The notes under the pieces were generated by a model that saw only the letters and a program-made list of their open reading frames with translations, ran no database searches and was not told where the DNA came from. This document shows, in pieces, positions 1-64,000 of a DNA stretch of 64,000 nt. Position 1 is the stretch's first letter. The number at the start of each line of letters is the position of its first letter. The translations under genes and the position numbers were made by a program. The DNA comes from Cytobacillus gottheilii (lineage in GTDB: Bacteria; Bacillota; Bacilli; Bacillales; Cytobacillaceae): the NCBI RefSeq assembly GCF_001636345.1, contig NZ_KV440945.1, positions 2,395,631 to 2,459,630 on the forward strand. Reading direction: 5' to 3'.

Positions 1-1014
1 GAGTCACTAACATCGATGTCAGATGGAGATATCGTGAAAGTTGAAGTGGTAGGTCCATTAGGTGAAGCGGTAACAGCTGAATATGGAATCATTGACCATG
101 GTGAAATTGCCGTGATCGAGATGGCAAGTGCGAGTGGAATAGAATTAATTTCATCGCAAGAGCGAGATCCTTTAATTACAACAACATATGGAACAGGACA
201 GCTGATCAAGCATGCCCTTGACTCAGGAGTAAAGAGAATTTTAATAGGAATTGGCGGCAGTGCAACAAACGATGCGGGTGCAGGAATGCTGCAGGCATTA
301 GGTGTTTCTTTTAAAGATCAAAATGGCAAAGAGCTGCCATACGGCGGCGGTGCACTTGACCTATTAGCTGAAATTGATATCAGTGGATTAGACAGCAGAA
401 TAAAAGAAGTTCAGATTGATGTGGCTTGTGATGTAAGTAATCCGTTAATTGGATCTAATGGGGCATCTGCTATTTTTGGACCTCAAAAAGGAGCAACACC
501 AGAAACAGTTGAAATTCTAGACCGAAACCTTGCTCATTTTGCAGAGCTAGTGAAAAGGGAACTTAATCTGGATATTGCTCATATGGAAGGAGCAGGTGCA
601 GCAGGTGGCCTAGGTGGTGGACTATTAGCTTTTTTAAATGCCAGATTAAAAAAAGGCATTGAACTCGTTATAGAATATACGGGGTTAGAAGAGCATATAA
701 AAGACGCAGACTATGTCTTTACTGGTGAAGGAAGTATTGATTCTCAAACCATATTCGGGAAAACACCATATGGAGTCGCAACTATTGCAAAAAAATATAA
801 TATTCCAGTCTTTGCTGTAGCAGGTAAAATTGGTGAAGGGGTGGAACCTCTTTATGATACAGGATTTACTTCCATTTTTGGTATATTAAAAGGTGCGGTT
901 CAATTAGAAGAAGCTTTAAAAGAAGGAGAAAAGAATCTGACTTTTACAGTAGAAAACATCTGTCGTTTAATAAATAAACTTCAGGCAGAAACGAACGAAA
1001 CAATCATTGGCTAA
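1..1014 (+). CDS. glxK: Glycerate kinase (GK type 1), 5' end cut by window edge
   Basis: Phosphorylates glycerate with ATP to phosphoglycerate, feeding glycerate or glyoxylate carbon into glycolysis. The open frame runs from base 1, so the start codon lies outside the window; family members are about 380 residues and roughly 50 N-terminal residues are missing. Seen: the family segments VEVVGPLGEAV, IGIGGSATNDAGAGML (glycine-rich, nucleotide/substrate binding), FGPQKGA, GAGAAGGLGGGL and FTGEGSIDSQT. The ATG at 16 is internal, not the real start. A hairpin terminator follows. The family call is secure; the symbol is by homology only. Confidence 0.92.
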   Translation, partial: ESLTSMSDGDIVKVEVVGPLGEAVTAEYGIIDHGEIAVIEMASASGIELISSQERDPLITTTYGTGQLIKHALDSGVKRILIGIGGSATNDAGAGMLQALGVSFKDQNGKELPYGGGALDLLAEIDISGLDSRIKEVQIDVACDVSNPLIGSNGASAIFGPQKGATPETVEILDRNLAHFAELVKRELNLDIAHMEGAGAAGGLGGGLLAFLNARLKKGIELVIEYTGLEEHIKDADYVFTGEGSIDSQTIFGKTPYGVATIAKKYNIPVFAVAGKIGEGVEPLYDTGFTSIFGILKGAVQLEEALKEGEKNLTFTVENICRLINKLQAETNETIIG

Positions 1015-1081
1015 CCAAAGCCAAGGCGACAAGGTAGCCTTATATAATATATGTAACATGAATATCTAAAATAAAAAGTGT

Positions 1082-1115
1082 AAAAGCCTAAGCTAAAATT
1101 AGGCTTTTTTATTTT
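1082..1115 (+). terminator. Rho-independent terminator after glycerate kinase
   Basis: AAAGCCTA pairs with TAGGCTTT across a short AT-rich loop and is followed by a T-run. It lies 70 bases after the glycerate kinase stop. Confidence 0.8.
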
Positions 1116-1342
1116 GTTATCAATCTTTAACTCTAACACTTCAGCTTGAAATTCCCCTTGAAATGATAAGATTCTTCAATAAACACATTAAATACATGAG
1201 AATTTCTGCAGGCTGCTTACGCCAGATAAGCAAAAAGTCAAAGAGATTTTCAGCATCCAACTCTTTAAAGAACCTGAGATTCCATGAAAGGGAATACAAA
1301 TCGCTCAGAGTAAATGGTATAGTAATTATAAAGAGGTGGGAT

Positions 1343-1534
1343 ATGGAATTTTTAATTGCAATTGTTATTTTAATATTAGTTCTTTCATTAATTGGAACCT
1401 TAATTTTAACAAGAAAAAGTGATGAGAATTATCGTCAATCAACTAAAAGGAATACAGCCAATCTGACGATCATTTATGCAGTTGTAATAGTCGTATCATT
1501 GATTGCTTTAGGCGTATATATTAGGTTTTATTAA
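1343..1534 (+). CDS. Small two-helix membrane protein, function unknown
   Basis: A 63-residue protein with two hydrophobic segments (about residues 2-21 and 41-60) joined by a short charged loop containing RKSDENYRQSTKRN. I chose the ATG at 1343 because AAGAGGTGG sits just upstream at 1331-1339; the longer frame beginning at 1163 has no ribosome site and an unconvincing N-terminus. It stands alone between two terminators. I do not recognise the family. Small double-spanning proteins of this kind are common in Bacillaceae, and a role cannot be assigned. Confidence 0.65.
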   Translation: MEFLIAIVILILVLSLIGTLILTRKSDENYRQSTKRNTANLTIIYAVVIVVSLIALGVYIRFY

Positions 1535-1560
1535 GAGAACTTTTAAATTAGATATAAATA

Positions 1561-1601
1561 AAAAGCACCATTTACCTAAACTCCAGGTAATGGTGTTTTA
1601 A
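1561..1601 (+). terminator. Rho-independent terminator
   Basis: AAAAGCACCATTTACCT pairs with AGGTAATGGTGTTTT (one irregular position), giving a strong stem after the small membrane protein gene. The A-run and T-run make it usable in both directions. Confidence 0.8.
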
Positions 1602-1734
1602 GTTAATTGCAGTAGTGATATTCACGAAGAATACTAATAAGATTTAATATGTTCATATGGCAAATTTATAAACAAATTGGCTCTTTTATAAATCAAAAAC
1701 GCTACAATTTAATTAATTATTTTATACATATTGA

Positions 1735-1739
1735 CTAAA
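1735..1739. repeat. IS21 target-site duplication, left copy (CTAAA)
   Basis: CTAAA immediately precedes the left terminus at 1740 and is repeated directly after the right terminus at 4242-4246. IS21 elements typically duplicate a few bases of target. Confidence 0.85.
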
Positions 1740-1775
1740 TGTGACCGTCAAGTAGAATGAAACAATTTTTGCTCG

Positions 1776-2540
1776 TTATTTTGAAACACTTTGTTCCCCA
1801 AATATGGTAGAACGATGCTTCATACGATAACTATCTTCATTTAAATGAATGATTTCTACTCGGTGAAGAATCCTATCTAGAATTGCTGTTGTTATAGCTT
1901 GATCACCCAATAATTCTCCCCATTCTTTTGGTGCCTTATTAGAGGTCAAGATAATGGAAGACTGATTATACAAGTCATTAATTAAATGAAAGAACATATT
2001 AGCTTCTTGTTGATCCATTGCCATAAACATTAAGTCATCTATTATGACTAAATCAGCCTCTCTAATTCTTTTCATTCTTGCTTTTGACTTTCGTGTGATT
2101 TCTTCTGTTTTCAGGTTATGAATTAAATCTCCCATTGATGTGAATATCGCTTTATACCCTTGGTTAATAGCCTCTATTCCTAGGCCTACGGCCAGGTGAG
2201 TTTTACCTACACCTGGTGGCCCTAATAAAATCAAATTGTACAGCTGTTCTATCCAAGTTAAATCTTTTAATCTATTTAGTTGTTTGTTGCTTAAAGACTT
2301 TTGTTCTTTTAAATTAAACTCCTCAAGTGTTTTGCTGAAAGGAAAAGTTGCCCACTTTAATCGGTTGTTTAGTTGCTTTTCTTCTCTTCGAGTTTGCTCA
2401 TAAGAAGTGACATCTAACAGGAATTGAGTAAATGAAAGGTCTTTTTGCTCAGCTTCTCTGATCAAATGGGGGAGATGCTTGGCAGTTTCAACGAGTCTTA
2501 ACCCTTTCATTATGTCTTGTAATTGTTGGATTTGGCTCAT
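1776..2540 (-). CDS. istB: IstB, IS21 transposition helper ATPase
   Basis: AAA+ ATPase that works with IstA to select targets and activate strand transfer. 254 residues, normal for the family. Walker A GPPGVGKT lies at residues 107-114 and a Walker B LVIIDDLMF follows; the C-terminal part has the usual LTSNKAPKEWGE and LDRILHR segments. The ATG at 2538-2540 lies 2 bases after the istA stop. Its ribosome site GGAGG is embedded in the last codons of istA, so the two genes should be translationally coupled. Confidence 0.95.
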   Translation of the reverse strand: MSQIQQLQDIMKGLRLVETAKHLPHLIREAEQKDLSFTQFLLDVTSYEQTRREEKQLNNRLKWATFPFSKTLEEFNLKEQKSLSNKQLNRLKDLTWIEQLYNLILLGPPGVGKTHLAVGLGIEAINQGYKAIFTSMGDLIHNLKTEEITRKSKARMKRIREADLVIIDDLMFMAMDQQEANMFFHLINDLYNQSSIILTSNKAPKEWGELLGDQAITTAILDRILHRVEIIHLNEDSYRMKHRSTIFGEQSVSK

Positions 2541-2542
2541 CG

Positions 2543-4126
2543 CTATTCAACCTCCATTAAAACCGTGTAAGTATCTACTTTTCTTTTGTATGCTTCTGTT
2601 TCTAAAACCCATTCTGATAGCCTGTTCAAAGTCTTAACTTCTTTCTTTTTATCAATAACTGTTTCATGTACCTGGCGCTGACGTTTCACATATGCAATGA
2701 TATCGCCAAAATCAGTTGCACTGTATAATTTCCTTTTTAAACACTCTGCTAACGCTTTAGTCAGTACTTCGTTATCGATACCTTTTGTTTCGCGCAAGAT
2801 GATTTGCAACTGGTCTTTAATGTAACGAGGATTTTTTTCCCTAACCTTCTCTAAATATTTAAAGGCTAGTTCTTTATCTTCAAATCTCTCAGCCACTGTA
2901 TTAATGAATGCTCCAACACCTTTTGTACGATCCCTACTATGTTTTTTATCTTTTATTAACATCCCTTTCCCTTCGGGAATTGAATGTTTTGCAATAATTT
3001 CGCCAGTATCAGGTATATAAATAACTAATTCTTTAGTCTCCGTTTCCTTGATACATACTTTTTCATATTTGTTATAAGTTCCAAGTGGAAGAGAGTACCG
3101 ATTAGATTGGTAACGAATAGTATTGTCCTTATGAACACATCTTGCTATACTTATCTCATAGTTATTTTGAATATCTATATTTTGGGAGACTGGTTTTAAG
3201 TGTTGCTTTTCCAGGAGGAACACTTCGAATGGTCTCTTTTTTGTTGTATTGTGTATTTTATAGTTACCCGTTCTGTTCAGCCATTCCCATCCTTGCTCAT
3301 TCCAAGAGTCGATGTTATGAAACACTCTATGTTTGGCATAGTTTTGTTTGATAAATCCAACTACATTTTCTATTCTTCCCTTACTCTCAGGGTCAGCTTT
3401 TCTACAAACCCGAAGGTTTATTCCTCTGGATTCTCTATACTGCTGAAATTCTTTAGTTAAAATTAGATCTCCACCATTTTCGCTAACAACAATTAAACTA
3501 TCTTGGTCATAAACGATCTCATTGGTCATTCCTCCATACCATTTAAACGCGTTCTCATGGGCTTGTATAACATCCCGTGTTGTAAATGGTCTATCCAACC
3601 ACTCTTTATACTTTTGTCTAGAATGTGATAAGACAAAAGCTATAAAGTTGAGTTTGGCTTCCTTATTATCAACAGTTTTTTGTCTCGTATGACCAAAATC
3701 TACTTGCATTTGTTCTCCCATTGGGGGATCAGGAATTGCCTCATACATTCGAGGAGATGTTTCCTTATTTATTTTGTATTCTTCTCTTAATGCTTTTACA
3801 TATGTTCTTACTGTACTTTCTCCAACAGTTAGATCTTTATATTTCTCTAAAAGCCAATCATAAACTTGTGCTGCTGACATATCCGGATGCATTCTCAACC
3901 AAGATAAAATCAGTTCTTTATATGGATCTAATTTTTTCTTTTTATACTGAAGAGAATCAACCCATTCCGCCATCTCCGAAGGAGATCTCTTTAAGTGCCT
4001 GTAAACAGTTGTTCGAGAAACCCCTAACTTTTCAGCTATCTTTGTCTGACTAAATCCTTGCTTTAATAATTGCTTTATCTCCATGTACATTTCCCACTTA
4101 TCCACCTTCGCTAACCTCCACTGCAA
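2543..4126 (-). CDS. istA: IstA, IS21 DDE transposase
   Basis: Catalyses cut-and-paste or circle-mediated transposition of the element. 527 residues. An N-terminal helix-turn-helix (FSQTKIAEKLGVSRTTVYRHL, about residues 25-45) binds the element ends. The retroviral-integrase-like core has candidate catalytic residues D143 (QMQVDFGH), D207 (IVYDQDS) and E253 (KGRIENVVG). A Mu-transposase-like C-terminal beta domain contains RYQSNRYSLP. The frame is uninterrupted. A start at 4126 leaves about 115 bases to the right terminus, which holds the end-binding repeats and presumably the promoter. Confidence 0.95.
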   Translation of the reverse strand: MQWRLAKVDKWEMYMEIKQLLKQGFSQTKIAEKLGVSRTTVYRHLKRSPSEMAEWVDSLQYKKKKLDPYKELILSWLRMHPDMSAAQVYDWLLEKYKDLTVGESTVRTYVKALREEYKINKETSPRMYEAIPDPPMGEQMQVDFGHTRQKTVDNKEAKLNFIAFVLSHSRQKYKEWLDRPFTTRDVIQAHENAFKWYGGMTNEIVYDQDSLIVVSENGGDLILTKEFQQYRESRGINLRVCRKADPESKGRIENVVGFIKQNYAKHRVFHNIDSWNEQGWEWLNRTGNYKIHNTTKKRPFEVFLLEKQHLKPVSQNIDIQNNYEISIARCVHKDNTIRYQSNRYSLPLGTYNKYEKVCIKETETKELVIYIPDTGEIIAKHSIPEGKGMLIKDKKHSRDRTKGVGAFINTVAERFEDKELAFKYLEKVREKNPRYIKDQLQIILRETKGIDNEVLTKALAECLKRKLYSATDFGDIIAYVKRQRQVHETVIDKKKEVKTLNRLSEWVLETEAYKRKVDTYTVLMEVE

Positions 4127-4241
4127 GTATGAACTATGATCATTTTACAGTGATAGGTTGATATTTTTTGCTGGTATATTTGGGTAAATAAGCGTTTCAT
4201 CTTATCAAGCAAAAACTGTACACTTTATTCTAGCAGTCACA

Positions 4242-4246
4242 CTAAA
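4242..4246. repeat. IS21 target-site duplication, right copy (CTAAA)
   Basis: Perfect second copy of the CTAAA found at 1735-1739, directly abutting the right terminus. Confidence 0.85.
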
Positions 4247-4657
4247 GTTGATTTTTAACAAAAGTGAATGTTGCTTAGAAAAAAAGCTTGATAAAATTTT
4301 TAAAAAAGGATTGTTATTTAGCCCCGTTCCACCATAACTTAGAAAAGCTTTGCTGCAGAACATGGCAGCAAAGCTTTTCATAATAAATTATTCTTTTGCG
4401 TACTCACAATTGACACATATATTAGTTATTTCTAATATAAGAGTTGAGAATATGCAAGGTTAAAGACAAAGCAAAAACAGTTTCTCAGATTGTAAGTGAT
4501 CTTTGCTGCGGTCAATCCAGCTTTTCTCATTATATTGCGAGTTTATAGTGGGGCAGACAGGAGGGGAAATTCATAATGTTCCTTATGAACAGAGATATTA
4601 TGGCCTTAGCAAATTCTTATAAGTAAACGATACTAATAGCTTTGAAGGGAATAGATA
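4247..4657. other. Gene-free stretch right of the IS element
   Basis: I see no convincing gene here. The main structure is the hairpin at 4342-4379. A short open stretch near 4473-4548 encodes a few plausible residues but has no start signal and stops quickly, so it may be debris of an older gene. Confidence 0.5.
4342..4379. terminator. Long perfect hairpin, orphan terminator candidate
   Basis: GAAAAGCTTTGCTGC (4342-4356) pairs perfectly with GCAGCAAAGCTTTTC (4365-4379) over an 8-base loop. The outer A/T pairs supply T-runs on both strands. It now lies about 100 bases from the IS with no gene just before it, so its original gene was probably lost. Confidence 0.6.
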
Positions 4658-4957
4658 ATGAAAATTATAAGGATAATCAGTATTATTTTAGTTTTAGCAA
4701 TTGTAATCTTATTTTATATTCCGTTTACCTTTAATCCTCCTGGTGATACAAGAATGATTATCGATCATAATACGGGTACATATATTGCACCGCCGTGTTT
4801 TGAAGAATCAGGTGCTACGAACTATCTTGAAGAAACAACGTATAAGGAACTACACGATAAAAGCTACAGTTCAAGTTCAGCATGTACAGATGAATTACTG
4901 GCAGCAGAAAAAATGACTTTTATTGAATTTTTGACAAGCTCTAAATGGAGTTGGTGA
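4658..4957 (+). CDS. Putative secreted or membrane-anchored protein
   Basis: 99 residues. A hydrophobic N-terminal segment (residues 3-22) forms a signal anchor, and the remainder is polar with two cysteines (PPCFEE and SACTDE) that could form a disulfide outside the cell. No lipobox is visible. The ribosome site is weak (GAAGGGA about 8 bases before the ATG at 4658). I do not recognise the family. The neighbourhood is full of decayed genes, so this could also be a remnant, although the frame is intact. Confidence 0.5.
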   Translation: MKIIRIISIILVLAIVILFYIPFTFNPPGDTRMIIDHNTGTYIAPPCFEESGATNYLEETTYKELHDKSYSSSSACTDELLAAEKMTFIEFLTSSKWSW

Positions 4958-5125
4958 AAATTTCTATAGAAGAAATAAATTAATAATTCATGGAATAAAG
5001 TCACTTAACATGCAGATCCGTTAGAATTAGCAAGCATTCATGGAATGCATTAATCTAATATAACGGAAAATAAGTATGCAGAATAAACAAAGCTGCTGAA
5101 CGTCAAAGGGACGGCAGCTTGTTTT

Positions 5126-5474
5126 ATGATGAGTGACCCAATAGTAGTTAAACTAGAAAGCCTTAGAAATAAGGTTTTTTTCATTCTTTGGAAAAATGAC
5201 AGAAAAATTACTAAAAATGGTGGAACCGCTTTTAAGCTTACAATAAAAGAGGTAAAGGACCTAATGCGCAAAAAGAAAATGAAAGTGCAGCAAGCAGCAC
5301 ATGATGATGCATTTACTCAGTTCAGTTATATGGAGTTGTCATGAGGAGAAACATAACTATTTTAATCCAGCTGTACGCAACAGAGTAGATTTGCTGTTAG
5401 AATACTATCTTAATAAACGTGGGAATAAAATGTTTTTACATCTCTTTATCAAGCATACACAAAAAATATCATAG
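5126..5474 (+). pseudogene. Possible decayed small gene, unrecognised
   Basis: Two overlapping short frames look like pieces of one protein. 5126-5344 ends in AAHDDAFTQFSYMELS, and a different frame at 5301-5474 reads on through CHEEKHNYFNPAVRNRVDLL before stopping. A single frameshift near 5340 would join them. There is no good ribosome site and I do not recognise the product. It may be a broken gene or chance frames; confidence is low. Confidence 0.25.
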
Positions 5475-5537
5475 TAAGAGGAAAACTTCCCTAAATATAG
5501 AATATGTAAATATATACCGTTTTAAGGTGGGAGTGAG

Positions 5538-6051
5538 TTGAAAAAGCCTATACCCCAAAAATACATATTATTGGTTCAGTAGCCAGCGGAAAAACTACTT
5601 TAGCCAAAGAAATATCATTAAAGTACAATATTCCGAACTACGAGTTAGATAAGGTAGTTTGGATCAGAAATAAGTCAGGTGATAGTAGAAGAACGGAGAA
5701 AGAAAGAGAAGAATTAATAAATACAATTGTTCATTCCGATAGCTGGATCATTGAAGGTGTTCATAATGAAGAGTGGTTTTCTCCTAGTTTTCAGCTTTCA
5801 GAAGTTATTGTTTTTTTAGACCAGCATATTCAACACGAACGTACCGAATCATGAAAAGGTTTTTGCGGAAGAAATTGCATATTGAGAAATCACACTATAA
5901 ATCTACTATAAAGATTTTCTTTAAAATGTTTAAATGGAATCGGCATTTTGAAGAAGTGGACAAGCCGAATTTTTTCAAAAGATTCGCCATGTATCATGAT
6001 AAGGTAGTAGTAATGAAGAACAAAAAATCTACTAAGAGTTACTTTTACTGA
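5538..6051 (+). pseudogene. Frameshifted P-loop kinase (FlaR / topology-modulation-protein-like)
   Basis: The original product was a small adenylate-kinase-like P-loop protein of about 170 residues, often annotated as DNA topology modulation protein. Seen: IHIIGSVASGKTTLAKE (Walker A) from about 5561, then YELDKVVW, SWIIEGVHNEEWF and VIVFLD in one frame up to about 5824. The family continuation AYSTRTYRIMKRF, KMFKWNRHFEEV and DKVVVMKNKK follows in the next frame to 6051. One base is missing near 5823, in GACCAGC where GACCCAGC would restore the frame. A second missing base in CCCCAAAAA near 5555-5563 separates the likely TTG start (5538, after AAGGTGGGAG) from the P-loop. Both lesions are in short homopolymers, so sequencing error is possible. 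Confidence 0.8.
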
Positions 6052-6246
6052 TCATAAAGAAAGGATTGTTTGTTTTGGAACCGAATTTGAAAAGGAAATA
6101 ACCTTCATTTTATATGCGTTAGCTTTGTTTCTTGTTATCTTTTTCGTTACTTTTATCGTTTTATTTGTGTTCGGAGAGTAGACCATTTCTATAGCCTGGG
6201 TTGAATGCATACATCCATTTTCAAAGTAATAGGTGGGCATGCCTAA

Positions 6247-6494
6247 AAGGGGAACGATAGGGAACAAATCTTTGAATATTCAATTCGGTTTACACCTGGT
6301 CTTCTTTTAATCACAGTCATCTACCTTCTTTTACATAAAAACCGGTCATTTTAAAAATTATCTTATTCCTATTTGGTTTTAGTTTGATGAGAGATGCAAG
6401 GATACCCATTGGCTTTTGGCGATTTGACCATATCATTTGGCTGAGATTTATTGATGGTGGTTTTTTAAGAGGGAAACATGATAAACCGATTTAA
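6247..6494 (+). pseudogene. Remnant of a multi-spanning membrane protein
   Basis: Two frames together resemble one hydrophobic protein. One carries IRFTPGLLLITVIYLLLHKN, up to a stop near 6350. The other, entered near 6345, carries ILFLFGFSLMRDARIPIGFW and IIWLRFIDGGFLRGKHDKPI, ending at 6494. No start or ribosome site is clear. A little upstream (about 6100-6180) another hydrophobic stretch, ALALFLVIFFVTFIVLFVFG, ends in a stop and may belong to a second lost gene. The family is not identified. Confidence 0.35.
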
Positions 6495-6525
6495 AGAATG
6501 CGGTCTTTAGTATAATAACAAAAAG

Positions 6526-6562
6526 AGCCTAATTATACTTTTTGTATAGTTCGGCTTTTTTT
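6526..6562 (+). terminator. Rho-independent terminator before the two-component operon
   Basis: AGCCTAATTATA (6526-6537) pairs with TATAGTTCGGCT (6545-6556), with one mismatch and one G-T pair, followed by a T-run. Confidence 0.75.
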
Positions 6563-6620
6563 CAGCCGAACCAGCTGAATCGTTTGCTCAAAAAAACAGA
6601 AGTGAACAAGGGAGGATAAA

Positions 6621-7319
6621 ATGTCACACCGCATATTGCTTATTGATGATGACCCTTCGATCAGTGAAATGTTAGAAAAATTTTTATTGAAGGAAGGGTA
6701 TTTTGTATTGACCGCTTTTAATGGAGAAGAGGGACTGGCCCTTTTTCAGAAGGAAGAGATAGATTTAATTGTGATTGATATTATGATGCCGAAATTGGAT
6801 GGAATTGAAGCGATTAAAATGATCCGGGAGAGAAGCACTGTACCCATTTTAATCATTTCTGCTAAAGATACGGATGTGGATAAAGCTTTGGGATTGGGAT
6901 TTGGTGCTGATGATTATCTGGCAAAACCCTTTTCGCTTGTTGAATTTTCAGCAAGAATTAAATCAAGCATTCGAAGGGTAACAAAATATGCCGGCAATTC
7001 AGAACCAATATATAATCAAGTCGTGTCTTTTGGACTTTTTACGGCGGATTTAAATAATTATTCTGTACATAAGGAAAACGAAGAAATTAAACTGACATCC
7101 AAGGAGTTTGAGCTGCTGAAGCTGTTTCTCACAAACCAAAACCGTGTTTTTACGAAAGATGATTTGTATAGCCTTGTTTGGCAGGAACACTATCTTGGCA
7201 ATGATAATGTGATAAATGGCCATATTCGGAGATTAAGAGAAAAAGTTGAAGAAGAGCCCTCTAATCCGAAATATTTACAAACATTATGGGGAATTGGTTA
7301 CAAATGGGTGAGTCATTAA
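6621..7319 (+). CDS. OmpR-family response regulator
   Basis: DNA-binding half of a two-component system, 232 residues. The N-terminal receiver domain has the acidic pair DD (residues 9-10), phospho-acceptor D53 (VIDIMMPKLDG) and switch lysine K102 (LAKPF). The C-terminal winged helix (about residues 130-230) contains LTSKEFELLKLF, NVINGHIRRLREK and LWGIGYKW. A strong site AGGGAGG precedes the ATG. The stop is 1 base before the kinase start. The natural target is probably the transporter stump that follows (8373) through the direct repeat at 8286-8304. Confidence 0.93.
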   Translation: MSHRILLIDDDPSISEMLEKFLLKEGYFVLTAFNGEEGLALFQKEEIDLIVIDIMMPKLDGIEAIKMIRERSTVPILIISAKDTDVDKALGLGFGADDYLAKPFSLVEFSARIKSSIRRVTKYAGNSEPIYNQVVSFGLFTADLNNYSVHKENEEIKLTSKEFELLKLFLTNQNRVFTKDDLYSLVWQEHYLGNDNVINGHIRRLREKVEEEPSNPKYLQTLWGIGYKWVSH

Positions 7320-7320
7320 C

Positions 7321-8283
7321 ATGATCATTTTGTTCATCCTTACGACTGTCGTTTTAACAGGTATGATTTTATTTCAATACCATTTAAACAAAAAACGTAC
7401 TAAACAATTGCAGGAGCTGCATAAGAAATTGCGCGGAATCATCAGCGAATCATCATCAGATGAAGTGCTGCTGCTTTTTACAGATGATCAGCAATTGATC
7501 GAGCTAACGATGGGTTTAAATGAGTTGTTAGAAAAGCATAAAACTGCTTTAGCTAATTATACGAGCACCAAATCGTCGATGAAAAAAATGATTTCGAATA
7601 TCTCGCATGATTTAAAAACGCCTTTAACGGTGACGTTAGGGTATGTGGAAATGGTACAAATGGATGCTGAATTGGATCCGGCAGAACGGAACGTGCTGCT
7701 GGCGAAAATTCATAATAAATCTGTTGAGGTCATTACCCTTATTGATAAATTTTTCGATTTAGCCAAATTAGAGTCAGGAGATAAGGAGATTCCGATCACA
7801 AACATTAAATTAAATGATATCTGCCAGAAAAGTCTGCTGGAATATTATGATATCTTCAGCAAAAAAGGCATTGAAGTTCATTTTGAAATTCCAGAGCAGC
7901 CGATATATGTGATGGGGAATGAAGAAGCATTGAAACGGGTCTTAAATAATCTTATATCAAATGCCATCACACATGGCGGGGATGGGATGGCTGTTGGATT
8001 AGAGATCAGACAAACACCAGACGATATTTATATCGATGTATGGGATAAAGGCAAAGGCATTAAAGAGCCGTTCCAGGACATGGTTTTTGAAAGGATGTAT
8101 ACGCTCGAGGATTCACGGAATAAGTCGTATCAAGGCAGCGGCCTTGGACTCACGATAACCAAGCGTCTCGTAGAAAAATTGGGAGGCACCATTCAAATCA
8201 CAAGCCAACCTTGGAAAAAAACAGTCTTTTCCTTCTCAGTCAAACGATCGGAAGTTCAGCATCATTTTAATCAGTCATTTTAA
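7321..8283 (+). CDS. Sensor histidine kinase
   Basis: 320 residues. One N-terminal transmembrane segment (residues 1-20) with almost no external domain, so it is probably an intramembrane-sensing or partner-dependent kinase. The HisKA domain has phospho-acceptor H96 in ISNISHDLKTPL. The ATPase domain has an N box (NNLISNAITHG), a G1 box (VWDKGKGI) and a G2 box (GSGLGLTI). The ATG is 1 base beyond the regulator stop, so it is coupled with it. The short sensing part resembles kinases that control drug or peptide efflux genes; the stimulus cannot be read from the sequence. Confidence 0.92.
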   Translation: MIILFILTTVVLTGMILFQYHLNKKRTKQLQELHKKLRGIISESSSDEVLLLFTDDQQLIELTMGLNELLEKHKTALANYTSTKSSMKKMISNISHDLKTPLTVTLGYVEMVQMDAELDPAERNVLLAKIHNKSVEVITLIDKFFDLAKLESGDKEIPITNIKLNDICQKSLLEYYDIFSKKGIEVHFEIPEQPIYVMGNEEALKRVLNNLISNAITHGGDGMAVGLEIRQTPDDIYIDVWDKGKGIKEPFQDMVFERMYTLEDSRNKSYQGSGLGLTITKRLVEKLGGTIQITSQPWKKTVFSFSVKRSEVQHHFNQSF

Positions 8284-8285
8284 AA

Positions 8286-8304
8286 CTTAAGAAATTCTTA
8301 AGAA
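8286..8304 (+). promoter_or_regulatory. Direct repeat, candidate response-regulator operator
   Basis: CTTAAGAA occurs twice (8286-8293 and 8297-8304) with an 11-base period, one helical turn, just upstream of the transporter start at 8373. OmpR-family regulators usually bind such tandem direct repeats, so this is a candidate site for the regulator at 6621. Confidence 0.5.
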
Positions 8305-8372
8305 TTAACGAATGGAAAAAGAAACTTTGCTCCTTACACTGTAATCAGGATACACAGAAAGGGGCAGTTTGT

Positions 8373-8612
8373 ATGTCTGGAGATGCGCAGAGAAAACTGG
8401 TTATTTTAATGTTTAATATGTTTATTGCAAATGCAAGCTTTGGAATCATTATTCCGATTTTGCCAGAATACTTGCATTCCATTCATCAGGGTGGAACGGC
8501 AGCAGGGCTGCTGATCGCATTTTTTGCTGGTTCGCAATTATTGTTTTCTCCATTAGCGGGAAAGTGGGCCGATCAATACGGAAGACGGAAAATCATCATT
8601 TATGGATTAGGG
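8373..8612 (+). pseudogene. 5' stump of an MFS efflux transporter
   Basis: The start is intact, with AAAGGGG before the ATG at 8373. The first 80 residues are a typical major-facilitator N-terminus: helix 1 (VILMFNMFIANASFGIIIPI), helix 2 and the motif A loop GKWADQYGRRK. Homology stops at about IIIYGLG and the frame ends at 8651, against roughly 400 residues for a full transporter. From 8611 the DNA encodes part of another family, so a deletion has joined the two genes. The stump follows the two-component pair, which probably regulated the intact transporter. Confidence 0.85.
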
Positions 8613-8952
8613 AATCAAAAGCTCTGCTGTGATGTCGGCAGCGTAAGATAATATATCAGATGCATGGGTGAGTATTGGAACGGCGATTGGCATCTTCGGC
8701 TCCCAGTTAAAAATGCCTTGGCTAGACCCAGTAACAGCCTTCATCGTAGGACTATTAATATGTAAAACAGTTTGGGCTATATTTAAACAGGCGACACATG
8801 AATTGTCTGATGGATTTGATGAAGATAAGCTGAATTTTTATAAAGAAGAGATTTTAAAAGTTGACGGCGTCAAAGGTATTAAAGAAATTAAGGGAAGAAA
8901 CTTTTCTATGAAATTCATTGTTATTCCCCTTCAACAATATAATAAAGGTTAA
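8611..8952 (+). pseudogene. Remnant of a cation-diffusion-facilitator transporter
   Basis: In the frame of 8611 the DNA reads IKSSAVMSAA, a TAA stop at 8641, then DNISDAWVSIGTAIGIFG, DPVTAFIVGLLICKTVW and a C-terminal cytoplasmic part (HELSDGFDE, ILKVDGVKGIKEIKGRNF). This matches the later transmembrane helices and start of the cytoplasmic domain of CDF zinc/iron/manganese exporters. The N-terminal half is gone (replaced by the MFS stump), there is a nonsense codon and the C-terminus is short. It is non-functional. The stop is TAA, so it is not a recoding case. Confidence 0.8.
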
Positions 8953-9339
8953 TATATCATACATACCGCTGTTTTTATGAACAAAAAAATTGCTTTCTTG
9001 AATAAACTTTGAACTTTCAGACTTTTGATTTAATAGTAGAATAATGGAGGGCAATTACTTGCAGAATTCTTATATGAACTCAAATAATGTTGTCATGGCA
9101 AATAACGAACCAAAGTCATCCTAAATAGAAATATGTCAATTTTTGAACAAATACCGCGGGAGTATTTTGCATCATAACAAAATGATATACAATTAGAATA
9201 TTAGAGATTTGACTATTTGGATAATTTAGGATTATGTGAAATTGCACTTAATATAAGGATGCCCTTTAAATTCTCCAGTCGGTAAGCAGAAAATTATATC
9301 TCTGAATCTAGTCATTTAATTTTAGAGAGGAAAATGATT
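8953..9339. other. Gene-poor gap before nfrA
   Basis: The only open stretch with a ribosome site is a 21-codon frame at 9059-9124 (TTG start after GGAGGG), too short to call. I see no terminator or clear repeat. Confidence 0.4.
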
Positions 9340-10089
9340 ATGAACGAAACCATTAAATTGCTTAAAAACCACCGTTCAGTTCGACTTTTTGAAGACAGGG
9401 CACTATCTGCTGAGCAAATTGAAGCGATCGTTACTTCTGCTCAGTCTGCCGCCACTTCAAGCTTTATACAAGCATACTCTATTATTGGAGTGACTGATCA
9501 ACAAAAAAAAGACAAACTGGCAGAATTAACAGGTGGACAAGAATATGTAGCTAAGAATGGTCACTTTTTTGTTTTTTGTGCTGACCTTTTTCGTCATGAA
9601 TTAATTGGTGAAATAGAGGGGAAAGAAGTTTTACCTTCTCTAGAAAGTACCGAAAAGTTCATGGTAGCTTTAATTGATACGGCTTTAGCCGCCCAAAATG
9701 CAGCAATTGCTGCTGAGTCAATGGGTCTTGGCATATGCTACATCGGGGGGATCCGCAATAATTTAGAAGCTGTAACAGAATTATTGAAAACGCCAAAACG
9801 TGTCATTCCTTTATTCGGAATGACGATTGGCTACCCAATGCAAGAAAATGATAAAAAACAGCGTTTGCCTTATGAGCATGTTTATCATGAAAATGAATAT
9901 AATCAAGATCTTGCATCTTATAAAGAACAGCTATCCATTTATGACGAATTTATTTCTGATTACTATAATAAACGTACAAATGGCAAGAGATCTGATACGT
10001 GGTCAAGTCAAATGGCTCAAATGCTTGAAAAGCAAACAAGAATGTATATGAAGGAATTTGTGAATAAGCAAGGCTTTGATTTGAAATAG
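9340..10089 (+). CDS. nfrA: NfrA-type NAD(P)H-dependent FMN oxidoreductase / nitroreductase
   Basis: FMN-dependent reductase of the NfsA/FRP group that uses NAD(P)H to reduce nitro compounds, flavins or peroxide; in B. subtilis NfrA is a stress-related enzyme. 249 residues from the ATG at 9340, chosen because GAGAGG at 9325-9330 is 9 bases away; the ATG at 9334 is only 3 bases away. Family signatures seen: NHRSVRLFEDR, SAATSSFIQAYSIIG, GHFFVFCADL, AAESMGLGICYIGGIRN and the C-terminal YYNKRTNGKRSDTWS. The gene is monocistronic with a strong terminator. Confidence 0.9.
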   Translation: MNETIKLLKNHRSVRLFEDRALSAEQIEAIVTSAQSAATSSFIQAYSIIGVTDQQKKDKLAELTGGQEYVAKNGHFFVFCADLFRHELIGEIEGKEVLPSLESTEKFMVALIDTALAAQNAAIAAESMGLGICYIGGIRNNLEAVTELLKTPKRVIPLFGMTIGYPMQENDKKQRLPYEHVYHENEYNQDLASYKEQLSIYDEFISDYYNKRTNGKRSDTWSSQMAQMLEKQTRMYMKEFVNKQGFDLK

Positions 10090-10121
10090 ACAATAAGAGT
10101 ATTCAATAATAATAGTTACTT

Positions 10122-10171
10122 TAATCAAACCAAAAGACTGCTAGCACATACAGCAGTCTTTTGGTTTGATT
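10122..10171 (+). terminator. Strong terminator after nfrA
   Basis: AATCAAACCAAAAGACTGCT pairs perfectly with AGCAGTCTTTTGGTTTGATT (10152-10171) over a 10-base loop. The region from 10172 to 10450 is AT-rich and should hold the promoter of the next operon; I see no certain element in it. Confidence 0.85.
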
Positions 10172-10450
10172 GGTTTTCACAAGATAATTTAATGAAGTTA
10201 GAATACATTCAAAAGTTTGAGTTGTATAAAAATATATTGATAAACTGGATAAAAACTTATTTAAACGATAATAATAAATTCCAATAATAGTTGACTCTTT
10301 TTAAAAGTTTTATTCCATTCTGCTGTTTTTGAAAAGTTCATAAAAATTTCACTCTTTATTGAAAGATATATAACAACTGTTGTTTCAGTATTCAAATATA
10401 GATATAGTTAATAAGTGTGAAATACCATCTCCCAAAAAGAGGTCATGCTA

Positions 10451-12079
10451 ATGAAAGATAATAAATGGATATCAAAGCTTTCACTGAAAAAATTAACGAT
10501 CTTACTGGTTTTAATATCAGTATTAGCGTCCTTGGTTTCATCGGCACTTTTTCTTCATTATTATATTACAGACCGAGAGCGTGAAGTTTTGACAGAGGAG
10601 ATTAGAAATATTACGAGAGTTGTTGCAAAAGATACTAGAGTAATAAATGGATTAACTGAACCGTCTTCTGATTCTGACATTCAAAGATATGCATCTCAAA
10701 TTGTTGAAGATACTGATTTAAGTTTTGTTGTGGTGCTGGATAATGATCTTATTCGCTATTCACATCCAGATGAAGATTATATTGGCAAGCAGTTTTCAAA
10801 TACAGAGGATGCCAGTAAGGCATTAAATGGAAAAGAGCATTTTTCTAGAAATGTAGGTATCTTAGGAGAAGGAACCCGTTTTTTTACACCGATATTGAAT
10901 GAAGATGGAGAGCAAATAGGAGTAGTATGTGCTGGTATAATTCAAGAAAATGTCAATCAGGAGCTTTGGGATGCACAAAAACGGCTCTACTTTGGATTAA
11001 GTATTGGTTTGTGTGTTGGCCTAATTGGAGCCATTTATTTGGCACAGCAGTTAAAGAATATTTTATTAGGCCTTGAACCTAGGGAAATTGTAGCAAATAT
11101 AATGGAACGAGACATTATCATAGACTCTGTCAATGAGGGTATTATAGCTGTAACTCCAGAAGGGAAAGTTCTGCTTTCTAATAAGAATTTTATTAAATTA
11201 ATGAAACTCGCTGAATTTTCGGGAGATTCAATAGGAGGTGGTGAGCTGGATCCAGATATTTTTGAAGTCTTCTTTAAAAAAGTATTTGAATCAGGACAAC
11301 CCGTATTGAATCAAGTTATAGTTGTTAATCAGTTTGAATTTATTGTGAATATTAGCCAAGTGTATATAAAAGATTCTGTTTATGGAGCGGTCGCCACACT
11401 TAGAGATCAATCAGAAATGCAGCAATTGATTCGTGAGTTAAGTGGTACTGAACAATATATTGATTCACTGAGAGCTCAAAATCATAAATTTATGAATCAA
11501 TTGCATACAATTCTTGGTTTGATTGAATTAAGAAAGTATGAAGATGTCACTCGTTTTATTCAAATTTTAGATGCTGATTATCATAGAGAAATCGGTTTTG
11601 TGACTGAAAAAATTAAATGTGCAGCAATTGCCGGCTTTTTACTAGGTAAAGTGAGCGAACTGAAAGAACAAGGAGTAAATTTACAAATTGATCCAGATTG
11701 TTTATTTGCTGATATGAAAATGGGGGAAATGCTCCATGATCTCCTTTTATCCATTGGTGTTTTAATAGATAATGCCAAGGAGGCTGTAATTGATTCAAAA
11801 AATAAACAAGTTAACTTTTTTCTTCGATACAATGAAGATGAAAATGTCATAATCATTGAAGTACAAGACACAGGTGTTGGCATTAGTGAAGAACTGATGG
11901 ATTTAATTTTTGAACGAGGATTTTCAACAAAAGGCGGTTCAAGAGGATATGGTCTAGATGCTGTACGTTCAATTGTGAAACAATACAATGGTATTGTAGA
12001 TCTTCAATCCATAGTAGATGTGGGAACTGTTTTCCGCCTTGAAGTTCCCTATGACCGAAAAGGACGTGGGCAAGAATGA
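10451..12079 (+). CDS. dctS: DctS/CitS/DcuS-type sensor kinase for carboxylates
   Basis: Membrane histidine kinase of the CitA/DcuS/MalK family, which senses external di- or tricarboxylates. 542 residues from the ATG at 10451 (GAGGT 8 bases upstream). A transmembrane helix (about 15-37), an extracytoplasmic PAS-like domain (about 38-178, with VVVLDNDLIRYSHP and FFTPI), a second helix (about 180-200), a cytoplasmic PAS (IIDSVNEGIIAVTP), then the family H box AQNHKFMNQLHTILGLIEL with likely phospho-acceptor near H345. The ATPase has DNAKEAV, VQDTGVGI and GSRGYGLDAV. It overlaps the regulator by 4 bases (ATGA). The ligand is inferred from the neighbouring transporters. Confidence 0.93.
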   Translation: MKDNKWISKLSLKKLTILLVLISVLASLVSSALFLHYYITDREREVLTEEIRNITRVVAKDTRVINGLTEPSSDSDIQRYASQIVEDTDLSFVVVLDNDLIRYSHPDEDYIGKQFSNTEDASKALNGKEHFSRNVGILGEGTRFFTPILNEDGEQIGVVCAGIIQENVNQELWDAQKRLYFGLSIGLCVGLIGAIYLAQQLKNILLGLEPREIVANIMERDIIIDSVNEGIIAVTPEGKVLLSNKNFIKLMKLAEFSGDSIGGGELDPDIFEVFFKKVFESGQPVLNQVIVVNQFEFIVNISQVYIKDSVYGAVATLRDQSEMQQLIRELSGTEQYIDSLRAQNHKFMNQLHTILGLIELRKYEDVTRFIQILDADYHREIGFVTEKIKCAAIAGFLLGKVSELKEQGVNLQIDPDCLFADMKMGEMLHDLLLSIGVLIDNAKEAVIDSKNKQVNFFLRYNEDENVIIIEVQDTGVGISEELMDLIFERGFSTKGGSRGYGLDAVRSIVKQYNGIVDLQSIVDVGTVFRLEVPYDRKGRGQE

Positions 12080-12801
12080 AGGCTATTATTGTAGAAGATG
12101 ACCCGATGGTTTCAGACATAAACCATCAATACTTGGAACGGTTTGAGTTTGAGATTATTGCCTCCGTTAAAAGTATCCCGGAATTATGGAATATTCTTAA
12201 CAAGCAAATACCAGATTTAATTCTTTTAGATGTATACCTTTACGGTGAGACAGGTATAGATTTCTTACATGACATTAGACAAAAAGGAATTTCGATCCCC
12301 ATTATTATGATTACAGCAGCACATGATATGGCAACAATTAAGAAGGCGCTAGATTTCGGTGTCATTGACTTTTTGATCAAGCCATTTACGTATAAGCGAT
12401 TCAGCTTAGCGATCGAAAAGTTTTTTCAATACCATGATTTAATCACCAAACATAAAAAAACTGACCAAGCGATGCTGGACCAAATCTTGATTGGAGATGG
12501 AGAAATCACTTCTCATACAGCTGGTTATCAAAACATAGGACCACCAAGCTTACCAAAAGGAGTATCAAGACTTACCATGAAAAAGGTATTGGCAGCTATG
12601 AAGGAATATAATGAGACCTTTTCTACAGACGACATTGCGAAACAAGTTGGTTTATCGAGAATTTCTACAAAGAAATATTTACAGTTTCTAACTGAAATAG
12701 GGTATTTAACTGAAGAGTTAAAATATTTAACGGTTGGACGTCCAATCACAGTGTTTTCTATTAACTTTGATAGAGAACATTTGATTTTACCATATAAGTA
12801 G
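12076..12801 (+). CDS. dctR: DctR/CitT-type response regulator
   Basis: 241 residues, partner of the upstream kinase. The receiver domain has phospho-acceptor D52 (LILLDVYLYGETG) and switch lysine in FLIKPFTYKRF. The C-terminal helix-turn-helix is FSTDDIAKQVGLSRISTKKY, followed by FLTEIGYL and RPITVFSIN, as in CitT, MalR and DctR. The ATG overlaps the kinase stop. In this family the regulator activates nearby carboxylate transporter genes. Likely targets here are the divergent AEC permease/dehydrogenase and lpd/transporter/suc operons, whose shared upstream region has a direct repeat at 15465-15494. Confidence 0.92.
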   Translation: MKAIIVEDDPMVSDINHQYLERFEFEIIASVKSIPELWNILNKQIPDLILLDVYLYGETGIDFLHDIRQKGISIPIIMITAAHDMATIKKALDFGVIDFLIKPFTYKRFSLAIEKFFQYHDLITKHKKTDQAMLDQILIGDGEITSHTAGYQNIGPPSLPKGVSRLTMKKVLAAMKEYNETFSTDDIAKQVGLSRISTKKYLQFLTEIGYLTEELKYLTVGRPITVFSINFDREHLILPYK

Positions 12802-12866
12802 GTATTTTTTTCTAGTTTCTTAATAACAAATCTATTGTCTCTGCCAAGTTGAACTTGCCTTTAAAA

Positions 12867-12912
12867 AACACCCCGTAAATGTTAGTTTGGTGTCTAACAT
12901 TTACGGGGTGTT
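12867..12912. terminator. 19-bp hairpin, bidirectional terminator
   Basis: AACACCCCGTAAATGTTAG (12867-12885) pairs perfectly with CTAACATTTACGGGGTGTT (12894-12912). The best T-run is on the minus strand, so it serves the leftward dehydrogenase transcript and probably also dctR. Confidence 0.85.
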
Positions 12913-13063
12913 ACATTTTCATGAGCGTTCGGCTGTTTTAGATAATAGATTTACAGCTTAAAATATTTAGGGTTAACTCTAGTTCTGATGGATTTCTGCC
13001 AAGTTAATTTCAGGTAATACCTATACCCTAATTATAAGTGTTTACCTAAATTAAATGAAATTT

Positions 13064-14080
13064 TTATTTTACTGCAGATATTTCCACAAGGTTTTTAGTC
13101 TGCCCTGTTGTTATCATTTCATGAAAGTTAAGGTAGCTTGTTTCAATCATGTTTGTTAATGCTTCATCTGTGTAAGAACCAATGTGTGGGGTAACAAGGA
13201 CCCTTGGATATAAACTAGTTAACTCTTTAACAGTAAAATCTAAATCTGTATTATCATTGTCAAATTTCTTAAAAAAGATTTTCTCTTCGTTTTCAAAAAC
13301 GTCAGTAGCAAAGCCGTGCAGCTTTCCACTTTTTAATGCTTCTAAAATTGCTTCATTATCTTGCAATTCTCCACGAGCAGTATTTATGAGAATTGATTTA
13401 TCCTTCATCTTGTTCAAGAAATCATGATTAATCATTTTTCCATTTTGACCTGCAATATACGGAATATGAATACTGACAATATCGCTTACTGATAATAATT
13501 CGTCTAATTCTAAGAAGGTAACAGTTTTCTTAGCTTCCTCACTTTGAAATACATCATATCCTACAACCTTAGCTCCTAGACCTTTAAACAATTTGGCTTC
13601 TGTTAAACCAATCTTGCCCAAGCCCAGCATTCCAACTGTGCAATTCCGTATTTCTTTACTGAACATATTCGTATCTACAGTAAAATCGTTATTTGAAGTT
13701 TTTTCAATTGTATGAGCAGTATTTCTTAATAATGTCATAGCCAATGTCAGTGCCAGCTCAGCAATTGCATTTGGTGAATAAGAAGGTACATATGCTACCG
13801 GTAAATTGTGTTCTGCTGCAGCTTGAAGATCGATATGACTATAGCCTACAGTACGAGTAAACAAATATTTAACACCAAAACTTTTCATTTTCTCGATATT
13901 TTGTCTGTCTGCCTTACAATTTGCTCTTAATAAGACTGCATCCTTTCCTTGAGCTGTGTCAATATTCTCATGAGTAAGCAGTTCAGGAACAAGCGTTAAA
14001 TCAAAATTATACTTATTTAATTTATTGAAATATTCTACCTCATTTTCACGAACACCGTAGCAAACAACTTTTAAAGTCAT
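13064..14080 (-). CDS. D-2-hydroxyacid dehydrogenase (D-lactate dehydrogenase-like)
   Basis: NAD-dependent interconversion of a 2-oxoacid and a D-2-hydroxyacid, probably pyruvate and D-lactate or a branched analogue. 338 residues, normal length. Rossmann motif GLGKIG (about 153-158), catalytic R236 (NTARGE), acidic E265 region (DVFENEE) and catalytic H299 (TPHIGSYT). YSHIDLQAA and SYSPNAIAELAL match the D-LDH/D-hydroxyisocaproate branch. AAAGGAG precedes the ATG. It follows the AEC permease gene on the same strand after a 204-base structured leader, so the pair may export or import the hydroxyacid. The exact substrate is not readable. Confidence 0.88.
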   Translation of the reverse strand: MTLKVVCYGVRENEVEYFNKLNKYNFDLTLVPELLTHENIDTAQGKDAVLLRANCKADRQNIEKMKSFGVKYLFTRTVGYSHIDLQAAAEHNLPVAYVPSYSPNAIAELALTLAMTLLRNTAHTIEKTSNNDFTVDTNMFSKEIRNCTVGMLGLGKIGLTEAKLFKGLGAKVVGYDVFQSEEAKKTVTFLELDELLSVSDIVSIHIPYIAGQNGKMINHDFLNKMKDKSILINTARGELQDNEAILEALKSGKLHGFATDVFENEEKIFFKKFDNDNTDLDFTVKELTSLYPRVLVTPHIGSYTDEALTNMIETSYLNFHEMITTGQTKNLVEISAVK

Positions 14081-14143
14081 AGTATTAATCTCCTTTTGCG
14101 TTTTGTTAGTTTTTTAATAAAAATAATTATATAAACAGTGTGT

Positions 14144-14205
14144 AGGACACATTTTTGAAACAATTGCTCATTGGTGAGCAAGCTAATGTAAAGTAATTGT
14201 GTCCT
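14144..14205 (-). promoter_or_regulatory. Nested inverted repeats in the dehydrogenase leader
   Basis: Outer arms AGGACACA (14144-14151) and TGTGTCCT (14198-14205) enclose a second perfect hairpin TTGCTCA-TTGG-TGAGCAA (14164-14181). The structure sits between the permease stop and the dehydrogenase start. It has no T-run typical of a terminator on the minus strand. It may be an operator or an RNA element controlling the second gene; no known riboswitch class is recognised. Confidence 0.4.
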
Positions 14206-14284
14206 AACCTGGTATTTTAGAGGTTTTTCCATGTTAATGGTGCAAATCATTCATCATAATGAGTAGATAAATGATACAAGCTGT

Positions 14285-15340
14285 CTAAAATGCGAAGATT
14301 TGGCCGATTGTATTGATAATAATAATCCATATAGGAATTAGAATGACGGCAGAAAGGGTTGACAATAGTGATGCGTTGGAAGCGAGTACCGCATCCTTGT
14401 CGAAACTAATTGCATATGCTGCACAAACTGTTGCAGTTGGCGTCGCCATCATAATGACAACTGTTCCTAATAGAACTCCACTTAAAGGCATGATGCCAAC
14501 AAAGTTTAATAAAAGTAATAATACAATATTAATAGAAGGAACCATGATGATTTTATTGAAACTATAGAACCAGGATACTTTATTTGTCATGGCCGATTTA
14601 AAATCAACAGATCCTAATGTTGCACCAATTGCTAGCCAAGCAAGCGGTGATGCAAGACCAGCCAAATATGTCAATGGTTTATGCAGCCAGACTGCGGTTT
14701 GATCAATCCGTAAAAACGCAACTTGTGAGGCGACACCAGCTTCTGTTGAAACAGTAACTTGCGGGATATAACTTTGGAACATCCAAATGAATAAACCGGC
14801 AAATGTTGCAAGAACAATTGGATTTAAAAACATTTCTTTAATGTTTCGTGTTTCCATTTTCAGCCCACTCATTTTGATATAACCATATGAATATAGGAAA
14901 ATACGATAGCCAATATTAAAGATGGATGCATATAAAACGCCCTCAGCTCCATAGATTGCTCCAACAATTGGTATACCAAAGAATGTAGTGGATCCAAAGA
15001 TGGTTAAAATCCGAAGGGTGTCTTGCTGATCACCTTTAAACTTCATATACATTGGTTTAGTAAGGACAATGAGTATGATATAAATGGCTAATCCCCAGAT
15101 TAAAATATTTATTCCTTCACTTAAGGTTCTCTCATCAATGTCCTGCATAAAAGCATTAAAAGCCAAAGCAGGTAAAGCAACAGTTAATACTACTTTTGAA
15201 AGAATTTTTCCTACTTGATCATTGAAAATCCCTTTCTTTCTGCAAAAGTACCCAAGCATAATAATGAATAATGTGGAAGTGATCGCACTAACAATATTCA
15301 TATCGGTTACAGTGGTACGGATTACTTCTAATAGATTCAT
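14285..15340 (-). CDS. AEC (auxin efflux carrier) family permease, malate permease-like
   Basis: Membrane transporter of the AEC family; characterised bacterial members include the malate permease MleP. 351 residues from the ATG at 15340, chosen because GGAGGAATT precedes it; the upstream ATG at 15373 has no site. About ten hydrophobic helices in two halves: IVSAITSTLFIIMLGYFCRK at the N-terminus, LALPALAFNAFM-type segment in helix 2, and in the second half SPLAWLAIGATLG, MATPTATVCAAYA and ILIPIWIIIINTIG. It probably moves malate, lactate or another monocarboxylate or dicarboxylate. It is divergent from the lpd operon across a shared control region. Confidence 0.85.
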   Translation of the reverse strand: MNLLEVIRTTVTDMNIVSAITSTLFIIMLGYFCRKKGIFNDQVGKILSKVVLTVALPALAFNAFMQDIDERTLSEGINILIWGLAIYIILIVLTKPMYMKFKGDQQDTLRILTIFGSTTFFGIPIVGAIYGAEGVLYASIFNIGYRIFLYSYGYIKMSGLKMETRNIKEMFLNPIVLATFAGLFIWMFQSYIPQVTVSTEAGVASQVAFLRIDQTAVWLHKPLTYLAGLASPLAWLAIGATLGSVDFKSAMTNKVSWFYSFNKIIMVPSINIVLLLLLNFVGIMPLSGVLLGTVVIMMATPTATVCAAYAISFDKDAVLASNASLLSTLSAVILIPIWIIIINTIGQIFAF

Positions 15341-15464
15341 TGAGAATTCCTCCAGAATTTTAATGTGAATCATTTCACATAGTTGGTTATAATTTTATCG
15401 CCGGCTTGATTACAAATTAAATATATATCGTCTGCAAAAAAGAAAATATAATTTGGAATTAAAG

Positions 15465-15494
15465 TAAATTACGTAACAAAAGTAATTTTCGTAA
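15465..15494. promoter_or_regulatory. Tandem 18-base repeat, candidate DctR operator
   Basis: TAAATTACGTAA (15465-15476) and TAATTTTCGTAA (15483-15494) form two direct copies of TAAwTTwCGTAA with an 18-base period, each preceded by AAAG. They lie between divergent carboxylate genes controlled by a nearby DctR-type regulator, whose binding sites are usually AT-rich tandem repeats. Binding is inferred. Confidence 0.5.
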
Positions 15495-15543
15495 TTTATG
15501 CAACTTAAAAAGTGCGATTATTCACAATCTTGGTTTCGATACT

Positions 15544-15572
15544 TGCGTAAGCACTTACATAAGTTACATAAT
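15544..15572 (+). promoter_or_regulatory. Candidate sigma-A promoter with overlapping cre-like palindrome
   Basis: TTGCGT (15544-15549), a 17-base spacer and CATAAT (15567-15572) make a moderate promoter for lpd. Overlapping it, CGTAAGCACTTACA (15546-15559) is close to a CcpA cre box but lacks the central CG. Repression by CcpA is plausible for a catabolic operon but unproven. Confidence 0.4.
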
Positions 15573-15822
15573 CTAGCGTAATCATTTTTAACACTTTAGA
15601 GTTATTGGTGAAGGTATACTTTCAAAGATTCTAAATGATCTGCACGAATAAGGGTACGCAAAAGTGTAAACATGTTAAATGAACAACTTAAATAGTAATC
15701 CTTAGTCTGCACCTTTCAAAAAAGCCATAAAGGCAGAAATCTTTCGGTAAAAAGATAGCGATTTCATATTAATGTAATCTTTAAAACAGCATGTATCTAG
15801 TGCATGGGTAGGAGGAAGAATC

Positions 15823-17229
15823 ATGAAAGAAATTGATCAGTATCAGACTGGAATACTTATTATTGGAGCAGGACCTGGAGGCTATGTGGCAGCGATACGA
15901 GCTGCACAGCTTGGACAAAAGGTAACTATAGTAGAAAAGGAAAATTTAGGCGGAGTTTGCTTAAATGTAGGATGTATTCCTTCAAAAGCTCTTATTACAG
16001 CAAGTCATCATTATCATAATACGAAGCACTTGGATGTATTTGGTGTTAAGGTATCAGATGTAGAAGTAGATTATACCAAAGTTCAAGCATTCAAAGATGG
16101 TGTAGTTAAGAAACTAACAAGCGGTATTGGTACTTTACTAAAAGGCAATAAAGTTGAAATTGTTAAAGGTCAAGCAGAGTTTACAGACACACACAAAGTT
16201 ACGATTAAAAGCTCAGAAGGCGAAAAGATATATTCGTTTGAAAACGCAATCATAGCGACAGGCTCACGTCCGGTAGAGCTGCCAACTATGAAATTTTCCA
16301 GCAGAATTTTAGATTCTACTGGAGTATTAAATTTGAATGAACTCCCTAAGAGTATGATTGCTGTTGGTGGAGGTGTTATAGGGGTTGAACTAGTTGGTGC
16401 CCTAGCTAATTTTGGTGTGAAGGTGACAATTTTAGAAGGTCAAAAAGACATCCTTGGCGGTATGGATAAGCGTCTTACTTCTATTGTTTCTAAAGGGTTA
16501 AAGAAAAAAGGTGTAGACATTTTAACGAATGTTAATGTAGAAGCTGCTAAAGATCAAGAAGATCATGTAGAAGTTGAGGCTGTGATTGACGGAGAAAAGC
16601 AAACATTAAAAGCTGATTACCTGCTCGTGAGTGTTGGCAGGAAACCTAACACAAATGCTCTTGGTTTAGAGAATATTGGTATTGCACTTTCAGAAAGAGG
16701 TTTAATTGAAATAAATGAGCAGTGTCAAACCTCACTTTCTCATATATATGCAATTGGCGATATCGTGCCGGGACCTCAATTGGCTCATAAAGCTTCATAT
16801 GAAGGAAAAGTAGCTGCCGAAGCTATCTCAGGGCATCCTGCTGTTATCGATTATAAATGTATGCCAGCTGTTGTTTTTTCAGAACCAGAAATTGCTGTAG
16901 TTGGACATGATCCAAATAGTGCAAAAGAAAAAGGAATTGAAGCGGAAGGTGCAAGGTTCCCATTCGCCGTGAATGGCAGAGCGATTGCACTTAATGAGAC
17001 GGAAGGTTTTGTGCAGCTTGTCACAAGAAAAGATAATGGAGTGGTGATCGGCGGCCAGATTATCGGGGCAAATGCATCGGACATGATCTCCGAACTAGCA
17101 TTGGCAATTGAGTCCAGTTTAACAGCTGAAGATTTGGCATTAACAGTCCATCCGCACCCAACTTTAGGTGAAATTGTGATGGAGGCTGCTGAGCTTGCTA
17201 CAGGTAACCCTATCCACCTAGTAAAATAA
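15823..17229 (+). CDS. lpdA: Dihydrolipoyl dehydrogenase (E3)
   Basis: FAD enzyme that reoxidises dihydrolipoyl groups on E2 and passes electrons to NAD. 468 residues. FAD-binding GAGPGG (15-20), redox disulfide C46-C51 in GGVCLNVGCIPSK, NAD-binding GGGVIGVELVG, FAD-binding AIGDIVPGPQLAHKA and the C-terminal active-site HPHPTLGE. AGGAGG lies before the ATG. It is first in an operon with a carboxylate transporter and the E1 and E2 of 2-oxoglutarate dehydrogenase, so it is most likely the dedicated E3 of that complex; a main E3 in the pdh operon is expected elsewhere. Confidence 0.95.
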   Translation: MKEIDQYQTGILIIGAGPGGYVAAIRAAQLGQKVTIVEKENLGGVCLNVGCIPSKALITASHHYHNTKHLDVFGVKVSDVEVDYTKVQAFKDGVVKKLTSGIGTLLKGNKVEIVKGQAEFTDTHKVTIKSSEGEKIYSFENAIIATGSRPVELPTMKFSSRILDSTGVLNLNELPKSMIAVGGGVIGVELVGALANFGVKVTILEGQKDILGGMDKRLTSIVSKGLKKKGVDILTNVNVEAAKDQEDHVEVEAVIDGEKQTLKADYLLVSVGRKPNTNALGLENIGIALSERGLIEINEQCQTSLSHIYAIGDIVPGPQLAHKASYEGKVAAEAISGHPAVIDYKCMPAVVFSEPEIAVVGHDPNSAKEKGIEAEGARFPFAVNGRAIALNETEGFVQLVTRKDNGVVIGGQIIGANASDMISELALAIESSLTAEDLALTVHPHPTLGEIVMEAAELATGNPIHLVK

Positions 17230-17290
17230 TGTACTCTTTCACATCCTGTTAAGCCAGTAGAATATTATGTCTTATAAGGGGAAATAACCT

Positions 17291-18745
17291 ATGAAAATAA
17301 ATAAAAATTATTTTGTCATTCTTGCTTTCGTCGTTTTCCTGATTATTATACTCCTTCCAAATCCGGAAGGTTTACCGGTAGCTGGTCAAATAGCACTAGG
17401 TATTCTTGCTTTAGCAGTTATCCTTTGGATGACTGAAGCAGTATCTTATACGGTGAGTGCAGCCATTATTTTGACATTGATAGCCGTATTTATCGGACTT
17501 GCTCCGACAGTAGAGGATCCGTCTCAAATCTATTCAACAGGAGGCGGATTGAAATTAGCTCTATCTGGCTTTAGTTCATCTGCTGTTGGCCTTGTTGCAG
17601 GAGCAACCTTTATTGCTGCTGCAATGGAAATCACTGGTCTGCATAAGCGTTTAGCCTTATTTATTATGTCTAGAGTGGGAACCAAGACCAATAGCTTAGT
17701 GTTTGGTACAATTCTTGTCAGTATTGTACTCGCATTATTCGTACCAAGTGCAACGGCAAGAGCAGGTACCATTATTCCAATCTTGCTCGGTATTGTAGCA
17801 GCATTTAAATTAGCTAAAACAAGCCGACTGGCAGCCTTATTGCTTGTTACAGCTGTTCAAGCTATTTCGATTTGGAATATAAGTATTAAGACTTCTGCTG
17901 CTCAAAACATGGTAGGTCTAGGATTTATTGAACAAGCGTTTGACACAACTGTTACATGGGGACAATGGCTCTTATATGCTGGTCCTTGGTCAATATTAAT
18001 GTCCATCGTGCTGTACTTTCTAATGGTTAAGTTGATCAAGCCTGAAGTAAGCGAGTTAGAAAATGGTAAAGAGATTATTGGAAAACAATTAAAAGATCTT
18101 GGAAAAATTACTTTAAAAGAATGGAAGTTAATCGTCATTTCTCTCTTACTTCTTGCTTTTTGGTCAACAGAAGGAGTTTTACATCCACTTGATTCGACAA
18201 CGATCACTATCATTGCAGTTACTGCTATGCTAATGCCGAAAATAGGGATTTACTCTTGGAAGGAAGTCGAAAGTAAGATTCCATGGGGAACGCTTGTTGT
18301 TTTCGCTCTAGGTATTTCTCTAGGGTCAGTGTTATTGGAAACACAAGGTGCTGCATGGCTATCTGATAATACGTTTAGTGCACTAGGATTAACGAATCAG
18401 CCACTAATTGTTATTATCATGATTCTTTCCTTGTTTAATATCATTATCCATCTAGGATTTGCAAGTGCGACGAGTCTTGCTTCGGCTTTCATACCGATTG
18501 TTATTGCTTTAGTAGCTTCGATGGAGACTACTTTCAACGGACCAGGACTTGTGTTAATTCAGCAATTTGTTATCAGTTTTGGATTCCTGCTGCCTGTAAG
18601 TGCACCGCAAAATATGCTTGCCTACGGTACAGGCGCCTTTACAACCAAAGATATGTTAAAACCTGGATTGCCGATAACTATCATTGGTTTCATTCTCATT
18701 GTTGTCTTTAGTATGACATACTGGCAATGGGTTGGATTATTGTAA
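17291..18745 (+). CDS. DASS-family (SLC13-like) di/tricarboxylate transporter
   Basis: Membrane carboxylate transporter of the divalent anion:sodium symporter group, which includes 2-oxoglutarate/malate translocators and CitT antiporters. 484 residues with about 12 hydrophobic segments. Family features include ILWMTEAVSYTVSA near helix 2, LFVPSATARAGTIIPI, EWKLIVISLLLLAFWSTEG at mid-protein and SATSLASAFIPI followed by LLPVSAPQNMLAYGTGAF near the C-terminus. It lies between lpd and sucA in the same operon, 61 bases after lpd. The natural inference is uptake of 2-oxoglutarate or a related dicarboxylate for the following enzymes. Confidence 0.9.
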   Translation: MKINKNYFVILAFVVFLIIILLPNPEGLPVAGQIALGILALAVILWMTEAVSYTVSAAIILTLIAVFIGLAPTVEDPSQIYSTGGGLKLALSGFSSSAVGLVAGATFIAAAMEITGLHKRLALFIMSRVGTKTNSLVFGTILVSIVLALFVPSATARAGTIIPILLGIVAAFKLAKTSRLAALLLVTAVQAISIWNISIKTSAAQNMVGLGFIEQAFDTTVTWGQWLLYAGPWSILMSIVLYFLMVKLIKPEVSELENGKEIIGKQLKDLGKITLKEWKLIVISLLLLAFWSTEGVLHPLDSTTITIIAVTAMLMPKIGIYSWKEVESKIPWGTLVVFALGISLGSVLLETQGAAWLSDNTFSALGLTNQPLIVIIMILSLFNIIIHLGFASATSLASAFIPIVIALVASMETTFNGPGLVLIQQFVISFGFLLPVSAPQNMLAYGTGAFTTKDMLKPGLPITIIGFILIVVFSMTYWQWVGLL

Positions 18746-18802
18746 AAATGGTTTGAACACTTTATTTTTAGCTGAAAAAATTGTTAAGGATGTGTGAAAT
18801 AT

Positions 18803-21628
18803 ATGAATAACTTTCAAAGTCCGTGGAGTGAGTTTTCAGGACCTAACCTTGGCTATTTGTTAGAACAATATGATCTATATTTACAATCCCCAGAAATAGT
18901 AGATGAAAGCCTGGCAGAACTGTTTGCTAAATGGGGACAGCCAAAAGCTAGTAGCCAGCAGGAGGTAAAGGGATCTGAGGCATCAATTATTCAAAACCTT
19001 AAGAACCTCAGCCTTGTGTTAAAACTTGCAGCAGATATTAGAGAGCGAGGACACTTATTAGCTGATATCTATCCTTTGGAAGATAGAGAAAATAAAGATC
19101 TTTTCTTATTAGAACGCTATGGTTTAACAGAAGAAACGGTTAGAGAAGTTCCGTCAGAATTGATTTGCTCTGAATGGAAAGATGAAGTCGCTGACGGTTT
19201 TGAAGCCATTCAGAAGCTGTTAACCATCTATACTGGAAAAATTGGTTATGAAGTTCTTCATGTTGAGCCAGGCGAAAGAGAATGGCTCCTTGAGCAAATC
19301 GAAATTGAAAAGGCAGAAGTACTTACAGTAGATAGAAAGAAACAGTTGTTAAGAAAACTATATGAAACTGAAGGGTTTGAACAGTACCTTCATAGAACTT
19401 ATGTTGGAGCGAAGCGTTTTTCAGTTGAAGGTCTTGAAATGCTTATTCCTTCAATTGAGGAATTGGTTAGCTTAAGTGCTCAGGAACAAGTGGAAGATAT
19501 CGCAATTTCTATGGCTCATCGAGGCAGATTAAATGTTCTAGCACATGTTATTAAGAAACCATATGAAGCCATTTTTTCACAGTTTCAACATGTTAAATGG
19601 TTAAATGAAAGCGAAGATTATCTTGAAACGAGCGGCAGCACCGGAGATGTAAAATATCATATGGGTGGCAAGAATAAGAGAATAGTGGATGACCGACAAA
19701 TTAATGTTACTCTTGCCTACAATCCAAGTCATTTGGAGTATGCTGGAGCCGTAGTTGAGGGAGTAGTTAGAGCTTTACAAGAAAATAGAGATCAAAAAGG
19801 GTATCCTGTGCAGGATACGTCTAAAGCAATCCCTCTTCTAATCCATGGTGATGCAGCATTTGCTGGTCAAGGTGTTGTAGCTGAAATGTTCAATTTTGCA
19901 GGTACAAACGCATATCAAACTGGTGGTACTATGCATATCATTGCCAACAACCGAATTGGATTTACAACGGAAGGAAGAGATTCACGATCTACATTATATT
20001 CCAGTGATTTAGCGAAGGGATATGGAGTTCCTGTATTTCATGTTAACGCAGACGATCCAGAGGCATGCATACGAGTCATGAAGCTTGCATTTGCTTACCG
20101 TCAAGCGTTTAGAAAAGATGTAGTGATAGATTTGATCGGTTACAGAAGACTTGGCCATAATGAGATGGATGAACCGATGGCAACAAATCCGCTTATTTAT
20201 CAGCTGGTGCGCAGTCATCCAACCATAACTGAATTATATAAAAAGCAATTGTTAGCTGAAAAATCTTTTACTGAGGATGAAATTAATGCAGTTCAATCTG
20301 AAGTGATGGCCGAAATTAAAGGCGCAGCTGAAAGAATGAGTCCTGATCATGATGAACCGCTTTATATTTCAGAATTGCAGGAAAAAGTTGTTTATAATGA
20401 AAAAGCACTTTTAGAAATAGATACAACTGTAGAGGCAGAGACTTTAGTTTCTATAAACAAAAGTTTGCTGAAATGGCCGGAGAATTTTAATACGTTCGGC
20501 AAACTAGAGAAAATCTTAATGCGTCGTCTAGATGTGTTCGAGAAAAAAGCGAAAATCGACTGGTCTCATGCAGAAGCCTTAGCATACGGGTCTATTATAA
20601 AAGATGGAATTCCAATCAGATTAACAGGGCAGGACTCTGAACGTGGGACATTCTCACATCGTAATATTGTCCTGTCAGATGAATTAGCTGGAAATAAGTA
20701 TTGCACTTTACACCAAATAGATTCAGCGAATGCTTCTTTTGCAGTGCATAATAGTACACTTACTGAAACAGCAACACTAGGTTTTGAATATGGTTATAAT
20801 CTTGGTGCACCAGAAACTCTGGTAATGTGGGAAGCGCAATTTGGCGATTTTGCTAACTGTGCTCAAGTAATCGCAGACCAATTTATATCCTCTGCTAAAG
20901 CGAAGTGGGGGCAGAATTCTGGGCTAGTCCTTCTTCTGCCACATGGATATGAAGGGCAAGGACCAGAGCACTCAAGTGCAAGACTAGAGCGTTATCTTCA
21001 GCTATCAGCTGAAAACAACTGGAGTGTAGCAAATCTGTCTTCCTCAGCACAATATTTTCATCTCTTAAGAAGACAGGCTGCTACTCTAAACACAGATTTA
21101 GTTAAACCACTAGTGTTGATGACGCCGAAAAGCTTATTACGTCATCAGTCTGCAGCTGCTGAGTTAAACGAGTTTACTTCGGGTGAATTTCATCCGATTA
21201 TTGAAGAGCCTAATTTGGGAGCAAACCTAGAAAAGGTAGAAAAAATAGTATTTTGTTCAGGCAGATTGGCAGTTGAACTGTCAGATCAAGTATCTAAGAA
21301 AGATCAATATGAATGGCTGCAAATTATCCGTATAGAGGAATTATATCCATTCCCAGAAAAACAAATTTTAGAATGCCTATCAAAATATAAAAACGTAAAA
21401 GAGGTTAGCTGGACACAGGAAGAACCAAAGAACATGGGAGCATGGAGCTATATTGCACCTAAATTACAAGGTCTTTTCCCTGATAAATTAAGGGTTGAAT
21501 ATAACGGAAGACCAGAAATGTCTAGTCCTTCTGAAGGAGACCCGGCTGTTCATAAGAAAGAACAACAAAGAATTATTAACAATGTTTTAACTTTGACAGC
21601 AGCTTCTAAAGATAAAGTTAAGCAATAG
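18803..21628 (+). CDS. sucA: 2-oxoglutarate dehydrogenase E1 component
   Basis: Thiamine-diphosphate enzyme that decarboxylates 2-oxoglutarate and transfers succinyl to lipoyl-E2. 941 residues from the ATG at 18803. I prefer it to the GTG at 18794 because AAGGATGTG lies 8 bases before it and the same sequence precedes sucB. Seen: the N-terminal E2-binding segment (SPWSEFSGPNLGYLLEQYD), AMAHRGRLNVLAHV, the ThDP motif from GDAAFAGQGVVAE (about residue 349) to NNRIGFTT, RRLGHNEMDEP, and the C-terminal FANCAQVIADQFI, LPHGYEGQGPEHSSAR and WTQEEPKNMGAW. The frame is intact. B. subtilis calls it odhA. Confidence 0.96.
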   Translation: MNNFQSPWSEFSGPNLGYLLEQYDLYLQSPEIVDESLAELFAKWGQPKASSQQEVKGSEASIIQNLKNLSLVLKLAADIRERGHLLADIYPLEDRENKDLFLLERYGLTEETVREVPSELICSEWKDEVADGFEAIQKLLTIYTGKIGYEVLHVEPGEREWLLEQIEIEKAEVLTVDRKKQLLRKLYETEGFEQYLHRTYVGAKRFSVEGLEMLIPSIEELVSLSAQEQVEDIAISMAHRGRLNVLAHVIKKPYEAIFSQFQHVKWLNESEDYLETSGSTGDVKYHMGGKNKRIVDDRQINVTLAYNPSHLEYAGAVVEGVVRALQENRDQKGYPVQDTSKAIPLLIHGDAAFAGQGVVAEMFNFAGTNAYQTGGTMHIIANNRIGFTTEGRDSRSTLYSSDLAKGYGVPVFHVNADDPEACIRVMKLAFAYRQAFRKDVVIDLIGYRRLGHNEMDEPMATNPLIYQLVRSHPTITELYKKQLLAEKSFTEDEINAVQSEVMAEIKGAAERMSPDHDEPLYISELQEKVVYNEKALLEIDTTVEAETLVSINKSLLKWPENFNTFGKLEKILMRRLDVFEKKAKIDWSHAEALAYGSIIKDGIPIRLTGQDSERGTFSHRNIVLSDELAGNKYCTLHQIDSANASFAVHNSTLTETATLGFEYGYNLGAPETLVMWEAQFGDFANCAQVIADQFISSAKAKWGQNSGLVLLLPHGYEGQGPEHSSARLERYLQLSAENNWSVANLSSSAQYFHLLRRQAATLNTDLVKPLVLMTPKSLLRHQSAAAELNEFTSGEFHPIIEEPNLGANLEKVEKIVFCSGRLAVELSDQVSKKDQYEWLQIIRIEELYPFPEKQILECLSKYKNVKEVSWTQEEPKNMGAWSYIAPKLQGLFPDKLRVEYNGRPEMSSPSEGDPAVHKKEQQRIINNVLTLTAASKDKVKQ

Positions 21629-21682
21629 TTCTACATTAGAACAAAGTTATATGAAAATAAACAATTAAAGGATGTGTAAGAA

Positions 21683-22900
21683 ATGGCAGACGTAATTATT
21701 CCAGAATTAGCTGAATCAATCACAGAAGGTACCATTGCACAGTGGCTCAAGAATCCAGGTGAACGAGTTGAAAAGGGAGATTATTTATTAGAATTAGAAA
21801 CAGATAAGGTAAATGTAGAAATTATCGCTGAGCATAGTGGAGTTCTGCAAAATACTATAAAAGCATCTGGTGACACAGTCCAAGTTGGAGAAGTAGTCGC
21901 TCAGATAGAAGAAGGATCTGCTGAGAGTGCTGAGGCACCAAAAGAAGAAGCTAAGACTGAAGCAAAAACAGAAGCTCCAAAACAAACTCAAACACCGGCA
22001 GCTACTCATGACTATCCTGCTTCTCCAGCGGCACGAAAGCTTGCTAGAGAGCGAGGGATTGACTTGAGCCAGGTACCTGTGGCAGATCCACTGGGAAGAG
22101 TAAGTAAACAAGATGTTGCCAATGCTGGAAAAGCTCCAAGTCCAGCTCCTGCATCAAGTCGTTCTTCGGAAGAAAAGAAACCAGCAGAAAACCCTGCAAA
22201 ACCGGTTGAAAGACAAAAAATGACTCGCCGCAGAGCAACCATTGCGAAAAACCTTGTTGAAGTTCAGCAAACTGCTGCAATCTTAACTACTTTTAATGAA
22301 GTAGATTTAACAGCAGTAATGGAATTGCGCAAGAAGAGAAAGGATGACTTCTTGGCTGAGCATGATGTGAAGCTAGGATTTATGTCCTTCTTTACAAAAG
22401 CTGTTGTTAGTGCCTTAAAGAAATATCCATTATTAAATGCCGAAATCCAAGGCAACGAATTGGTTATCAAGAAGTTCTACGACATCGGTGTTGCTGTATC
22501 TACCAATGACGGATTAGTTGTTCCGGTTGTAAGAGATGCGGATCGCCTAGGATTTGCCGATATTGAAAAAGAGATTGGTAGACTAGCATTGAAAGCTAGA
22601 GATTCTAAGCTTGCACTTTCAGACCTTCAAGGCGGTTCATTTACTATTACTAACGGCGGCACATTTGGATCCTTATTATCCACGCCGATTCTAAATGCTC
22701 CACAAGTAGGTATTCTTGGGATGCACACGATTCAATATCGTCCTGTTGCAGTGGATCGGGAAACAGTTGAGATCCGTCCAATGATGTATATTGCATTATC
22801 ATATGACCACCGAATTGTTGATGGAAAAGAAGCAGTAGGATTCTTGGTGCGTATTAAAGAATTGCTTGAAGACCCTGAGAAATTTTTATTAGAAGCATAA
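21683..22900 (+). CDS. sucB: Dihydrolipoyl succinyltransferase (E2)
   Basis: Core of the 2-oxoglutarate dehydrogenase complex: accepts succinyl from E1 on lipoyl-lysine and gives it to CoA. 405 residues. A lipoyl domain (1-75) with K42 in [10 protein letters not shown], an Ala/Pro/Glu-rich linker (about 78-108), an E1/E3-binding domain ([19 protein letters not shown], about 113-147), a second linker and the catalytic domain ending with [11 protein letters not shown], catalytic H376 and D380. AAGGATGTG is 6 bases before the ATG, 54 bases after sucA. A hairpin 20 bases after the stop separates it from sucC. Confidence 0.96.
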
Positions 22901-22919
22901 GGTTCTTTGAATCATTAAG

Positions 22920-22969
22920 CCTAGTGTAAGGTATCACCAGACTATAGTTTGAAATGTCCTTACACTAGG
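22920..22969 (+). other. Intra-operon hairpin between sucB and sucC
   Basis: CCTAGTGTAAGG (22920-22931) pairs perfectly with CCTTACACTAGG (22958-22969) over 26 bases. No T-run follows, so it is more likely an mRNA processing, stability or attenuating element than a simple terminator. Confidence 0.55.
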
Positions 22970-23015
22970 ATGATGAATATATATGCAGTAAAAAAAGGAA
23001 TTAAAACGCCGTTAC

Positions 23016-23111
23016 ATGATAAATGGTGCTTTAATTTGGGGAATTTTATTTCTAGCTGCAACATACAAATTTTCTAATTTTCTTAGAAAGATTGAGGGAG
23101 GAAAGTCATGA
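23016..23111 (+). CDS. Possible 31-residue membrane micropeptide overlapping sucC
   Basis: A short frame with one hydrophobic helix ([20 protein letters not shown]) ending in RKIEGGKS. Its TGA overlaps the sucC ATG as ATGA, typical of translational coupling, and its last codons contain the sucC ribosome site. There is no good ribosome site of its own; the AAGG at 22996-22999 is about 16 bases from the ATG, too far for standard spacing. It may be a genuine micropeptide or a leader that couples sucC translation, or chance. Confidence 0.3.
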
Positions 23112-24268
23112 ATATTCATGAGTATCAAGGAAAAGAAATTCTTAGGCAATATGGAGTAGCTGTTCCAAATGGACACGCAGCTTTTACTGCTGACGAGGCT
23201 GTGAAAGCAGCTGAATCACTTCAACAAGGTGTTTATGTTGTTAAAGCGCAAATCCATGCAGGTGGAAGAGGTAAAGCAGGCGGAGTAAAAATTGCTAAGA
23301 GCATTGAAGAAGTTCGCCAATATGCTGAAGAATTACTCGGAAAAACACTCGTTACGCATCAAACTGGTCCTGAAGGAAAAGTAGTAAACCGTCTTCTAGT
23401 TGAAGAGGGCTGCGACATCCGGAAGGAATATTATATTGGTCTTGTTCAAGATCGCGCAACTTCAAGAGTGGTATTAATGGCATCTGAAGAAGGCGGAATG
23501 GATATTGAGGAAGTAGCAGAAGAGACGCCAGAAAAAATCTTTAAAGAAGTTATTGACCCTGTTGTTGGTTTAACAGCGTTTCAGGCAAACAGACTTGCTT
23601 TTAACATCAATATTCCGGCAAAGCTAGTGAGACAAGCTGTAAAATTTATGATGGGACTTTATAAGGTTTACATCGATAAAGACTGTTCAATCGCTGAAAT
23701 CAACCCTCTAGTTGTAACAGGTGATGATAAGGTTATGGCTTTAGATGCTAAACTGAATTTTGATGGCAACGGATTGTTCCGTCAAAAAGATATTTTAGAA
23801 CTAAGAGATTTTGATGAAGAAGATCAAAAAGAAATTGAAGCATCTAAATATGACTTAAGTTATATTTCTTTAACTGGAAATATCGGCTGTATGGTTAATG
23901 GTGCAGGCTTGGCAATGGCGACAATGGATATTATCAAGCACTATGGCGGAGACCCGGCTAACTTCCTTGATGTTGGGGGCGGTGCTACAGCGGAAAAAGT
24001 TACTGAGGCATTCAAAATTATTTTATCCGACCAAAATGTAAAAGGTATTTTTGTAAATATTTTTGGCGGAATAATGAAATGTGACATTATTGCGAATGGT
24101 GTGGTAGAGGCCGCTAAGCAAGTTGGGCTGAATGTACCGCTTGTAGTAAGACTTGAAGGTACGAACGTTAAGGAAGGTAAGCAAATTCTTGCAGAAGCAG
24201 ACATCGATATTATTTCTGCGGATTCCATGGCAGATGGAGCGCAGAAAATCGTAGAACAAGTACGCTGA
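23108..24268 (+). CDS. sucC: Succinyl-CoA synthetase (ADP-forming) beta subunit
   Basis: Nucleotide-binding subunit of the TCA enzyme that converts succinyl-CoA, phosphate and NDP to succinate, CoA and NTP. 386 residues, normal length. ATP-grasp domain with [18 protein letters not shown] near residues 44-61, AEINPLVV, and the C-terminal CoA-ligase flavodoxin-like domain with [13 protein letters not shown] and [20 protein letters not shown] precedes the ATG. The stop is 43 bases before sucD. It follows the dehydrogenase genes, so succinyl-CoA made by the complex is used at once for substrate-level phosphorylation. Confidence 0.96.
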
Positions 24269-24311
24269 AAAATGGAAGGCTAAGTAGCATAATTAGGAAG
24301 GAGATCTGCAA

Positions 24312-25214
24312 GTGAGTATCTTTATTGATAGGCAAACAAAAGTCATTGTACAAGGAATTACAGGTTCTACTGCTTTATTCCATACAAAACAAATGTTGGA
24401 GTATGGAACAGCTATCGTTGGTGGGGTGACACCAGGTAAGGGCGGAACAGAAGTAGAAGGTGTTAAGGTTTTTAATACTGTTGAGGATGCTGTAAAAGAA
24501 ACTGGCGCTACAGTTTCAGTTATTTATGTACCTGCACCATTTGCAGCAGATGCAATTATGGAAGCTGTTGATTCTGAGCTTGATCTTGTTATTTGTATAA
24601 CTGAACATATTCCTGTGTTGGATATGGTTAAAGTGAAGCGCTACATGGAGGGCAAGAAAACACGTTTAATCGGACCAAACTGTCCTGGCGTGATCAGCCC
24701 AGAAGAATGTAAGATCGGTATTATGCCAGGTTATATCCACAAAAAAGGTCACGTTGGCGTTGTTTCACGTTCAGGAACATTAACATATGAGGCTGTACAT
24801 CAATTAAGTGAGGCTGGCATTGGACAGTCTACAGCAGTTGGAATTGGTGGAGATCCAGTAAACGGTACTGATTTTATTGATGTATTAAAAGCATTTAATG
24901 AGGATCCAGATACTTATGCTGTAATTATGATTGGTGAAATTGGCGGTACTGCTGAGGAAGAAGCAGCACTTTGGGCAAAAGAGAATATGAATAAACCTAT
25001 CGTAGGCTTTATTGGTGGTAGAACAGCACCACCAGGAAAGCGTATGGGTCATGCCGGAGCTATTATTTCGGGTGGAAAAGGAACTGCAGCTGAAAAAGTT
25101 AGCGTAATGGAAAGCTGCGGTATTTCAGTAGCAGAAACTCCATCTGTAATGGGAGAAACATTAATTAAAGTTCTACATGAAAAAGGACTATACGAAAGTT
25201 GCAAAACTCATTAA
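24312..25214 (+). CDS. sucD: Succinyl-CoA synthetase alpha subunit
   Basis: CoA-binding and phosphohistidine-carrying subunit partnering sucC. 300 residues with a GTG start at 24312 after GGAAGGAGAT. N-terminal CoA-binding domain ([27 protein letters not shown]), [11 protein letters not shown] and the active-site histidine H247 in [12 protein letters not shown]. It is last in the lpd-transporter-suc operon, with a strong terminator 52 bases beyond the stop. A second sucCD pair near the topA/codY region would be expected if this operon is accessory. Confidence 0.96.
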
Positions 25215-25266
25215 TTTCAAAATAATATATGTTGAGTTGTAACAATATCGTCCCTCTAAAATGATA

Positions 25267-25310
25267 GCCAGTGAGATTTTACTTCATGTAAAATCTCACT
25301 GGCTTCATTT
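25267..25310 (+). terminator. Strong terminator closing the suc operon
   Basis: GCCAGTGAGATTTTAC (25267-25282) pairs perfectly with GTAAAATCTCACTGGC (25288-25303), loop of 5, followed by TTCATTTT. Confidence 0.88.
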
Positions 25311-25353
25311 TGATACTTCATTATACACAAATGAGCATAGCAGAAAAGTATGC

Positions 25354-26319
25354 TTACATTTTAATTAGAATTTTCCCTTTATAATTTCGACTTTCAATTA
25401 GTGCATGAGCAAGCCTAGCATCTTTTAAATCAAAAACTTGTGCAACTGGGAGGGATACTTTTCCTGAACTAAATAATTCAATTACGTTATCTGCAATAGC
25501 CCTTAATCGTTCAGGATGAAATTTTCGTGTTGTACCCAAACTAAAACCGCTAATTGTTCTGCAACTGCTATGAACATCACTTGTTGACATGTTTCCTGTT
25601 TTACCAGTACTGTTACCAAACTGAACAAGATTTCCATAATAGGCTAAACATTCTAAGCTCTTGCTCGTTATATTTCCTGCACAGGAATCAAAAATGACAT
25701 TAGCACCTATATTGTTGGTCAGTTTTAAAACTTCTTTAGAGAATGTGTCATATGTGTATACAAAATCAGCACCTAAACCCAAAACATAGGACTCCTTCTC
25801 CAGAGAGCCAACTGTACCAATAATCTTTGAAACATTTGCTATTTTAGCTAATTGAATTAATATGGACCCAACACCACCAGCTGCACTGTGTACAATAATC
25901 GTATCTGTTGGTTTTACTTGGCCAATTTCAAAGATAAGAATATATGATAAGAAAGAAACCGTTGGCATTGCTGCTGCCTGTTCCATCGAAAGGGCATCTG
26001 GTATTTTAAAAACTAAATTCTCATTAGCCACAACGTACTCAGCATACGAACCATTTTTAGGAAAAGCAACTACTCGGTCTCCTGGTGAAAATGTGGAATT
26101 TTCAGGTGCCTTCTCAACAGTACCTGATACATCTAATCCTAGCATTAAAGGAAAATTTCCTTTGCCTTTTTTTCCAATTCGTTTTTTAATATCTGCATAG
26201 TTAACACTTGTGTAAGCGGCTTTAATCAAAAGCTCGTTCTTTTCAATAGAAGGGATCTCAACATCTGCGTAAGTTAAAACATTTACTTCACCGTATTCAT
26301 TCTGTAAAATAGCTTTCAA
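25354..26319 (-). CDS. Quinone oxidoreductase-like MDR family enzyme
   Basis: NADPH-dependent oxidoreductase of the zinc-free medium-chain (QOR) branch. 321 residues. GroES-like N-terminal domain with KAAYTSVNYADIKKR and MLGLDVSGTVE, Rossmann domain with IVHSAAGGVGSILIQLAK (about 143-160) and the C-terminal LIESRNYKGKILIKM. Zinc-ligand cysteines are absent. The start is a TTG at 26317-26319, seven bases after AGGGGGT. It is monocistronic and divergent from the amidohydrolase gene. The substrate is unknown. Confidence 0.88.
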   Translation of the reverse strand: MKAILQNEYGEVNVLTYADVEIPSIEKNELLIKAAYTSVNYADIKKRIGKKGKGNFPLMLGLDVSGTVEKAPENSTFSPGDRVVAFPKNGSYAEYVVANENLVFKIPDALSMEQAAAMPTVSFLSYILIFEIGQVKPTDTIIVHSAAGGVGSILIQLAKIANVSKIIGTVGSLEKESYVLGLGADFVYTYDTFSKEVLKLTNNIGANVIFDSCAGNITSKSLECLAYYGNLVQFGNSTGKTGNMSTSDVHSSCRTISGFSLGTTRKFHPERLRAIADNVIELFSSGKVSLPVAQVFDLKDARLAHALIESRNYKGKILIKM

Positions 26320-26630
26320 CTTTTGTACCCCCTAAGTAATTATTTTTCATTATAACAGGTTAAAATCTATTGGATAATTCAAAAAAAATTATGGCAATCC
26401 ATAAATAAAGCTTATGAATTTTCCTGAATGCTACCTTATAGTTATTAATATTTAAATACTACTTGTAATTAATTTCTACTTTTAATAAGGACGAAATTTT
26501 AATCATTAAAGTAGGCAAATGAGAATACTACACATAAAAACTACTATTTACATATTTATCAAGACTAATAATTAGTATTCCACTGATGTCTAGTTTTTGA
26601 TATGTTATAAAAAAGAAAGGGGGATCTGTA
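26320..26630. other. Divergent intergenic region
   Basis: 311 AT-rich bases between the leftward oxidoreductase and the rightward amidohydrolase. It must hold both promoters, but I see no confident box or inverted repeat. Confidence 0.4.
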
Positions 26631-27374
26631 ATGAAAATTTTTGATGCGCATTTTCATATAATTGATTTTGAGTTTCCGATTATTGAGAACCAAGGGTACA
26701 CACCACCAAGCTATGTTGCAGACGATTACCTAAATGAGACTGCTAACTTGAATATAGGCGGAGGGGCGATTGTATCAGGATCATTTCAGGGATTTGATCA
26801 GCAATATTTAATGAAGGCTCTTAAACAAATGGGTCCAGCTTTCTGTGGTGTTACACAGCTTTCCTTTACGGTGACCGATGATGAAATTTTAAATCTACAT
26901 AAAAGTGGTGTAAGAGCACTTCGGTTTAATATTAAACGAGGTGGCTCTGAAGATCTTTCAAAGCTCGATCATTTCGCTAGAAGAGTATATGATTTGGCAG
27001 GGTGGCATAGTGAACTTTATATTGATGCCAAAGAACTGCCTGATATTGCATCAACGATTGAGAAATTACCAGCAATTTCAATTGACCATTTAGGTTTGTC
27101 TGAAGAAGGCCTTCCTCATCTATTAAAATTAGTAGACAAAGGGGTACATGTTAAAGCAACAGGATTCGGCCGTGTTGAATTGGATGTTAAAAATGCATTA
27201 AAAACTATATTTGAAATCAATCCAGATGCACTAATGTTTGGCACAGATTTGCCTTCAACACGGGCGAAAAGACCTTTTGAATATGATGATATAGAATTGA
27301 TCCAAAACCTTTTTGATGAAAAAAGTGCGGATAAGATATTATATAGAAATGCTTTGAAATGGTATTTTGGGTAA
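26631..27374 (+). CDS. Amidohydrolase-2 family metal-dependent hydrolase
   Basis: TIM-barrel hydrolase or decarboxylase of the amidohydrolase superfamily, 247 residues. The N-terminal metal-binding motif FDAHFHI (residues 4-10), a central ISIDHLGLS with a candidate histidine ligand and FGTDLPSTRAKRPFEYDD near the C-terminus with the conserved aspartate. The end RNALKWYF is typical of the family. GAAAGGGGGAT precedes the ATG. Substrates in this family range from lactones to aromatic acids and cannot be read here. Confidence 0.85.
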   Translation: MKIFDAHFHIIDFEFPIIENQGYTPPSYVADDYLNETANLNIGGGAIVSGSFQGFDQQYLMKALKQMGPAFCGVTQLSFTVTDDEILNLHKSGVRALRFNIKRGGSEDLSKLDHFARRVYDLAGWHSELYIDAKELPDIASTIEKLPAISIDHLGLSEEGLPHLLKLVDKGVHVKATGFGRVELDVKNALKTIFEINPDALMFGTDLPSTRAKRPFEYDDIELIQNLFDEKSADKILYRNALKWYFG

Positions 27375-27493
27375 TTAAGAAAAGACCCAATTGACGAGGG
27401 CGGAATTCATCTTTAATCTCAAAAAACTAGCCGCACATAAGAAGCACTAATTGATAGGTTAATTACAAATGTAAATTACGGGGAGAGATCTAA

Positions 27494-27956
27494 TTGGAGA
27501 CAGAAATTACCTTTCGAATTGCAGTCCAAAAAGATTTAGATAGTATTGTTGCTATGCTAGCAGATGATTTTCTGGGAAGTCAGCGTGAACGGTATGAAAA
27601 TCCATTGCCTACTAGTTATATAAAAGCATTTGAAGCTATCACTTCAGACCCCTAATAACGAATTAATAGTCGCATGTGAGGGTGGAAAAGTTATTGGAGT
27701 TCAGCAAATTACCTTCACACCTTACATAACACATCAAGGCAGCTGGAGAGCTACAATTGAAGGAGTTAGAACTGCTGGTTCTGTAAGGGGCAGAGGAGTG
27801 GGTTCTGATTTAATAAAATGGGCAATTCACCGAGCAAAAGAACGAGGCTGCCATCTAATACAATTGACAACAGATAAAACAAGACCTGATGCATTAAGGT
27901 TTTATGAACGATTAGGATTTGTTCCAACTCATGAAGGATTAAAACTGAAGCTTTAA
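27494..27956 (+). pseudogene. GNAT acetyltransferase gene with a frameshift
   Basis: Upstream frame (TTG at 27494 after GGGGAGAG) encodes the N-terminal half: ITFRIAVQKDLDSIVAMLAD and NPLPTSYIKAFEAI, stopping at 27655. The adjacent frame continues NNELIVACEGGKVIGVQQI, the acetyl-CoA loop GSVRGRGVGSDLIKWAI, and the C-terminal DALRFYERLGFVPTHEG. Removing one C from the CCCC at 27649-27652 restores a single protein of about 153 residues. The lesion is in a homopolymer, so it may be a phase-variable or mutated site or a sequencing error. If translated from an internal start, only the C-terminal fragment would be made. Confidence 0.85.
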
Positions 27957-28028
27957 TACTTTTAATTTTAATATTACTGAAGACAAAATAGATTGAGGAA
28001 GCTATCTTGTATTTTTCATAATAATAGT

Positions 28029-28072
28029 ATGGTTTTACTAGTTAATAAAACTGGTGAAACCATCCTTTTTTT
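28029..28072 (+). terminator. Terminator after the GNAT gene
   Basis: ATGGTTTTACTAGTT pairs with AACTGGTGAAACCAT (two wobble pairs) and is followed by a run of seven T. Confidence 0.8.
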
Positions 28073-28196
28073 GTTTCAAAACAGCCATGTTTGATATTTA
28101 TAGACTAATTAAACTAACTAAACGTCCCAATTATTTATGTTATTTGAAAAAACTGTCTTGCTTAATAATATGTTGGTATCTATGGAGGTGCTTATA

Positions 28197-28823
28197 ATGG
28201 ATTTTCGAGACTGGACCATCTTAAAAGTTTTATATGAACAAAAAAATATTACAAAAACGGCTACCTTAATGCATATATCACAACCAGCACTTACTAAACG
28301 ATTACAGCAAATTGAGCAAAATTTTGGCGTTCAAATTGTACATCGCGGCAGAAGAGGTGTTCATTTTACTCCACAAGGAGAATATCTTGTGAAATGTGCT
28401 GACGAGATGTTAAATAAGCTTCAGGATATAAACGATCATATTTCGAACATGGATGATAAAGTTACAGGTACGCTGAGAATTGGTTCATCATTTTTATTTT
28501 CTAGAATTAAGCTTCCTATTTTATTAAAACTATTTAAGGATAAGTATCCAGATGTTGAATTTCATGTAGTAACCGGCTGGAGTGAGCAAATTTATCAAGT
28601 GCTGGTAAAACAAGATGTACATATTGGGTTAATAAGAGGGGATTACAAGTGGAGTGGTGGGAAGCGCCTTTTGCTGCATGAATCGCTATTGTTAGTATCA
28701 AAAAAAGAAATTAAAATGGAAGACTTGCCTAAACTTCCAAGAATTGATTATAAAAGTGATACAAAGTTAAAGGAAATGATTTCTAGTTTACATAATATAT
28801 ATTATCGGAACCAATTAATATGA
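28197..28823 (+). pseudogene. LysR-family regulator truncated in the effector domain
   Basis: The start is clear: the ATG at 28197 follows GGAGGTG. Residues 1-60 form the LysR winged helix (ITKTATLMHISQPALTKRLQ and FTPQGEYLVK). The effector-binding domain begins normally (GTLRIGSSFLFSRIKLPILL, VEFHVVTGWSEQIYQ), but the protein stops at about 208 residues against 290-300 for the family. After KLKEMISS the frame runs into unrelated residues and a stop. The neighbouring frame gives only a few more plausible residues before stopping, so the lost part is deleted or heavily mutated. A DNA-binding fragment could still be made. Confidence 0.75.
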
Positions 28824-29007
28824 TCATATTTACTGTCTCATTATATAAGTATACTTAAGTTAGTGAGACGAAATAAAAAATTAACATAAAATTGTTATTC
28901 AGCAAAATTTAAACAATCATTTATAAATACTAATATTTCTTTAAGGAGTTGCAGTTTTATTTATAAAATTTATTTGTTGCTGAAAGATTTCTTTTAAATA
29001 AATACTT

Positions 29008-29060
29008 AAAAAACTCGATTTCTTAATGGTTTTGAATTCCCATTTTGAAATCGAGTTTTT
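29008..29060. terminator. Bidirectional terminator before ilvD end
   Basis: AAAACTCGATTTC (to 29022) pairs with GAAATCGAGTTTTT (29047-29060). It lies 8 bases past the ilvD stop on the minus strand and also closes the rightward LysR transcript. Confidence 0.85.
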
Positions 29061-29067
29061 GCTGCTA

Positions 29068-30753
29068 TTAGATTTTCATAACGCCGCCTGTGCTGGCATT
29101 TGTTACAAGTTTAGAATATCGAGCAAGATAGCCTTTTTTTACTTTTGATTCAAAGCCTCTCCAGTTTGTTTTTCTTTTCTCGAATTCTTCATCAGATATT
29201 TCCAGGTTAATGGTACGCTTGTTCAGATCAAGTTCAATAATATCACCGTTTTCGACGAAAGCAATTGGACCGCCCTCTGCTGCTTCCGGTGAGATATGAC
29301 CGATGCTGATGCCGCGTGAAGCTCCAGAAAAGCGTCCGTCTGTTATAAGGCCAACTTTTGCTCCAAGCCCCCTGCCGACAATCTGTGAGGTAGGTGCAAG
29401 CATCTCAGGCATGCCTGGTCCTCCCTTCGGCCCTTCGTAGCGAATAACAACGACGTTTCCTTCTTGAACTTTGCCTGTAATAATACCTGATAAAGCATCT
29501 TCTTGAGAATCAAAGCAAATAGCTGGTCCTTTATGATATCCGCCTACAGATTCATCAACAGCCCCTACTTTAATAATGGAACCCTCTGGAGCTAGATTTC
29601 CGAATAAGACGGCAAGTCCTCCGCGTTCGCTATGAGGATTCTCCAGCGGGCGGATCACATTATGATCCAGAATCTCGCAGCCTTCTACATTCTCTCTAAG
29701 TGTTTTCCCAGAAACGGTGAGGCAATCACCATTAAGAGCATCTGGCTTTTTCAGCAATTCGTGGATTACCGCGCTTACGCCACCGGCATTGTGGACGTCT
29801 TCAATATGGTAATCTGATGCAGGAGCTATTTTTGCGAGATGTGGAACTCGATTCGCAATTTCATTGATTCTTTCAATTGGATATTCAATTTCTGCCTCGT
29901 GTGCAAGTGCTAATGTGTGAAGAACTGTGTTGGTGGATCCACCCATCGCCATGTCTAACGCAAATGCATTATCAATCGCATCAATTGTTACGATATCACG
30001 AGGTTTGATGTTCTTTTTAATCAGATCCATTAACTGAATAGCTGATCTTTTCACAAATTCTTTGCGTTCTTCAGAAACCGCAAGAATTGTTCCATTTCCA
30101 GGTAAAGCTAATCCAAGGCCTTCTGCAAGACAGTTCATGGAGTTAGCTGTAAACATGCCTGAACACGATCCGCATGTCGGACAGGCAACCTGTTCAATTT
30201 CCTGCAGCTGCGCTTCATTGATTTTGCCAGATTCATAGGCGCCGACACCTTCAAAAACTGAGCTTAAAGATAACGGCTTTCCGTTTGAATCTACCCCTGC
30301 TTTCATCGGTCCTCCGCTGACAAACATCGTAGGTATGTTTACCCGCAGCGCACCCATCATCATACCAGGAGTAATTTTGTCACAGTTTGGAATGCAGACC
30401 ATTCCATCAAACCAGTGTGCAGAAACAACCGTTTCAAGTGAGTCAGCAATAATCTCCCGGCTTGGCAAGGAATACCGCATCCCAATATGGCCCATTGCAA
30501 TGCCATCGTCTACTCCAATCGTATTGAATTCGAAAGGAACTCCGCCTGCTTCACGGATGGCTTCTTTTACTATTTTTCCGAACTCCTGCAGATGAACATG
30601 TCCTGGAACAATATCTATGTATGAGTTGCATACTGCAATAAATGGTTTACCAAAATCCTCTTCTTTCACTCCGGCTGCTCGCAATAAGCTGCGATGCGGG
30701 GCACGGTCTACTCCTTTTTTAATCATATCACTTCTCATTTGAGAGTCACTCAT
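29068..30753 (-). CDS. ilvD: Dihydroxy-acid dehydratase
   Basis: Fe-S enzyme that dehydrates dihydroxyisovalerate and dihydroxymethylvalerate to the 2-oxoacid precursors of valine, leucine and isoleucine. 561 residues, full length. Seen: the cluster and magnesium ligand segments [52 protein letters not shown] and the C-terminal [33 protein letters not shown] precedes the ATG. It stands alone here, not in an ilv-leu operon, with its own terminator. Confidence 0.97.
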
Positions 30754-30945
30754 GTATAAAAACCTCCTATTATGCTAAATTGGTATTTGGTATTATCTTT
30801 AAATAGTTCTTTACAATATAAATCTTTTTTTTAACAATTTCAACAATTTCGGCGATATTTATTTATCACTTTAAAGGATAAAATTTTAATAATAATGATT
30901 TTTCCTCTTAAGTTAACATAATAAAATTATTGACAACTATATATG

Positions 30946-30980
30946 TGTAAAAAAAAGACAGACATCATATGTGTCTGCCT
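30946..30980 (-). terminator. Terminator for the small leftward gene
   Basis: On the minus strand AGGCAGACA pairs with TGTCTGTCT and is followed by a run of T's. Confidence 0.8.
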
Positions 30981-30985
30981 AAATG

Positions 30986-31126
30986 TTATTCACTATCCTG
31001 AGTACTATTAAAAAACATTTTATTCTCATCTTTTTTAACCATTTCCTGCTGCTTATCTTGCCCCATTTGTCCGTCTGATTCGTAACTGAGCTTTTTAGGT
31101 ATTTCTGTATTTTTTTCTTTATTCAC
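30986..31126 (-). CDS. Small hydrophilic protein, unknown
   Basis: A 46-residue lysine- and glutamine-rich protein (SYESDGQMGQDKQQEMVKKD) with no hydrophobic segment. The GTG at 31124-31126 lies 8 bases after AAAGGGGA; an in-frame ATG at 31145-31147 lies upstream of that site and would give 53 residues. A terminator follows. Size and composition resemble small sporulation-associated proteins of Bacillaceae, but I do not recognise it. Confidence 0.5.
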   Translation of the reverse strand: MNKEKNTEIPKKLSYESDGQMGQDKQQEMVKKDENKMFFNSTQDSE

Positions 31127-31174
31127 TGCAACGGTCCCCTTTTTCATTATTGTCACCGTATACAGTTCTCTTAT

Positions 31175-31660
31175 TCATGTGTTTACTGTTAATGGACCTA
31201 CAGCCTTTTGTAAATATTGTCTTGGTGTTCCATAATAAAACATTTTATGAAATTCAGGATATACTGACTCAAAATGAATATAAATCGGCGAATCCAGCAG
31301 CCAGGGATAATGCGAGAAAAATTCGCGGTCTCCGTATATTAGTGCGGATAAAGCCCGATCTGCCTCCCGCTGGAAAATTAAATATCGAGCGTGAGCATAC
31401 TGCTGATCAAAGTCTCCGTTACTAATATGAAATTTGCCTGCCAATACATACTGGCCCAGCTGCGGAAGCCATTCTGCAGCTAACTCATCCCGTACATTCA
31501 AGTTCACTGTACTTAGGTCATGGTCATGGCCAATCGATAAAAATAATTCCCCGGTTTCGTCACTATGTGTTAAAGTATATTTTCTTCGTTCTACTGGGCG
31601 AAATGCAGTTGCTGGCGGTAAATAGCAAACATGCAGTTTGGAGGGTGAAAACATTTCCAT
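31175..31660 (-). CDS. Stay-green (SGR) family protein, Mg-dechelatase homologue
   Basis: 161 residues from the ATG at 31660 (AAAGGAG 9 bases upstream; the TTG at 31666 is too close to the site). The sequence follows the plant STAY-GREEN domain: an N-terminal SPSKLHVCYLPP, the hallmark RKYTLTHSDETGELFLSIG, AEWLPQLGQYVLAGKFHISN, ARYLIFQREADRALSALIYG, and YPWLLDSPIYIHFES. In plants the family removes magnesium from chlorophyll a. A Firmicute has no chlorophyll, so the substrate must differ or be environmental; known work reports bacterial SGR homologues. Family assignment is confident, function is not. Confidence 0.85.
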   Translation of the reverse strand: MEMFSPSKLHVCYLPPATAFRPVERRKYTLTHSDETGELFLSIGHDHDLSTVNLNVRDELAAEWLPQLGQYVLAGKFHISNGDFDQQYAHARYLIFQREADRALSALIYGDREFFSHYPWLLDSPIYIHFESVYPEFHKMFYYGTPRQYLQKAVGPLTVNT

Positions 31661-31740
31661 GGGCAACGGCTCCTTTATATACGTATTTAATACCGTTGCC
31701 CTATTTTATGATATTCGCCTAAAAGGTGTGACAAATTACA

Positions 31741-32493
31741 CTATTTCAGATTCTTCATTACCTTTACATCTTGAAGTTCCCATTTGCCGTTTTTATAGAG
31801 CCACGCTGATTCAATATAGCCAATGCCATCTGCATGATATGCACCGCTAATTCCTTGAACTGCTCTCAATCCATACTGTCCATTTTCAGATTGAACAGGT
31901 TTCATTGAACCATAAGGATCAATCATCAATTCTAAAGGTTCATTTAACTTGCCGTTTTGATATAAACCAAGCCGGTCATATTCCTCTTTCCGATCCTTTA
32001 GATCAAACTCAAAAGTTTGGCCGGTATTTTGAATTTCTAATTTTGCTTTATAGCCGTCTAAAAACTGACTATTCGTTGTTAAGCCTTCAGGAATACCTAG
32101 GTCTTTTAAATTGAAATCCTTTAAGGTGTATAGATAGTAATGTGAAAGACCGCCGCTCCCTCCTGTTGGAATCATGATCAGCATATCTTTAACCTGATCA
32201 TGATTTAAATCTTGAAAAACGATGCTGGGTTCATATCCAGGTTCTAAATCTTTTGTATATGTCTTGCCGTTGGTGGCGATTATTTCAAGTTTAACTTCTT
32301 TTAAAAAACCCGCACCTTCATCATATGGAAGACCTTTTATATAAATTTGATCGGGCTGCCCATCCCCTGTAACATCTTGTTCTGCTTCAAAAACAGTGTT
32401 CAGTTTTTCATTCTCATTGGCAAAAGCAGCTGTAATCGCTGACAAGGAAAAGAAAAATACCGCAGCAAGCGGGACCATTATTTCTTTGCGCAT
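31741..32493 (-). CDS. Secreted protein with calcium-binding-like repeats, YnfC-like position
   Basis: 250 residues. A signal peptide (residues 1-26, cleavage probably after ITAAFA) and a mature part with two FG-GAP/dockerin-like motifs, DVTGDGQPDQIYI and DLNHDQVKDMLIM, followed by IPTGGSGGLSHYYLY. The pattern resembles VCBS-like proteins that fold as beta repeats and bind calcium. AGGAGG precedes the ATG. It sits near alsT, in the neighbourhood where B. subtilis has ynfC, but I cannot confirm orthology. Probably acts at the cell surface. Confidence 0.65.
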   Translation of the reverse strand: MRKEIMVPLAAVFFFSLSAITAAFANENEKLNTVFEAEQDVTGDGQPDQIYIKGLPYDEGAGFLKEVKLEIIATNGKTYTKDLEPGYEPSIVFQDLNHDQVKDMLIMIPTGGSGGLSHYYLYTLKDFNLKDLGIPEGLTTNSQFLDGYKAKLEIQNTGQTFEFDLKDRKEEYDRLGLYQNGKLNEPLELMIDPYGSMKPVQSENGQYGLRAVQGISGAYHADGIGYIESAWLYKNGKWELQDVKVMKNLK

Positions 32494-32583
32494 TTATGTT
32501 CCTCCTATATCCTTATTCATCAATATCATAACCATTTCTGGAAAAAACATGTACAAGTACTGCGGTTTTACCAAAGAACATAA

Positions 32584-32619
32584 AAAAAAGCACCCTGATA
32601 ACCGTCCAGGATGCTTTTT
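32584..32619 (-). terminator. Terminator after alsT
   Basis: On the minus strand AAAAGCATCCTG pairs with CAGGGTGCTTTTT (one wobble) and is followed by T's, 11 bases past the alsT stop. Confidence 0.82.
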
Positions 32620-32629
32620 ACTTCTATAA

Positions 32630-34051
32630 TTATTGCTTATCCTTTTGATTCTTCACTTCCCAGCTTTCAATTCCTGTTAAACCAGGTATTGAATCCGCGT
32701 AGAACGCAGGATCTTTGCCTTCTTTACGCTGCTGCAGATAATCTTTTAAAGCGGCAAGAGCCGTTCTGCTGAGCAGTACAATCGCTGTTAAGTTAATGAG
32801 CGCCATGACACCCATAAAGAGATCAGCGAGGCTCCATACTAAGTCGAGAGATGCAACAGATCCAAAAAGGACCATTGCAATGACACCAAGTCGATAAATG
32901 AATACCGCCATACGGCTTTTCTTGATAAATTCAATATTGGTTTCACCATAATAATAGTTTCCTATTACTGATGTAAAGGCAAATAAGAAAATGGCTACTG
33001 CAACAAAGATTGATGCCCATGAACCAACCTGAACGGACAATGCTGATTGCGTTAATTGAACTCCTGAAAGGTCAGAATTCATATAATCACCTGATAGAAT
33101 AATCATAAAGGCTGTTGCCGAACAAATGATAATCGTATCAACAAAAACTCCAAGTGTTTGAATTAATCCTTGTTTAACAGGATGGCTGACAGCTGCAGCA
33201 GCTGCTGCGTTTGGTGCACTTCCCATTCCTGCTTCATTTGAGAAGAGGCCGCGCTTGATGCCCATCATAACAGCAGCTCCCATCGTTCCCCCTAGCGCTT
33301 CTTCTAAACCGAAAGCACTTTTAAGAATTAATGAAAATACTGCTGGAATTTCAGTAACGTTCATAATCATAATTACAAGCGCCAATAGTATATAAATAAC
33401 GGCCATAATAGGAACAACAACTTGTGACACCTTCGCAATTCTATGAACGCCGCCAAAAATGACTGCCGCTGTTAGGACTGCTAAAATAATCCCTACAATT
33501 GTCTGGTTTGTGCCAAACGCATCTTCAAATGCTAAAGCGATCGTATTTGATTGCACCGAGTTAAAGACAAAACCAAAGCAAAATGTAATAATAACGGCAA
33601 ACAGAATGCCCATCCAGCGCTTGTTTAGTCCCTTCTCCATATAATAAGCGGGACCTCCGCGGAAGCCATCTCGATCTTTTACCTTGTAGATCTGTGCTAA
33701 TGTACTTTCTATAAAACTGGAAGCGCCGCCAAGAAAGGCTATAATCCACATCCAGAAAATAGCACCTGGCCCCCCAGCAGCAATGGCTGTAGCAACACCT
33801 GCAATATTGCCTGTACCTACCCGTGAAGCTGCACTAATACAAAATGCCTGAAAAGATGAAATCCCTCTTTTTCCATCAGCAGATATCATTGCTTTATCAC
33901 CTAAAATGCGGAACATTTCAGGAAACATTCTAAATTGAACAAATTTACTGCGCAGGCTGAAAAACAGTCCGCTTGCAATCAAAGCAGCTATTAAAATATA
34001 CGTCCACATTACATCATTTAACTCTCCAACCACTAACTCAATCCATTCCAT
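32630..34051 (-). CDS. alsT: AGCS family sodium:amino acid symporter (AlsT)
   Basis: Sodium- or proton-coupled uptake of alanine, glycine or glutamine across the cytoplasmic membrane. 473 residues, about ten helices. Family signatures: GISSFQAFCISAASRVGTGNIAGVATAIAAGGPGA (split here as ISSFQAFCISAASRVG and GTGNIAGVATA), FWMWIIAFLGGASSFIES, KRGLFSNEAGMGSAPNAAAAA. GGAGGAATT precedes the ATG. Placement downstream of parEC matches B. subtilis alsT. The transported amino acid is not decided by sequence. Confidence 0.9.
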   Translation of the reverse strand: MEWIELVVGELNDVMWTYILIAALIASGLFFSLRSKFVQFRMFPEMFRILGDKAMISADGKRGISSFQAFCISAASRVGTGNIAGVATAIAAGGPGAIFWMWIIAFLGGASSFIESTLAQIYKVKDRDGFRGGPAYYMEKGLNKRWMGILFAVIITFCFGFVFNSVQSNTIALAFEDAFGTNQTIVGIILAVLTAAVIFGGVHRIAKVSQVVVPIMAVIYILLALVIMIMNVTEIPAVFSLILKSAFGLEEALGGTMGAAVMMGIKRGLFSNEAGMGSAPNAAAAAAVSHPVKQGLIQTLGVFVDTIIICSATAFMIILSGDYMNSDLSGVQLTQSALSVQVGSWASIFVAVAIFLFAFTSVIGNYYYGETNIEFIKKSRMAVFIYRLGVIAMVLFGSVASLDLVWSLADLFMGVMALINLTAIVLLSRTALAALKDYLQQRKEGKDPAFYADSIPGLTGIESWEVKNQKDKQ

Positions 34052-34281
34052 TGAATTCCTCCATAAAAAAGTTTCTTGTTTGAATGTTTCTTATACTGAT
34101 ATAGTAATACTATTTAAATTTATCAGATGAACCTATAATGCACAAGCAATTATATAACAGTGAGACATTTTAAAGAATGTTGTAAAACTGAAAGTAATAG
34201 AACTAGAGGTTTAGCAGGTGATCTTTAAGGATGCATAATTAATAATGGTGTTATGTTGATCTCCTTTTCCCAATAATAAGC

Positions 34282-34319
34282 AAAAAAAACTTCATGCCAG
34301 TTAAAACTGACATGAAGTT
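34282..34319 (-). terminator. Terminator after parC
   Basis: AACTTCATGTCAGT pairs with ACTGGCATGAAGTT on the minus strand, followed by a run of eight T, directly past the parC stop. Confidence 0.85.
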
Positions 34320-34322
34320 CGC

Positions 34323-36752
34323 TTAATTCTCTTCTTGCTTGCTGATCCATATTTTGCTTACTTTGCCGCTGTCATTTACATCCATAATAAACGATCCGTT
34401 TGAATAACGGTCATTAAAACGGATATTTCCTGCATGAACAGCTTCCGTATGGCCTTTTTCAGATTCAAGAGTGATTTCTTCATTTGCTCTTGCGATAACA
34501 AATCCGCTTATCCGGTGCGGATTAGACTTCAGTTCTCTCAATACAACGACGCCGCGTTTAGCTCGTGATGTTTTTTCAAATTCGGACAGCTTCATCCGTT
34601 TGATCGATCCACGCTGAGTGACAATCACAACTGATTGTTCTTTTTCATTCTCAATAAGCTTTCCGCCTGTAACATAATCACCGTCTTTTAAGTTAATGCC
34701 TTTAACACCTGCCGCTCTTGCTCCGACAATGTTAATTTCCTCTTCATGGAACCATAGGGCATAGCCATGATGGGTTACAAGGAAGAGCTCTGTATTTCCA
34801 TTTGTTTTATGAACATCAACAACTTCATCAGATCCTTTTAAATTGATGGCAACAAGCGGTTTTGAATTACGCTGTGCCTTGTAAGAGCTGATTTCCGTTT
34901 TCTTGACCATACCATTTTTCGTCACAAATACAAAGAACTCATTGGCAGTAAAGTCTTTCATCGGAATCGCTTTGATGATGCATTCATCACGATCAATCGG
35001 AATGATGTTGGCAATATGCTGTCCAAGCTCCTTCCAGCGGATATCCGGAAGCTGATGAACATGGCAGTATAAATAATTTCCTTTGTTTGTAAACAGTAAA
35101 ACTACATCGGTCGTATTCATTTCAAGCTGGGAAATGATGCGATCGGTGTCCTTCATGCCAAAGTCCTGTCCATTTGAGGCAGCAAAAGAACGCTGGCTTG
35201 TCCGTTTAACATACCCTTCTTTCGTTACTGTCACAATGACATCCTCACTGGCAACAAGGACTTCAAGATTGATTTTAATTTCTTCAATTTCAGCTTCAAT
35301 TCTTGTTCTGCGTGCATCAGTAAAACGTTTCTTTACATCTTTTAATTCTTTTTTGATCACTTGAAGCAATTTCTTATTGCTTTCTAGGATAGATGTCAGT
35401 TCCTCAATTTGTTTGGCAAGTTCCTCTGCTTCTGCTTGAAGAGCAGTGATATCGGTATTTGTTAAACGATATAGCTGTAAAGAAACAATGGCTTCAGCCT
35501 GAGGCTCTGTGAAAGCGAATTGACTGATTAAATTATCCTTCGCATCCCGTTTATCTTTAGAAGCACGAATGGCAGCAATGACTTCATCTAGTATAGACAG
35601 TGCTTTCATTAAGCCTTCTACAATATGCTGTCTAGCTTTTGCTTTATGCAGTTCAAATTCGGTTCTGCGTGTTACAACCTCTTTACGGTGGCCAATATAA
35701 GCATCAAGCAGCTGGCGCAGGCCCATTAGCTTTGGATGGCGATTATGGATGGCAACCATATTAAAATTGTACGGAATCTGCAGGTCTGTATTTTTATATA
35801 AATAGTGAAGGACGCCTTCAGGATCTGCATCCTTCTTCAACTCAATAACGATACGGAGGCCTGTGCGATCGGTCTCATCCCGGACTTCGGCAATGCCTTC
35901 AACTTTGCGGTCAAGGCGCAATTCATCCATTTTCTTCACTAGATTTGCCTTATTTACTTCATAAGGAATTTCTGTAATGACGATTTGTTTTTTGCCTCCG
36001 CGCAAATCTTCAATATCTGCTTTTCCGCGGATGATTATTTTCCCTTTACCCGTTTCATACGCTTTGCGAATGCCTTCAACACCTTGAATGATTCCGCCAG
36101 TCGGGAAATCTGGTCCTTTGATAAATTCCATTAAGTCATCGACTGAACAATCTGGGTGATCCATGCGGTGAATAGCAGCATCGATTACCTCATGCAAATG
36201 ATGAGGTGGTATTTCAGTTGCATATCCTGCCGAAATACCAGTTGAACCATTCACCAGCAAATTGGGATACATCGCCGGTAAGACAGTTGGTTCTTCAGAT
36301 GTATCATCAAAGTTCGGAATGAAATCTACGGTTCTTTTTTCTATATCCCTAATTAACTCAGCTGAAATGGCTGACAATCTTGCTTCTGTGTAACGCATGG
36401 CAGCAGGCGGGTCGCCGTCAATGCTCCCGTTATTCCCGTGCATTTCGATCAGTAAATTGCGCAGCTTCCAGTCCTGGCTCATGCGCACCATTGCATCATA
36501 AACCGAAGAGTCACCATGCGGATGATAATTGCCGATTACATTTCCGACTGTTTTGGCTGATTTGCGGAAACCTTTATCTTGTGTATTGCCATCAACATGC
36601 ATAGCATAAAGGATTCTTCGCTGAACCGGCTTTAGGCCATCGCGTGCATCCGGAAGAGCACGCTCCTGAATAATATATTTACTATAACGCCCAAATCTGT
36701 CACCGAGGACATCCTCAAGCGGAAGGTCACGAAACTTTTCTGCAGAACTCAA
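34323..36752 (-). CDS. parC: DNA topoisomerase IV subunit A
   Basis: DNA cleavage and religation subunit of topoisomerase IV, which unlinks daughter chromosomes. 809 residues with a TTG start whose bases overlap the parE stop (TTGA); GGAGGG lies 9 bases before it. N-terminal breakage domain with catalytic Y121 (AMRYTEARL), quinolone region HPHGDSSVYDAMV (S82 and D86 are the usual susceptible-type residues, no resistance change seen), coiled-coil about 430-490, and the C-terminal beta-pinwheel with repeats such as EGYVKRTSQ, NGMVKKTEI and RGSIKRMKL. B. subtilis orthologue is also called grlA. Confidence 0.97.
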   Translation of the reverse strand: MSSAEKFRDLPLEDVLGDRFGRYSKYIIQERALPDARDGLKPVQRRILYAMHVDGNTQDKGFRKSAKTVGNVIGNYHPHGDSSVYDAMVRMSQDWKLRNLLIEMHGNNGSIDGDPPAAMRYTEARLSAISAELIRDIEKRTVDFIPNFDDTSEEPTVLPAMYPNLLVNGSTGISAGYATEIPPHHLHEVIDAAIHRMDHPDCSVDDLMEFIKGPDFPTGGIIQGVEGIRKAYETGKGKIIIRGKADIEDLRGGKKQIVITEIPYEVNKANLVKKMDELRLDRKVEGIAEVRDETDRTGLRIVIELKKDADPEGVLHYLYKNTDLQIPYNFNMVAIHNRHPKLMGLRQLLDAYIGHRKEVVTRRTEFELHKAKARQHIVEGLMKALSILDEVIAAIRASKDKRDAKDNLISQFAFTEPQAEAIVSLQLYRLTNTDITALQAEAEELAKQIEELTSILESNKKLLQVIKKELKDVKKRFTDARRTRIEAEIEEIKINLEVLVASEDVIVTVTKEGYVKRTSQRSFAASNGQDFGMKDTDRIISQLEMNTTDVVLLFTNKGNYLYCHVHQLPDIRWKELGQHIANIIPIDRDECIIKAIPMKDFTANEFFVFVTKNGMVKKTEISSYKAQRNSKPLVAINLKGSDEVVDVHKTNGNTELFLVTHHGYALWFHEEEINIVGARAAGVKGINLKDGDYVTGGKLIENEKEQSVVIVTQRGSIKRMKLSEFEKTSRAKRGVVVLRELKSNPHRISGFVIARANEEITLESEKGHTEAVHAGNIRFNDRYSNGSFIMDVNDSGKVSKIWISKQEEN

Positions 36753-38728
36753 CCTTCAACACCCTCCTCTGCAACAGAAATATTTTCATTTTCAAGTATG
36801 CTTCCATCTTCTTCAAGACCAAACGCTACATTGGATTCAATCCATTTTCTGCGCGGCTCTACTTTATCGCCCATAAGGGTAGTAACACGGCGTTCAGCAC
36901 GTGCGGCATCATCAATTTTTACCCGTATCAATGTTCTTGTTTCAGGATCCATCGTTGTCTCCCAAAGCTGATCCGCATTCATTTCACCTAGCCCTTTATA
37001 ACGCTGAATCATATAGCCTTTACCGATCTTTTTGATTGCATCCTGAAGGTCATCGTCACTCCATGAATATTCAATCTGCTCTTTTTTTCCTGATCCTTTG
37101 CTCACCTTATAGAGAGGTGGAAGTGCAATAAATACCTTGCCAGCTTCAATTAGTGGCTTCATATAGCGATAAAAGAAGGTTAAGAGCAGCACTTGAATAT
37201 GTGCTCCATCTGTATCGGCATCTGTCATGATGACAATTTTATCGTAATTGACATCTTCAAGCGTAAAGTCTGCGCCAACTCCGGCCCCAACTGCATGAAT
37301 AATCGTATTGATTTCTTCATTTTTAAAAATATCTGCGAGTTTGGCTTTCTCGGTATTAATAACTTTACCCCGCAGCGGTAGTACTGCCTGGAAACGGCGG
37401 TCCCGTCCTTGTTTAGCAGATCCTCCGGCAGAATCACCCTCAACCAGATATAATTCATTTCTTTGCGGATTGCGCGACTGTGCCGGTGTCAATTTTCCGG
37501 AGAGCACCGCTTCGCCTTTTTTGCGTTTTTTGCCGCTTCTTGCATCTTCGCGAGCTTTACGTGCAGCTTCTCTGGCCTGGTACGCTTTAATAGCCTTTTT
37601 AATCAGCAGTGAGCTTGTTTCCGGGTTTTCTTCCAGGAAATAAGATAAATGCTCTGAAACAACAGAGTCAACGGCAGAGCGGGCTTCACTTGTGCCTAGC
37701 TTGCCTTTTGTCTGGCCTTCAAATTGCAAAAGCTCTTCTGGTACTCTTACAGAGATAATGGCAGTAAAGCCTTCACGTATATCAGCACCGTCCAGGTTTT
37801 TATCTTTTTCTTTAAGCAGGTTCACTTTGCGTGAATATTCATTAATGACTCTTGTCATAGCTGTCTTAGCACCGGCTTCATGTGTACCGCCGTCTTTTGT
37901 GCGGACATTGTTGACAAAAGATAATACATTTTCTGAGTATCCATCATTAAATTGAAAAGCAAAGTCGACTTCAATGCCGCCATTTTGACCTGCAAAGCTG
38001 ACAACCGGATGGAGCACATCTTTTTCTTCATTTAAATATTGAACAAATGCTTCTATGCCGTTTTCATAATGAAAAAGCTCCTGAACAGCATTGCGTTCAT
38101 CGATGATCTCAATTTTCATTCCTCTTAACAAAAACGCTGATTCTCTTAACCGTTCACATAATGTTTCATAGTTGTAAGTGGTTGCAGAGAAGATCGTAGG
38201 ATCTGGTTTAAAATGAATGATTGTGCCGGTTTGATTTGTCTTACCAACCTTTTCAAGCGTTGTAACGGGTTTTCCGCCATTTTCAAACCGCTGCTCATAG
38301 ACAAAACCATCGCGTCGAATTTTAACGACAAGCCATTCTGACAAAGCATTCACAACGGAAGCACCAACTCCGTGCAGTCCGCCGCTCGTTTTGTATCCGC
38401 CCTGACCAAACTTCCCGCCCGCATGAAGCACGGTTAAGATAATCTCTGGTGTAGGCTTTCCCATTTTATGCATTCCAGTAGGCATCCCGCGTCCTTTATC
38501 CTGAACGCTTATGGAGTTATCTTTATGTATCTTGACAATTATATGATCTCCAAAGCCAGCAAGTGCTTCGTCTACTGAGTTATCGACAATTTCATATACT
38601 AAATGATGAAGCCCTCTGTTATCTGTACTGCCGATATACATACCAGGCCGTTTTCTGACAGCCTCCAGTCCCTCCAGCACTTGTATGGCATCATCATTAT
38701 AATCAAAGTTTCCTTGATTCGTTGCCAC
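36749..38728 (-). CDS. parE: DNA topoisomerase IV subunit B
   Basis: ATPase subunit of topoisomerase IV. 659 residues from the GTG at 38728 (GAAAGGGG 7 bases upstream), which gives the family N-terminus ATNQGNFDYNDDAIQVLEGL; the longer frame to 38785 has no site. GHKL ATPase with YEIVDNSVDEALAG, DKGRGMPTG and GLHGVGASVVNALS, the QTK loop EGQTKGKLG, and the TOPRIM domain with LVEGDSAGGSAKQGRD and MTDADTDGAHI. It overlaps parC by 4 bases and is preceded by a LexA box. Confidence 0.97.
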   Translation of the reverse strand: MATNQGNFDYNDDAIQVLEGLEAVRKRPGMYIGSTDNRGLHHLVYEIVDNSVDEALAGFGDHIIVKIHKDNSISVQDKGRGMPTGMHKMGKPTPEIILTVLHAGGKFGQGGYKTSGGLHGVGASVVNALSEWLVVKIRRDGFVYEQRFENGGKPVTTLEKVGKTNQTGTIIHFKPDPTIFSATTYNYETLCERLRESAFLLRGMKIEIIDERNAVQELFHYENGIEAFVQYLNEEKDVLHPVVSFAGQNGGIEVDFAFQFNDGYSENVLSFVNNVRTKDGGTHEAGAKTAMTRVINEYSRKVNLLKEKDKNLDGADIREGFTAIISVRVPEELLQFEGQTKGKLGTSEARSAVDSVVSEHLSYFLEENPETSSLLIKKAIKAYQAREAARKAREDARSGKKRKKGEAVLSGKLTPAQSRNPQRNELYLVEGDSAGGSAKQGRDRRFQAVLPLRGKVINTEKAKLADIFKNEEINTIIHAVGAGVGADFTLEDVNYDKIVIMTDADTDGAHIQVLLLTFFYRYMKPLIEAGKVFIALPPLYKVSKGSGKKEQIEYSWSDDDLQDAIKKIGKGYMIQRYKGLGEMNADQLWETTMDPETRTLIRVKIDDAARAERRVTTLMGDKVEPRRKWIESNVAFGLEEDGSILENENISVAEEGVEG

Positions 38729-38903
38729 AATCATACCCCTTTCATACTTCCAAAAGAAAGATCCTCCCAAGTCAGTTGAATACATTCTGAAAATGTGGAT
38801 TCTTTCTGTACCTGCTCTGTTCTATTTTTTTAGTAGAGCATTCGTATCGTATTCGTTTTTAGAAAAGCATTTTCCTTTAAAATGATTAAATTTTCACGGT
38901 CGA

Positions 38904-38915
38904 GAACAAACGTTC
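38904..38915 (-). promoter_or_regulatory. LexA (SOS) box upstream of parEC
   Basis: GAACAAACGTTC matches the Firmicute LexA core GAAC-N4-GTTC exactly. It lies about 175 bases upstream of the parE start. A likely extended -10, TATGGTAAAAT, lies near 38928-38938 on the minus strand. B. subtilis parEC belongs to the LexA regulon, so SOS control is expected. The rest of 38729-39076 shows no gene. Confidence 0.75.
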
Positions 38916-39076
38916 GCTATCGGTATTTTACCATAATGTCGTGAAACGTCTATGCTTTATTTTATCTATTTATTTCGTTTTGGCAAATGACTTATGCATA
39001 ATTCATAGAAAAAACAAAAAGATCATATAGGTTGCATTGGCAATATAATAGGATTTTCAGCTGTATAGAAAAAAGA

Positions 39077-39105
39077 AAACATGAGACCGAAATAGTCTCA
39101 TGTGT
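39077..39105 (-). terminator. Terminator after yneT
   Basis: ACATGAGAC pairs perfectly with GTCTCATGT, with T-rich sequence following on the minus strand, 15 bases past the stop. Confidence 0.82.
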
Positions 39106-39119
39106 CCTAACATATCACA

Positions 39120-39533
39120 TTATTTTGTCATTGCGTGTTCTACTTTGATGCATCTGTCCATAATCACTGTATAGCCTTTTTCTTTTAGAAAATCATACGC
39201 TTCCTCATTGGCAACGCCAAGCTGTGCCCAAAATACATCAGCATCTATTTGATCAAATTCCTTTGCAATTTCAGGCAGGTATTCAGACCTTCTGAAAATA
39301 TCGACAATATCGACATGCCCTTCAATATCTTTTAAAGACGCTACTGCTTTAACTCCAAGCACTTCATCTGCATTTGGATTAACTGGGATAATTTCATAGC
39401 CAGCATCCTGCATCGCTTTTGAAACCATGTAGGATGTACGGTCTGGATCAGCACTTAGACCTACCACAGCAATTCGTTTTGCGTTCTTTAAAATTTTACC
39501 TATTTCTTCACGGCTTGGAATTTCTATTGTCAT
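39120..39533 (-). CDS. yneT: CoA-binding domain protein YneT
   Basis: 137-residue single-domain protein of the CoA-binding (succinyl-CoA synthetase alpha-like, YccU/YneT) family. Seen: IAVVGLSADPDRTSYMVSK (Rossmann-type CoA loop), YEIIPVNPNADEVLGVKA, VDIVDIFRRSEYLPEIA and FWAQLGVANEEA with MDRCIKVEH at the end. GGGAGG precedes the ATG. It sits upstream of parE as in B. subtilis. Ligand and function are not established for the family. Confidence 0.9.
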   Translation of the reverse strand: MTIEIPSREEIGKILKNAKRIAVVGLSADPDRTSYMVSKAMQDAGYEIIPVNPNADEVLGVKAVASLKDIEGHVDIVDIFRRSEYLPEIAKEFDQIDADVFWAQLGVANEEAYDFLKEKGYTVIMDRCIKVEHAMTK

Positions 39534-39600
39534 TGTAAGGACCTCCCAAATGAATCTTTTTCTTTAACCTTACCCTTATTTATCAATTGAATGCAAGTTC

Positions 39601-41319
39601 TTACTGTTTTTCTTCTGCGTTCTCATTTTCAATAGCTAATGCACTCCAAGCCGTTTCATCTGCAAAGTAGCGGGACCAGCTGGCAACGCCTGCAAGGTCG
39701 TGTTTAACTGCTAAATCTGCCCGTTTTTGTAAGGATAGCGAGTCCTCCAGCCAAATCATAAAGGTAGCTTTCTGTGATTTATCATAGTATTCGGCATAGT
39801 TTTGACCGCTGTTTGGATCATATTCCGGGGTGACATCATGCTCTGCCAACCACTCCTGCACCTGTGCCATAGAAAGCGCCTCAGAAGATACTTCTCCGGC
39901 TTCTGTTTCCTTCCAGAGTCTGGCATATAAAGGGACACCAAGGATTAGCCGCTCGTTTGGAACGATTTCCAATAACTTTTCTAAGTTGCTTTCAACCCAT
40001 GGGAAAGAGGCAACACTGCCAGCTACCGGTGACGTTCCCCAGTGCTCATCATAAGCCATCACGACTAGATAATCGACAATTTCAGCGAGCTTTTCCCGTT
40101 CGTAAAAAGCAGACCAATTTCCGCTTGCGATGAAGGTAATATCCATTGAAACTGTTAATCCCGCTTCATGGAAATAGGGGGTGGCTTCTCGCATAAATTG
40201 AGTTACAAGAGGGCCATCTTCTGGGTTCACATTTTCAATATCAATATTGATGCCATCCAGCTTATAAATTTGACTATAATGCAGAAGCTGGCGTATTATT
40301 TTTTGCCTTGTTTCAAAGGAAGTAAATGCCTGATGCGTTAATTCAGGATCAAAGGCATTAGAAAATAATCCCCATACTTGGTAGTCTTGCTCTTGAGCCC
40401 ACTCAGAGAAAGATACAGATGCCAGATTTTTTATATCTCCATCAGGGGAAGCCAGTTCAAACCAGGTAGGTGAAATGACGTTTACACCCGGCATTGCCGG
40501 CATGTTTTCCGTATCAGGGTTTTTCGTATAAACAGCTTCCCATGTTAAATGAATCGGACCTTCAATCATTGGAACATTATGCTCTACAGGCTCTTCAGCA
40601 ATAACTACCTCTTCGGTTTCCTCTCTTGTAACAAGTGATTTCTCTATATAACCCGCTTGCCCATTCGTTTTTCTCACAAAATAGTATTCTTCCTGGTCAT
40701 TTTCGATGTATATTTGTTCATCTGCTGCCACTTCTGCAACATAAGGTGATTGCATGGAGGCATCCGTTCGGAGACGCATTTTTTCTTCATGTCCCTCGGT
40801 TATCGTGCCATGTGTGAGAGAATCTCCGTTTTGCTGAATCCAGATAGCGCCGGATTCCGGCAATAGCTCATATTGAAAAGAATACAGGGAAAGCAGCGGG
40901 TCAACCGCAATATACATTTCACCGTTCTCTGTTGTGAATGGCGTAAACTGGAGCTCCACTGGATCTTCATTTACATAATACGTTAATGATTCTGAAGGCA
41001 TCTGCACAACTTTACTCTCCGTCGTAATGATAATGGAATTGGATCCCTCATCATAAATCAGACTATCGTCAATATGCTCTTGCAGAAAGCTGAATGATAA
41101 ATAGACACTCTCACCATCTATAACGGCATTACCCGCCTGATTGCCTTGAAAAATGACAGGATGTTCGCCGCTGAAATAGTTTGCCTTTTCCTTTGAGGCA
41201 AAAGGATATAATAATAGAATGATGCTCGAAGTGACTAATAGGATTGCTAAAAGAAGTCCTGTAATGATCCACTTTCTTGCAGGAGTTCGTTTTGTTTTTG
41301 AAAATTCTATTTGGCTCAT
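39601..41319 (-). CDS. Membrane-anchored GH18 glycoside hydrolase with SH3 domain
   Basis: Probable cell-wall or spore-peptidoglycan hydrolase. 572 residues from the ATG at 41319 (GGGGAGG 9 bases upstream; the GTG at 41337 overlaps that site). An N-terminal transmembrane anchor (about 17-40), a copper-amine-oxidase-like stalk (about 55-150, ESVYLSFSFLQEHI and GEMYIAVDPLL), an SH3b domain (about 170-215, RLRTDASMQSPYVAEV) and a GH18 barrel with the catalytic motif DGINIDIE, general acid near E362, plus MAYDEHWGTSP. Similar architectures include B. subtilis YdhD-like spore hydrolases. It may be cotranscribed with the PLD gene before it. Confidence 0.88.
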   Translation of the reverse strand: MSQIEFSKTKRTPARKWIITGLLLAILLVTSSIILLLYPFASKEKANYFSGEHPVIFQGNQAGNAVIDGESVYLSFSFLQEHIDDSLIYDEGSNSIIITTESKVVQMPSESLTYYVNEDPVELQFTPFTTENGEMYIAVDPLLSLYSFQYELLPESGAIWIQQNGDSLTHGTITEGHEEKMRLRTDASMQSPYVAEVAADEQIYIENDQEEYYFVRKTNGQAGYIEKSLVTREETEEVVIAEEPVEHNVPMIEGPIHLTWEAVYTKNPDTENMPAMPGVNVISPTWFELASPDGDIKNLASVSFSEWAQEQDYQVWGLFSNAFDPELTHQAFTSFETRQKIIRQLLHYSQIYKLDGINIDIENVNPEDGPLVTQFMREATPYFHEAGLTVSMDITFIASGNWSAFYEREKLAEIVDYLVVMAYDEHWGTSPVAGSVASFPWVESNLEKLLEIVPNERLILGVPLYARLWKETEAGEVSSEALSMAQVQEWLAEHDVTPEYDPNSGQNYAEYYDKSQKATFMIWLEDSLSLQKRADLAVKHDLAGVASWSRYFADETAWSALAIENENAEEKQ

Positions 41320-41363
41320 ATGTATATTCCTCCCCACTCCCTATCGTACATAATCATTACCAG

Positions 41364-41401
41364 AAGGGGAAGGGATTTTCTTATCCAAATCCTTCCCCCT
41401 T
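41364..41401 (-). terminator. Hairpin between PLD-family and GH18 genes
   Basis: AAGGGGGAAGGATTT pairs with AATCCCTTCCCCTT on the minus strand with small irregularities. There is only a weak T-run, so it may be a partial terminator. Confidence 0.5.
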
Positions 41402-41439
41402 ATAAGTAACGAACAAACATGCCGAAAAGTTTCGCCTGC

Positions 41440-42879
41440 TTAATAGGTTGTGAAGCGGAAAATCTTTTGTATGCGATAAAGAATATACCTGAAAACAGGA
41501 AGATCTTCTTTTTCTTCATATGACAGTGTATACTGACCAGATTCATTGTTCCATAACCTGGTAAAATACTGTTCAACATCTTTCATGATCTTTTCCTCTG
41601 AAGGAGCCTTTATTTTTAAATTGGTTTCGAGGTTGTAATCATCTAAGTTTCTTGAGGTGAAGTTGGCTGAACCGGCAATAAGCGTACTTACCTTCTGTCC
41701 TTTAACAAGCAGCATTTTAGAATGATATTGCTCTTCGCCTGTGTTATACCAGCGTATTTCAATCTGTTCATTGCCAAGTTTTTGCAGTTCTGCAGCAACA
41801 GGTATATTAGGCAGGCCAGCTTTCTCTGATCCAAATGCGTTTTCATTAGGATCCAATATCATTTTAATAAAGACGCCGCGGTCTGCAGCAGCAATTAATT
41901 CGTCAATGACGCTGCGGTCAGCTAAATAAAACATTCCGATCCATATGGTCTCTCCTGCTTTTGAATCCCGTATACTCTTTAAAAGATGCTCGTAGATTTT
42001 CCCTTCCGTTAGCAGCTGAACTTCTGAAGCTGATTGCGCTGATTCAGCAGAACTGTAGTTAATGTCTTTTAATTTAACTTTGTATCCGCTGTAATCAATC
42101 ACTGCCTGTTCAGATGCTATTACCTCCTCAATGATTTCTCCTTTTACTTCTACGGCTATATTTGAGTGTAATGCACTGGCATTATGGGCGTTAGCAGAAG
42201 TAATAATGGCCGTTTTTTCTGTAGCAAGGACCTTACGATGATTCGCCTTAATGTTTAATAGACTAAAATAAGAGCGTAAGGTAACATCTGGAGCCGAATT
42301 AGCAAGCGGATTAGGAAGGACACCGCTTTCTGGATCATTTCCCAGCCAGCGCAGCGTACTTCGCCAAATCGAGGAATATAATGGGTTTGGATCTCTTAGT
42401 TCGGTTAAATTCGTCATAATGACTTGAATGCCGTTTTGATCTAATTCTGTGAATTCAGGAACACTATGAGAATTGTATGTTGTATTAACTTCATCAGTAA
42501 TCAGAACGATTTGTATTTCAGGATTTCTTTTCTTTGCGGTAATTAATGCATTAGTCAGTTTCCCGCTAATATCAGGGAATGACTGGCCATGATCATGAAA
42601 GCTATTATATAAAAACATATCAAGAACTATGAGTTCTTCCGCCTCCAAGATAGCTTCTTCCAGGCGGTTCATTATATGTAATTCGTGCTGTGTTTCTCCT
42701 CCTTTGGTTTGATATGTCAAGTCATAAATAAAATCAGCATCATCTACCTGAGATAACTCTCCTTCGTAGGAAATTCCCGGCGGCAGCGGTTTCGTATTAT
42801 GTACATATATAATCCCTGCCAAAAAAATTGTAATGAGAGCAAGCGTTAGCCAAAATTTTACATTTTTCAGCAGCTTCAT
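41440..42879 (-). CDS. Phospholipase D / cardiolipin synthase-like protein
   Basis: Membrane enzyme of the PLD superfamily, probably phosphatidyl transfer or phosphodiesterase activity. 479 residues from the ATG at 42879 (GGAGGAAAT upstream). One N-terminal transmembrane segment (about 7-24). Two HKD motifs: NHRKVLATEKTAIITSAN and YHSKMLLVKGQKVSTLIAGS with SANFTSRNLDDYN. Spacing between them fits a two-domain PLD. It lacks the second N-terminal helix of typical cardiolipin synthases, so the exact activity is uncertain. Confidence 0.85.
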   Translation of the reverse strand: MKLLKNVKFWLTLALITIFLAGIIYVHNTKPLPPGISYEGELSQVDDADFIYDLTYQTKGGETQHELHIMNRLEEAILEAEELIVLDMFLYNSFHDHGQSFPDISGKLTNALITAKKRNPEIQIVLITDEVNTTYNSHSVPEFTELDQNGIQVIMTNLTELRDPNPLYSSIWRSTLRWLGNDPESGVLPNPLANSAPDVTLRSYFSLLNIKANHRKVLATEKTAIITSANAHNASALHSNIAVEVKGEIIEEVIASEQAVIDYSGYKVKLKDINYSSAESAQSASEVQLLTEGKIYEHLLKSIRDSKAGETIWIGMFYLADRSVIDELIAAADRGVFIKMILDPNENAFGSEKAGLPNIPVAAELQKLGNEQIEIRWYNTGEEQYHSKMLLVKGQKVSTLIAGSANFTSRNLDDYNLETNLKIKAPSEEKIMKDVEQYFTRLWNNESGQYTLSYEEKEDLPVFRYILYRIQKIFRFTTY

Positions 42880-42902
42880 TTGATTTCCTCCAACATATAC
42901 AC

Positions 42903-42936
42903 AAAACATGCAGGAGAAGATTCCCCTGCATGTTTT
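42903..42936. terminator. Terminator after the DUF3243 gene
   Basis: AAAACATGCAGG pairs perfectly with CCTGCATGTTTT. It lies between the DUF3243 stop and the PLD gene. Confidence 0.82.
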
Positions 42937-42979
42937 AATCTATTTCATGAGTTACAAGTAAAAAGTGCTTACTTGTTTC

Positions 42980-43303
42980 TTACTTTACTAGCTTAACCAA
43001 CATATGAGAGAGCATGTGTTTTTCTTCTTCTGTTCCAGTTTTCCATAATTCCTGCAATAATTTTTCTTCTCGATTGCGAGGACTCTCATTTTTAGCCAGA
43101 TACTCAGCTGCAACTTTTGCAGCATTAGCAAGCTGTTCTTCATTCAGTCCAAGTTTTTCGCCTTTTGCTACTTTTTTGCCTAAATAGCTCTTAAATTCTT
43201 CAAAGTTTTCAAGAATCTCAGCTGTTTGTTCGGATGAAAGATCTTGCAGTTTTTCATTGACTTTGTCTGCTTGTCCATTTGTAGTATTGTAATCATGGTT
43301 CAT
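42980..43303 (-). CDS. DUF3243 family protein
   Basis: 107 residues, cytoplasmic, helical. The core FEEFKSYLGKKVAKGEKLGL, then AAKVAAEYLAKNESPRNREE and a C-terminal EEEKHMLSHMLVKLVK follow DUF3243 (YmfJ-like) proteins. An unusual polar N-terminal extension of about 30 residues (GQADKVNEKLQDLSSEQT) precedes it. GGAGGG is placed before the ATG. Function unknown; it has its own terminator. Confidence 0.8.
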   Translation of the reverse strand: MNHDYNTTNGQADKVNEKLQDLSSEQTAEILENFEEFKSYLGKKVAKGEKLGLNEEQLANAAKVAAEYLAKNESPRNREEKLLQELWKTGTEEEKHMLSHMLVKLVK

Positions 43304-43589
43304 TTTAAAGCCCTCCTTGTTGTTTATCGTGACAATGGTTGTATACCCCTTTTACTTTTGTTCAAACTTACAGCAGGATGACTCATAAATAGTCATAGAT
43401 AGCAATATAAATCAAACGTACAAGCAAGAAGCAGTCTTTATTATTAATACTGCATAAAAATGTGTAATAATGAATCACTTTAAAGATTAGTAAAAAAATA
43501 ATGGATATCATGAAAATAACCGTTAGGATGTTTGCTGCTAGACATGGTACAATAAAAGAACTGCAGATCAAGTGAGAAGGAGAGTTATC

Positions 43590-44174
43590 ATGGCAGTTAG
43601 TGCAATTATTATTATTTTGGCGTATTTAATCGGTTCAATTCCATCTGGTTTAATCGTCGGCAAAACCTTTTATGGAATTGATATTCGTGAACATGGAAGC
43701 GGCAATTTAGGCGGAACGAATACCTTTCGAACATTAGGAGTAAAAGCAGGGCTGACTGTAACACTTGCTGATATTTTAAAAGGGACACTTGCTGCATTAC
43801 TGCCTTTTATAATTGGATCTGATTTACATCCCCTTATAGCTGGTGTAGTTGCGGTTGTCGGCCATATGTTTCCGATTTTTGCAGGTTTTAAAGGTGGAAA
43901 AGCGGTTGCTACCTCTGGAGGCGTTTTATTGGCATATGTGTGGCCAATGTTTCTAGTCATTCTGCTTGTTTTCTTTATTAGCCTTTACATAACAAAATAC
44001 GTTTCATTGTCTTCCATGCTTGCTGCTGTTGCAGCCTTAATTTACGCGATTGTATCGGGGGATCTCCCGTTAATCATCGTAGTTGCCATATTAGCACTTT
44101 TTGTAGTCTATAGACACCGTGCGAATATTAAGCGAATTAAGGATAAAACAGAACCAAAAGTTAAATGGATTTAG
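43590..44174 (+). CDS. plsY: Glycerol-3-phosphate acyltransferase PlsY
   Basis: Membrane acyltransferase that moves the acyl group of acyl-phosphate to glycerol-3-phosphate, the first step of phospholipid synthesis. 194 residues from the ATG at 43590 (GAAGGAGAG upstream; the GTG at 43572 lies before the site). Five or more helices with the three PlsY motifs: [26 protein letters not shown] and [10 protein letters not shown]. It is transcribed away from the yneT/parEC block, as in B. subtilis. Confidence 0.96.
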
Positions 44175-44197
44175 CAATGTAAAATAAATCTATGAAA

Positions 44198-44225
44198 AGC
44201 TCAGCAATGGTTGCTGAGTTTTTTT
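44198..44225 (+). terminator. Terminator after plsY
   Basis: CTCAGCAA pairs with TTGCTGAG over a 3-base loop, followed by seven T. Confidence 0.82.
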
Positions 44226-44419
44226 GATGCTAAAATTGTTCTTTATAGTAGAATGAAATATTCTTTATTGATAACATATGTTTAAATTGATATATTATAG
44301 TCAAAAAGATGCATATCATCCTTCAATTCATTTTTTTTCAACAATACATAACATATTCCGATCAAGTTTTTCATAGATTCTAGTAAGTTTGCAAAATAAG
44401 TGTGTTAGGATGGTTTGTT

Positions 44420-45361
44420 ATGATGGATAAAATGTATAAACAGCTCCCTTTTCCCTATTTTAAAATTGACGAGAGATTTATGATCATTTCTTCTTCCTTG
44501 TCATATGAAAATATTTCTTTTTACGACTTACTCGTCCCCCATTTAAAATACACCTTTAGTCAGCTGATCGGCGAGAGAGAAAAAATAACATTGGATTTAG
44601 ATCTCAACAATCAGATTCGTTCCTACATTGTTTACATTGTACGGACAGAACAAAAACAGCTCCATTTATTTTGTTTTCCTAACGAGCACCAGGATGTACA
44701 GATAAATAAAATTGCAGCATCTATGGCTCATGAGATAAGAAATCCTCTGACTGCAGTAAAGGGCTTTCTGCAGCTCGTCCGTCCGCAATTAATTGAATCT
44801 GGGAAAGAAACATATGCAGATGTGGCGATTAGAGAAATCAATCGGGCAAATGATCTCATTTCTGAATTTCTGCATACCGGTAAGCCCGTTGCCCGCGAGA
44901 AAAAAGCAGTTGTTTTAAATGAGATCGCAGAGGAAATTTATCTCCTGTTTGAAAACAAAGCTCAACTTCAGAATGTAAGCACGCAGCTGGCTACCATTGG
45001 TGAAGAAGTAGCTGTGTATGGCAATGAACAGCAGCTCAAACAGGTTTTGCTTAATATATGCAATAATGCCCTGGAAGCCATGGATAAAAAGAAAGGACTT
45101 ATTTCAATTTCGATTGGAGCAGATGAAAGAAACGCTAGAATGGTTATAAAGGATAATGGGGCAGGAATGTCTGCAGAAACGGTAAAAATGCTGTTCTCTT
45201 TATACTATTCAACAAAAACTACTGGTACGGGACTGGGACTGTCAATATCGAAAGAAATCATCGAACGTCATAATGGCCATCTAACATTCAATTCTATAGA
45301 AGGAGAAGGGACAGCGGTCACTATTGAACTTCCACTGCTGAATAAGATTTCAGCAAATTGA
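44420..45361 (+). CDS. Soluble sensor histidine kinase, sporulation-kinase-like
   Basis: 313 residues from the ATG at 44420 (TTAGGATGG upstream). No transmembrane segment. A divergent N-terminal sensor region (about 1-95, PAS-like size) is followed by HisKA with H box AASMAHEIRNPLTAVKGFLQ and an ATPase domain: NICNNALEAM, IKDNGAGM, and GTGLGLSI. The H box and overall C-terminal half look like B. subtilis KinA/KinE-type kinases that feed the Spo0 phosphorelay. No response regulator is adjacent, consistent with an orphan phosphorelay kinase. Role inferred. Confidence 0.85.
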   Translation: MMDKMYKQLPFPYFKIDERFMIISSSLSYENISFYDLLVPHLKYTFSQLIGEREKITLDLDLNNQIRSYIVYIVRTEQKQLHLFCFPNEHQDVQINKIAASMAHEIRNPLTAVKGFLQLVRPQLIESGKETYADVAIREINRANDLISEFLHTGKPVAREKKAVVLNEIAEEIYLLFENKAQLQNVSTQLATIGEEVAVYGNEQQLKQVLLNICNNALEAMDKKKGLISISIGADERNARMVIKDNGAGMSAETVKMLFSLYYSTKTTGTGLGLSISKEIIERHNGHLTFNSIEGEGTAVTIELPLLNKISAN

Positions 45362-45432
45362 CACATCTGCAAGGTCCATAAGTGTTAATATTACTTATAA
45401 TAATAAGTAAAAAAGAACGAGTTGGTGATTTG

Positions 45433-45624
45433 ATGATGAAATTCGAAAAGGAAACCGTAAATAATTACCTCTTTTCAGCTGCAGTTGATGAACGATCGCC
45501 ACGGGAAGAATTTATGGTGGATATTGCGCAATATTCTAAAGACTTAAATTCAGCTACCCACGCCTATAGGGTCAATAGCTTTGATGATCTTATATACTTT
45601 TTTGAAAACGTAGACCTTTCTTAA
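45433..45624 (+). CDS. Small acidic protein, unknown
   Basis: 63 residues from the ATG at 45433: FEKETVNNYLFSAAVDERSP, then AYRVNSFDDLIYFFENVDLS. It is soluble, acidic and possibly helical. The upstream GTTGGTGAT is only a weak ribosome site and the longer frame to 45382 adds an implausible hydrophobic start. It follows the kinase by about 70 bases on the same strand and might be cotranscribed with it. I do not recognise the family. Confidence 0.5.
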   Translation: MMKFEKETVNNYLFSAAVDERSPREEFMVDIAQYSKDLNSATHAYRVNSFDDLIYFFENVDLS

Positions 45625-45690
45625 GTGTAATTGATTAGAACATCAAAATCAGATTGAGATACTCTTTTATATAATTTTTTACTCGTAAAT

Positions 45691-45728
45691 AAAGCCAAGA
45701 ATGCTGAGAGAACAGCATCCTTGGCTTT
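45691..45728. terminator. Convergent terminator
   Basis: AAAGCCAAGAATGCTG (45691-45706) pairs with CAGCATCCTTGGCTTT (45713-45728), one mismatch. It serves the rightward small gene and the leftward HesB-like selenoprotein gene. Confidence 0.85.
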
Positions 45729-45742
45729 TCGCAGTTGGAACA

Positions 45743-46036
45743 TTATACATGAAGAATTTTAAAAGACTTTCTTCCTAAAGGGTCTGTTACATAGTCAAGC
45801 TTTGTTTGCTGAAAATACACAGCATCATCTTCATGAATTAATAAGGTAATCCCTTCTGCTGCAATACTAATATCTTTCGATAAAGGCTGCTCCTCCAGAG
45901 ACAGCTTAAGCTCAGGTCCCCCTCAGCCAATGCCCATTGAGAGACGGACATAAAGTTTGTCAGAAGGATCTTTTTCCATCTCATCTGCAATAATACTTTG
46001 AAGTATTGTGCTAGCAGGTTCTGTTAGCTTGATCAT
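45743..46036 (-). CDS. HesB/IscA-like selenoprotein, in-frame UGA at codon 38
   Basis: Reading through one TGA (45923-45925) gives a 97-residue HesB/IscA-fold protein: KLTEPASTILQSIIADEM, then KLYVRLSMGIG, selenocysteine 38, GGPELKLSLEEQPLSKDI, and VTDPLGRKSFKILHV, ending at a normal TAA. GIG-C-GGP is the position of the conserved Cys of this family, and Sec-containing HesB-like proteins are a known selenoprotein family. A strong AAAGGAGG precedes the ATG at 46036 and the frame is open on both sides of the TGA, so this is not a decayed gene. selA is in the window. Likely role: redox or iron-sulfur/metal binding. A candidate SECIS hairpin follows the UGA. Confidence 0.82.
45886..45905 (-). promoter_or_regulatory. 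Candidate SECIS hairpin of the HesB-like gene
   Basis: In the mRNA, GCUGUCU pairs with GGAGCAGC (one bulged G) around loop CUGGA. The loop begins 24 nt after the UGA, within the range accepted for bacterial SECIS elements, and contains G residues. An alternative stem GGGGAC/GUCUCU nearer the UGA is also possible. Fold by eye; moderate support. Confidence 0.4.
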
Positions 46037-46141
46037 GATTTTTCCTCCTTTTTATAGTTATTTATAACTAATTTTTAAAGCAGAACTAGCGAAAATATAT
46101 TATAGTAAGAGTAAAAAGTCATACTTATTTAGGAGTATACG

Positions 46142-47287
46142 ATGTATAAAGGAATTATATTTATAGCCATAACACTTGGTGTTCTTTCCGTTATTATCTT
46201 TTATAACATGTATGAAAGTGATGAAGCAAAGAATATAGATTTTCAATCGGTCTCTTTTCATTCTACCGATAAAGAAATAGAACTTGAATTAAAGATGGTT
46301 GAAAGGCGGACAACAATTGCCGGAATTGGTGATATTCTCATTCATGACCGGGTTTATGAACTAGCGCAAACAGCCGGCGGTTATGATTTTACCCCTATGT
46401 TTCAGGAGGTTAAACCATTGCTGCAAACGCCTGAACTTCTTATCGCTAATCAGGAGACAATCCTTGGCGGCGAGGAAATTGGAATCTCCAGCTACCCATC
46501 TTTCAACAGTCCCCAGCAAGTAGGAGACGCTTTAGTAGAAGCTGGCATTGACCTTGTTTCAACAGCAAATAACCATAGTTTAGACAAAAATGAAAAAGGG
46601 CTATTGGCCTCCCTTTCATATATGGACGAAATTGGTCTTTCCCACACAGGTACTTCTCGCAGCCAGGCTGAACGTGAGAAGGTAACCACTTTAGAATCGA
46701 ATGGAATTCGATTTGCTTTTTTATCTTACACGTATGGTACGAATGGTATTCCGATCCCAGAGGGAAAAGAGTTTTTGGTCAATTTAATTAATCGGGAGCA
46801 AATGAAAAAAGATATTCAGAAGGCTAAGCAGGAAGCAGATGTTATTATTATGAGTGTTCATTGGGGAAATGAGTATGAACGTTTTCCAACTGTCGAACAA
46901 AAAGAATTAGGATCTTATTTAATAGATTCCGGGGCCGACCTTATATTTGGGCATCATCCTCATGTTTTGCAGCCAATGGAATGGCATACAACTGAAGATG
47001 GCCGTAAAGGGTTAATTGTATACTCGTTAGGAAACTTTTTTAGCGGTCAAATAGATGATTACAAGGATATAGGCGGAATGACTGCAGTTGATGTCAAAAT
47101 GACGATTCAAGATGGAAGCAGAAAAATATCATTAATGAACCCGCAATTTTATCCAACATATGTAACAAGTGAGCCTTCGCATATGTACCATGTTGTACCG
47201 CTTCTCGAAGCAGGACAGTTTGGTTTAAAGCAATATAAAGCTGTTCACAAAGAAATGATGGCTCATATGATGTCCGCTCTTCAATAA
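46142..47287 (+). CDS. CapA-family (PgsA-like) membrane-anchored metallophosphatase-fold protein
   Basis: 381 residues. An N-terminal transmembrane anchor (4-24), then a calcineurin-like capsule-synthesis CapA domain outside the membrane: GIGDILIHDRVY (metal-binding GDxxxH-like), LLIANQETILGG, VSTANNHSLDKNEKGL, VHWGNEYERFPT, and GHHPHVLQPMEW. CapA/PgsA proteins take part in poly-gamma-glutamate production or export, but many Bacillaceae homologues act outside a cap operon, as here where no capBC is adjacent. AGGAG precedes the ATG. Confidence 0.88.
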   Translation: MYKGIIFIAITLGVLSVIIFYNMYESDEAKNIDFQSVSFHSTDKEIELELKMVERRTTIAGIGDILIHDRVYELAQTAGGYDFTPMFQEVKPLLQTPELLIANQETILGGEEIGISSYPSFNSPQQVGDALVEAGIDLVSTANNHSLDKNEKGLLASLSYMDEIGLSHTGTSRSQAEREKVTTLESNGIRFAFLSYTYGTNGIPIPEGKEFLVNLINREQMKKDIQKAKQEADVIIMSVHWGNEYERFPTVEQKELGSYLIDSGADLIFGHHPHVLQPMEWHTTEDGRKGLIVYSLGNFFSGQIDDYKDIGGMTAVDVKMTIQDGSRKISLMNPQFYPTYVTSEPSHMYHVVPLLEAGQFGLKQYKAVHKEMMAHMMSALQ

Positions 47288-47489
47288 CAAGGAAATTATG
47301 CAAATGTTCATTTCAGCTTTCATTCATTTGGAATGAAAAGCTTTTGAGTTTCTTGCCTATTTAAAAATTGAGCACTCTTAAAGTTCCCAATTTTTTGCAT
47401 AGATCTGTCAATATGCTATTAATCACGAATGGGTATATTCCTTTTTACACGCTAAACATATAAAGGTTACTTATGTACAGACACACAAC

Positions 47490-47993
47490 TTAAGATGGCT
47501 GGTTTATTATTGCTTCTTTTTTTCTCAGATTTTCATAATAGATGCCTGAAACAGTTTGGATTGCCAAAAAGATGATAAATGAATATGAAAGTTTATAGCC
47601 GTTTTGCAGTGTCAGGATTCCAAGCTTCATAAAAAGCCATTGAAAAACAACTCCAACCAGAGACCAGCCGACTACGTAAAATATAAATGATTTATTATTA
47701 ATCTTAAACCTTTCATAGAAATAAAAATATAAATAGCCAAAAGGACCGTAAAGACAAAAATATAAAAGATCAAATAATTCATATCGATTTGAATCATTGG
47801 TTTTATAATAATCAAGCAGTCCTCCGCCAATGGTGAAATCAAAGATCATTCCTACTGTTATTCCCCATACAAAACTTAATAAAAGAACAGCTGAAGTAAA
47901 GATTCGCGGAAATAGAAACACAATGATATATGCTGCAATAAGAAAGATCAGCAAAAATATTTCATTTTTATCGAAGTGATCCCATAGAATCAT
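47490..47993 (-). CDS. Five-helix membrane protein, CBO0543-like
   Basis: 167 residues with about five hydrophobic helices, including LLIFLIAAYIIVFLFPRIFT, VWGITVGMIFDFTIGG, and a late WSLVGVVFQWLFMKLGILTL. Conserved-looking features are PRIFTSA near the N-terminus and FDFTIGGGLLDYY. These fit the CBO0543 family of uncharacterised Firmicute membrane proteins, often found as tandem pairs. Its ATG overlaps the stop of the upstream membrane protein gene as ATGA, so they are coupled and may form a heteromer. Confidence 0.65.
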   Translation of the reverse strand: MILWDHFDKNEIFLLIFLIAAYIIVFLFPRIFTSAVLLLSFVWGITVGMIFDFTIGGGLLDYYKTNDSNRYELFDLLYFCLYGPFGYLYFYFYERFKINNKSFIFYVVGWSLVGVVFQWLFMKLGILTLQNGYKLSYSFIIFLAIQTVSGIYYENLRKKEAIINQPS

Positions 47994-48463
47994 TGACTGC
48001 TCACCTCTCTCGACTCCGTTTTATGTACCATTTTACATACAAAAAATCCGATCAAATTGAGCATAAGAAAATAAAGCATATCAAAAGAAAAATACCAATT
48101 TATATACTCAGTCACCTTAAAATAGATGCCGCCAAATGCTAATATAGATAAAATAAAGATTGAACTGGCAAAGACGATGATATAATGGCTAAATGATTGA
48201 ACACCTTGTAAAATATTCATGGCAATCGTAACAATGAAAGGAACCGCTATACTCCGGTTTATCATAAATGCCACATTATTGAAAGGATCTGTTGAAACTT
48301 TAATGAGTTTTAATTCTTGATAGATTACCCAAGACCAATTGACACTGATGATTAGAATTACAAGCACTATAAAAGAATTTTGTATAAAGGAAAGTCGTTT
48401 ATGCATGAGCACAAAAACAGCAACTGCCAGCCATGATACTAAAAAATACAGAGCCAGAACCAT
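47990..48463 (-). CDS. Membrane protein, partner of the CBO0543-like protein
   Basis: 157 residues from the ATG at 48463 (AAAGGTG 6 bases upstream; the GTG at 48472 lies inside that site). About five hydrophobic helices (VLALYFLVSWLAVAVFVLMH, SFIVLVILIISVNWSWVIYQ, and others) with a helix-breaking SFDMLYFLMLNLIGFF near the end. It overlaps the next gene by 4 bases. The arrangement as a two-gene unit is clear; the function is unknown. Confidence 0.65.
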   Translation of the reverse strand: MVLALYFLVSWLAVAVFVLMHKRLSFIQNSFIVLVILIISVNWSWVIYQELKLIKVSTDPFNNVAFMINRSIAVPFIVTIAMNILQGVQSFSHYIIVFASSIFILSILAFGGIYFKVTEYINWYFSFDMLYFLMLNLIGFFVCKMVHKTESREVSSQ

Positions 48464-48570
48464 TCTGATCACCTTTTCGTTTTTTATTATTATGGCAAGA
48501 ACTGGCTAAAACATGCTGTCTGCAGTAAAGAAATTCCTTGTAAATTTACTGAATCAGTTCTATAACGATA

Positions 48571-48606
48571 AAAAAAGGCCAAATCTTTTATGATTTGACC
48601 TTTTTT
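48571..48606 (-). terminator. Terminator after brnQ
   Basis: AAAAAGGTCAAATC pairs with GATTTGGCCTTTTTT on the minus strand, one wobble, followed by T's. Confidence 0.85.
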
Positions 48607-48614
48607 ATTCATAT

Positions 48615-49964
48615 TTATGCGCTTTTCTTCATGTTCACATCTGCAGATCCGCCAGTCTTTATGATTGAAATCATATAACCAAGCAGCCCTCCAATAATGG
48701 CCGGTATCAGCCACCCAAGTCCCACAGAATATAGAGGCAAATAATCCGTAAACAGATTATCAATGAAACTTACTTTGATTTCAGCAGCAGCTAACCCATC
48801 AAATAAGCTAACAATAAATGTTAATAAGATACTGAATTGGTAAACTTCTTTTCTGCCTTGAAATAGGCTGTGTGTAAAAGTAAGAATCATTAAGCAAATC
48901 GCTAATGGATAAATCGCTACTAGAACTGGTACAGAGAATGCAATCAGTTCATTTAAACCGAAGTTTGCTAAAATGGTGCTGAAAGCTGAAAAGATAATAA
49001 CAAAAGTATTGTAAGAAAGAGATGGCAGCAATTTATTGAAATAAGCTGCACATGATGTAATTAAACCAATACTTGTTGTAAGACATGCTCCCAATACGAT
49101 CAGACTAAGCAGAATACCTCCGAATGATCCGAAGTAGTGATTGGAAGTATTCGTTAATACCTCTCCGCCATTAGCCAACAGACCAAAATTTTCAACACTT
49201 GATGCCCCTATTAGGCCTAAAGAAGTGTAAATAATGGCTAGAAGTCCAGCTGCAATAAGACCTGCTTTTAAAATAGCTTTTGTGATATCCTTCTTGCCCG
49301 TTACTCCCTTTGAACGAATCGCTTCAATAACAATGATGCCGAAAACAAATGAAGCAAGAGCATCCATCGTTAAATAGCCTTCCTGGAACCCTTTGAAGAA
49401 TGAATCACTTAAATAGTTTTCAGTTGGTGCCTGAAATGCACCCATAGGGTTGATTAGTGCTGTAACAATCAGAATACCGATAAATACCAATAAAATCGGT
49501 GTTAAAAATTTCCCAACTATATCAACAATTTTTGATGACTTCATTGAAAAGAATGCTGTTATTCCAAAAAAGATAATCGTAAAGATTACAAGAGAAAGAG
49601 TTTGATAGTCACCAGCAATGAAAGGCTTAATACCAATTTCATATGATACAGTGCCTGTACGCGGGATTGCGAACAATGGACCGATTGATAAATATAGGGC
49701 TACTGTAAAGATTAAACCAAAAATAGGATGTACTCTGCTTGCTAATGATTGCAAGTCGTCTTTCCCGGAGATCCCTAAGGCGATAACACCAAGTAAAGGC
49801 AATCCTACGCCTGTTACAACAAATCCGGCGTTCGCCCACCAAATATTAGTTCCTGCTGATTGTCCAAGCATAGCAGGGAAAATTAAATTTCCGGCACCAA
49901 AAAATAGTGCGAATAGCATAAATCCAACTGCGATAATAAAAGAGAATGATAGCTTTTGATTCAT
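48615..49964 (-). CDS. brnQ: Branched-chain amino acid:cation symporter
   Basis: Sodium- or proton-coupled uptake of leucine, isoleucine and valine. 449 residues with about 12 helices. Family signatures: the start FALFFGAGNLIFPAMLGQSAG (FFGAGNLIFPAMLGQ), FVVTGVGLPLLGVIALG, GYLTMDALASFVFGIIV and CLTTSIGLITSCAAYFN. AGGAGG precedes the ATG. It is divergent from a GntR regulator across a region with three TGCAATATA-type repeats, so that regulator may control it. B. subtilis has paralogues BrnQ and BraB. Confidence 0.93.
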   Translation of the reverse strand: MNQKLSFSFIIAVGFMLFALFFGAGNLIFPAMLGQSAGTNIWWANAGFVVTGVGLPLLGVIALGISGKDDLQSLASRVHPIFGLIFTVALYLSIGPLFAIPRTGTVSYEIGIKPFIAGDYQTLSLVIFTIIFFGITAFFSMKSSKIVDIVGKFLTPILLVFIGILIVTALINPMGAFQAPTENYLSDSFFKGFQEGYLTMDALASFVFGIIVIEAIRSKGVTGKKDITKAILKAGLIAAGLLAIIYTSLGLIGASSVENFGLLANGGEVLTNTSNHYFGSFGGILLSLIVLGACLTTSIGLITSCAAYFNKLLPSLSYNTFVIIFSAFSTILANFGLNELIAFSVPVLVAIYPLAICLMILTFTHSLFQGRKEVYQFSILLTFIVSLFDGLAAAEIKVSFIDNLFTDYLPLYSVGLGWLIPAIIGGLLGYMISIIKTGGSADVNMKKSA

Positions 49965-50070
49965 GTTTGCTCCTCCTGGAAGTTTCTTTTTAGTTTTTAT
50001 AGTTTATAATTTTCAGTCTTTTGTACATACACTGGCGGTATCAACCACTTTACCGCGTCGAAGTATGTAA

Positions 50071-50153
50071 TATATTGCATAACATACGATAACATACTCC
50101 TTTCACTTTTTGCAATATACTATTTTAAAAAAGTAAGTTCTGTATGCAATATA
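50071..50153. promoter_or_regulatory. Repeated TATGCAATATA motifs between brnQ and GntR gene
   Basis: TATATTGCATA (50071-50081) and its inverse TATGCAATATA (50143-50153) flank a third partial copy TGCAATATA (50111-50119). FCD-type GntR regulators usually bind short palindromes near their own gene, so these are candidate operators for the regulator at 50261 and for brnQ. Confidence 0.45.
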
Positions 50154-50260
50154 TTGAATTTCACTCAAATTTCCCTTATAATCTCAGTATATTTCTATAT
50201 TCATAGTGATAATAAAACAACTTTCTCTTATATTTTGAATAATAAAGGTGGTTCTTATAA

Positions 50261-50923
50261 ATGCCTGTACCCGTAGATTATTCATCACCTGTCAGAATGA
50301 CAGCAAAGAATCGTGCGTTTTTGCAGCTGCAAGAATGGATCATAGATGGCACCTTACAGCCAAAGGAGAAATTAAATGATGCAGAGTTAGCTCAAGCACT
50401 TGGTGTAAGCAGAACACCGGTAAGAGAAGCACTGCAGCTTTTAAATGTTCAAGGCTTTGTTCAAATGTATCCAGGTGTAGGAACACAAGTGACATCTGTG
50501 AAGAAAAGTGACATAACTAAAATATTGCCGCCGCTTGCATCCCTGCAAGGGTTAGCAGCAGAATATGCTGCACAGCAAATGAGCAGCGACACCTTATCAG
50601 AATTAAAAGAGTTAAATGAAAAATTTTCCCGCTATATTAAAGAAGGAGATTTTTATAACGCATTAAAAACAGATGAACAATTTCATCATCTCATTATCCA
50701 TAGTGCGGAAAACCCCTACCTGACTAATAGCATATCGAATTTGCAAGGACATGTTTTTCGCCTATATTTTCACCAGTCCATTATTATGACAGCTCAATCT
50801 GTTCAGGAGCATGAAGACATTATTGACGCGATCGAAAGCAAAGATATTACTAAAGCAGGCTATATCGCGAGACAAAACTGGCTGCGCGCCATAGATGAAT
50901 TTTATGCTGAACATGGTGTATGA
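50261..50923 (+). CDS. GntR-family regulator, FCD (FadR-like) subfamily
   Basis: 220 residues. The N-terminal winged helix (about 15-80) has KLNDAELAQALGVSRTPVRE and LLNVQGFVQMYPGVGTQV. The C-terminal all-helical FCD domain (about 90-215) has candidate metal/ligand residues in DEQFHHLIIHSAENPYL and QEHEDIIDAIESKD. AAAGGTGG lies about 8 bases before the ATG. FCD regulators bind organic or amino-acid-derived ligands; the divergent brnQ suggests a link to branched-chain metabolism, but the effector is unknown. Confidence 0.88.
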   Translation: MPVPVDYSSPVRMTAKNRAFLQLQEWIIDGTLQPKEKLNDAELAQALGVSRTPVREALQLLNVQGFVQMYPGVGTQVTSVKKSDITKILPPLASLQGLAAEYAAQQMSSDTLSELKELNEKFSRYIKEGDFYNALKTDEQFHHLIIHSAENPYLTNSISNLQGHVFRLYFHQSIIMTAQSVQEHEDIIDAIESKDITKAGYIARQNWLRAIDEFYAEHGV

Positions 50924-50983
50924 TGAAGTAGGAAGAATTTTTTCATTTAGGCATTCGTTCATGAAATAGTAGGAGGAGATCTA

Positions 50984-51274
50984 ATGAATATCCAAGTTAG
51001 TGATACGGCAGCACAATGGTACATCAAGGAGATGGATCTCTCAAAAGGAGATTACGTGCGCTTTTTTGCCCGCTATGGCGGCTGCAGTACTGTACAGCAG
51101 GGTTTTTCGCTTGGCATTTCAAATGAAGAACCTTATAATACAGGGGCTTCTATTGAGAAAGATGGAATTACTTATTTTATTGAAGAAAAAGATCTTTGGT
51201 ATTTTGATCAGCATGATCTGAAAGTTGATTATGATGAAGGTGCGGATGAGCCAATTTATCAATATTCTGCATAA
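50984..51274 (+). CDS. yneR: HesB-like domain protein YneR
   Basis: 96-residue member of the HesB/IscA-like family, orthologous by sequence and position to B. subtilis YneR. Seen: IQVSDTAAQWYIKEM, then FFARYGGCSTVQQGFSLGIS with the single conserved cysteine, and GITYFIEEKDLWYF. This branch keeps Cys in GGCST, unlike the Sec-containing relative at 45743. AGGAGG precedes the ATG. It is convergent with yneQ, sharing a terminator. Function uncertain, perhaps Fe or Fe-S handling. Confidence 0.92.
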   Translation: MNIQVSDTAAQWYIKEMDLSKGDYVRFFARYGGCSTVQQGFSLGISNEEPYNTGASIEKDGITYFIEEKDLWYFDQHDLKVDYDEGADEPIYQYSA

Positions 51275-51313
51275 AAAAAATCCGTCTGATGGAGGTCAGA
51301 CGGATTTTTTTTT
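51273..51313. terminator. Bidirectional terminator between yneR and yneQ
   Basis: AAAAAATCCGTCTGA pairs perfectly with TCAGACGGATTTTTT with A and T runs on both sides. The yneQ stop codon lies inside its right arm. Confidence 0.92.
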
Positions 51314-51604
51314 GTCCCAAATATGTTCAAACAATCCTTCTTTTTCAAGAATTTCTTTTTGTTTGTTCCCCAGTAAATCAAAATGAGGATAACCATCTTT
51401 CCGGTTGTGAATCCATTCAGCTTGTAAGCCGTGCTCTTTCCCCCAAGCTATAAGCTTATCAAGATCCCCACAGCCTACCTTCGTGACCGTTGTACAGCCA
51501 GGAAAGCGGTCATCAATCCAATAATGAGTTAAAAAGGCGATTTCCCCTTGGTTAATCTTTTCCTTCCATTGCTGCAGGTCACTGCGTTTAATTCCAAAAG
51601 CCAT
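51296..51604 (-). CDS. yneQ: YneQ family protein
   Basis: 102 residues, soluble, conserved in Bacillaceae. MAFGIKRSDLQQWKEKI, IAFLTHYWIDDRFPGCTTVT, KVGCGDLDKLIAWGK and GYPHFDLLGNKQ match YneQ closely. The ATG follows AGAGGCGAT. It is 11 bases after yneP on the same strand, and the last codons form part of the terminator. No biochemical function is known. Confidence 0.9.
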   Translation of the reverse strand: MAFGIKRSDLQQWKEKINQGEIAFLTHYWIDDRFPGCTTVTKVGCGDLDKLIAWGKEHGLQAEWIHNRKDGYPHFDLLGNKQKEILEKEGLFEHIWDKKKSV

Positions 51605-51615
51605 GATAATCGCCT

Positions 51616-52050
51616 CTAGTCTACAAAGGATTCCGGTTTTTTAGCCTTTTCATATGCATCATGCCAATCGGGAAATTTTCTTCTTATTGAAATAGGGCGA
51701 AAACTATCCTTTTGTACACAAACATGCTTTGAATAGGCGGTAATCGCCAGTTCCTGTTCTTCTGTGTAAATTTCATAACCATAGGTTGTACGAAGACCAT
51801 CGTAATCTTCAATCCAGGTTTTCACTGTTGCCGACTGTCCATAGCGAAGCGGTTTTTTGTAGCTGATTTGAACGTCAGTTACAGGAGAAAGCACGCCTTC
51901 TTCCTCCATATGCGCATAGTTAAACCCTAAGTCTTTAACGATCTGGGTCCTGGCCACTTCCATCCAAACAAGATAATTTGCATGATAAACTACTCCCATT
52001 TGGTCGGTTTCAGCATACCGAACCTCTATTTCTTTCGTAGAAATCAACAT
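51616..52050 (-). CDS. yneP: Acyl-CoA thioesterase YneP
   Basis: Hot-dog-fold thioesterase of the 4-hydroxybenzoyl-CoA thioesterase/YbgC type, hydrolysing an acyl-CoA. 144 residues from the ATG at 52050 (AGAGGGGAA upstream). The active-site segment VRYAETDQMGVVYHANYLVW, with the catalytic aspartate of the D-x-x-G-V-V-Y motif, lies at about residues 9-28. The ATG is one base past the stop of the AAA protein gene, so the two are coupled. Substrate unknown. Confidence 0.92.
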   Translation of the reverse strand: MLISTKEIEVRYAETDQMGVVYHANYLVWMEVARTQIVKDLGFNYAHMEEEGVLSPVTDVQISYKKPLRYGQSATVKTWIEDYDGLRTTYGYEIYTEEQELAITAYSKHVCVQKDSFRPISIRRKFPDWHDAYEKAKKPESFVD

Positions 52051-52051
52051 C

Positions 52052-54355
52052 TTATTCCCCTCTTTCAAAGCTTTGCAGCGCGTATTCAAAATCTTCTTTT
52101 GTTAAATAAGGAGAGATGTCCATAACACTCTCGTCTTCGTTTAATAGCCGTAATGCCTGAGCTTGAATAGCTTCATCAGCTAAATTAGATGCAAATCTGC
52201 CGTTCCCGCTAATATCAGCACCAGGCAATGACTGTGACAAGAACTCCTGGGCGTCTTCTGTCAGCTGATATTCATATTTTTCAATATAAAAACGCAGAAT
52301 ATTGATTAATTGCTGTGGAGTATAGTCCTGAAAATGATAAAACTTCTTGAAACGGGACATCAGGCCAGGGTTGCTATTTAAAAGCTTTTCCATTTCTTTT
52401 GGATATCCAGCTAAAATCACAACTAGGTTTTCATTATGCTTAGTCATTTCATCAACAAGGGTATCAATGACCTCTTTGCCAAAGTCACCTGATGTTACTG
52501 ATAAAAGCGAATATGCTTCATCAATGAATAAAACGCCTCCAAGCGCTTCCCTAATCAGTTTTTTTGTTTTAATGGCAGTTTGTCCAACGTAGCCGGCAAC
52601 AAAATCAGCTCTGCTTGCAACAATAAGATGCCCTCTTTTTAGAATGCCGCATTCTTTTAACAGCTCAGAATATAGCTTAGCTACTGTTGTCTTTCCAGTA
52701 CCCGGATTTCCGGTAAAGACTGAATGCAGCTGTATCGGCAATGATGGCATGCCCTTTTCCCTGCGCTTCTGCTGCATTTTTACATAAGAAATCAGCTTTG
52801 TGACTTCATCTTTTACTTGTTCAAGGCCAATGAGCTGCTGTAATTGTTTAAGCGGTTTTTCGCGTTTACTGCTTTTATTTATTTGGAAGTCTTCTTTTTC
52901 GAGCAAAGAAAAGGAGAGGACATGATTATGTTTTTCGTCCTGTGAACCTTTTTTGAAGATAGCATCCAATACAATGTTATAGACGGTTCTGGCGTTTCCA
53001 AATGTATCATCGACTCGTTCATTGTCAATTCTCTTTAGCAGCTCCGTTTTTGCTTGTTCAGTCAAAATATAATCATTCTCCGCAGCCATTTTTTCAGCGA
53101 TTTTAAGTAACTCTTCATTTGTATAATCTGGCAGAGGAATCTGATTGGACTGAGGAAATCGGCTGCGCAATCCAGGATTAGAGTCAATGAATTGCCTCAT
53201 TTCCTCTGGATATCCGGCTAAAATAACAGCAAATCTTCCCCCATATTCAGATCCTGTCATTAAAGAAACTAAAGTATCGATGGCGGTTTGTCCATAATCA
53301 TTGCCTGTTTGACCTTCTCGCTTCAAGCTATAAGCTTCGTCGATAAACAGCACTCCGCCTAATGCCTTTTCTACCATTGCCCGTACATTTTCCTCTGTCT
53401 GACCAACATATGAACCAACGAGTGACGTACGATCCGCTTCAACCACTTCTTTGCGCGGCAATACCCCTAGGTCATAATAAATTTTGGCCAGTAAACGTGC
53501 CAGCGTTGTTTTTCCTGTTCCCGGGTTACCTGTTAAGACCATATTTAAACTTAGTTCGTCCTTTGTTTGAAGACCAAGTTTTTTACGTTCATTTTGATAC
53601 TTTAGAAAACGGTAATAATCATTAATTCTCTTCTTTACAGAGTTCATGCCAATCATATTGTGCAGCTCATCAAGGGGTTTTTTCTCAGGTACAGGCACTT
53701 TATATGAGCCGAATATTTGGTTCCATTCCTGCTTAAGCCTCTCAAGATTTTCTAAGTGTTTTTTCATATCTGCGTAATATGTGGAAGTATGAAACACACC
53801 AGAAATCGATTGTTCATATTCTTCGCTGGCTTTTAAAAGGCCTGCTGTCTCAACAATCGTCTCTTCTAAGATTGCGATGAGCTGTCCATAAATTCCAGGC
53901 TGATTTTCTTCCTGAAATTGCTCTGCAGCTAATTTATTTTTCTGCATTTGTTCCATTTCTTCTTCAGCCGCATGTAAAAAGCTTCGGGAAATTTCAATAA
54001 ATTGCTCTGCTGTTTTCTTTTTGGCAGCTCGATTATCCGTTTCTCTTAACGGAGGATACTTAAGCAGCTCCAAAAAATCTTTTTTACTTTCCCACTCATA
54101 CTGTGCTAAGTATTGAGCTGCCTTACTGTTGCTGCTATCAAGACTTAATGCTTTCTGCATCCATGCATGAACCAATGTGCTTTGTTTATTATGATGTGCT
54201 CTTGACATAGCAGCCATTGTTAACAGGATGGATATCTGTTTGGCATCCTCCTGTTCATCCAGAAGGGATATTTCTTGTAAAAGGGCTAATTCGTTTTCAA
54301 TAAAACCTTTCTCTTTAAGCTCCTCATCCCATATGTTTAATTGTTTATTATCCAT
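52052..54355 (-). CDS. Tandem AAA+ protein of the CbbX/SpoVK family
   Basis: 767 residues. An N-terminal helical region of about 240 residues (TPR-like SNSKAAQYLAQYEWESKKDF and coiled coil AAEEEMEQMQKNKLAAEQF) is followed by two CbxX/CfqX-type AAA+ modules. Walker A GNPGTGKTT occurs near residues 275 and 548, Walker B LGGVLFIDEAYSL occurs in both, and each has a pore-type segment (SLVGSYVGQTEENVRAM, VAGYVGQTAIKTKKLI). Single-module SpoVK and CbbX are about 300 residues, so this is a duplicated form. It is coupled to yneP. Probably a remodelling ATPase acting in sporulation or on an envelope complex; partner unknown. Confidence 0.88.
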   Translation of the reverse strand: MDNKQLNIWDEELKEKGFIENELALLQEISLLDEQEDAKQISILLTMAAMSRAHHNKQSTLVHAWMQKALSLDSSNSKAAQYLAQYEWESKKDFLELLKYPPLRETDNRAAKKKTAEQFIEISRSFLHAAEEEMEQMQKNKLAAEQFQEENQPGIYGQLIAILEETIVETAGLLKASEEYEQSISGVFHTSTYYADMKKHLENLERLKQEWNQIFGSYKVPVPEKKPLDELHNMIGMNSVKKRINDYYRFLKYQNERKKLGLQTKDELSLNMVLTGNPGTGKTTLARLLAKIYYDLGVLPRKEVVEADRTSLVGSYVGQTEENVRAMVEKALGGVLFIDEAYSLKREGQTGNDYGQTAIDTLVSLMTGSEYGGRFAVILAGYPEEMRQFIDSNPGLRSRFPQSNQIPLPDYTNEELLKIAEKMAAENDYILTEQAKTELLKRIDNERVDDTFGNARTVYNIVLDAIFKKGSQDEKHNHVLSFSLLEKEDFQINKSSKREKPLKQLQQLIGLEQVKDEVTKLISYVKMQQKRREKGMPSLPIQLHSVFTGNPGTGKTTVAKLYSELLKECGILKRGHLIVASRADFVAGYVGQTAIKTKKLIREALGGVLFIDEAYSLLSVTSGDFGKEVIDTLVDEMTKHNENLVVILAGYPKEMEKLLNSNPGLMSRFKKFYHFQDYTPQQLINILRFYIEKYEYQLTEDAQEFLSQSLPGADISGNGRFASNLADEAIQAQALRLLNEDESVMDISPYLTKEDFEYALQSFERGE

Positions 54356-54437
54356 TTATAATCACTTCTTTTTTTAGATTCCAACGTTCATCATACCATA
54401 ATTAGACTTATTTCGTTAAGGAAACTGCATATGTATA

Positions 54438-54464
54438 AAGAAGCCTGATCTTTAGGATCAGGCT
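54438..54464 (-). terminator. Terminator after tlp
   Basis: AGCCTGATC pairs perfectly with GATCAGGCT over TTTAG, with T-rich sequence beyond on the minus strand. Confidence 0.82.
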
Positions 54465-54476
54465 GTATGAAAGCTA

Positions 54477-54701
54477 TTACTTGTTATGTTTTGCTTCATC
54501 TTTTACTTCTGCACGAAATGCTTCTAAGCTATTGCGGCGACGTTCGTTTTTAGCTGCAATATTTGCACGCTCGTCCTCATTTGCAAATTCCATCGCATGT
54601 TCAGCTTCTTCCATATTTTCAATGGTATGAACAATCATGGACTGAAGCTTTTCAACATTATCACTGCGGTCATCTGGGTTAGATTTACGGTTAAATGCCA
54701 T
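54477..54701 (-). CDS. tlp: Small acid-soluble spore protein Tlp
   Basis: 74-residue forespore protein. PDDRSDNVEKLQSMIVHTIE, then NMEEAEHAMEFANEDER and KNERRRNSLEAFRAEVKDEA match the Tlp family. GGGAGGTAA precedes the ATG. It lies after sspN and yneN in the same order as B. subtilis. Expected to be made by sigma-G RNA polymerase late in the forespore. Confidence 0.95.
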   Translation of the reverse strand: MAFNRKSNPDDRSDNVEKLQSMIVHTIENMEEAEHAMEFANEDERANIAAKNERRRNSLEAFRAEVKDEAKHNK

Positions 54702-54825
54702 TCAAATTACCTCCCTGAAGTTAGATCGCTTTCAATAAGTAGTGTGTGAAGGAACTGTGAGAAATAATGAAGGAAATGAGTGGATGGAAGCAACAAACTT
54801 CTTTGGTATTAATAATTGGATACAT

Positions 54826-54857
54826 AAAAGCCGGCCATTTCGATAAATTGGCCGGCT
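54826..54857 (-). terminator. Terminator after sspN
   Basis: AGCCGGCCAATT pairs with AATGGCCGGCT (near perfect) followed by TTTTATG on the minus strand. Confidence 0.82.
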
Positions 54858-54868
54858 AGTTTCAATTA

Positions 54869-55012
54869 TTATTCACCTTTTGTCTGGATGACTTGAGGAT
54901 GCTGACCGGATTGATCCTGCATCTGCTTCCCTTTATTGCCACCTGCAGAATGGCTTTGTGTTCCAGTATGACTTGGTCTGAAACCTTGTGAATGCTTTTT
55001 TGGATTGCCCAT
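54869..55012 (-). CDS. sspN: Small acid-soluble spore protein N
   Basis: 47 residues: [39 protein letters not shown] and a QTKGE end, matching SspN (start GN-KK, centre NKGxxMxDxSGQ, end MQTKGE in B. subtilis). The ATG at 55012 follows a GAGGGGGG-type site. Too short for most ORF filters. Minor spore protein in the forespore, located between yneN and tlp as expected. Confidence 0.93.
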
Positions 55013-55075
55013 TGTTTATCCCCCCTCATTTACAGTATGTACATTAGAGGAGAAGGTATGAAAGGCAAATCCTGC

Positions 55076-55207
55076 TTATTCAGCTTTATTTAAACGTTTT
55101 TGTTCTAGCTTAGCTTCTATTTTCTCCATAGCGGCTTGATCTTTAAGTAATTGTCGCTTATTTTCAGAAACCAATTCTGCAAAAGAGCGCTTACGTGGTT
55201 TTCGCAT
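55076..55207 (-). CDS. FbpB-like small basic protein
   Basis: 43 residues, strongly basic at the N-terminus: RKPRKRSFAELVSENKRQLL, then DQAAMEKIEAKLEQKRLNKA. This resembles the Fur-regulated basic proteins FbpA/FbpB of B. subtilis (RK..SFEE.VS.NK.E...D...LE.IE), which assist the FsrA small RNA in the iron-sparing response. AAGGAAGGTG precedes the ATG. I do not see a convincing Fur box upstream. The family call is probable, the iron role inferred. Confidence 0.7.
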   Translation of the reverse strand: MRKPRKRSFAELVSENKRQLLKDQAAMEKIEAKLEQKRLNKAE

Positions 55208-55354
55208 AAGGTTCACCTTCCTTTAAACATATTGTAACAGTTATTATGTCCTGAAACCGCTTTAATTATTACAACTTTTCGAAAATTTAAAAGAGAAATG
55301 AAATATTTACAAAAATATTGGCATCTTATAAAAAAATTAACTTGCTTTTTATGA

Positions 55355-55387
55355 TTAAAGGGAAACTCCTTTTTAGGTGTTTCCCTT
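55355..55387 (-). terminator. Terminator after yneN
   Basis: AAGGGAAACACCT pairs with AGGAGTTTCCCTT on the minus strand (one mismatch), followed by T's. Confidence 0.8.
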
Positions 55388-55395
55388 GTGTTAAA

Positions 55396-55905
55396 TTACA
55401 GATCTCTGCTATATTCCCGCATGATTTCAATTGGCATGGCACTTAGGTATTTATGGCGAACGATCCCCTTTTTATCGATGAAAAAGGTTGTTGGGATGGT
55501 CAAAATTTGATAATCATTATTGACTTGGTCCTTTTCGTCGAGAAGAATTGGGAAGGTAACGCCCATTTTATCTACATAGGCCTTTACATTATAGCGAGCG
55601 TCAATGTTGACGGCTAGGATGACGACATCTTCTCCCACTTCACCATGAAACTTTTCCATTGCAGGTATCTCTGCTTTACATGGCGGGCACCATGTTGCCC
55701 AAAAATTGAGCATGATTTTTTTTCCTTTATAATCTGAAAGCTTTACTATATTTCCATTTAAGTCTTTAAGAGAAAAATCTGGTGCTGCAGTGCCAATTTT
55801 TAGGCCAGGCAGCCGATCTTCTGGTGGAGATTCATTTTGTGCAGAGGCTTGACCAGATATGAAAACGAAGAAACCAAAAAGCAAAAATAGAGTTTTTTTC
55901 AGCAT
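55396..55905 (-). CDS. yneN: Thiol-disulfide oxidoreductase YneN (TlpA/ResA-like)
   Basis: Extracytoplasmic thioredoxin-fold reductase. 169 residues. An N-terminal signal anchor (2-22), then a TlpA domain: APDFSLKDLNGNIVKLSDYK, the redox motif C73-P-P-C76 in NFWATWCPPCKAEIP, and cis-proline segment LTIPTTFFIDKKG. Members reduce disulfides in cytochrome c maturation or spore/envelope proteins (ResA, StoA). GAAGGGAAA precedes the ATG. It lies between acnA and sspN as in B. subtilis. Client unknown. Confidence 0.9.
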   Translation of the reverse strand: MLKKTLFLLFGFFVFISGQASAQNESPPEDRLPGLKIGTAAPDFSLKDLNGNIVKLSDYKGKKIMLNFWATWCPPCKAEIPAMEKFHGEVGEDVVILAVNIDARYNVKAYVDKMGVTFPILLDEKDQVNNDYQILTIPTTFFIDKKGIVRHKYLSAMPIEIMREYSRDL

Positions 55906-55969
55906 GGTGTTTCCCTTCTTTCTAGAATTTATTTGTGCTTTGCACCTATTCTTTCCAAAAAAAAGAGAA

Positions 55970-55999
55970 AAACACCATGTGATTTTTCACATGGTGTTT
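55970..55999 (-). terminator. Terminator after acnA
   Basis: AAACACCATGTGA pairs perfectly with TCACATGGTGTTT over four bases, followed by TTCTCTTTTTTTT on the minus strand. Confidence 0.9.
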
Positions 56000-56011
56000 A
56001 GCATAATTCTA

Positions 56012-58720
56012 TTAGTTAGCAAGCTTTTCACGAAGAACCATTTGCAGAATACCGCCGTGACGGTAGTAATCGATCTCAACTTCAGAATCAAAGCGAACAA
56101 GTGCTTCAAACGTTAATTTGTTGCCATCTTCGTCCGTTGCAGTGACTTGAACGAAATCACGAGGACGAACACTTTCGTCGATTTGTACTGAAATTTCCTC
56201 TTTACCTGTTAATCCAAGTGATTCAGCGCTATCTCCAGCTTTGAATTGAAGCGGAAGCACACCCATCAGCACTAGGTTAGAACGGTGGATACGCTCATAA
56301 CTTTCAGCAATTACCGTCTTGATGCCAAGAAGGTTTGTACCTTTTGCTGCCCAGTCACGGGAAGATCCCATTCCGTAATCTTTTCCAGCTAAAACAACAA
56401 GGCCAGTTCCATCTTCTTTGTATTTCATACATGCATCATATATTGAAGTTACTTCACCAGTTGGCCAGTAAGTAGTGAATCCGCCTTCTGTGCCTGGTGC
56501 AATTTGGTTGCGGATACGGATATTTGCAAATGTACCGCGCATCATGACTTCATGGTTACCTCGACGAGACCCATAAGAGTTAAAGTCGCGAGGCTCAACG
56601 CCATTTTCGCGCAAGTATTTTCCTGCTGGTGTATCTTTGCCGATTGCCCCTGCAGGTGAAATGTGGTCAGTTGTTACTGAGTCACCAAATTTACCTACAA
56701 CGCGTAAACCACTTAGTGGTTTTACTTCATCAGCGTTAGGTGTTAATCCTTCAAAGAACGGAGGATTTTGGATATACGTTGATGTTTCATCAAAGCTGTA
56801 TAATGGCTCATTGCTCGTTTTAATTTCGTTCCAGCGAGCATTATCATCAAATACATGCTCATATTCTTTGCGGAACAATTCAGGTGTAACGGTACGCTTA
56901 ACAACTTCATTAATTTCTTCAGTTGTTGGCCAGATATCTTTGAAGAAGATATCTTTTCCGTCTTTGCCTTTTCCTAAAGAATCGTTTTGAAGATCAATAT
57001 CCACAGAACCAGCAAGTGCATAAGCAACAACTAATGGCGGTGAAGCTAAGTAGTTTGCTTTAACAAGCGGGTGAATACGTCCTTCAAAGTTACGGTTTCC
57101 AGATAATACTGAAGTCACAAGCATATCATTATCCGCAATTGATTTCTCAATTTCTTCACGTAATGGCCCGGAGTTACCGATACATGTTGTACAGCCATAT
57201 CCAACAAGGTTAAAACCAAGCTGCTCTAAATATGGAAGCAAGCCTGAATCATGAAGATAACCTGTAACAACCTTTGAACCAGGTGCTAAAGAAGTTTTTA
57301 CGTATTTTGGTACCTCTAATCCAAGTTCAACTGCTTTTTTCGCAACTAAACCTGCACCAACTAATACGTAAGGGTTAGATGTATTTGTACAGCTTGTAAT
57401 CGCAGCGATTGCCACAGCACCAGTTTTCATTACGGTTGAATCGCCGTTATGGAATTCAACTTTTACTTCTTTATTAATTTCTTTTTTATCCAAGCCGAAG
57501 CCTTGGTTCCCTTGTGGAGCTGTGATCGCTTTATTAAATTCTTCTTTCATAACTGAAAGCGGAATTAAATCCTGCGGACGCTTAGGACCAGACAGGTTTG
57601 CTTCGATTGCAGTTAAATCAATTTCAACAACGTCTGTATAAACAGGCTCTAATGCCGGGTCGAAGAATAAACCGTTTTCTCTACAGTATTTTTCAACGAT
57701 TTTAATTTGATCTTCTGAACGGCCTGTTAAACGCATATAATCGAGTGATTCTGCATCAATTGGGAAGAATCCGCAAGTTGCGCCATATTCAGGTGCCATA
57801 TTGGCAATTGTCGCACGGTCTGCAAGCGGCAGTGCCGGTACTCCAGGTCCAAAGAACTCAACAAACTTGCCGACAACGCCAAAGCTTCTTAGTACTTGTG
57901 TTACTTTTAAAGCAAGGTCTGTTGCTGTAGCACCATTTGGAAGTTCTCCTGTTAATTTTACACCAACTACTTCAGGTACAGGGAAGTAAGATGGCTGCCC
58001 TAGCATACCTGCTTCTGCTTCAATTCCGCCAACACCCCAGCCTAAAACACCGATTCCGTTGATCATTGTTGTATGTGAGTCAGTACCAACTAATGTATCC
58101 GGGAATGTTTCAAAATCGCCTTCTGTTGTTTTAAGTGCATGAACAACATTCGCTAAGAATTCCAAGTTTACTTGGTGAACAATTCCAGTTGCAGGCGGTA
58201 CTGCACGGTAGTTATCGAATGCTTTTTGTGCCCAGCTTAAGAACTGGTAACGCTCTGCATTTCGTTCAAATTCAAGCACCATGTTTGCTTCAAGTGAATC
58301 TGGTGTGCCGTACTTATCAACTTGAACAGAGTGGTCAATAACAAGATCAACCGGTTTTTCAGGATTGATTTTGTCAGGATCTCCACCCATATCTGCCATT
58401 GCTTTTCTTAATGAAGCTAAATCAACAACAGCCGGAACACCTGTAAAGTCTTGAAGAATAACACGAGACGGCTTAAATGGCACATCTACTTCACGTACTT
58501 CTGCAGTTCCCCATTTTGCTAAGTTTTCAACATGCTCTTTTGTAATAACACGTCCGTCATACTGACGAAGGACAGACTCTAATAGCACCTTTACAGAATA
58601 AGGCAGTTTAGATACTTTTCCTATGCCAGCCTCTTCAAGTGCGCCCAAATGATAATAATGGTAACGCTTCCCGTCAATGTCAAAAGATTTGCGGGCATTA
58701 AAAACATCGTTCTTAGCCAT
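56012..58720 (-). CDS. acnA: Aconitate hydratase (aconitase A / IRP type)
   Basis: TCA-cycle enzyme interconverting citrate and isocitrate, and in its iron-free form an RNA-binding regulator. 902 residues from the ATG at 58720 (GAGGGGGAAA upstream; the ATG at 58756 has no site). Cluster ligands in [11 protein letters not shown] and [14 protein letters not shown], substrate segments [28 protein letters not shown], and the swivel domain with [16 protein letters not shown] and [14 protein letters not shown]. Upstream are two ATAA/TTAT dyads that fit CcpC. B. subtilis calls it citB. Confidence 0.97.
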
Positions 58721-58876
58721 ACGATTTCCCCCTCGATTCGAACTCGTATTCATCATATAACAATTATTAGGTAATTGTCGAAAAGTTTGAATTTTGAACC
58801 ATCCCTACTTTTCTCACAATTCTTATATTAATACAACCCTATATATAAGTAAATAACAAGAAAGTTATTGTTTTTG

Positions 58877-58908
58877 ATAAGTTTTACTTATGATAAAGCG
58901 TATTATCA
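58877..58908 (-). promoter_or_regulatory. CcpC-type dyads upstream of acnA
   Basis: ATAAGTTTTACTTAT (58877-58891) matches the CcpC consensus ATAA-N7-TTAT exactly. Adjoining it, TGATAA-AGCGTA-TTATCA (58891-58908) is a second dyad with a 6-base spacer. CcpC represses citB in B. subtilis through such sites. They lie about 160-190 bases upstream of the start codon. No gene is seen elsewhere in 58721-59067. Confidence 0.65.
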
Positions 58909-59067
58909 ATTCAGAATTTGATTCAAAGCTTTAATTGATAGTGTTTTTCAATTAGATACTATTCGTTGTTCAATATTCTTTATTATTTCGGCATATTATT
59001 TAAGCTGGTATTTTCTTGCAACATAAAACGACAAAAATTACATAAAATGAAGATGGAGGTGATGATT

Positions 59068-59217
59068 GTGGCAAAAAGAAAATCGAATCATCTGATACCT
59101 GGAATGAACGCGGCAAAAGGCCAAGGCATGGGAGTTGGCTATAACGAAGAATTTGCTAATGAACCATTGACAGAGAAACAGAAGCAAAACAATAAGAAGC
59201 GTAAGAAAAACCAATAG
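59068..59217 (+). CDS. sspO: Small acid-soluble spore protein O
   Basis: 49 residues with a GTG start at 59068 after GGAGGTGATGATT; the longer frame to 58966 is not plausible. [38 protein letters not shown] and NNKKRKKNQ match SspO (also called CotK). Divergent from acnA and next to sspP as in B. subtilis. Made in the forespore. Confidence 0.93.
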
Positions 59218-59220
59218 CGT

Positions 59221-59256
59221 AAAACAAAAAGGACAAATTGCTGTCCTTTTTGTTTT
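59221..59256 (+). terminator. Terminator after sspO
   Basis: AAAACAAAAAGGAC (59221-59234) pairs perfectly with GTCCTTTTTGTTTT (59243-59256). Confidence 0.88.
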
Positions 59257-59261
59257 GAGGC

Positions 59262-59301
59262 AAAATAAAAAAGAAAGAGACAGCTTTATATCGGCTGCCT
59301 C
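59262..59301 (-). terminator. Terminator after the helical protein gene
   Basis: GAGGCAGCC pairs with AGCTGTCTC on the minus strand (two weak positions) followed by TTTCTTTTTTATTTT. Confidence 0.75.
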
Positions 59302-59309
59302 ATTCTCTA

Positions 59310-59570
59310 TTATTCAATCTCATTTACTTCAGTTACCATCGATGTCAGATCCTGCTGGAATCTTTCCAGCTGTTCCCTCTGACCATCAGAAGCAACTTCA
59401 AGTGCGTTTTGAATTTGCTCGTATGCTTCATTTACTTCCTGTTTAAGATGTTTGAGCTGATGACCATATGCTGAAGAATCGCGTACGATCTCATAATATA
59501 ATTCTTGGGCATCCTCGAGACCTTGCTGTGCAGCCTGAAATGCCTGTTGTTTATCTTTATGATATGGCAT
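59310..59570 (-). CDS. Small helical protein, possibly DUF2564
   Basis: 86 residues, soluble, almost entirely amphipathic helix: KQQAFQAAQQGLEDAQELYY, HLKQEVNEAYEQIQNALEVA and ERFQQDLTSMVTEVNEIE. GGAGG precedes the ATG. It lies between sspO and sspP on the opposite strand. Composition and size fit DUF2564-type Bacillaceae proteins, but I am not certain of the family. Function unknown. Confidence 0.65.
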   Translation of the reverse strand: MPYHKDKQQAFQAAQQGLEDAQELYYEIVRDSSAYGHQLKHLKQEVNEAYEQIQNALEVASDGQREQLERFQQDLTSMVTEVNEIE

Positions 59571-59678
59571 GATATTTCCTCCTTATTTGATTTGTAACAT
59601 TAAATTGCGCAGTCCTCCTCGAAAATATTCCGCATAATTTTCTTTGTGTTTTCCATCCTATAAGTAGGAGGGATGGTA

Positions 59679-59822
59679 ATGAATAAAAATGACGGCAAGG
59701 ATATGCGAAAAAATGCACCTAAAGGAGATCAGCACGGCCAGCCTGAGCCATTAAGAGGATCTAAAAAGGTGAAAAACCGCAATCATTCCAGACAAAAGCA
59801 CAATTCACATCATGATATGTAA
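59679..59822 (+). CDS. sspP: Small acid-soluble spore protein P
   Basis: 47 residues: [40 protein letters not shown], ending NSHHDM. This is nearly identical in pattern to B. subtilis SspP (CotL). TAGGAGGGATGGTA precedes the ATG. Below the size cut of most ORF searches. It is convergent with selA and shares its terminator. Confidence 0.95.
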
Positions 59823-59836
59823 AAAACCATAAATAC

Positions 59837-59866
59837 AAAAGCGATGTCATTTTCGACATCGCTTTT
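59837..59866. terminator. Convergent terminator of sspP and selA
   Basis: AAAAGCGATGTC (59837-59848) pairs perfectly with GACATCGCTTTT (59855-59866). Confidence 0.9.
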
Positions 59867-59889
59867 CCTATTGTATGATTAATTCCCTG

Positions 59890-61293
59890 TTATTGAATGA
59901 CTTTTAAGGCTTGCAGGATCATCTGCTCTTCTTCATCGGTAACTGTTCGAAGATCGATTTGCAGCTCTTCGTGTTTAATGCGAGTGACAATGGCAGGTTT
60001 TTCGTTCCGGAGTGCTTTTGCAAGCTGAATGGCTGACTTGGTTTGATGCTGTATGGCTATACAGCAGGATGGCAAATCAACGTCAGGCATCGTTCCTCCC
60101 CCAACATACGCGATGCTCTCAAAGATCTCAGCTTTATATACAGAAGTTAAAGCAGCGAGCTTATCCTTGAAGCGAAGCGCGCGATCATGCTGAAGATTTA
60201 ATGGAACCAGCAAATCACGCAGGACAGGAATCTTATTTAGCTCCTCTCCCCCTTTTGCATAATGCATTAATGTGCCTTCAAGTGCAGCTAATGTCATCTT
60301 ATCTACTCTTAGCACACGCGCTAGCTGATGCCTTTTCAGCTTTTGAATGAGCTCCTTTTTCCCTGCAATAATACCCGCCTGCGGCCCGCCAAGCAGTTTA
60401 TCACCGCTAAAAGATACAAGATGGACGCCTTGTGCTAATACTTCCTTTACAGTAGGCTCATCTCCAATGCCTTTACTTCGGAAATCAAATAAAGCGCCGC
60501 TGCCAAGATCTTCATAAAACAAGATATTATTCTCTGAAGCTAAGTGAGCAAGCTCCTTTGTTCCAACAGTATTTGTGAAACCAATCACTTTAAAATTACT
60601 TGTATGTACTTTCATGATCATAGCTGTTTCTGAATGGATGGCATTCTCGTAATCAGCTAAATGTGTTTTATTTGTGGTCCCTACCTCAATCAGTTTTGCT
60701 CCACTCTCTTCCATTATGGATGAGACACGAAAGGAGCCGCCAATTTCGACTAGCTGTCCTCTCGACACAATCACTTCGCTATCTTGAGCAAGTGCCTTAA
60801 GGATTAAATAAACTGCAGCTGCATTGTTATTCACAACCATAGCTGCTTCGGCACCTGTAATCGTTCTAATTAAGGTTTCAGCATGCACGTGCCGCGAGCC
60901 TCTTTCACCATTAAACAAATCATACTCAAGGTTTGAATAGGACTGAGCTGTTTCAACGACATGCTTCATTGCGTTCTCACTCATTCTTGCTCTTCCCAAA
61001 TTTGTATGGAGGATGGTGCCTGTGGCATTTATCGCTTTTTTTAATGTATATTGAAACTCCGTTTGAATGGCTTCCTCTACACGCTGAAAAATCTCATCAT
61101 AAAACAAGGCATTACCAGGTGCAGCACCATACCATTCACCTTGCAGCAAGAGACGGCGTATTTCAGTTATAACGGATTTCAGCCGGTTTGAAGCATATAC
61201 TGTATCGACACTATATTTTTCTGTTATCTCTAAAAAACAATGATGTTTTAATAATTCATGAATGGGCGGAATATTCTTTAATACTTCTTTCAC
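59890..61293 (-). CDS. selA: L-seryl-tRNA(Sec) selenium transferase
   Basis: PLP enzyme that converts seryl-tRNA(Sec) to selenocysteyl-tRNA(Sec) with selenophosphate. 467 residues from the GTG at 61293, 6 bases after GGAGGGG; the longer frame to 61308 covers that site. Seen: INATGTILHTNLGRA, VNNNAAAVYLILKAL, SRGQLVEIGGSFRV, EVGTTNKTHLADYE, EDLGSGALFD, and the PLP lysine near K299 in SFSGDKLLGGPQAG, then LARVLRVDKMTLAALE. Length and motifs are full, so it should be active. selB, selC and selD are not in the window. It lies between two UGA-containing genes, 1 kb from the SelW-like one. Confidence 0.97.
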   Translation of the reverse strand: MKEVLKNIPPIHELLKHHCFLEITEKYSVDTVYASNRLKSVITEIRRLLLQGEWYGAAPGNALFYDEIFQRVEEAIQTEFQYTLKKAINATGTILHTNLGRARMSENAMKHVVETAQSYSNLEYDLFNGERGSRHVHAETLIRTITGAEAAMVVNNNAAAVYLILKALAQDSEVIVSRGQLVEIGGSFRVSSIMEESGAKLIEVGTTNKTHLADYENAIHSETAMIMKVHTSNFKVIGFTNTVGTKELAHLASENNILFYEDLGSGALFDFRSKGIGDEPTVKEVLAQGVHLVSFSGDKLLGGPQAGIIAGKKELIQKLKRHQLARVLRVDKMTLAALEGTLMHYAKGGEELNKIPVLRDLLVPLNLQHDRALRFKDKLAALTSVYKAEIFESIAYVGGGTMPDVDLPSCCIAIQHQTKSAIQLAKALRNEKPAIVTRIKHEELQIDLRTVTDEEEQMILQALKVIQ

Positions 61294-61383
61294 CGCGGTC
61301 CCCTCCAATCTGTGGCAACTTTAGTATATCATTTTTCACACATAGGCATGAGCTGAATATATTATCGTTGAGGAGGTTTCATG

Positions 61384-61767
61384 ATGAATGGCCATAATGA
61401 ACATAAAAAGGATGATATGTCGGAGGTAGAAAAGTGGATGGAACAATTTTTCCTTGATCCGCTGACATCTTATATGGATCAACTTACATTTCGCATCGAT
61501 TTATATGAAACCCATACACATATTATTGTTGAGGCTCTATTGCCGGATGTGGAGCCGGAAGATATAGACATTGTATTAGAGGATCATATTATTACAATAG
61601 CTGCGAAAAAGAAAAATAAAGATTCTTGCAGCCGGACGATCGAATTGCCTTTTCGAGTGGCAGACAAAAGAGTCCATGCCCAGTTTGCTAACGGTATTCT
61701 TGAGGTGTGGATTGACAAGAATCTGAGCGGCAATGGGAAAAAGAGATATATTATTATAAGTGAGTAA
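61384..61767 (+). CDS. cotM: Spore coat protein CotM (alpha-crystallin/Hsp20 family)
   Basis: 127 residues from the ATG at 61384 (GAGGAGG 7 bases upstream; the ATG at 61381 is equally open). An acidic N-terminus with VEKWMEQFFLDPLTSYMDQL, then an alpha-crystallin domain: IDLYETHTHIIVEALLPDVE, DIVLEDHIITIAAKK and ELPFRVADKRVHAQFANGILEVWIDK (split: ELPFRVADKRV, ANGILEVWI). The WL/WM-QFF-DP start and the position beside sspP/sspO/citB match B. subtilis cotM, a sigma-K outer coat protein. Confidence 0.85.
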   Translation: MNGHNEHKKDDMSEVEKWMEQFFLDPLTSYMDQLTFRIDLYETHTHIIVEALLPDVEPEDIDIVLEDHIITIAAKKKNKDSCSRTIELPFRVADKRVHAQFANGILEVWIDKNLSGNGKKRYIIISE

Positions 61768-61869
61768 GTCTTTTTCCAAACTCTAGTTAACATAATAATT
61801 TTATTGTATTTTAAACACTGTAAGACATTTAATAAATGATCTTCTCCTTTAATAACTAAATTAATAAAA

Positions 61870-61912
61870 AACCTTTCTTTATTTTAGCAAAAGAGCTTCA
61901 TAAAGAAAGGTT
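61870..61912. terminator. Terminator after the SelW-like gene
   Basis: AACCTTTCTTTA (61870-61881) pairs perfectly with TAAAGAAAGGTT (61901-61912). It lies 11 bases beyond the selenoprotein stop on the minus strand. Confidence 0.82.
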
Positions 61913-61922
61913 AACCTAGCAT

Positions 61923-62156
61923 TTATGCTTCTATTAGATCAATAATCTGCTGTGATTTTGGAAAAACACCTGTTTCCTTTTTCGAGTAAATATTCTCATT
62001 ATTCAATGTCACTTCAAATACACCACCTGAGCTAGGAATTAACTCAAGGCTAGTGATGTTTCCACGAAAATGTGTAAAAAGATCTTCCGCGAGACCCGCG
62101 GCTTTTGGTGCGTAGTTTCACATCATGCAAAATTCAATTTTAACTGTATGCTTCAT
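61923..62156 (-). CDS. SelW-like (Rdx family) selenoprotein, in-frame UGA at codon 13
   Basis: Reading through the TGA at 62118-62120 gives a 77-residue thioredoxin-like SelT/SelW/SelH protein: KHTVKIEFCMM, selenocysteine 13, NYAPKAAGLAEDLF, then ITSLELIPSSGGVFEVTLNN, YSKKETGVFPKSQQIIDLIE and a normal TAA. C10-M-M-U13 is the CxxU redox motif of SelW, where non-Sec homologues carry CxxC. SSGGVFEV and KKETGVFP are family signatures. AAGGAGG stands before the ATG at 62156. A SECIS-like hairpin follows the UGA. Likely role: thiol/selenol redox chemistry in the cytoplasm. ORF finders will miss or truncate it. Confidence 0.92.
62087..62101 (-). promoter_or_regulatory. SECIS element of the SelW-like gene
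   Basis: In the mRNA CCGCG (62101-62097) pairs perfectly with CGCGG (62091-62087) around loop GGUCU. The loop starts 21 nt after the UGA and begins with G, fitting the bacterial SECIS rule (small apical loop with G at position 1 or 2, 16-37 nt from UGA). The GGUCU loop also appears in the E. coli fdhF SECIS apical region. An all-GC stem is striking in this AT-rich DNA. Confidence 0.8.
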
Positions 62157-62257
62157 GTTTAAATCCTCCTTAATACTGTGAAAATTCACTAAACGTTCAC
62201 AATTAAGATTGTAGTACAACTTAAAGCTTTTGGCAATGTGATTGAATGAATACAATG

Positions 62258-63268
62258 TTATACCTCGCCTTTATCTCTGACCAATTTTTCTCGGTCAATG
62301 GTTCCAGGAGGCTGTTCAAGCCAATTATTTTTAATCATAATGTCGGCTCCTTGTTTTGCATACCTGGCAATTTCAAATGACAATCGCTCATAGTTGATGG
62401 CCAAATCACTGCGCTGACTGGCTGCAGCTGCTGTCGCATAATTGCCTGTTCCCGCAGCACTTAACAATGACATGTGAAACATCACTAATTGATCTGAAAA
62501 GATCTGTGTTGTTGTCTTTGTTACACATTCGTCGGGAGATGTAGGAGCTGAAATATTATTGTCTAATAAAGTACGGGTAAAGACAGCCATTTGTTTTTCT
62601 GAAATCTGTTTCCCCCGCAGCAAAAAATCCTGCACTTCAGTACGAGGTGATGTCTGTCCGAATGCCAAGCATAATTTTACGCCAATTGAATTGGTTTGAA
62701 TGTTTAGAAATAAATGAGATATTTCAATGGCATTTAATGGCCGTTTCTTAGAAAAAGGGTTAAGACCGCTTAAATACTGGCTCGAATCTACATAATCTGT
62801 TTCAGATGGTAGTGGAATATAAGGAGCTCTGACATATAATCCATTTTTTATCATTACTTTTAAGGTTGATTCATATAAGTTTCTTGTTTCTAGCAGTGCT
62901 TTTGAATAATATTCAACAATGTCTTCTCTTGCACTCATAGCAAGCATGCCGCTATAGCCTAACATGCCTGCTTTGGCCATGTGATTAATATATGTAACAC
63001 AAAAAGCATCAGAAAAAAGCCGTGGTGCGTTTAAATTTACGTCTTTCTCAGTAAAGCCTGTTGGTTTAGCGTAATTTTCCTTTTCGAATAAACGGGTCAG
63101 TTTTTCAATATGTATGGATGCAATGTCTAATGCAGATTCTATTGTCTTCTTTATTTCCTGATCTTCTGCATATCTCAACATATGTGACAGGATACAGCAA
63201 GACATACTGTCGTTTTGATAGGAAGTCCACAGAATGCCAACTTCTGAAGCCATTAATGGTTGTTTCAT
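62258..63268 (-). CDS. DUF3231 family protein (tandem ferritin-like domains)
   Basis: 336 residues made of two similar helical halves (about 1-165 and 170-330). Half one: ASEVGILWTSYQNDSMSCCI and YINHMAKAGMLGYSGMLAMS. Half two: NAIEISHLFLNIQTNSIGVK and MFHMSLLSAAGTGNYATAAA. This duplication is the DUF3231 pattern, related to spore coat CotF-like ferritin folds. The end has WLEQPPGTIDREKL, typical of the family. GGGAGG precedes the ATG. Probably sporulation-associated; function not established. Confidence 0.85.
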   Translation of the reverse strand: MKQPLMASEVGILWTSYQNDSMSCCILSHMLRYAEDQEIKKTIESALDIASIHIEKLTRLFEKENYAKPTGFTEKDVNLNAPRLFSDAFCVTYINHMAKAGMLGYSGMLAMSAREDIVEYYSKALLETRNLYESTLKVMIKNGLYVRAPYIPLPSETDYVDSSQYLSGLNPFSKKRPLNAIEISHLFLNIQTNSIGVKLCLAFGQTSPRTEVQDFLLRGKQISEKQMAVFTRTLLDNNISAPTSPDECVTKTTTQIFSDQLVMFHMSLLSAAGTGNYATAAAASQRSDLAINYERLSFEIARYAKQGADIMIKNNWLEQPPGTIDREKLVRDKGEV

Positions 63269-63533
63269 ACATCATCCTCCCTTTTATTAGTATTGACGAT
63301 GCTGAAAGGTTTATCCAAAATTACGTTAAATCAGGTAAGACAGATATGAATTTTGTGTATGTATGTGTGATTTGATTTTTAAATATAAAGTCTAGAACTT
63401 TGGGACGAAATAACACTTACCTTCAAAATATAAGCAGAAAACACCCTCGTATTATGGGTAAAACTCTGAAACAAACGATTTAAATGGAAATATTCCAATT
63501 ATTCTTCGTGCATAATCAAAATGAATGCAAACC
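63269..63533. other. Intergenic region, no gene seen
   Basis: AT-rich sequence upstream of the DUF3231 gene that should contain its promoter. I see no reading frame with a start signal. Confidence 0.4.
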
Positions 63534-63571
63534 AAAAAAGATGCAAAGAGACTTATAGACCTCTGCATCTT
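63534..63571 (-). terminator. Terminator after the chemotaxis receptor gene
   Basis: AAGATGCAGAG pairs with CTCTTTGCATCTT (one bulge) followed by TTTTTTGG on the minus strand. Confidence 0.75.
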
Positions 63572-63633
63572 CTTATCCCGCTTCTTGAATAAAATTTTAA
63601 TTCAGAAAAGAGCTCCTTCAAAAGACAGTAATA

Positions 63634-64000
63634 TTATAGTTTAAAGTGATTCAATTCATTCGCAAGTTCTTCAGCCAGCTTGTTTAACGCCGCGGCAGAT
63701 GCACTGATTTCTTGCATCACAGCAAGCTGCTGTTCAGACGAAGCAGCTATGTGGCCGGTATGATTTGATGTTTGATTTGCTAGAGATGCCAGGGATTCCA
63801 TAGTCTCATTTACTTCTTCTGCTGAAGCAGCCATCTCCTCTGCTGAGAATGTAACTTCTGCCATTCGATCTGAAACCATTCCAATTGATTTTAGAATTTC
63901 AGCAAAAGATAATCCTGTTTCATTTATAATTTTTGTGCCGGATTCTACTTCTTGTTTTCCTTGAAACATCGATTGAACAGCTTCGTTTGTGTCATCTTGT
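63634..64000 (-). CDS. Methyl-accepting chemotaxis protein, C-terminal part only
   Basis: The frame continues past the right window edge, so the sensor part is not seen. Visible are about 122 residues of the cytoplasmic signalling domain: QDDTNEAVQSMFQGKQEVES, methylation-helix sequence AEEMAASAEEVNETMESLAS, then HIAASSEQQLAVMQEISASA and the C-terminus EELANELNHFKL. The protein forms a coiled coil and signals to CheA/CheW. The ATG at 63969 is internal. Ligand unknown. Confidence 0.9.
   Translation of the reverse strand, partial: QDDTNEAVQSMFQGKQEVESGTKIINETGLSFAEILKSIGMVSDRMAEVTFSAEEMAASAEEVNETMESLASLANQTSNHTGHIAASSEQQLAVMQEISASAAALNKLAEELANELNHFKL

Follow-up and report, generated by a model that had tools for sequence, protein, structure and literature searches.

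The selW gene and its surroundings

The window, the whole stretch of 64,000 nucleotides from Cytobacillus gottheilii that was analyzed, carries on the minus strand at 61923-62156 a gene predicted, from its translation and from profile matches, to encode a SelW-like selenoprotein of 77 residues with a CMMU motif. The initial annotation of this DNA gave no strand for the gene, and described an ATG preceded by a ribosome site; reading by eye bears this out, with AAGGAGG at 62171-62165 (minus strand) and the ATG 8 nt downstream. Translation of 61923-62156 on the minus strand gives MKHTVKIEFCMM*NYAPKAAGLAEDLF...IDLIEA*, and the full reading is MKHTVKIEFCMM-TGA-NYAPKAAGLAEDLFTHFRGNITSLELIPSSGGVFEVTLNNENIYSKKETGVFPKSQQIIDLIEA-TAA, with the TGA at 62120-62118, the TAA at 61925-61923, and 77 residues when the TGA is taken as U. 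This in-frame UGA (62118-62120, minus strand) is codon 13, the putative selenocysteine codon, and forms the fourth residue of the motif C10-M-M-U13 near the N-terminus, which is the CxxU position that had been claimed for it. The further 60 codons mentioned in the same annotation were a loose count, as 64 codons follow the TGA and 50 follow the stretch that was quoted. In the list of open reading frames under table 11, selW is represented by a 45-residue frame (62118-62255) alone, which ends at the TGA, and that list has no frame of at least 40 residues for the part of selW 3' of the TGA.

Profile searches place the read-through protein in the Rdx family (PF10262, 81.5 bits against a cut-off of 22.6) and in the SelT/W/H family (TIGR02174, 65.3 bits against a cut-off of 34.2), and these matches support the SelW-like/Rdx identity. 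NCBI has models for the SelW-like family, and the narrower SelTWH model NF041051 was just missed by the read-through protein (85.9 against a cut-off of 88). Eight distinct solved sequences match the selW product at E values up to 0.1, and two of these homologs shown in the alignment, 3dex and 2fa8, have a Cys at the position of the UGA. As this Cys might suggest, the gene could be a pseudogene, a TGA mutation having disrupted what was a Cys-type SelW gene, or the TGA could be a sequencing error, and one relative among the 103 selW copies collected here does have TGT at this place. However, the TGA is common to 102 of the 103 copies, which come from 100 genomes, the codon changes after the TGA relative to the nearest named relative are mostly synonymous, and the stem described below is conserved. 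We rejected a pseudogene or an error on these three grounds and regard either as extremely improbable. The nearest relative is a named Cytobacillus gottheilii selW, from which the window gene differs after the UGA by 15 synonymous and 5 non-synonymous codons; the corresponding counts for four more distant copies (28/15, 15/21, 23/17, and 13/23, uncorrected) show little by themselves.

Directly upstream of selW, between it and selD, a profile match identifies a gene for a DUF3231 protein (62258-63268, minus strand), and the end of another gene likewise lies on the selD side of selW. An HSP20-like gene occupies the opposite strand between selW and selA. About 3.4 kb separates selW and selD at the C. 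gottheilii locus L124, and in several named relatives selW either has selA on one side and a divergent selD on the other or directly follows selB, in the order selB-selW-selA. A terminator-like 13-bp inverted repeat is found 3' of the selW stop codon (61866-61912, minus strand; arms 61870-61882 and 61900-61912), with four U residues directly after it, and selW is therefore probably transcribed alone, as a single-gene transcript. This repeat is not among the terminator-like sites of a consensus scan. The consensus scan for promoters gives a weak promoter-like TTGCCA-17-TACAAT at 62208-62236 (minus strand), in a region that has 7 such sites as compared with 5.3 ± 2.5 in shuffles. Far from selW, at 1776-4126 on the minus strand of the window, a two-gene insertion-sequence module looks, by eye from its translations, like IS21 istA/istB.

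The hairpin 3' of the UGA codon

After a gap of 16 nt from the UGA, the selW message would form the hairpin CCGCG-GGUCU-CGCGG (62087-62101, minus strand), a candidate SECIS element on comparative evidence. Its 5-bp stem (arms 62101-62097 and 62091-62087) opens with the 17th base 3' of the UGA, and its loop, GGUCU (62096-62092), lies at a gap of 21 nt, so that the 5-bp GC stem, the loop, and the starting point given in the initial annotation all hold. Folded alone, a 46-nt stretch has no gain in stability over its dinucleotide shuffles (z 0.05; 93 of the 200 do equally well or better), and because single-sequence folding is unexceptional, the hairpin is convincing through comparison only.

The comparison used the 102 TGA copies, with the TGT copy excluded. 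Their stems are fully paired in 99 cases if G-U pairs are included and fully Watson-Crick in 94, and 3 of the 102 contain a mismatch. Shuffling synonymous codons within alignment columns gave means of only 73.9 fully paired stems (maximum 82) and 54.2 Watson-Crick stems (maximum 67), and none of 2000 shuffles reached the observed counts, in a test that leaves the relatedness of the rows uncorrected. In a second control, with codons redrawn from elsewhere in the selW genes, the mean was 14.8 fully paired stems and the maximum 26 in 500 trials. The stem pairs switch jointly, C-G with U-A and G-C with A-U or C-G, and in one copy (L097) they do so even along with amino-acid changes (Val and Thr). 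A tree test does correct for relatedness, but is small. When the stem columns were left out of the tree, with one copy containing Ns (L113) omitted and pair states taken from 101 rows, the second pair (C-G/U-A) yielded 7 independent comparisons on supported branches, of which about 6 changed together, none changed in opposite ways, and 1 showed no difference (median p 0.031, range 0.031–0.063); the fifth pair yielded 1 supported independent comparison only. The loop is also kept, with G as its second base in all 102 TGA copies and the form NGU in 100 of them, the commonest loops being AGUUU (n = 73) and GGUCU (n = 14). Among named genomes, all 21 selW copies have fully Watson-Crick stems with NGU loops, and 17 of the 21 60-mers are absent from the first set. 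As read from these alignments, the hairpin in the window is kept by compensating changes. Taken together, the matches to curated families, the same TGA in nearly every copy, and a stem that outdoes the synonymous-codon shuffle argue that the read-through frame is more than a product of chance.

A hairpin of this kind might also serve as an intrinsic transcription terminator or attenuator, and the consensus scan does list it among the terminator-like sites of both strands, in the minus-strand case owing to a AAGATCTTTT tail. Yet in 103 of 103 copies it lies inside a conserved reading frame at a single distance from the UGA, and its NGU loop is a feature that a terminator does not need. Nor does a conserved U run follow the GC stem, as the bases 3' of the stem vary across the 103 copies with no T run starting at the stem (by eye). 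We therefore rejected a terminator, the chance of which appears negligible, in favor of a SECIS element. According to PMC1088965, a bacterial SECIS is a hairpin directly 3' of the UGA with a small apical loop containing G; the selW hairpin agrees with this description by comparative evidence, though not by folding energy alone. The excerpts of PMC12013277 and PMC9312934 contain general statements on SECIS elements.

Selenocysteine machinery and the spread of selW

The genome of the window's own strain (G000; 4.59 Mb, 99.86% complete) was searched for the factors needed to decode UGA. Their absence, specifically that of selB, selC, and selD, had been named in the initial annotation as a finding that would speak against a selenoprotein, and all three are present. 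The gene for selA, L-seryl-tRNA(Sec) selenium transferase, lies within the window at 59890-61308 on the minus strand (TIGR00474, 564 bits against a cut-off of 267.9; PF03841, 481.2 bits). Outside it are selB (C1:2531958-2533817; 374 bits, over the cut-off), the tRNA-Sec gene selC (C1:2675847-2675939; 58.3 bits, over the cut-off; tRNA-SeC with anticodon tca by ARAGORN), and selD (L122:1675-2742; 406 bits), which lies about 1.5 kb past the window's end and contains one in-frame TGA in KAGUGCK. The window itself has no Rfam match at gathering scores and no tRNA by ARAGORN, in keeping with the location of selC elsewhere in the genome. A selenouridine synthase is present as well.

Besides selW, two genes of this genome, selD and fdhA, have a Sec-type TGA. 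The selD gene thus appears to be a selenoprotein gene too, and its stem, CGCA-AGTTT-TGCG, lies farther from the UGA than that of selW and shares its loop class; among named loci, 34 of 35 selD genes have the TGA and, at a constant distance 3' of it, a 4-bp stem closed by an NGU loop, the reading of the 35th (L140) being displaced by an alignment gap. The formate dehydrogenase gene (L164, about position 1924) has its TGA in ARIUHSSTVAGLAP, followed by the hairpin TGCC-GGTCT-GGCA, and is preceded by what looks by eye like an fdhD-like gene. It was matched in pieces, the best of which scored 213.2 bits, and we take its product to be FdhA from the Sec context and by comparison with the formate dehydrogenase motif. 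The best Fdh-alpha match in the genome lacks a TGA and falls just under the cut-off (650.8 against 666.25 bits).

In a sample of 151 genomes, consisting of the window's own and 150 relatives, selW was found in 100, with TGA in 102 of the 103 copies and TGT in one (G026). Over the cut-off, selB occurs in 112 of the 151 genomes (G003 and G081 match part of the profile only), and selA in 113. A cross-tabulation by hand shows selB in 100 of the 100 selW genomes and selW in 0 of the 39 genomes where selB does not reach the cut-off. As 100 of the 112 genomes with selB over the cut-off have selW, Sec decoding is usually accompanied by SelW in this Bacillus-related sample; the other 12 have no selW match, which makes selW dispensable for Sec use. 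These data also bear on whether the UGA is read without SelB, by near-cognate reading or suppression of some other kind, or acts as a genuine stop that ends a short peptide. Either might be entertained since the single-sequence fold is unremarkable. But selW is confined to genomes with selB over the cut-off, the pairing of the stem is kept, and the second loop position is G in every TGA copy. SelB-free reading and a true stop are accordingly very unlikely, and we rejected the former in favor of selenocysteine insertion.

Selenoproteins had been called uncommon in Bacillaceae, a statement that fails for the present clade, where selW reaches 100 of 151 genomes as compared with 57 of 398 genomes in a class-wide draw (56 of these over the cut-off). 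The closest named locus by SelA is that of Cytobacillus gottheilii, at 82% identity. Among 38 named selA loci, selW lies upstream of selA within the flanks in 21, always with TGA, and is found there in none of the other 17; one of the 38 (L130) has no match to selB, selW, or selD, and its contig is short upstream of selA.

The sole Cys (TGT) copy (L086, at G026:C18:15750-16350) has lost 2 of the 5 stem pairs, in a genome that retains selA and selB. We interpret the G026 copy as a natural change between Sec and Cys. A divergent SelW subgroup (L043, L049, L050, and L062) has CTAU in place of CMMU or CMQU, and in three genomes (G054, G073, and G085) the CTAU copy is found beside a usual selW copy.

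Known SelW proteins, the proposed route, and a UxxU paralog

SelW-like proteins are a known bacterial selenoprotein family, as the initial annotation stated and as excerpts of PMC1794560, PMC1088965, and PMC2398784 describe. Among these, 48 SelW-like genes with bacterial SECIS elements come from the Sargasso Sea (PMC1088965), 427 SelW-like CxxU sequences from ocean samples (PMC2398784), and 10 are listed as bacterial SelW-like selenoproteins (PMC1794560). The window gene matches the bacterial family (Rdx, PF10262; TIGR02174) in its CxxU motif, its size, its Rdx profile, and its UGA with an immediate hairpin, and by this anatomy, which shows no departure from the family, it is another species' copy of a known family. 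Campylobacter jejuni SelW (CJnc60) likewise has about 80 residues and one UGA, and its translation has been demonstrated: ribosomes occupy the message, termination peaks after the stop codon of the full-length frame, and peptides from the part following the Sec site were found (PMC11955535). That organism belongs to another phylum, and for the window gene full-length translation is a prediction. Mammalian selenoprotein W (2npb), one of the eight solved sequences, is a remote match to the window protein (residues 4-63, E 0.0059), with the difference that SECIS elements of eukaryotes are located in the 3' UTR (PMC1088965). In the open-access literature, we found no specific report on Cytobacillus selenoproteins or on SelW in Bacillales. 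The nearest source for Bacillales is a passage of PMC1794560 that counts 3 selenoproteins in 3 families without naming the families, and PMC13188914 makes no mention of SelW or Bacillus.

It is established that bacteria use a SECIS and dedicated factors to insert Sec at UGA (PMC1088965), and we suggest that 61923-62156 on the minus strand is almost certainly a SelW-like selenoprotein gene using this route. From known biology, SelD would make selenophosphate, SelA would convert Ser-tRNA(Sec) to Sec-tRNA(Sec), and SelB would bind the hairpin just 3' of the UGA and bring Sec to it. The predicted product is a small Rdx-family protein with a CxxU redox center, a motif that suggests redox work; by the redox chemistry of known systems, the center would probably cycle between a selenenylsulfide and the selenol/thiol form. 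Bacilli use bacillithiol, and as a guess, bacillithiol or thioredoxin could be the partner of the SelW product. The function of bacterial SelW-like proteins is called unclear in the relevant passage of PMC1088965. Given how regularly SelW accompanies Sec decoding in our sample, Cytobacillus or a relative is a possible model for the job of bacterial SelW. The window gene is a further, well-supported selenoprotein gene, cut short under the standard code and easily overlooked by gene-finding software, and the concept of Sec decoding is unchanged by it.

Two further genomes of the same class, G292 and G312, which were the two sampled from their genus, contain a second SelW copy with two in-frame TGAs, reading EYUTGUGFLPKAV (L172, G292:C30:600-1300; L173, G312:C12:8100-8800). 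A CxxU copy is present in each genome as well, as is selB over the cut-off, and no further UxxU copy was seen among four genomes examined of the G292/G312 family. The UxxU motif has been reported for a Prx-like family (PMC2398784), and the pertinent part of that paper gives none for SelW. We consider it reasonably probable that the SelW family of Bacilli includes a UxxU paralog beside the CxxU form, in which a single NGU hairpin would serve two UGAs and the product may have a diselenide center. The UGAs start 9 nt apart, and one hairpin, CCGTC-AGTYT-GACGG, of the same class as that of selW, follows the second TGA. The two UxxU genes, of 81 codons each, differ from one another by 29 synonymous and 18 non-synonymous changes.
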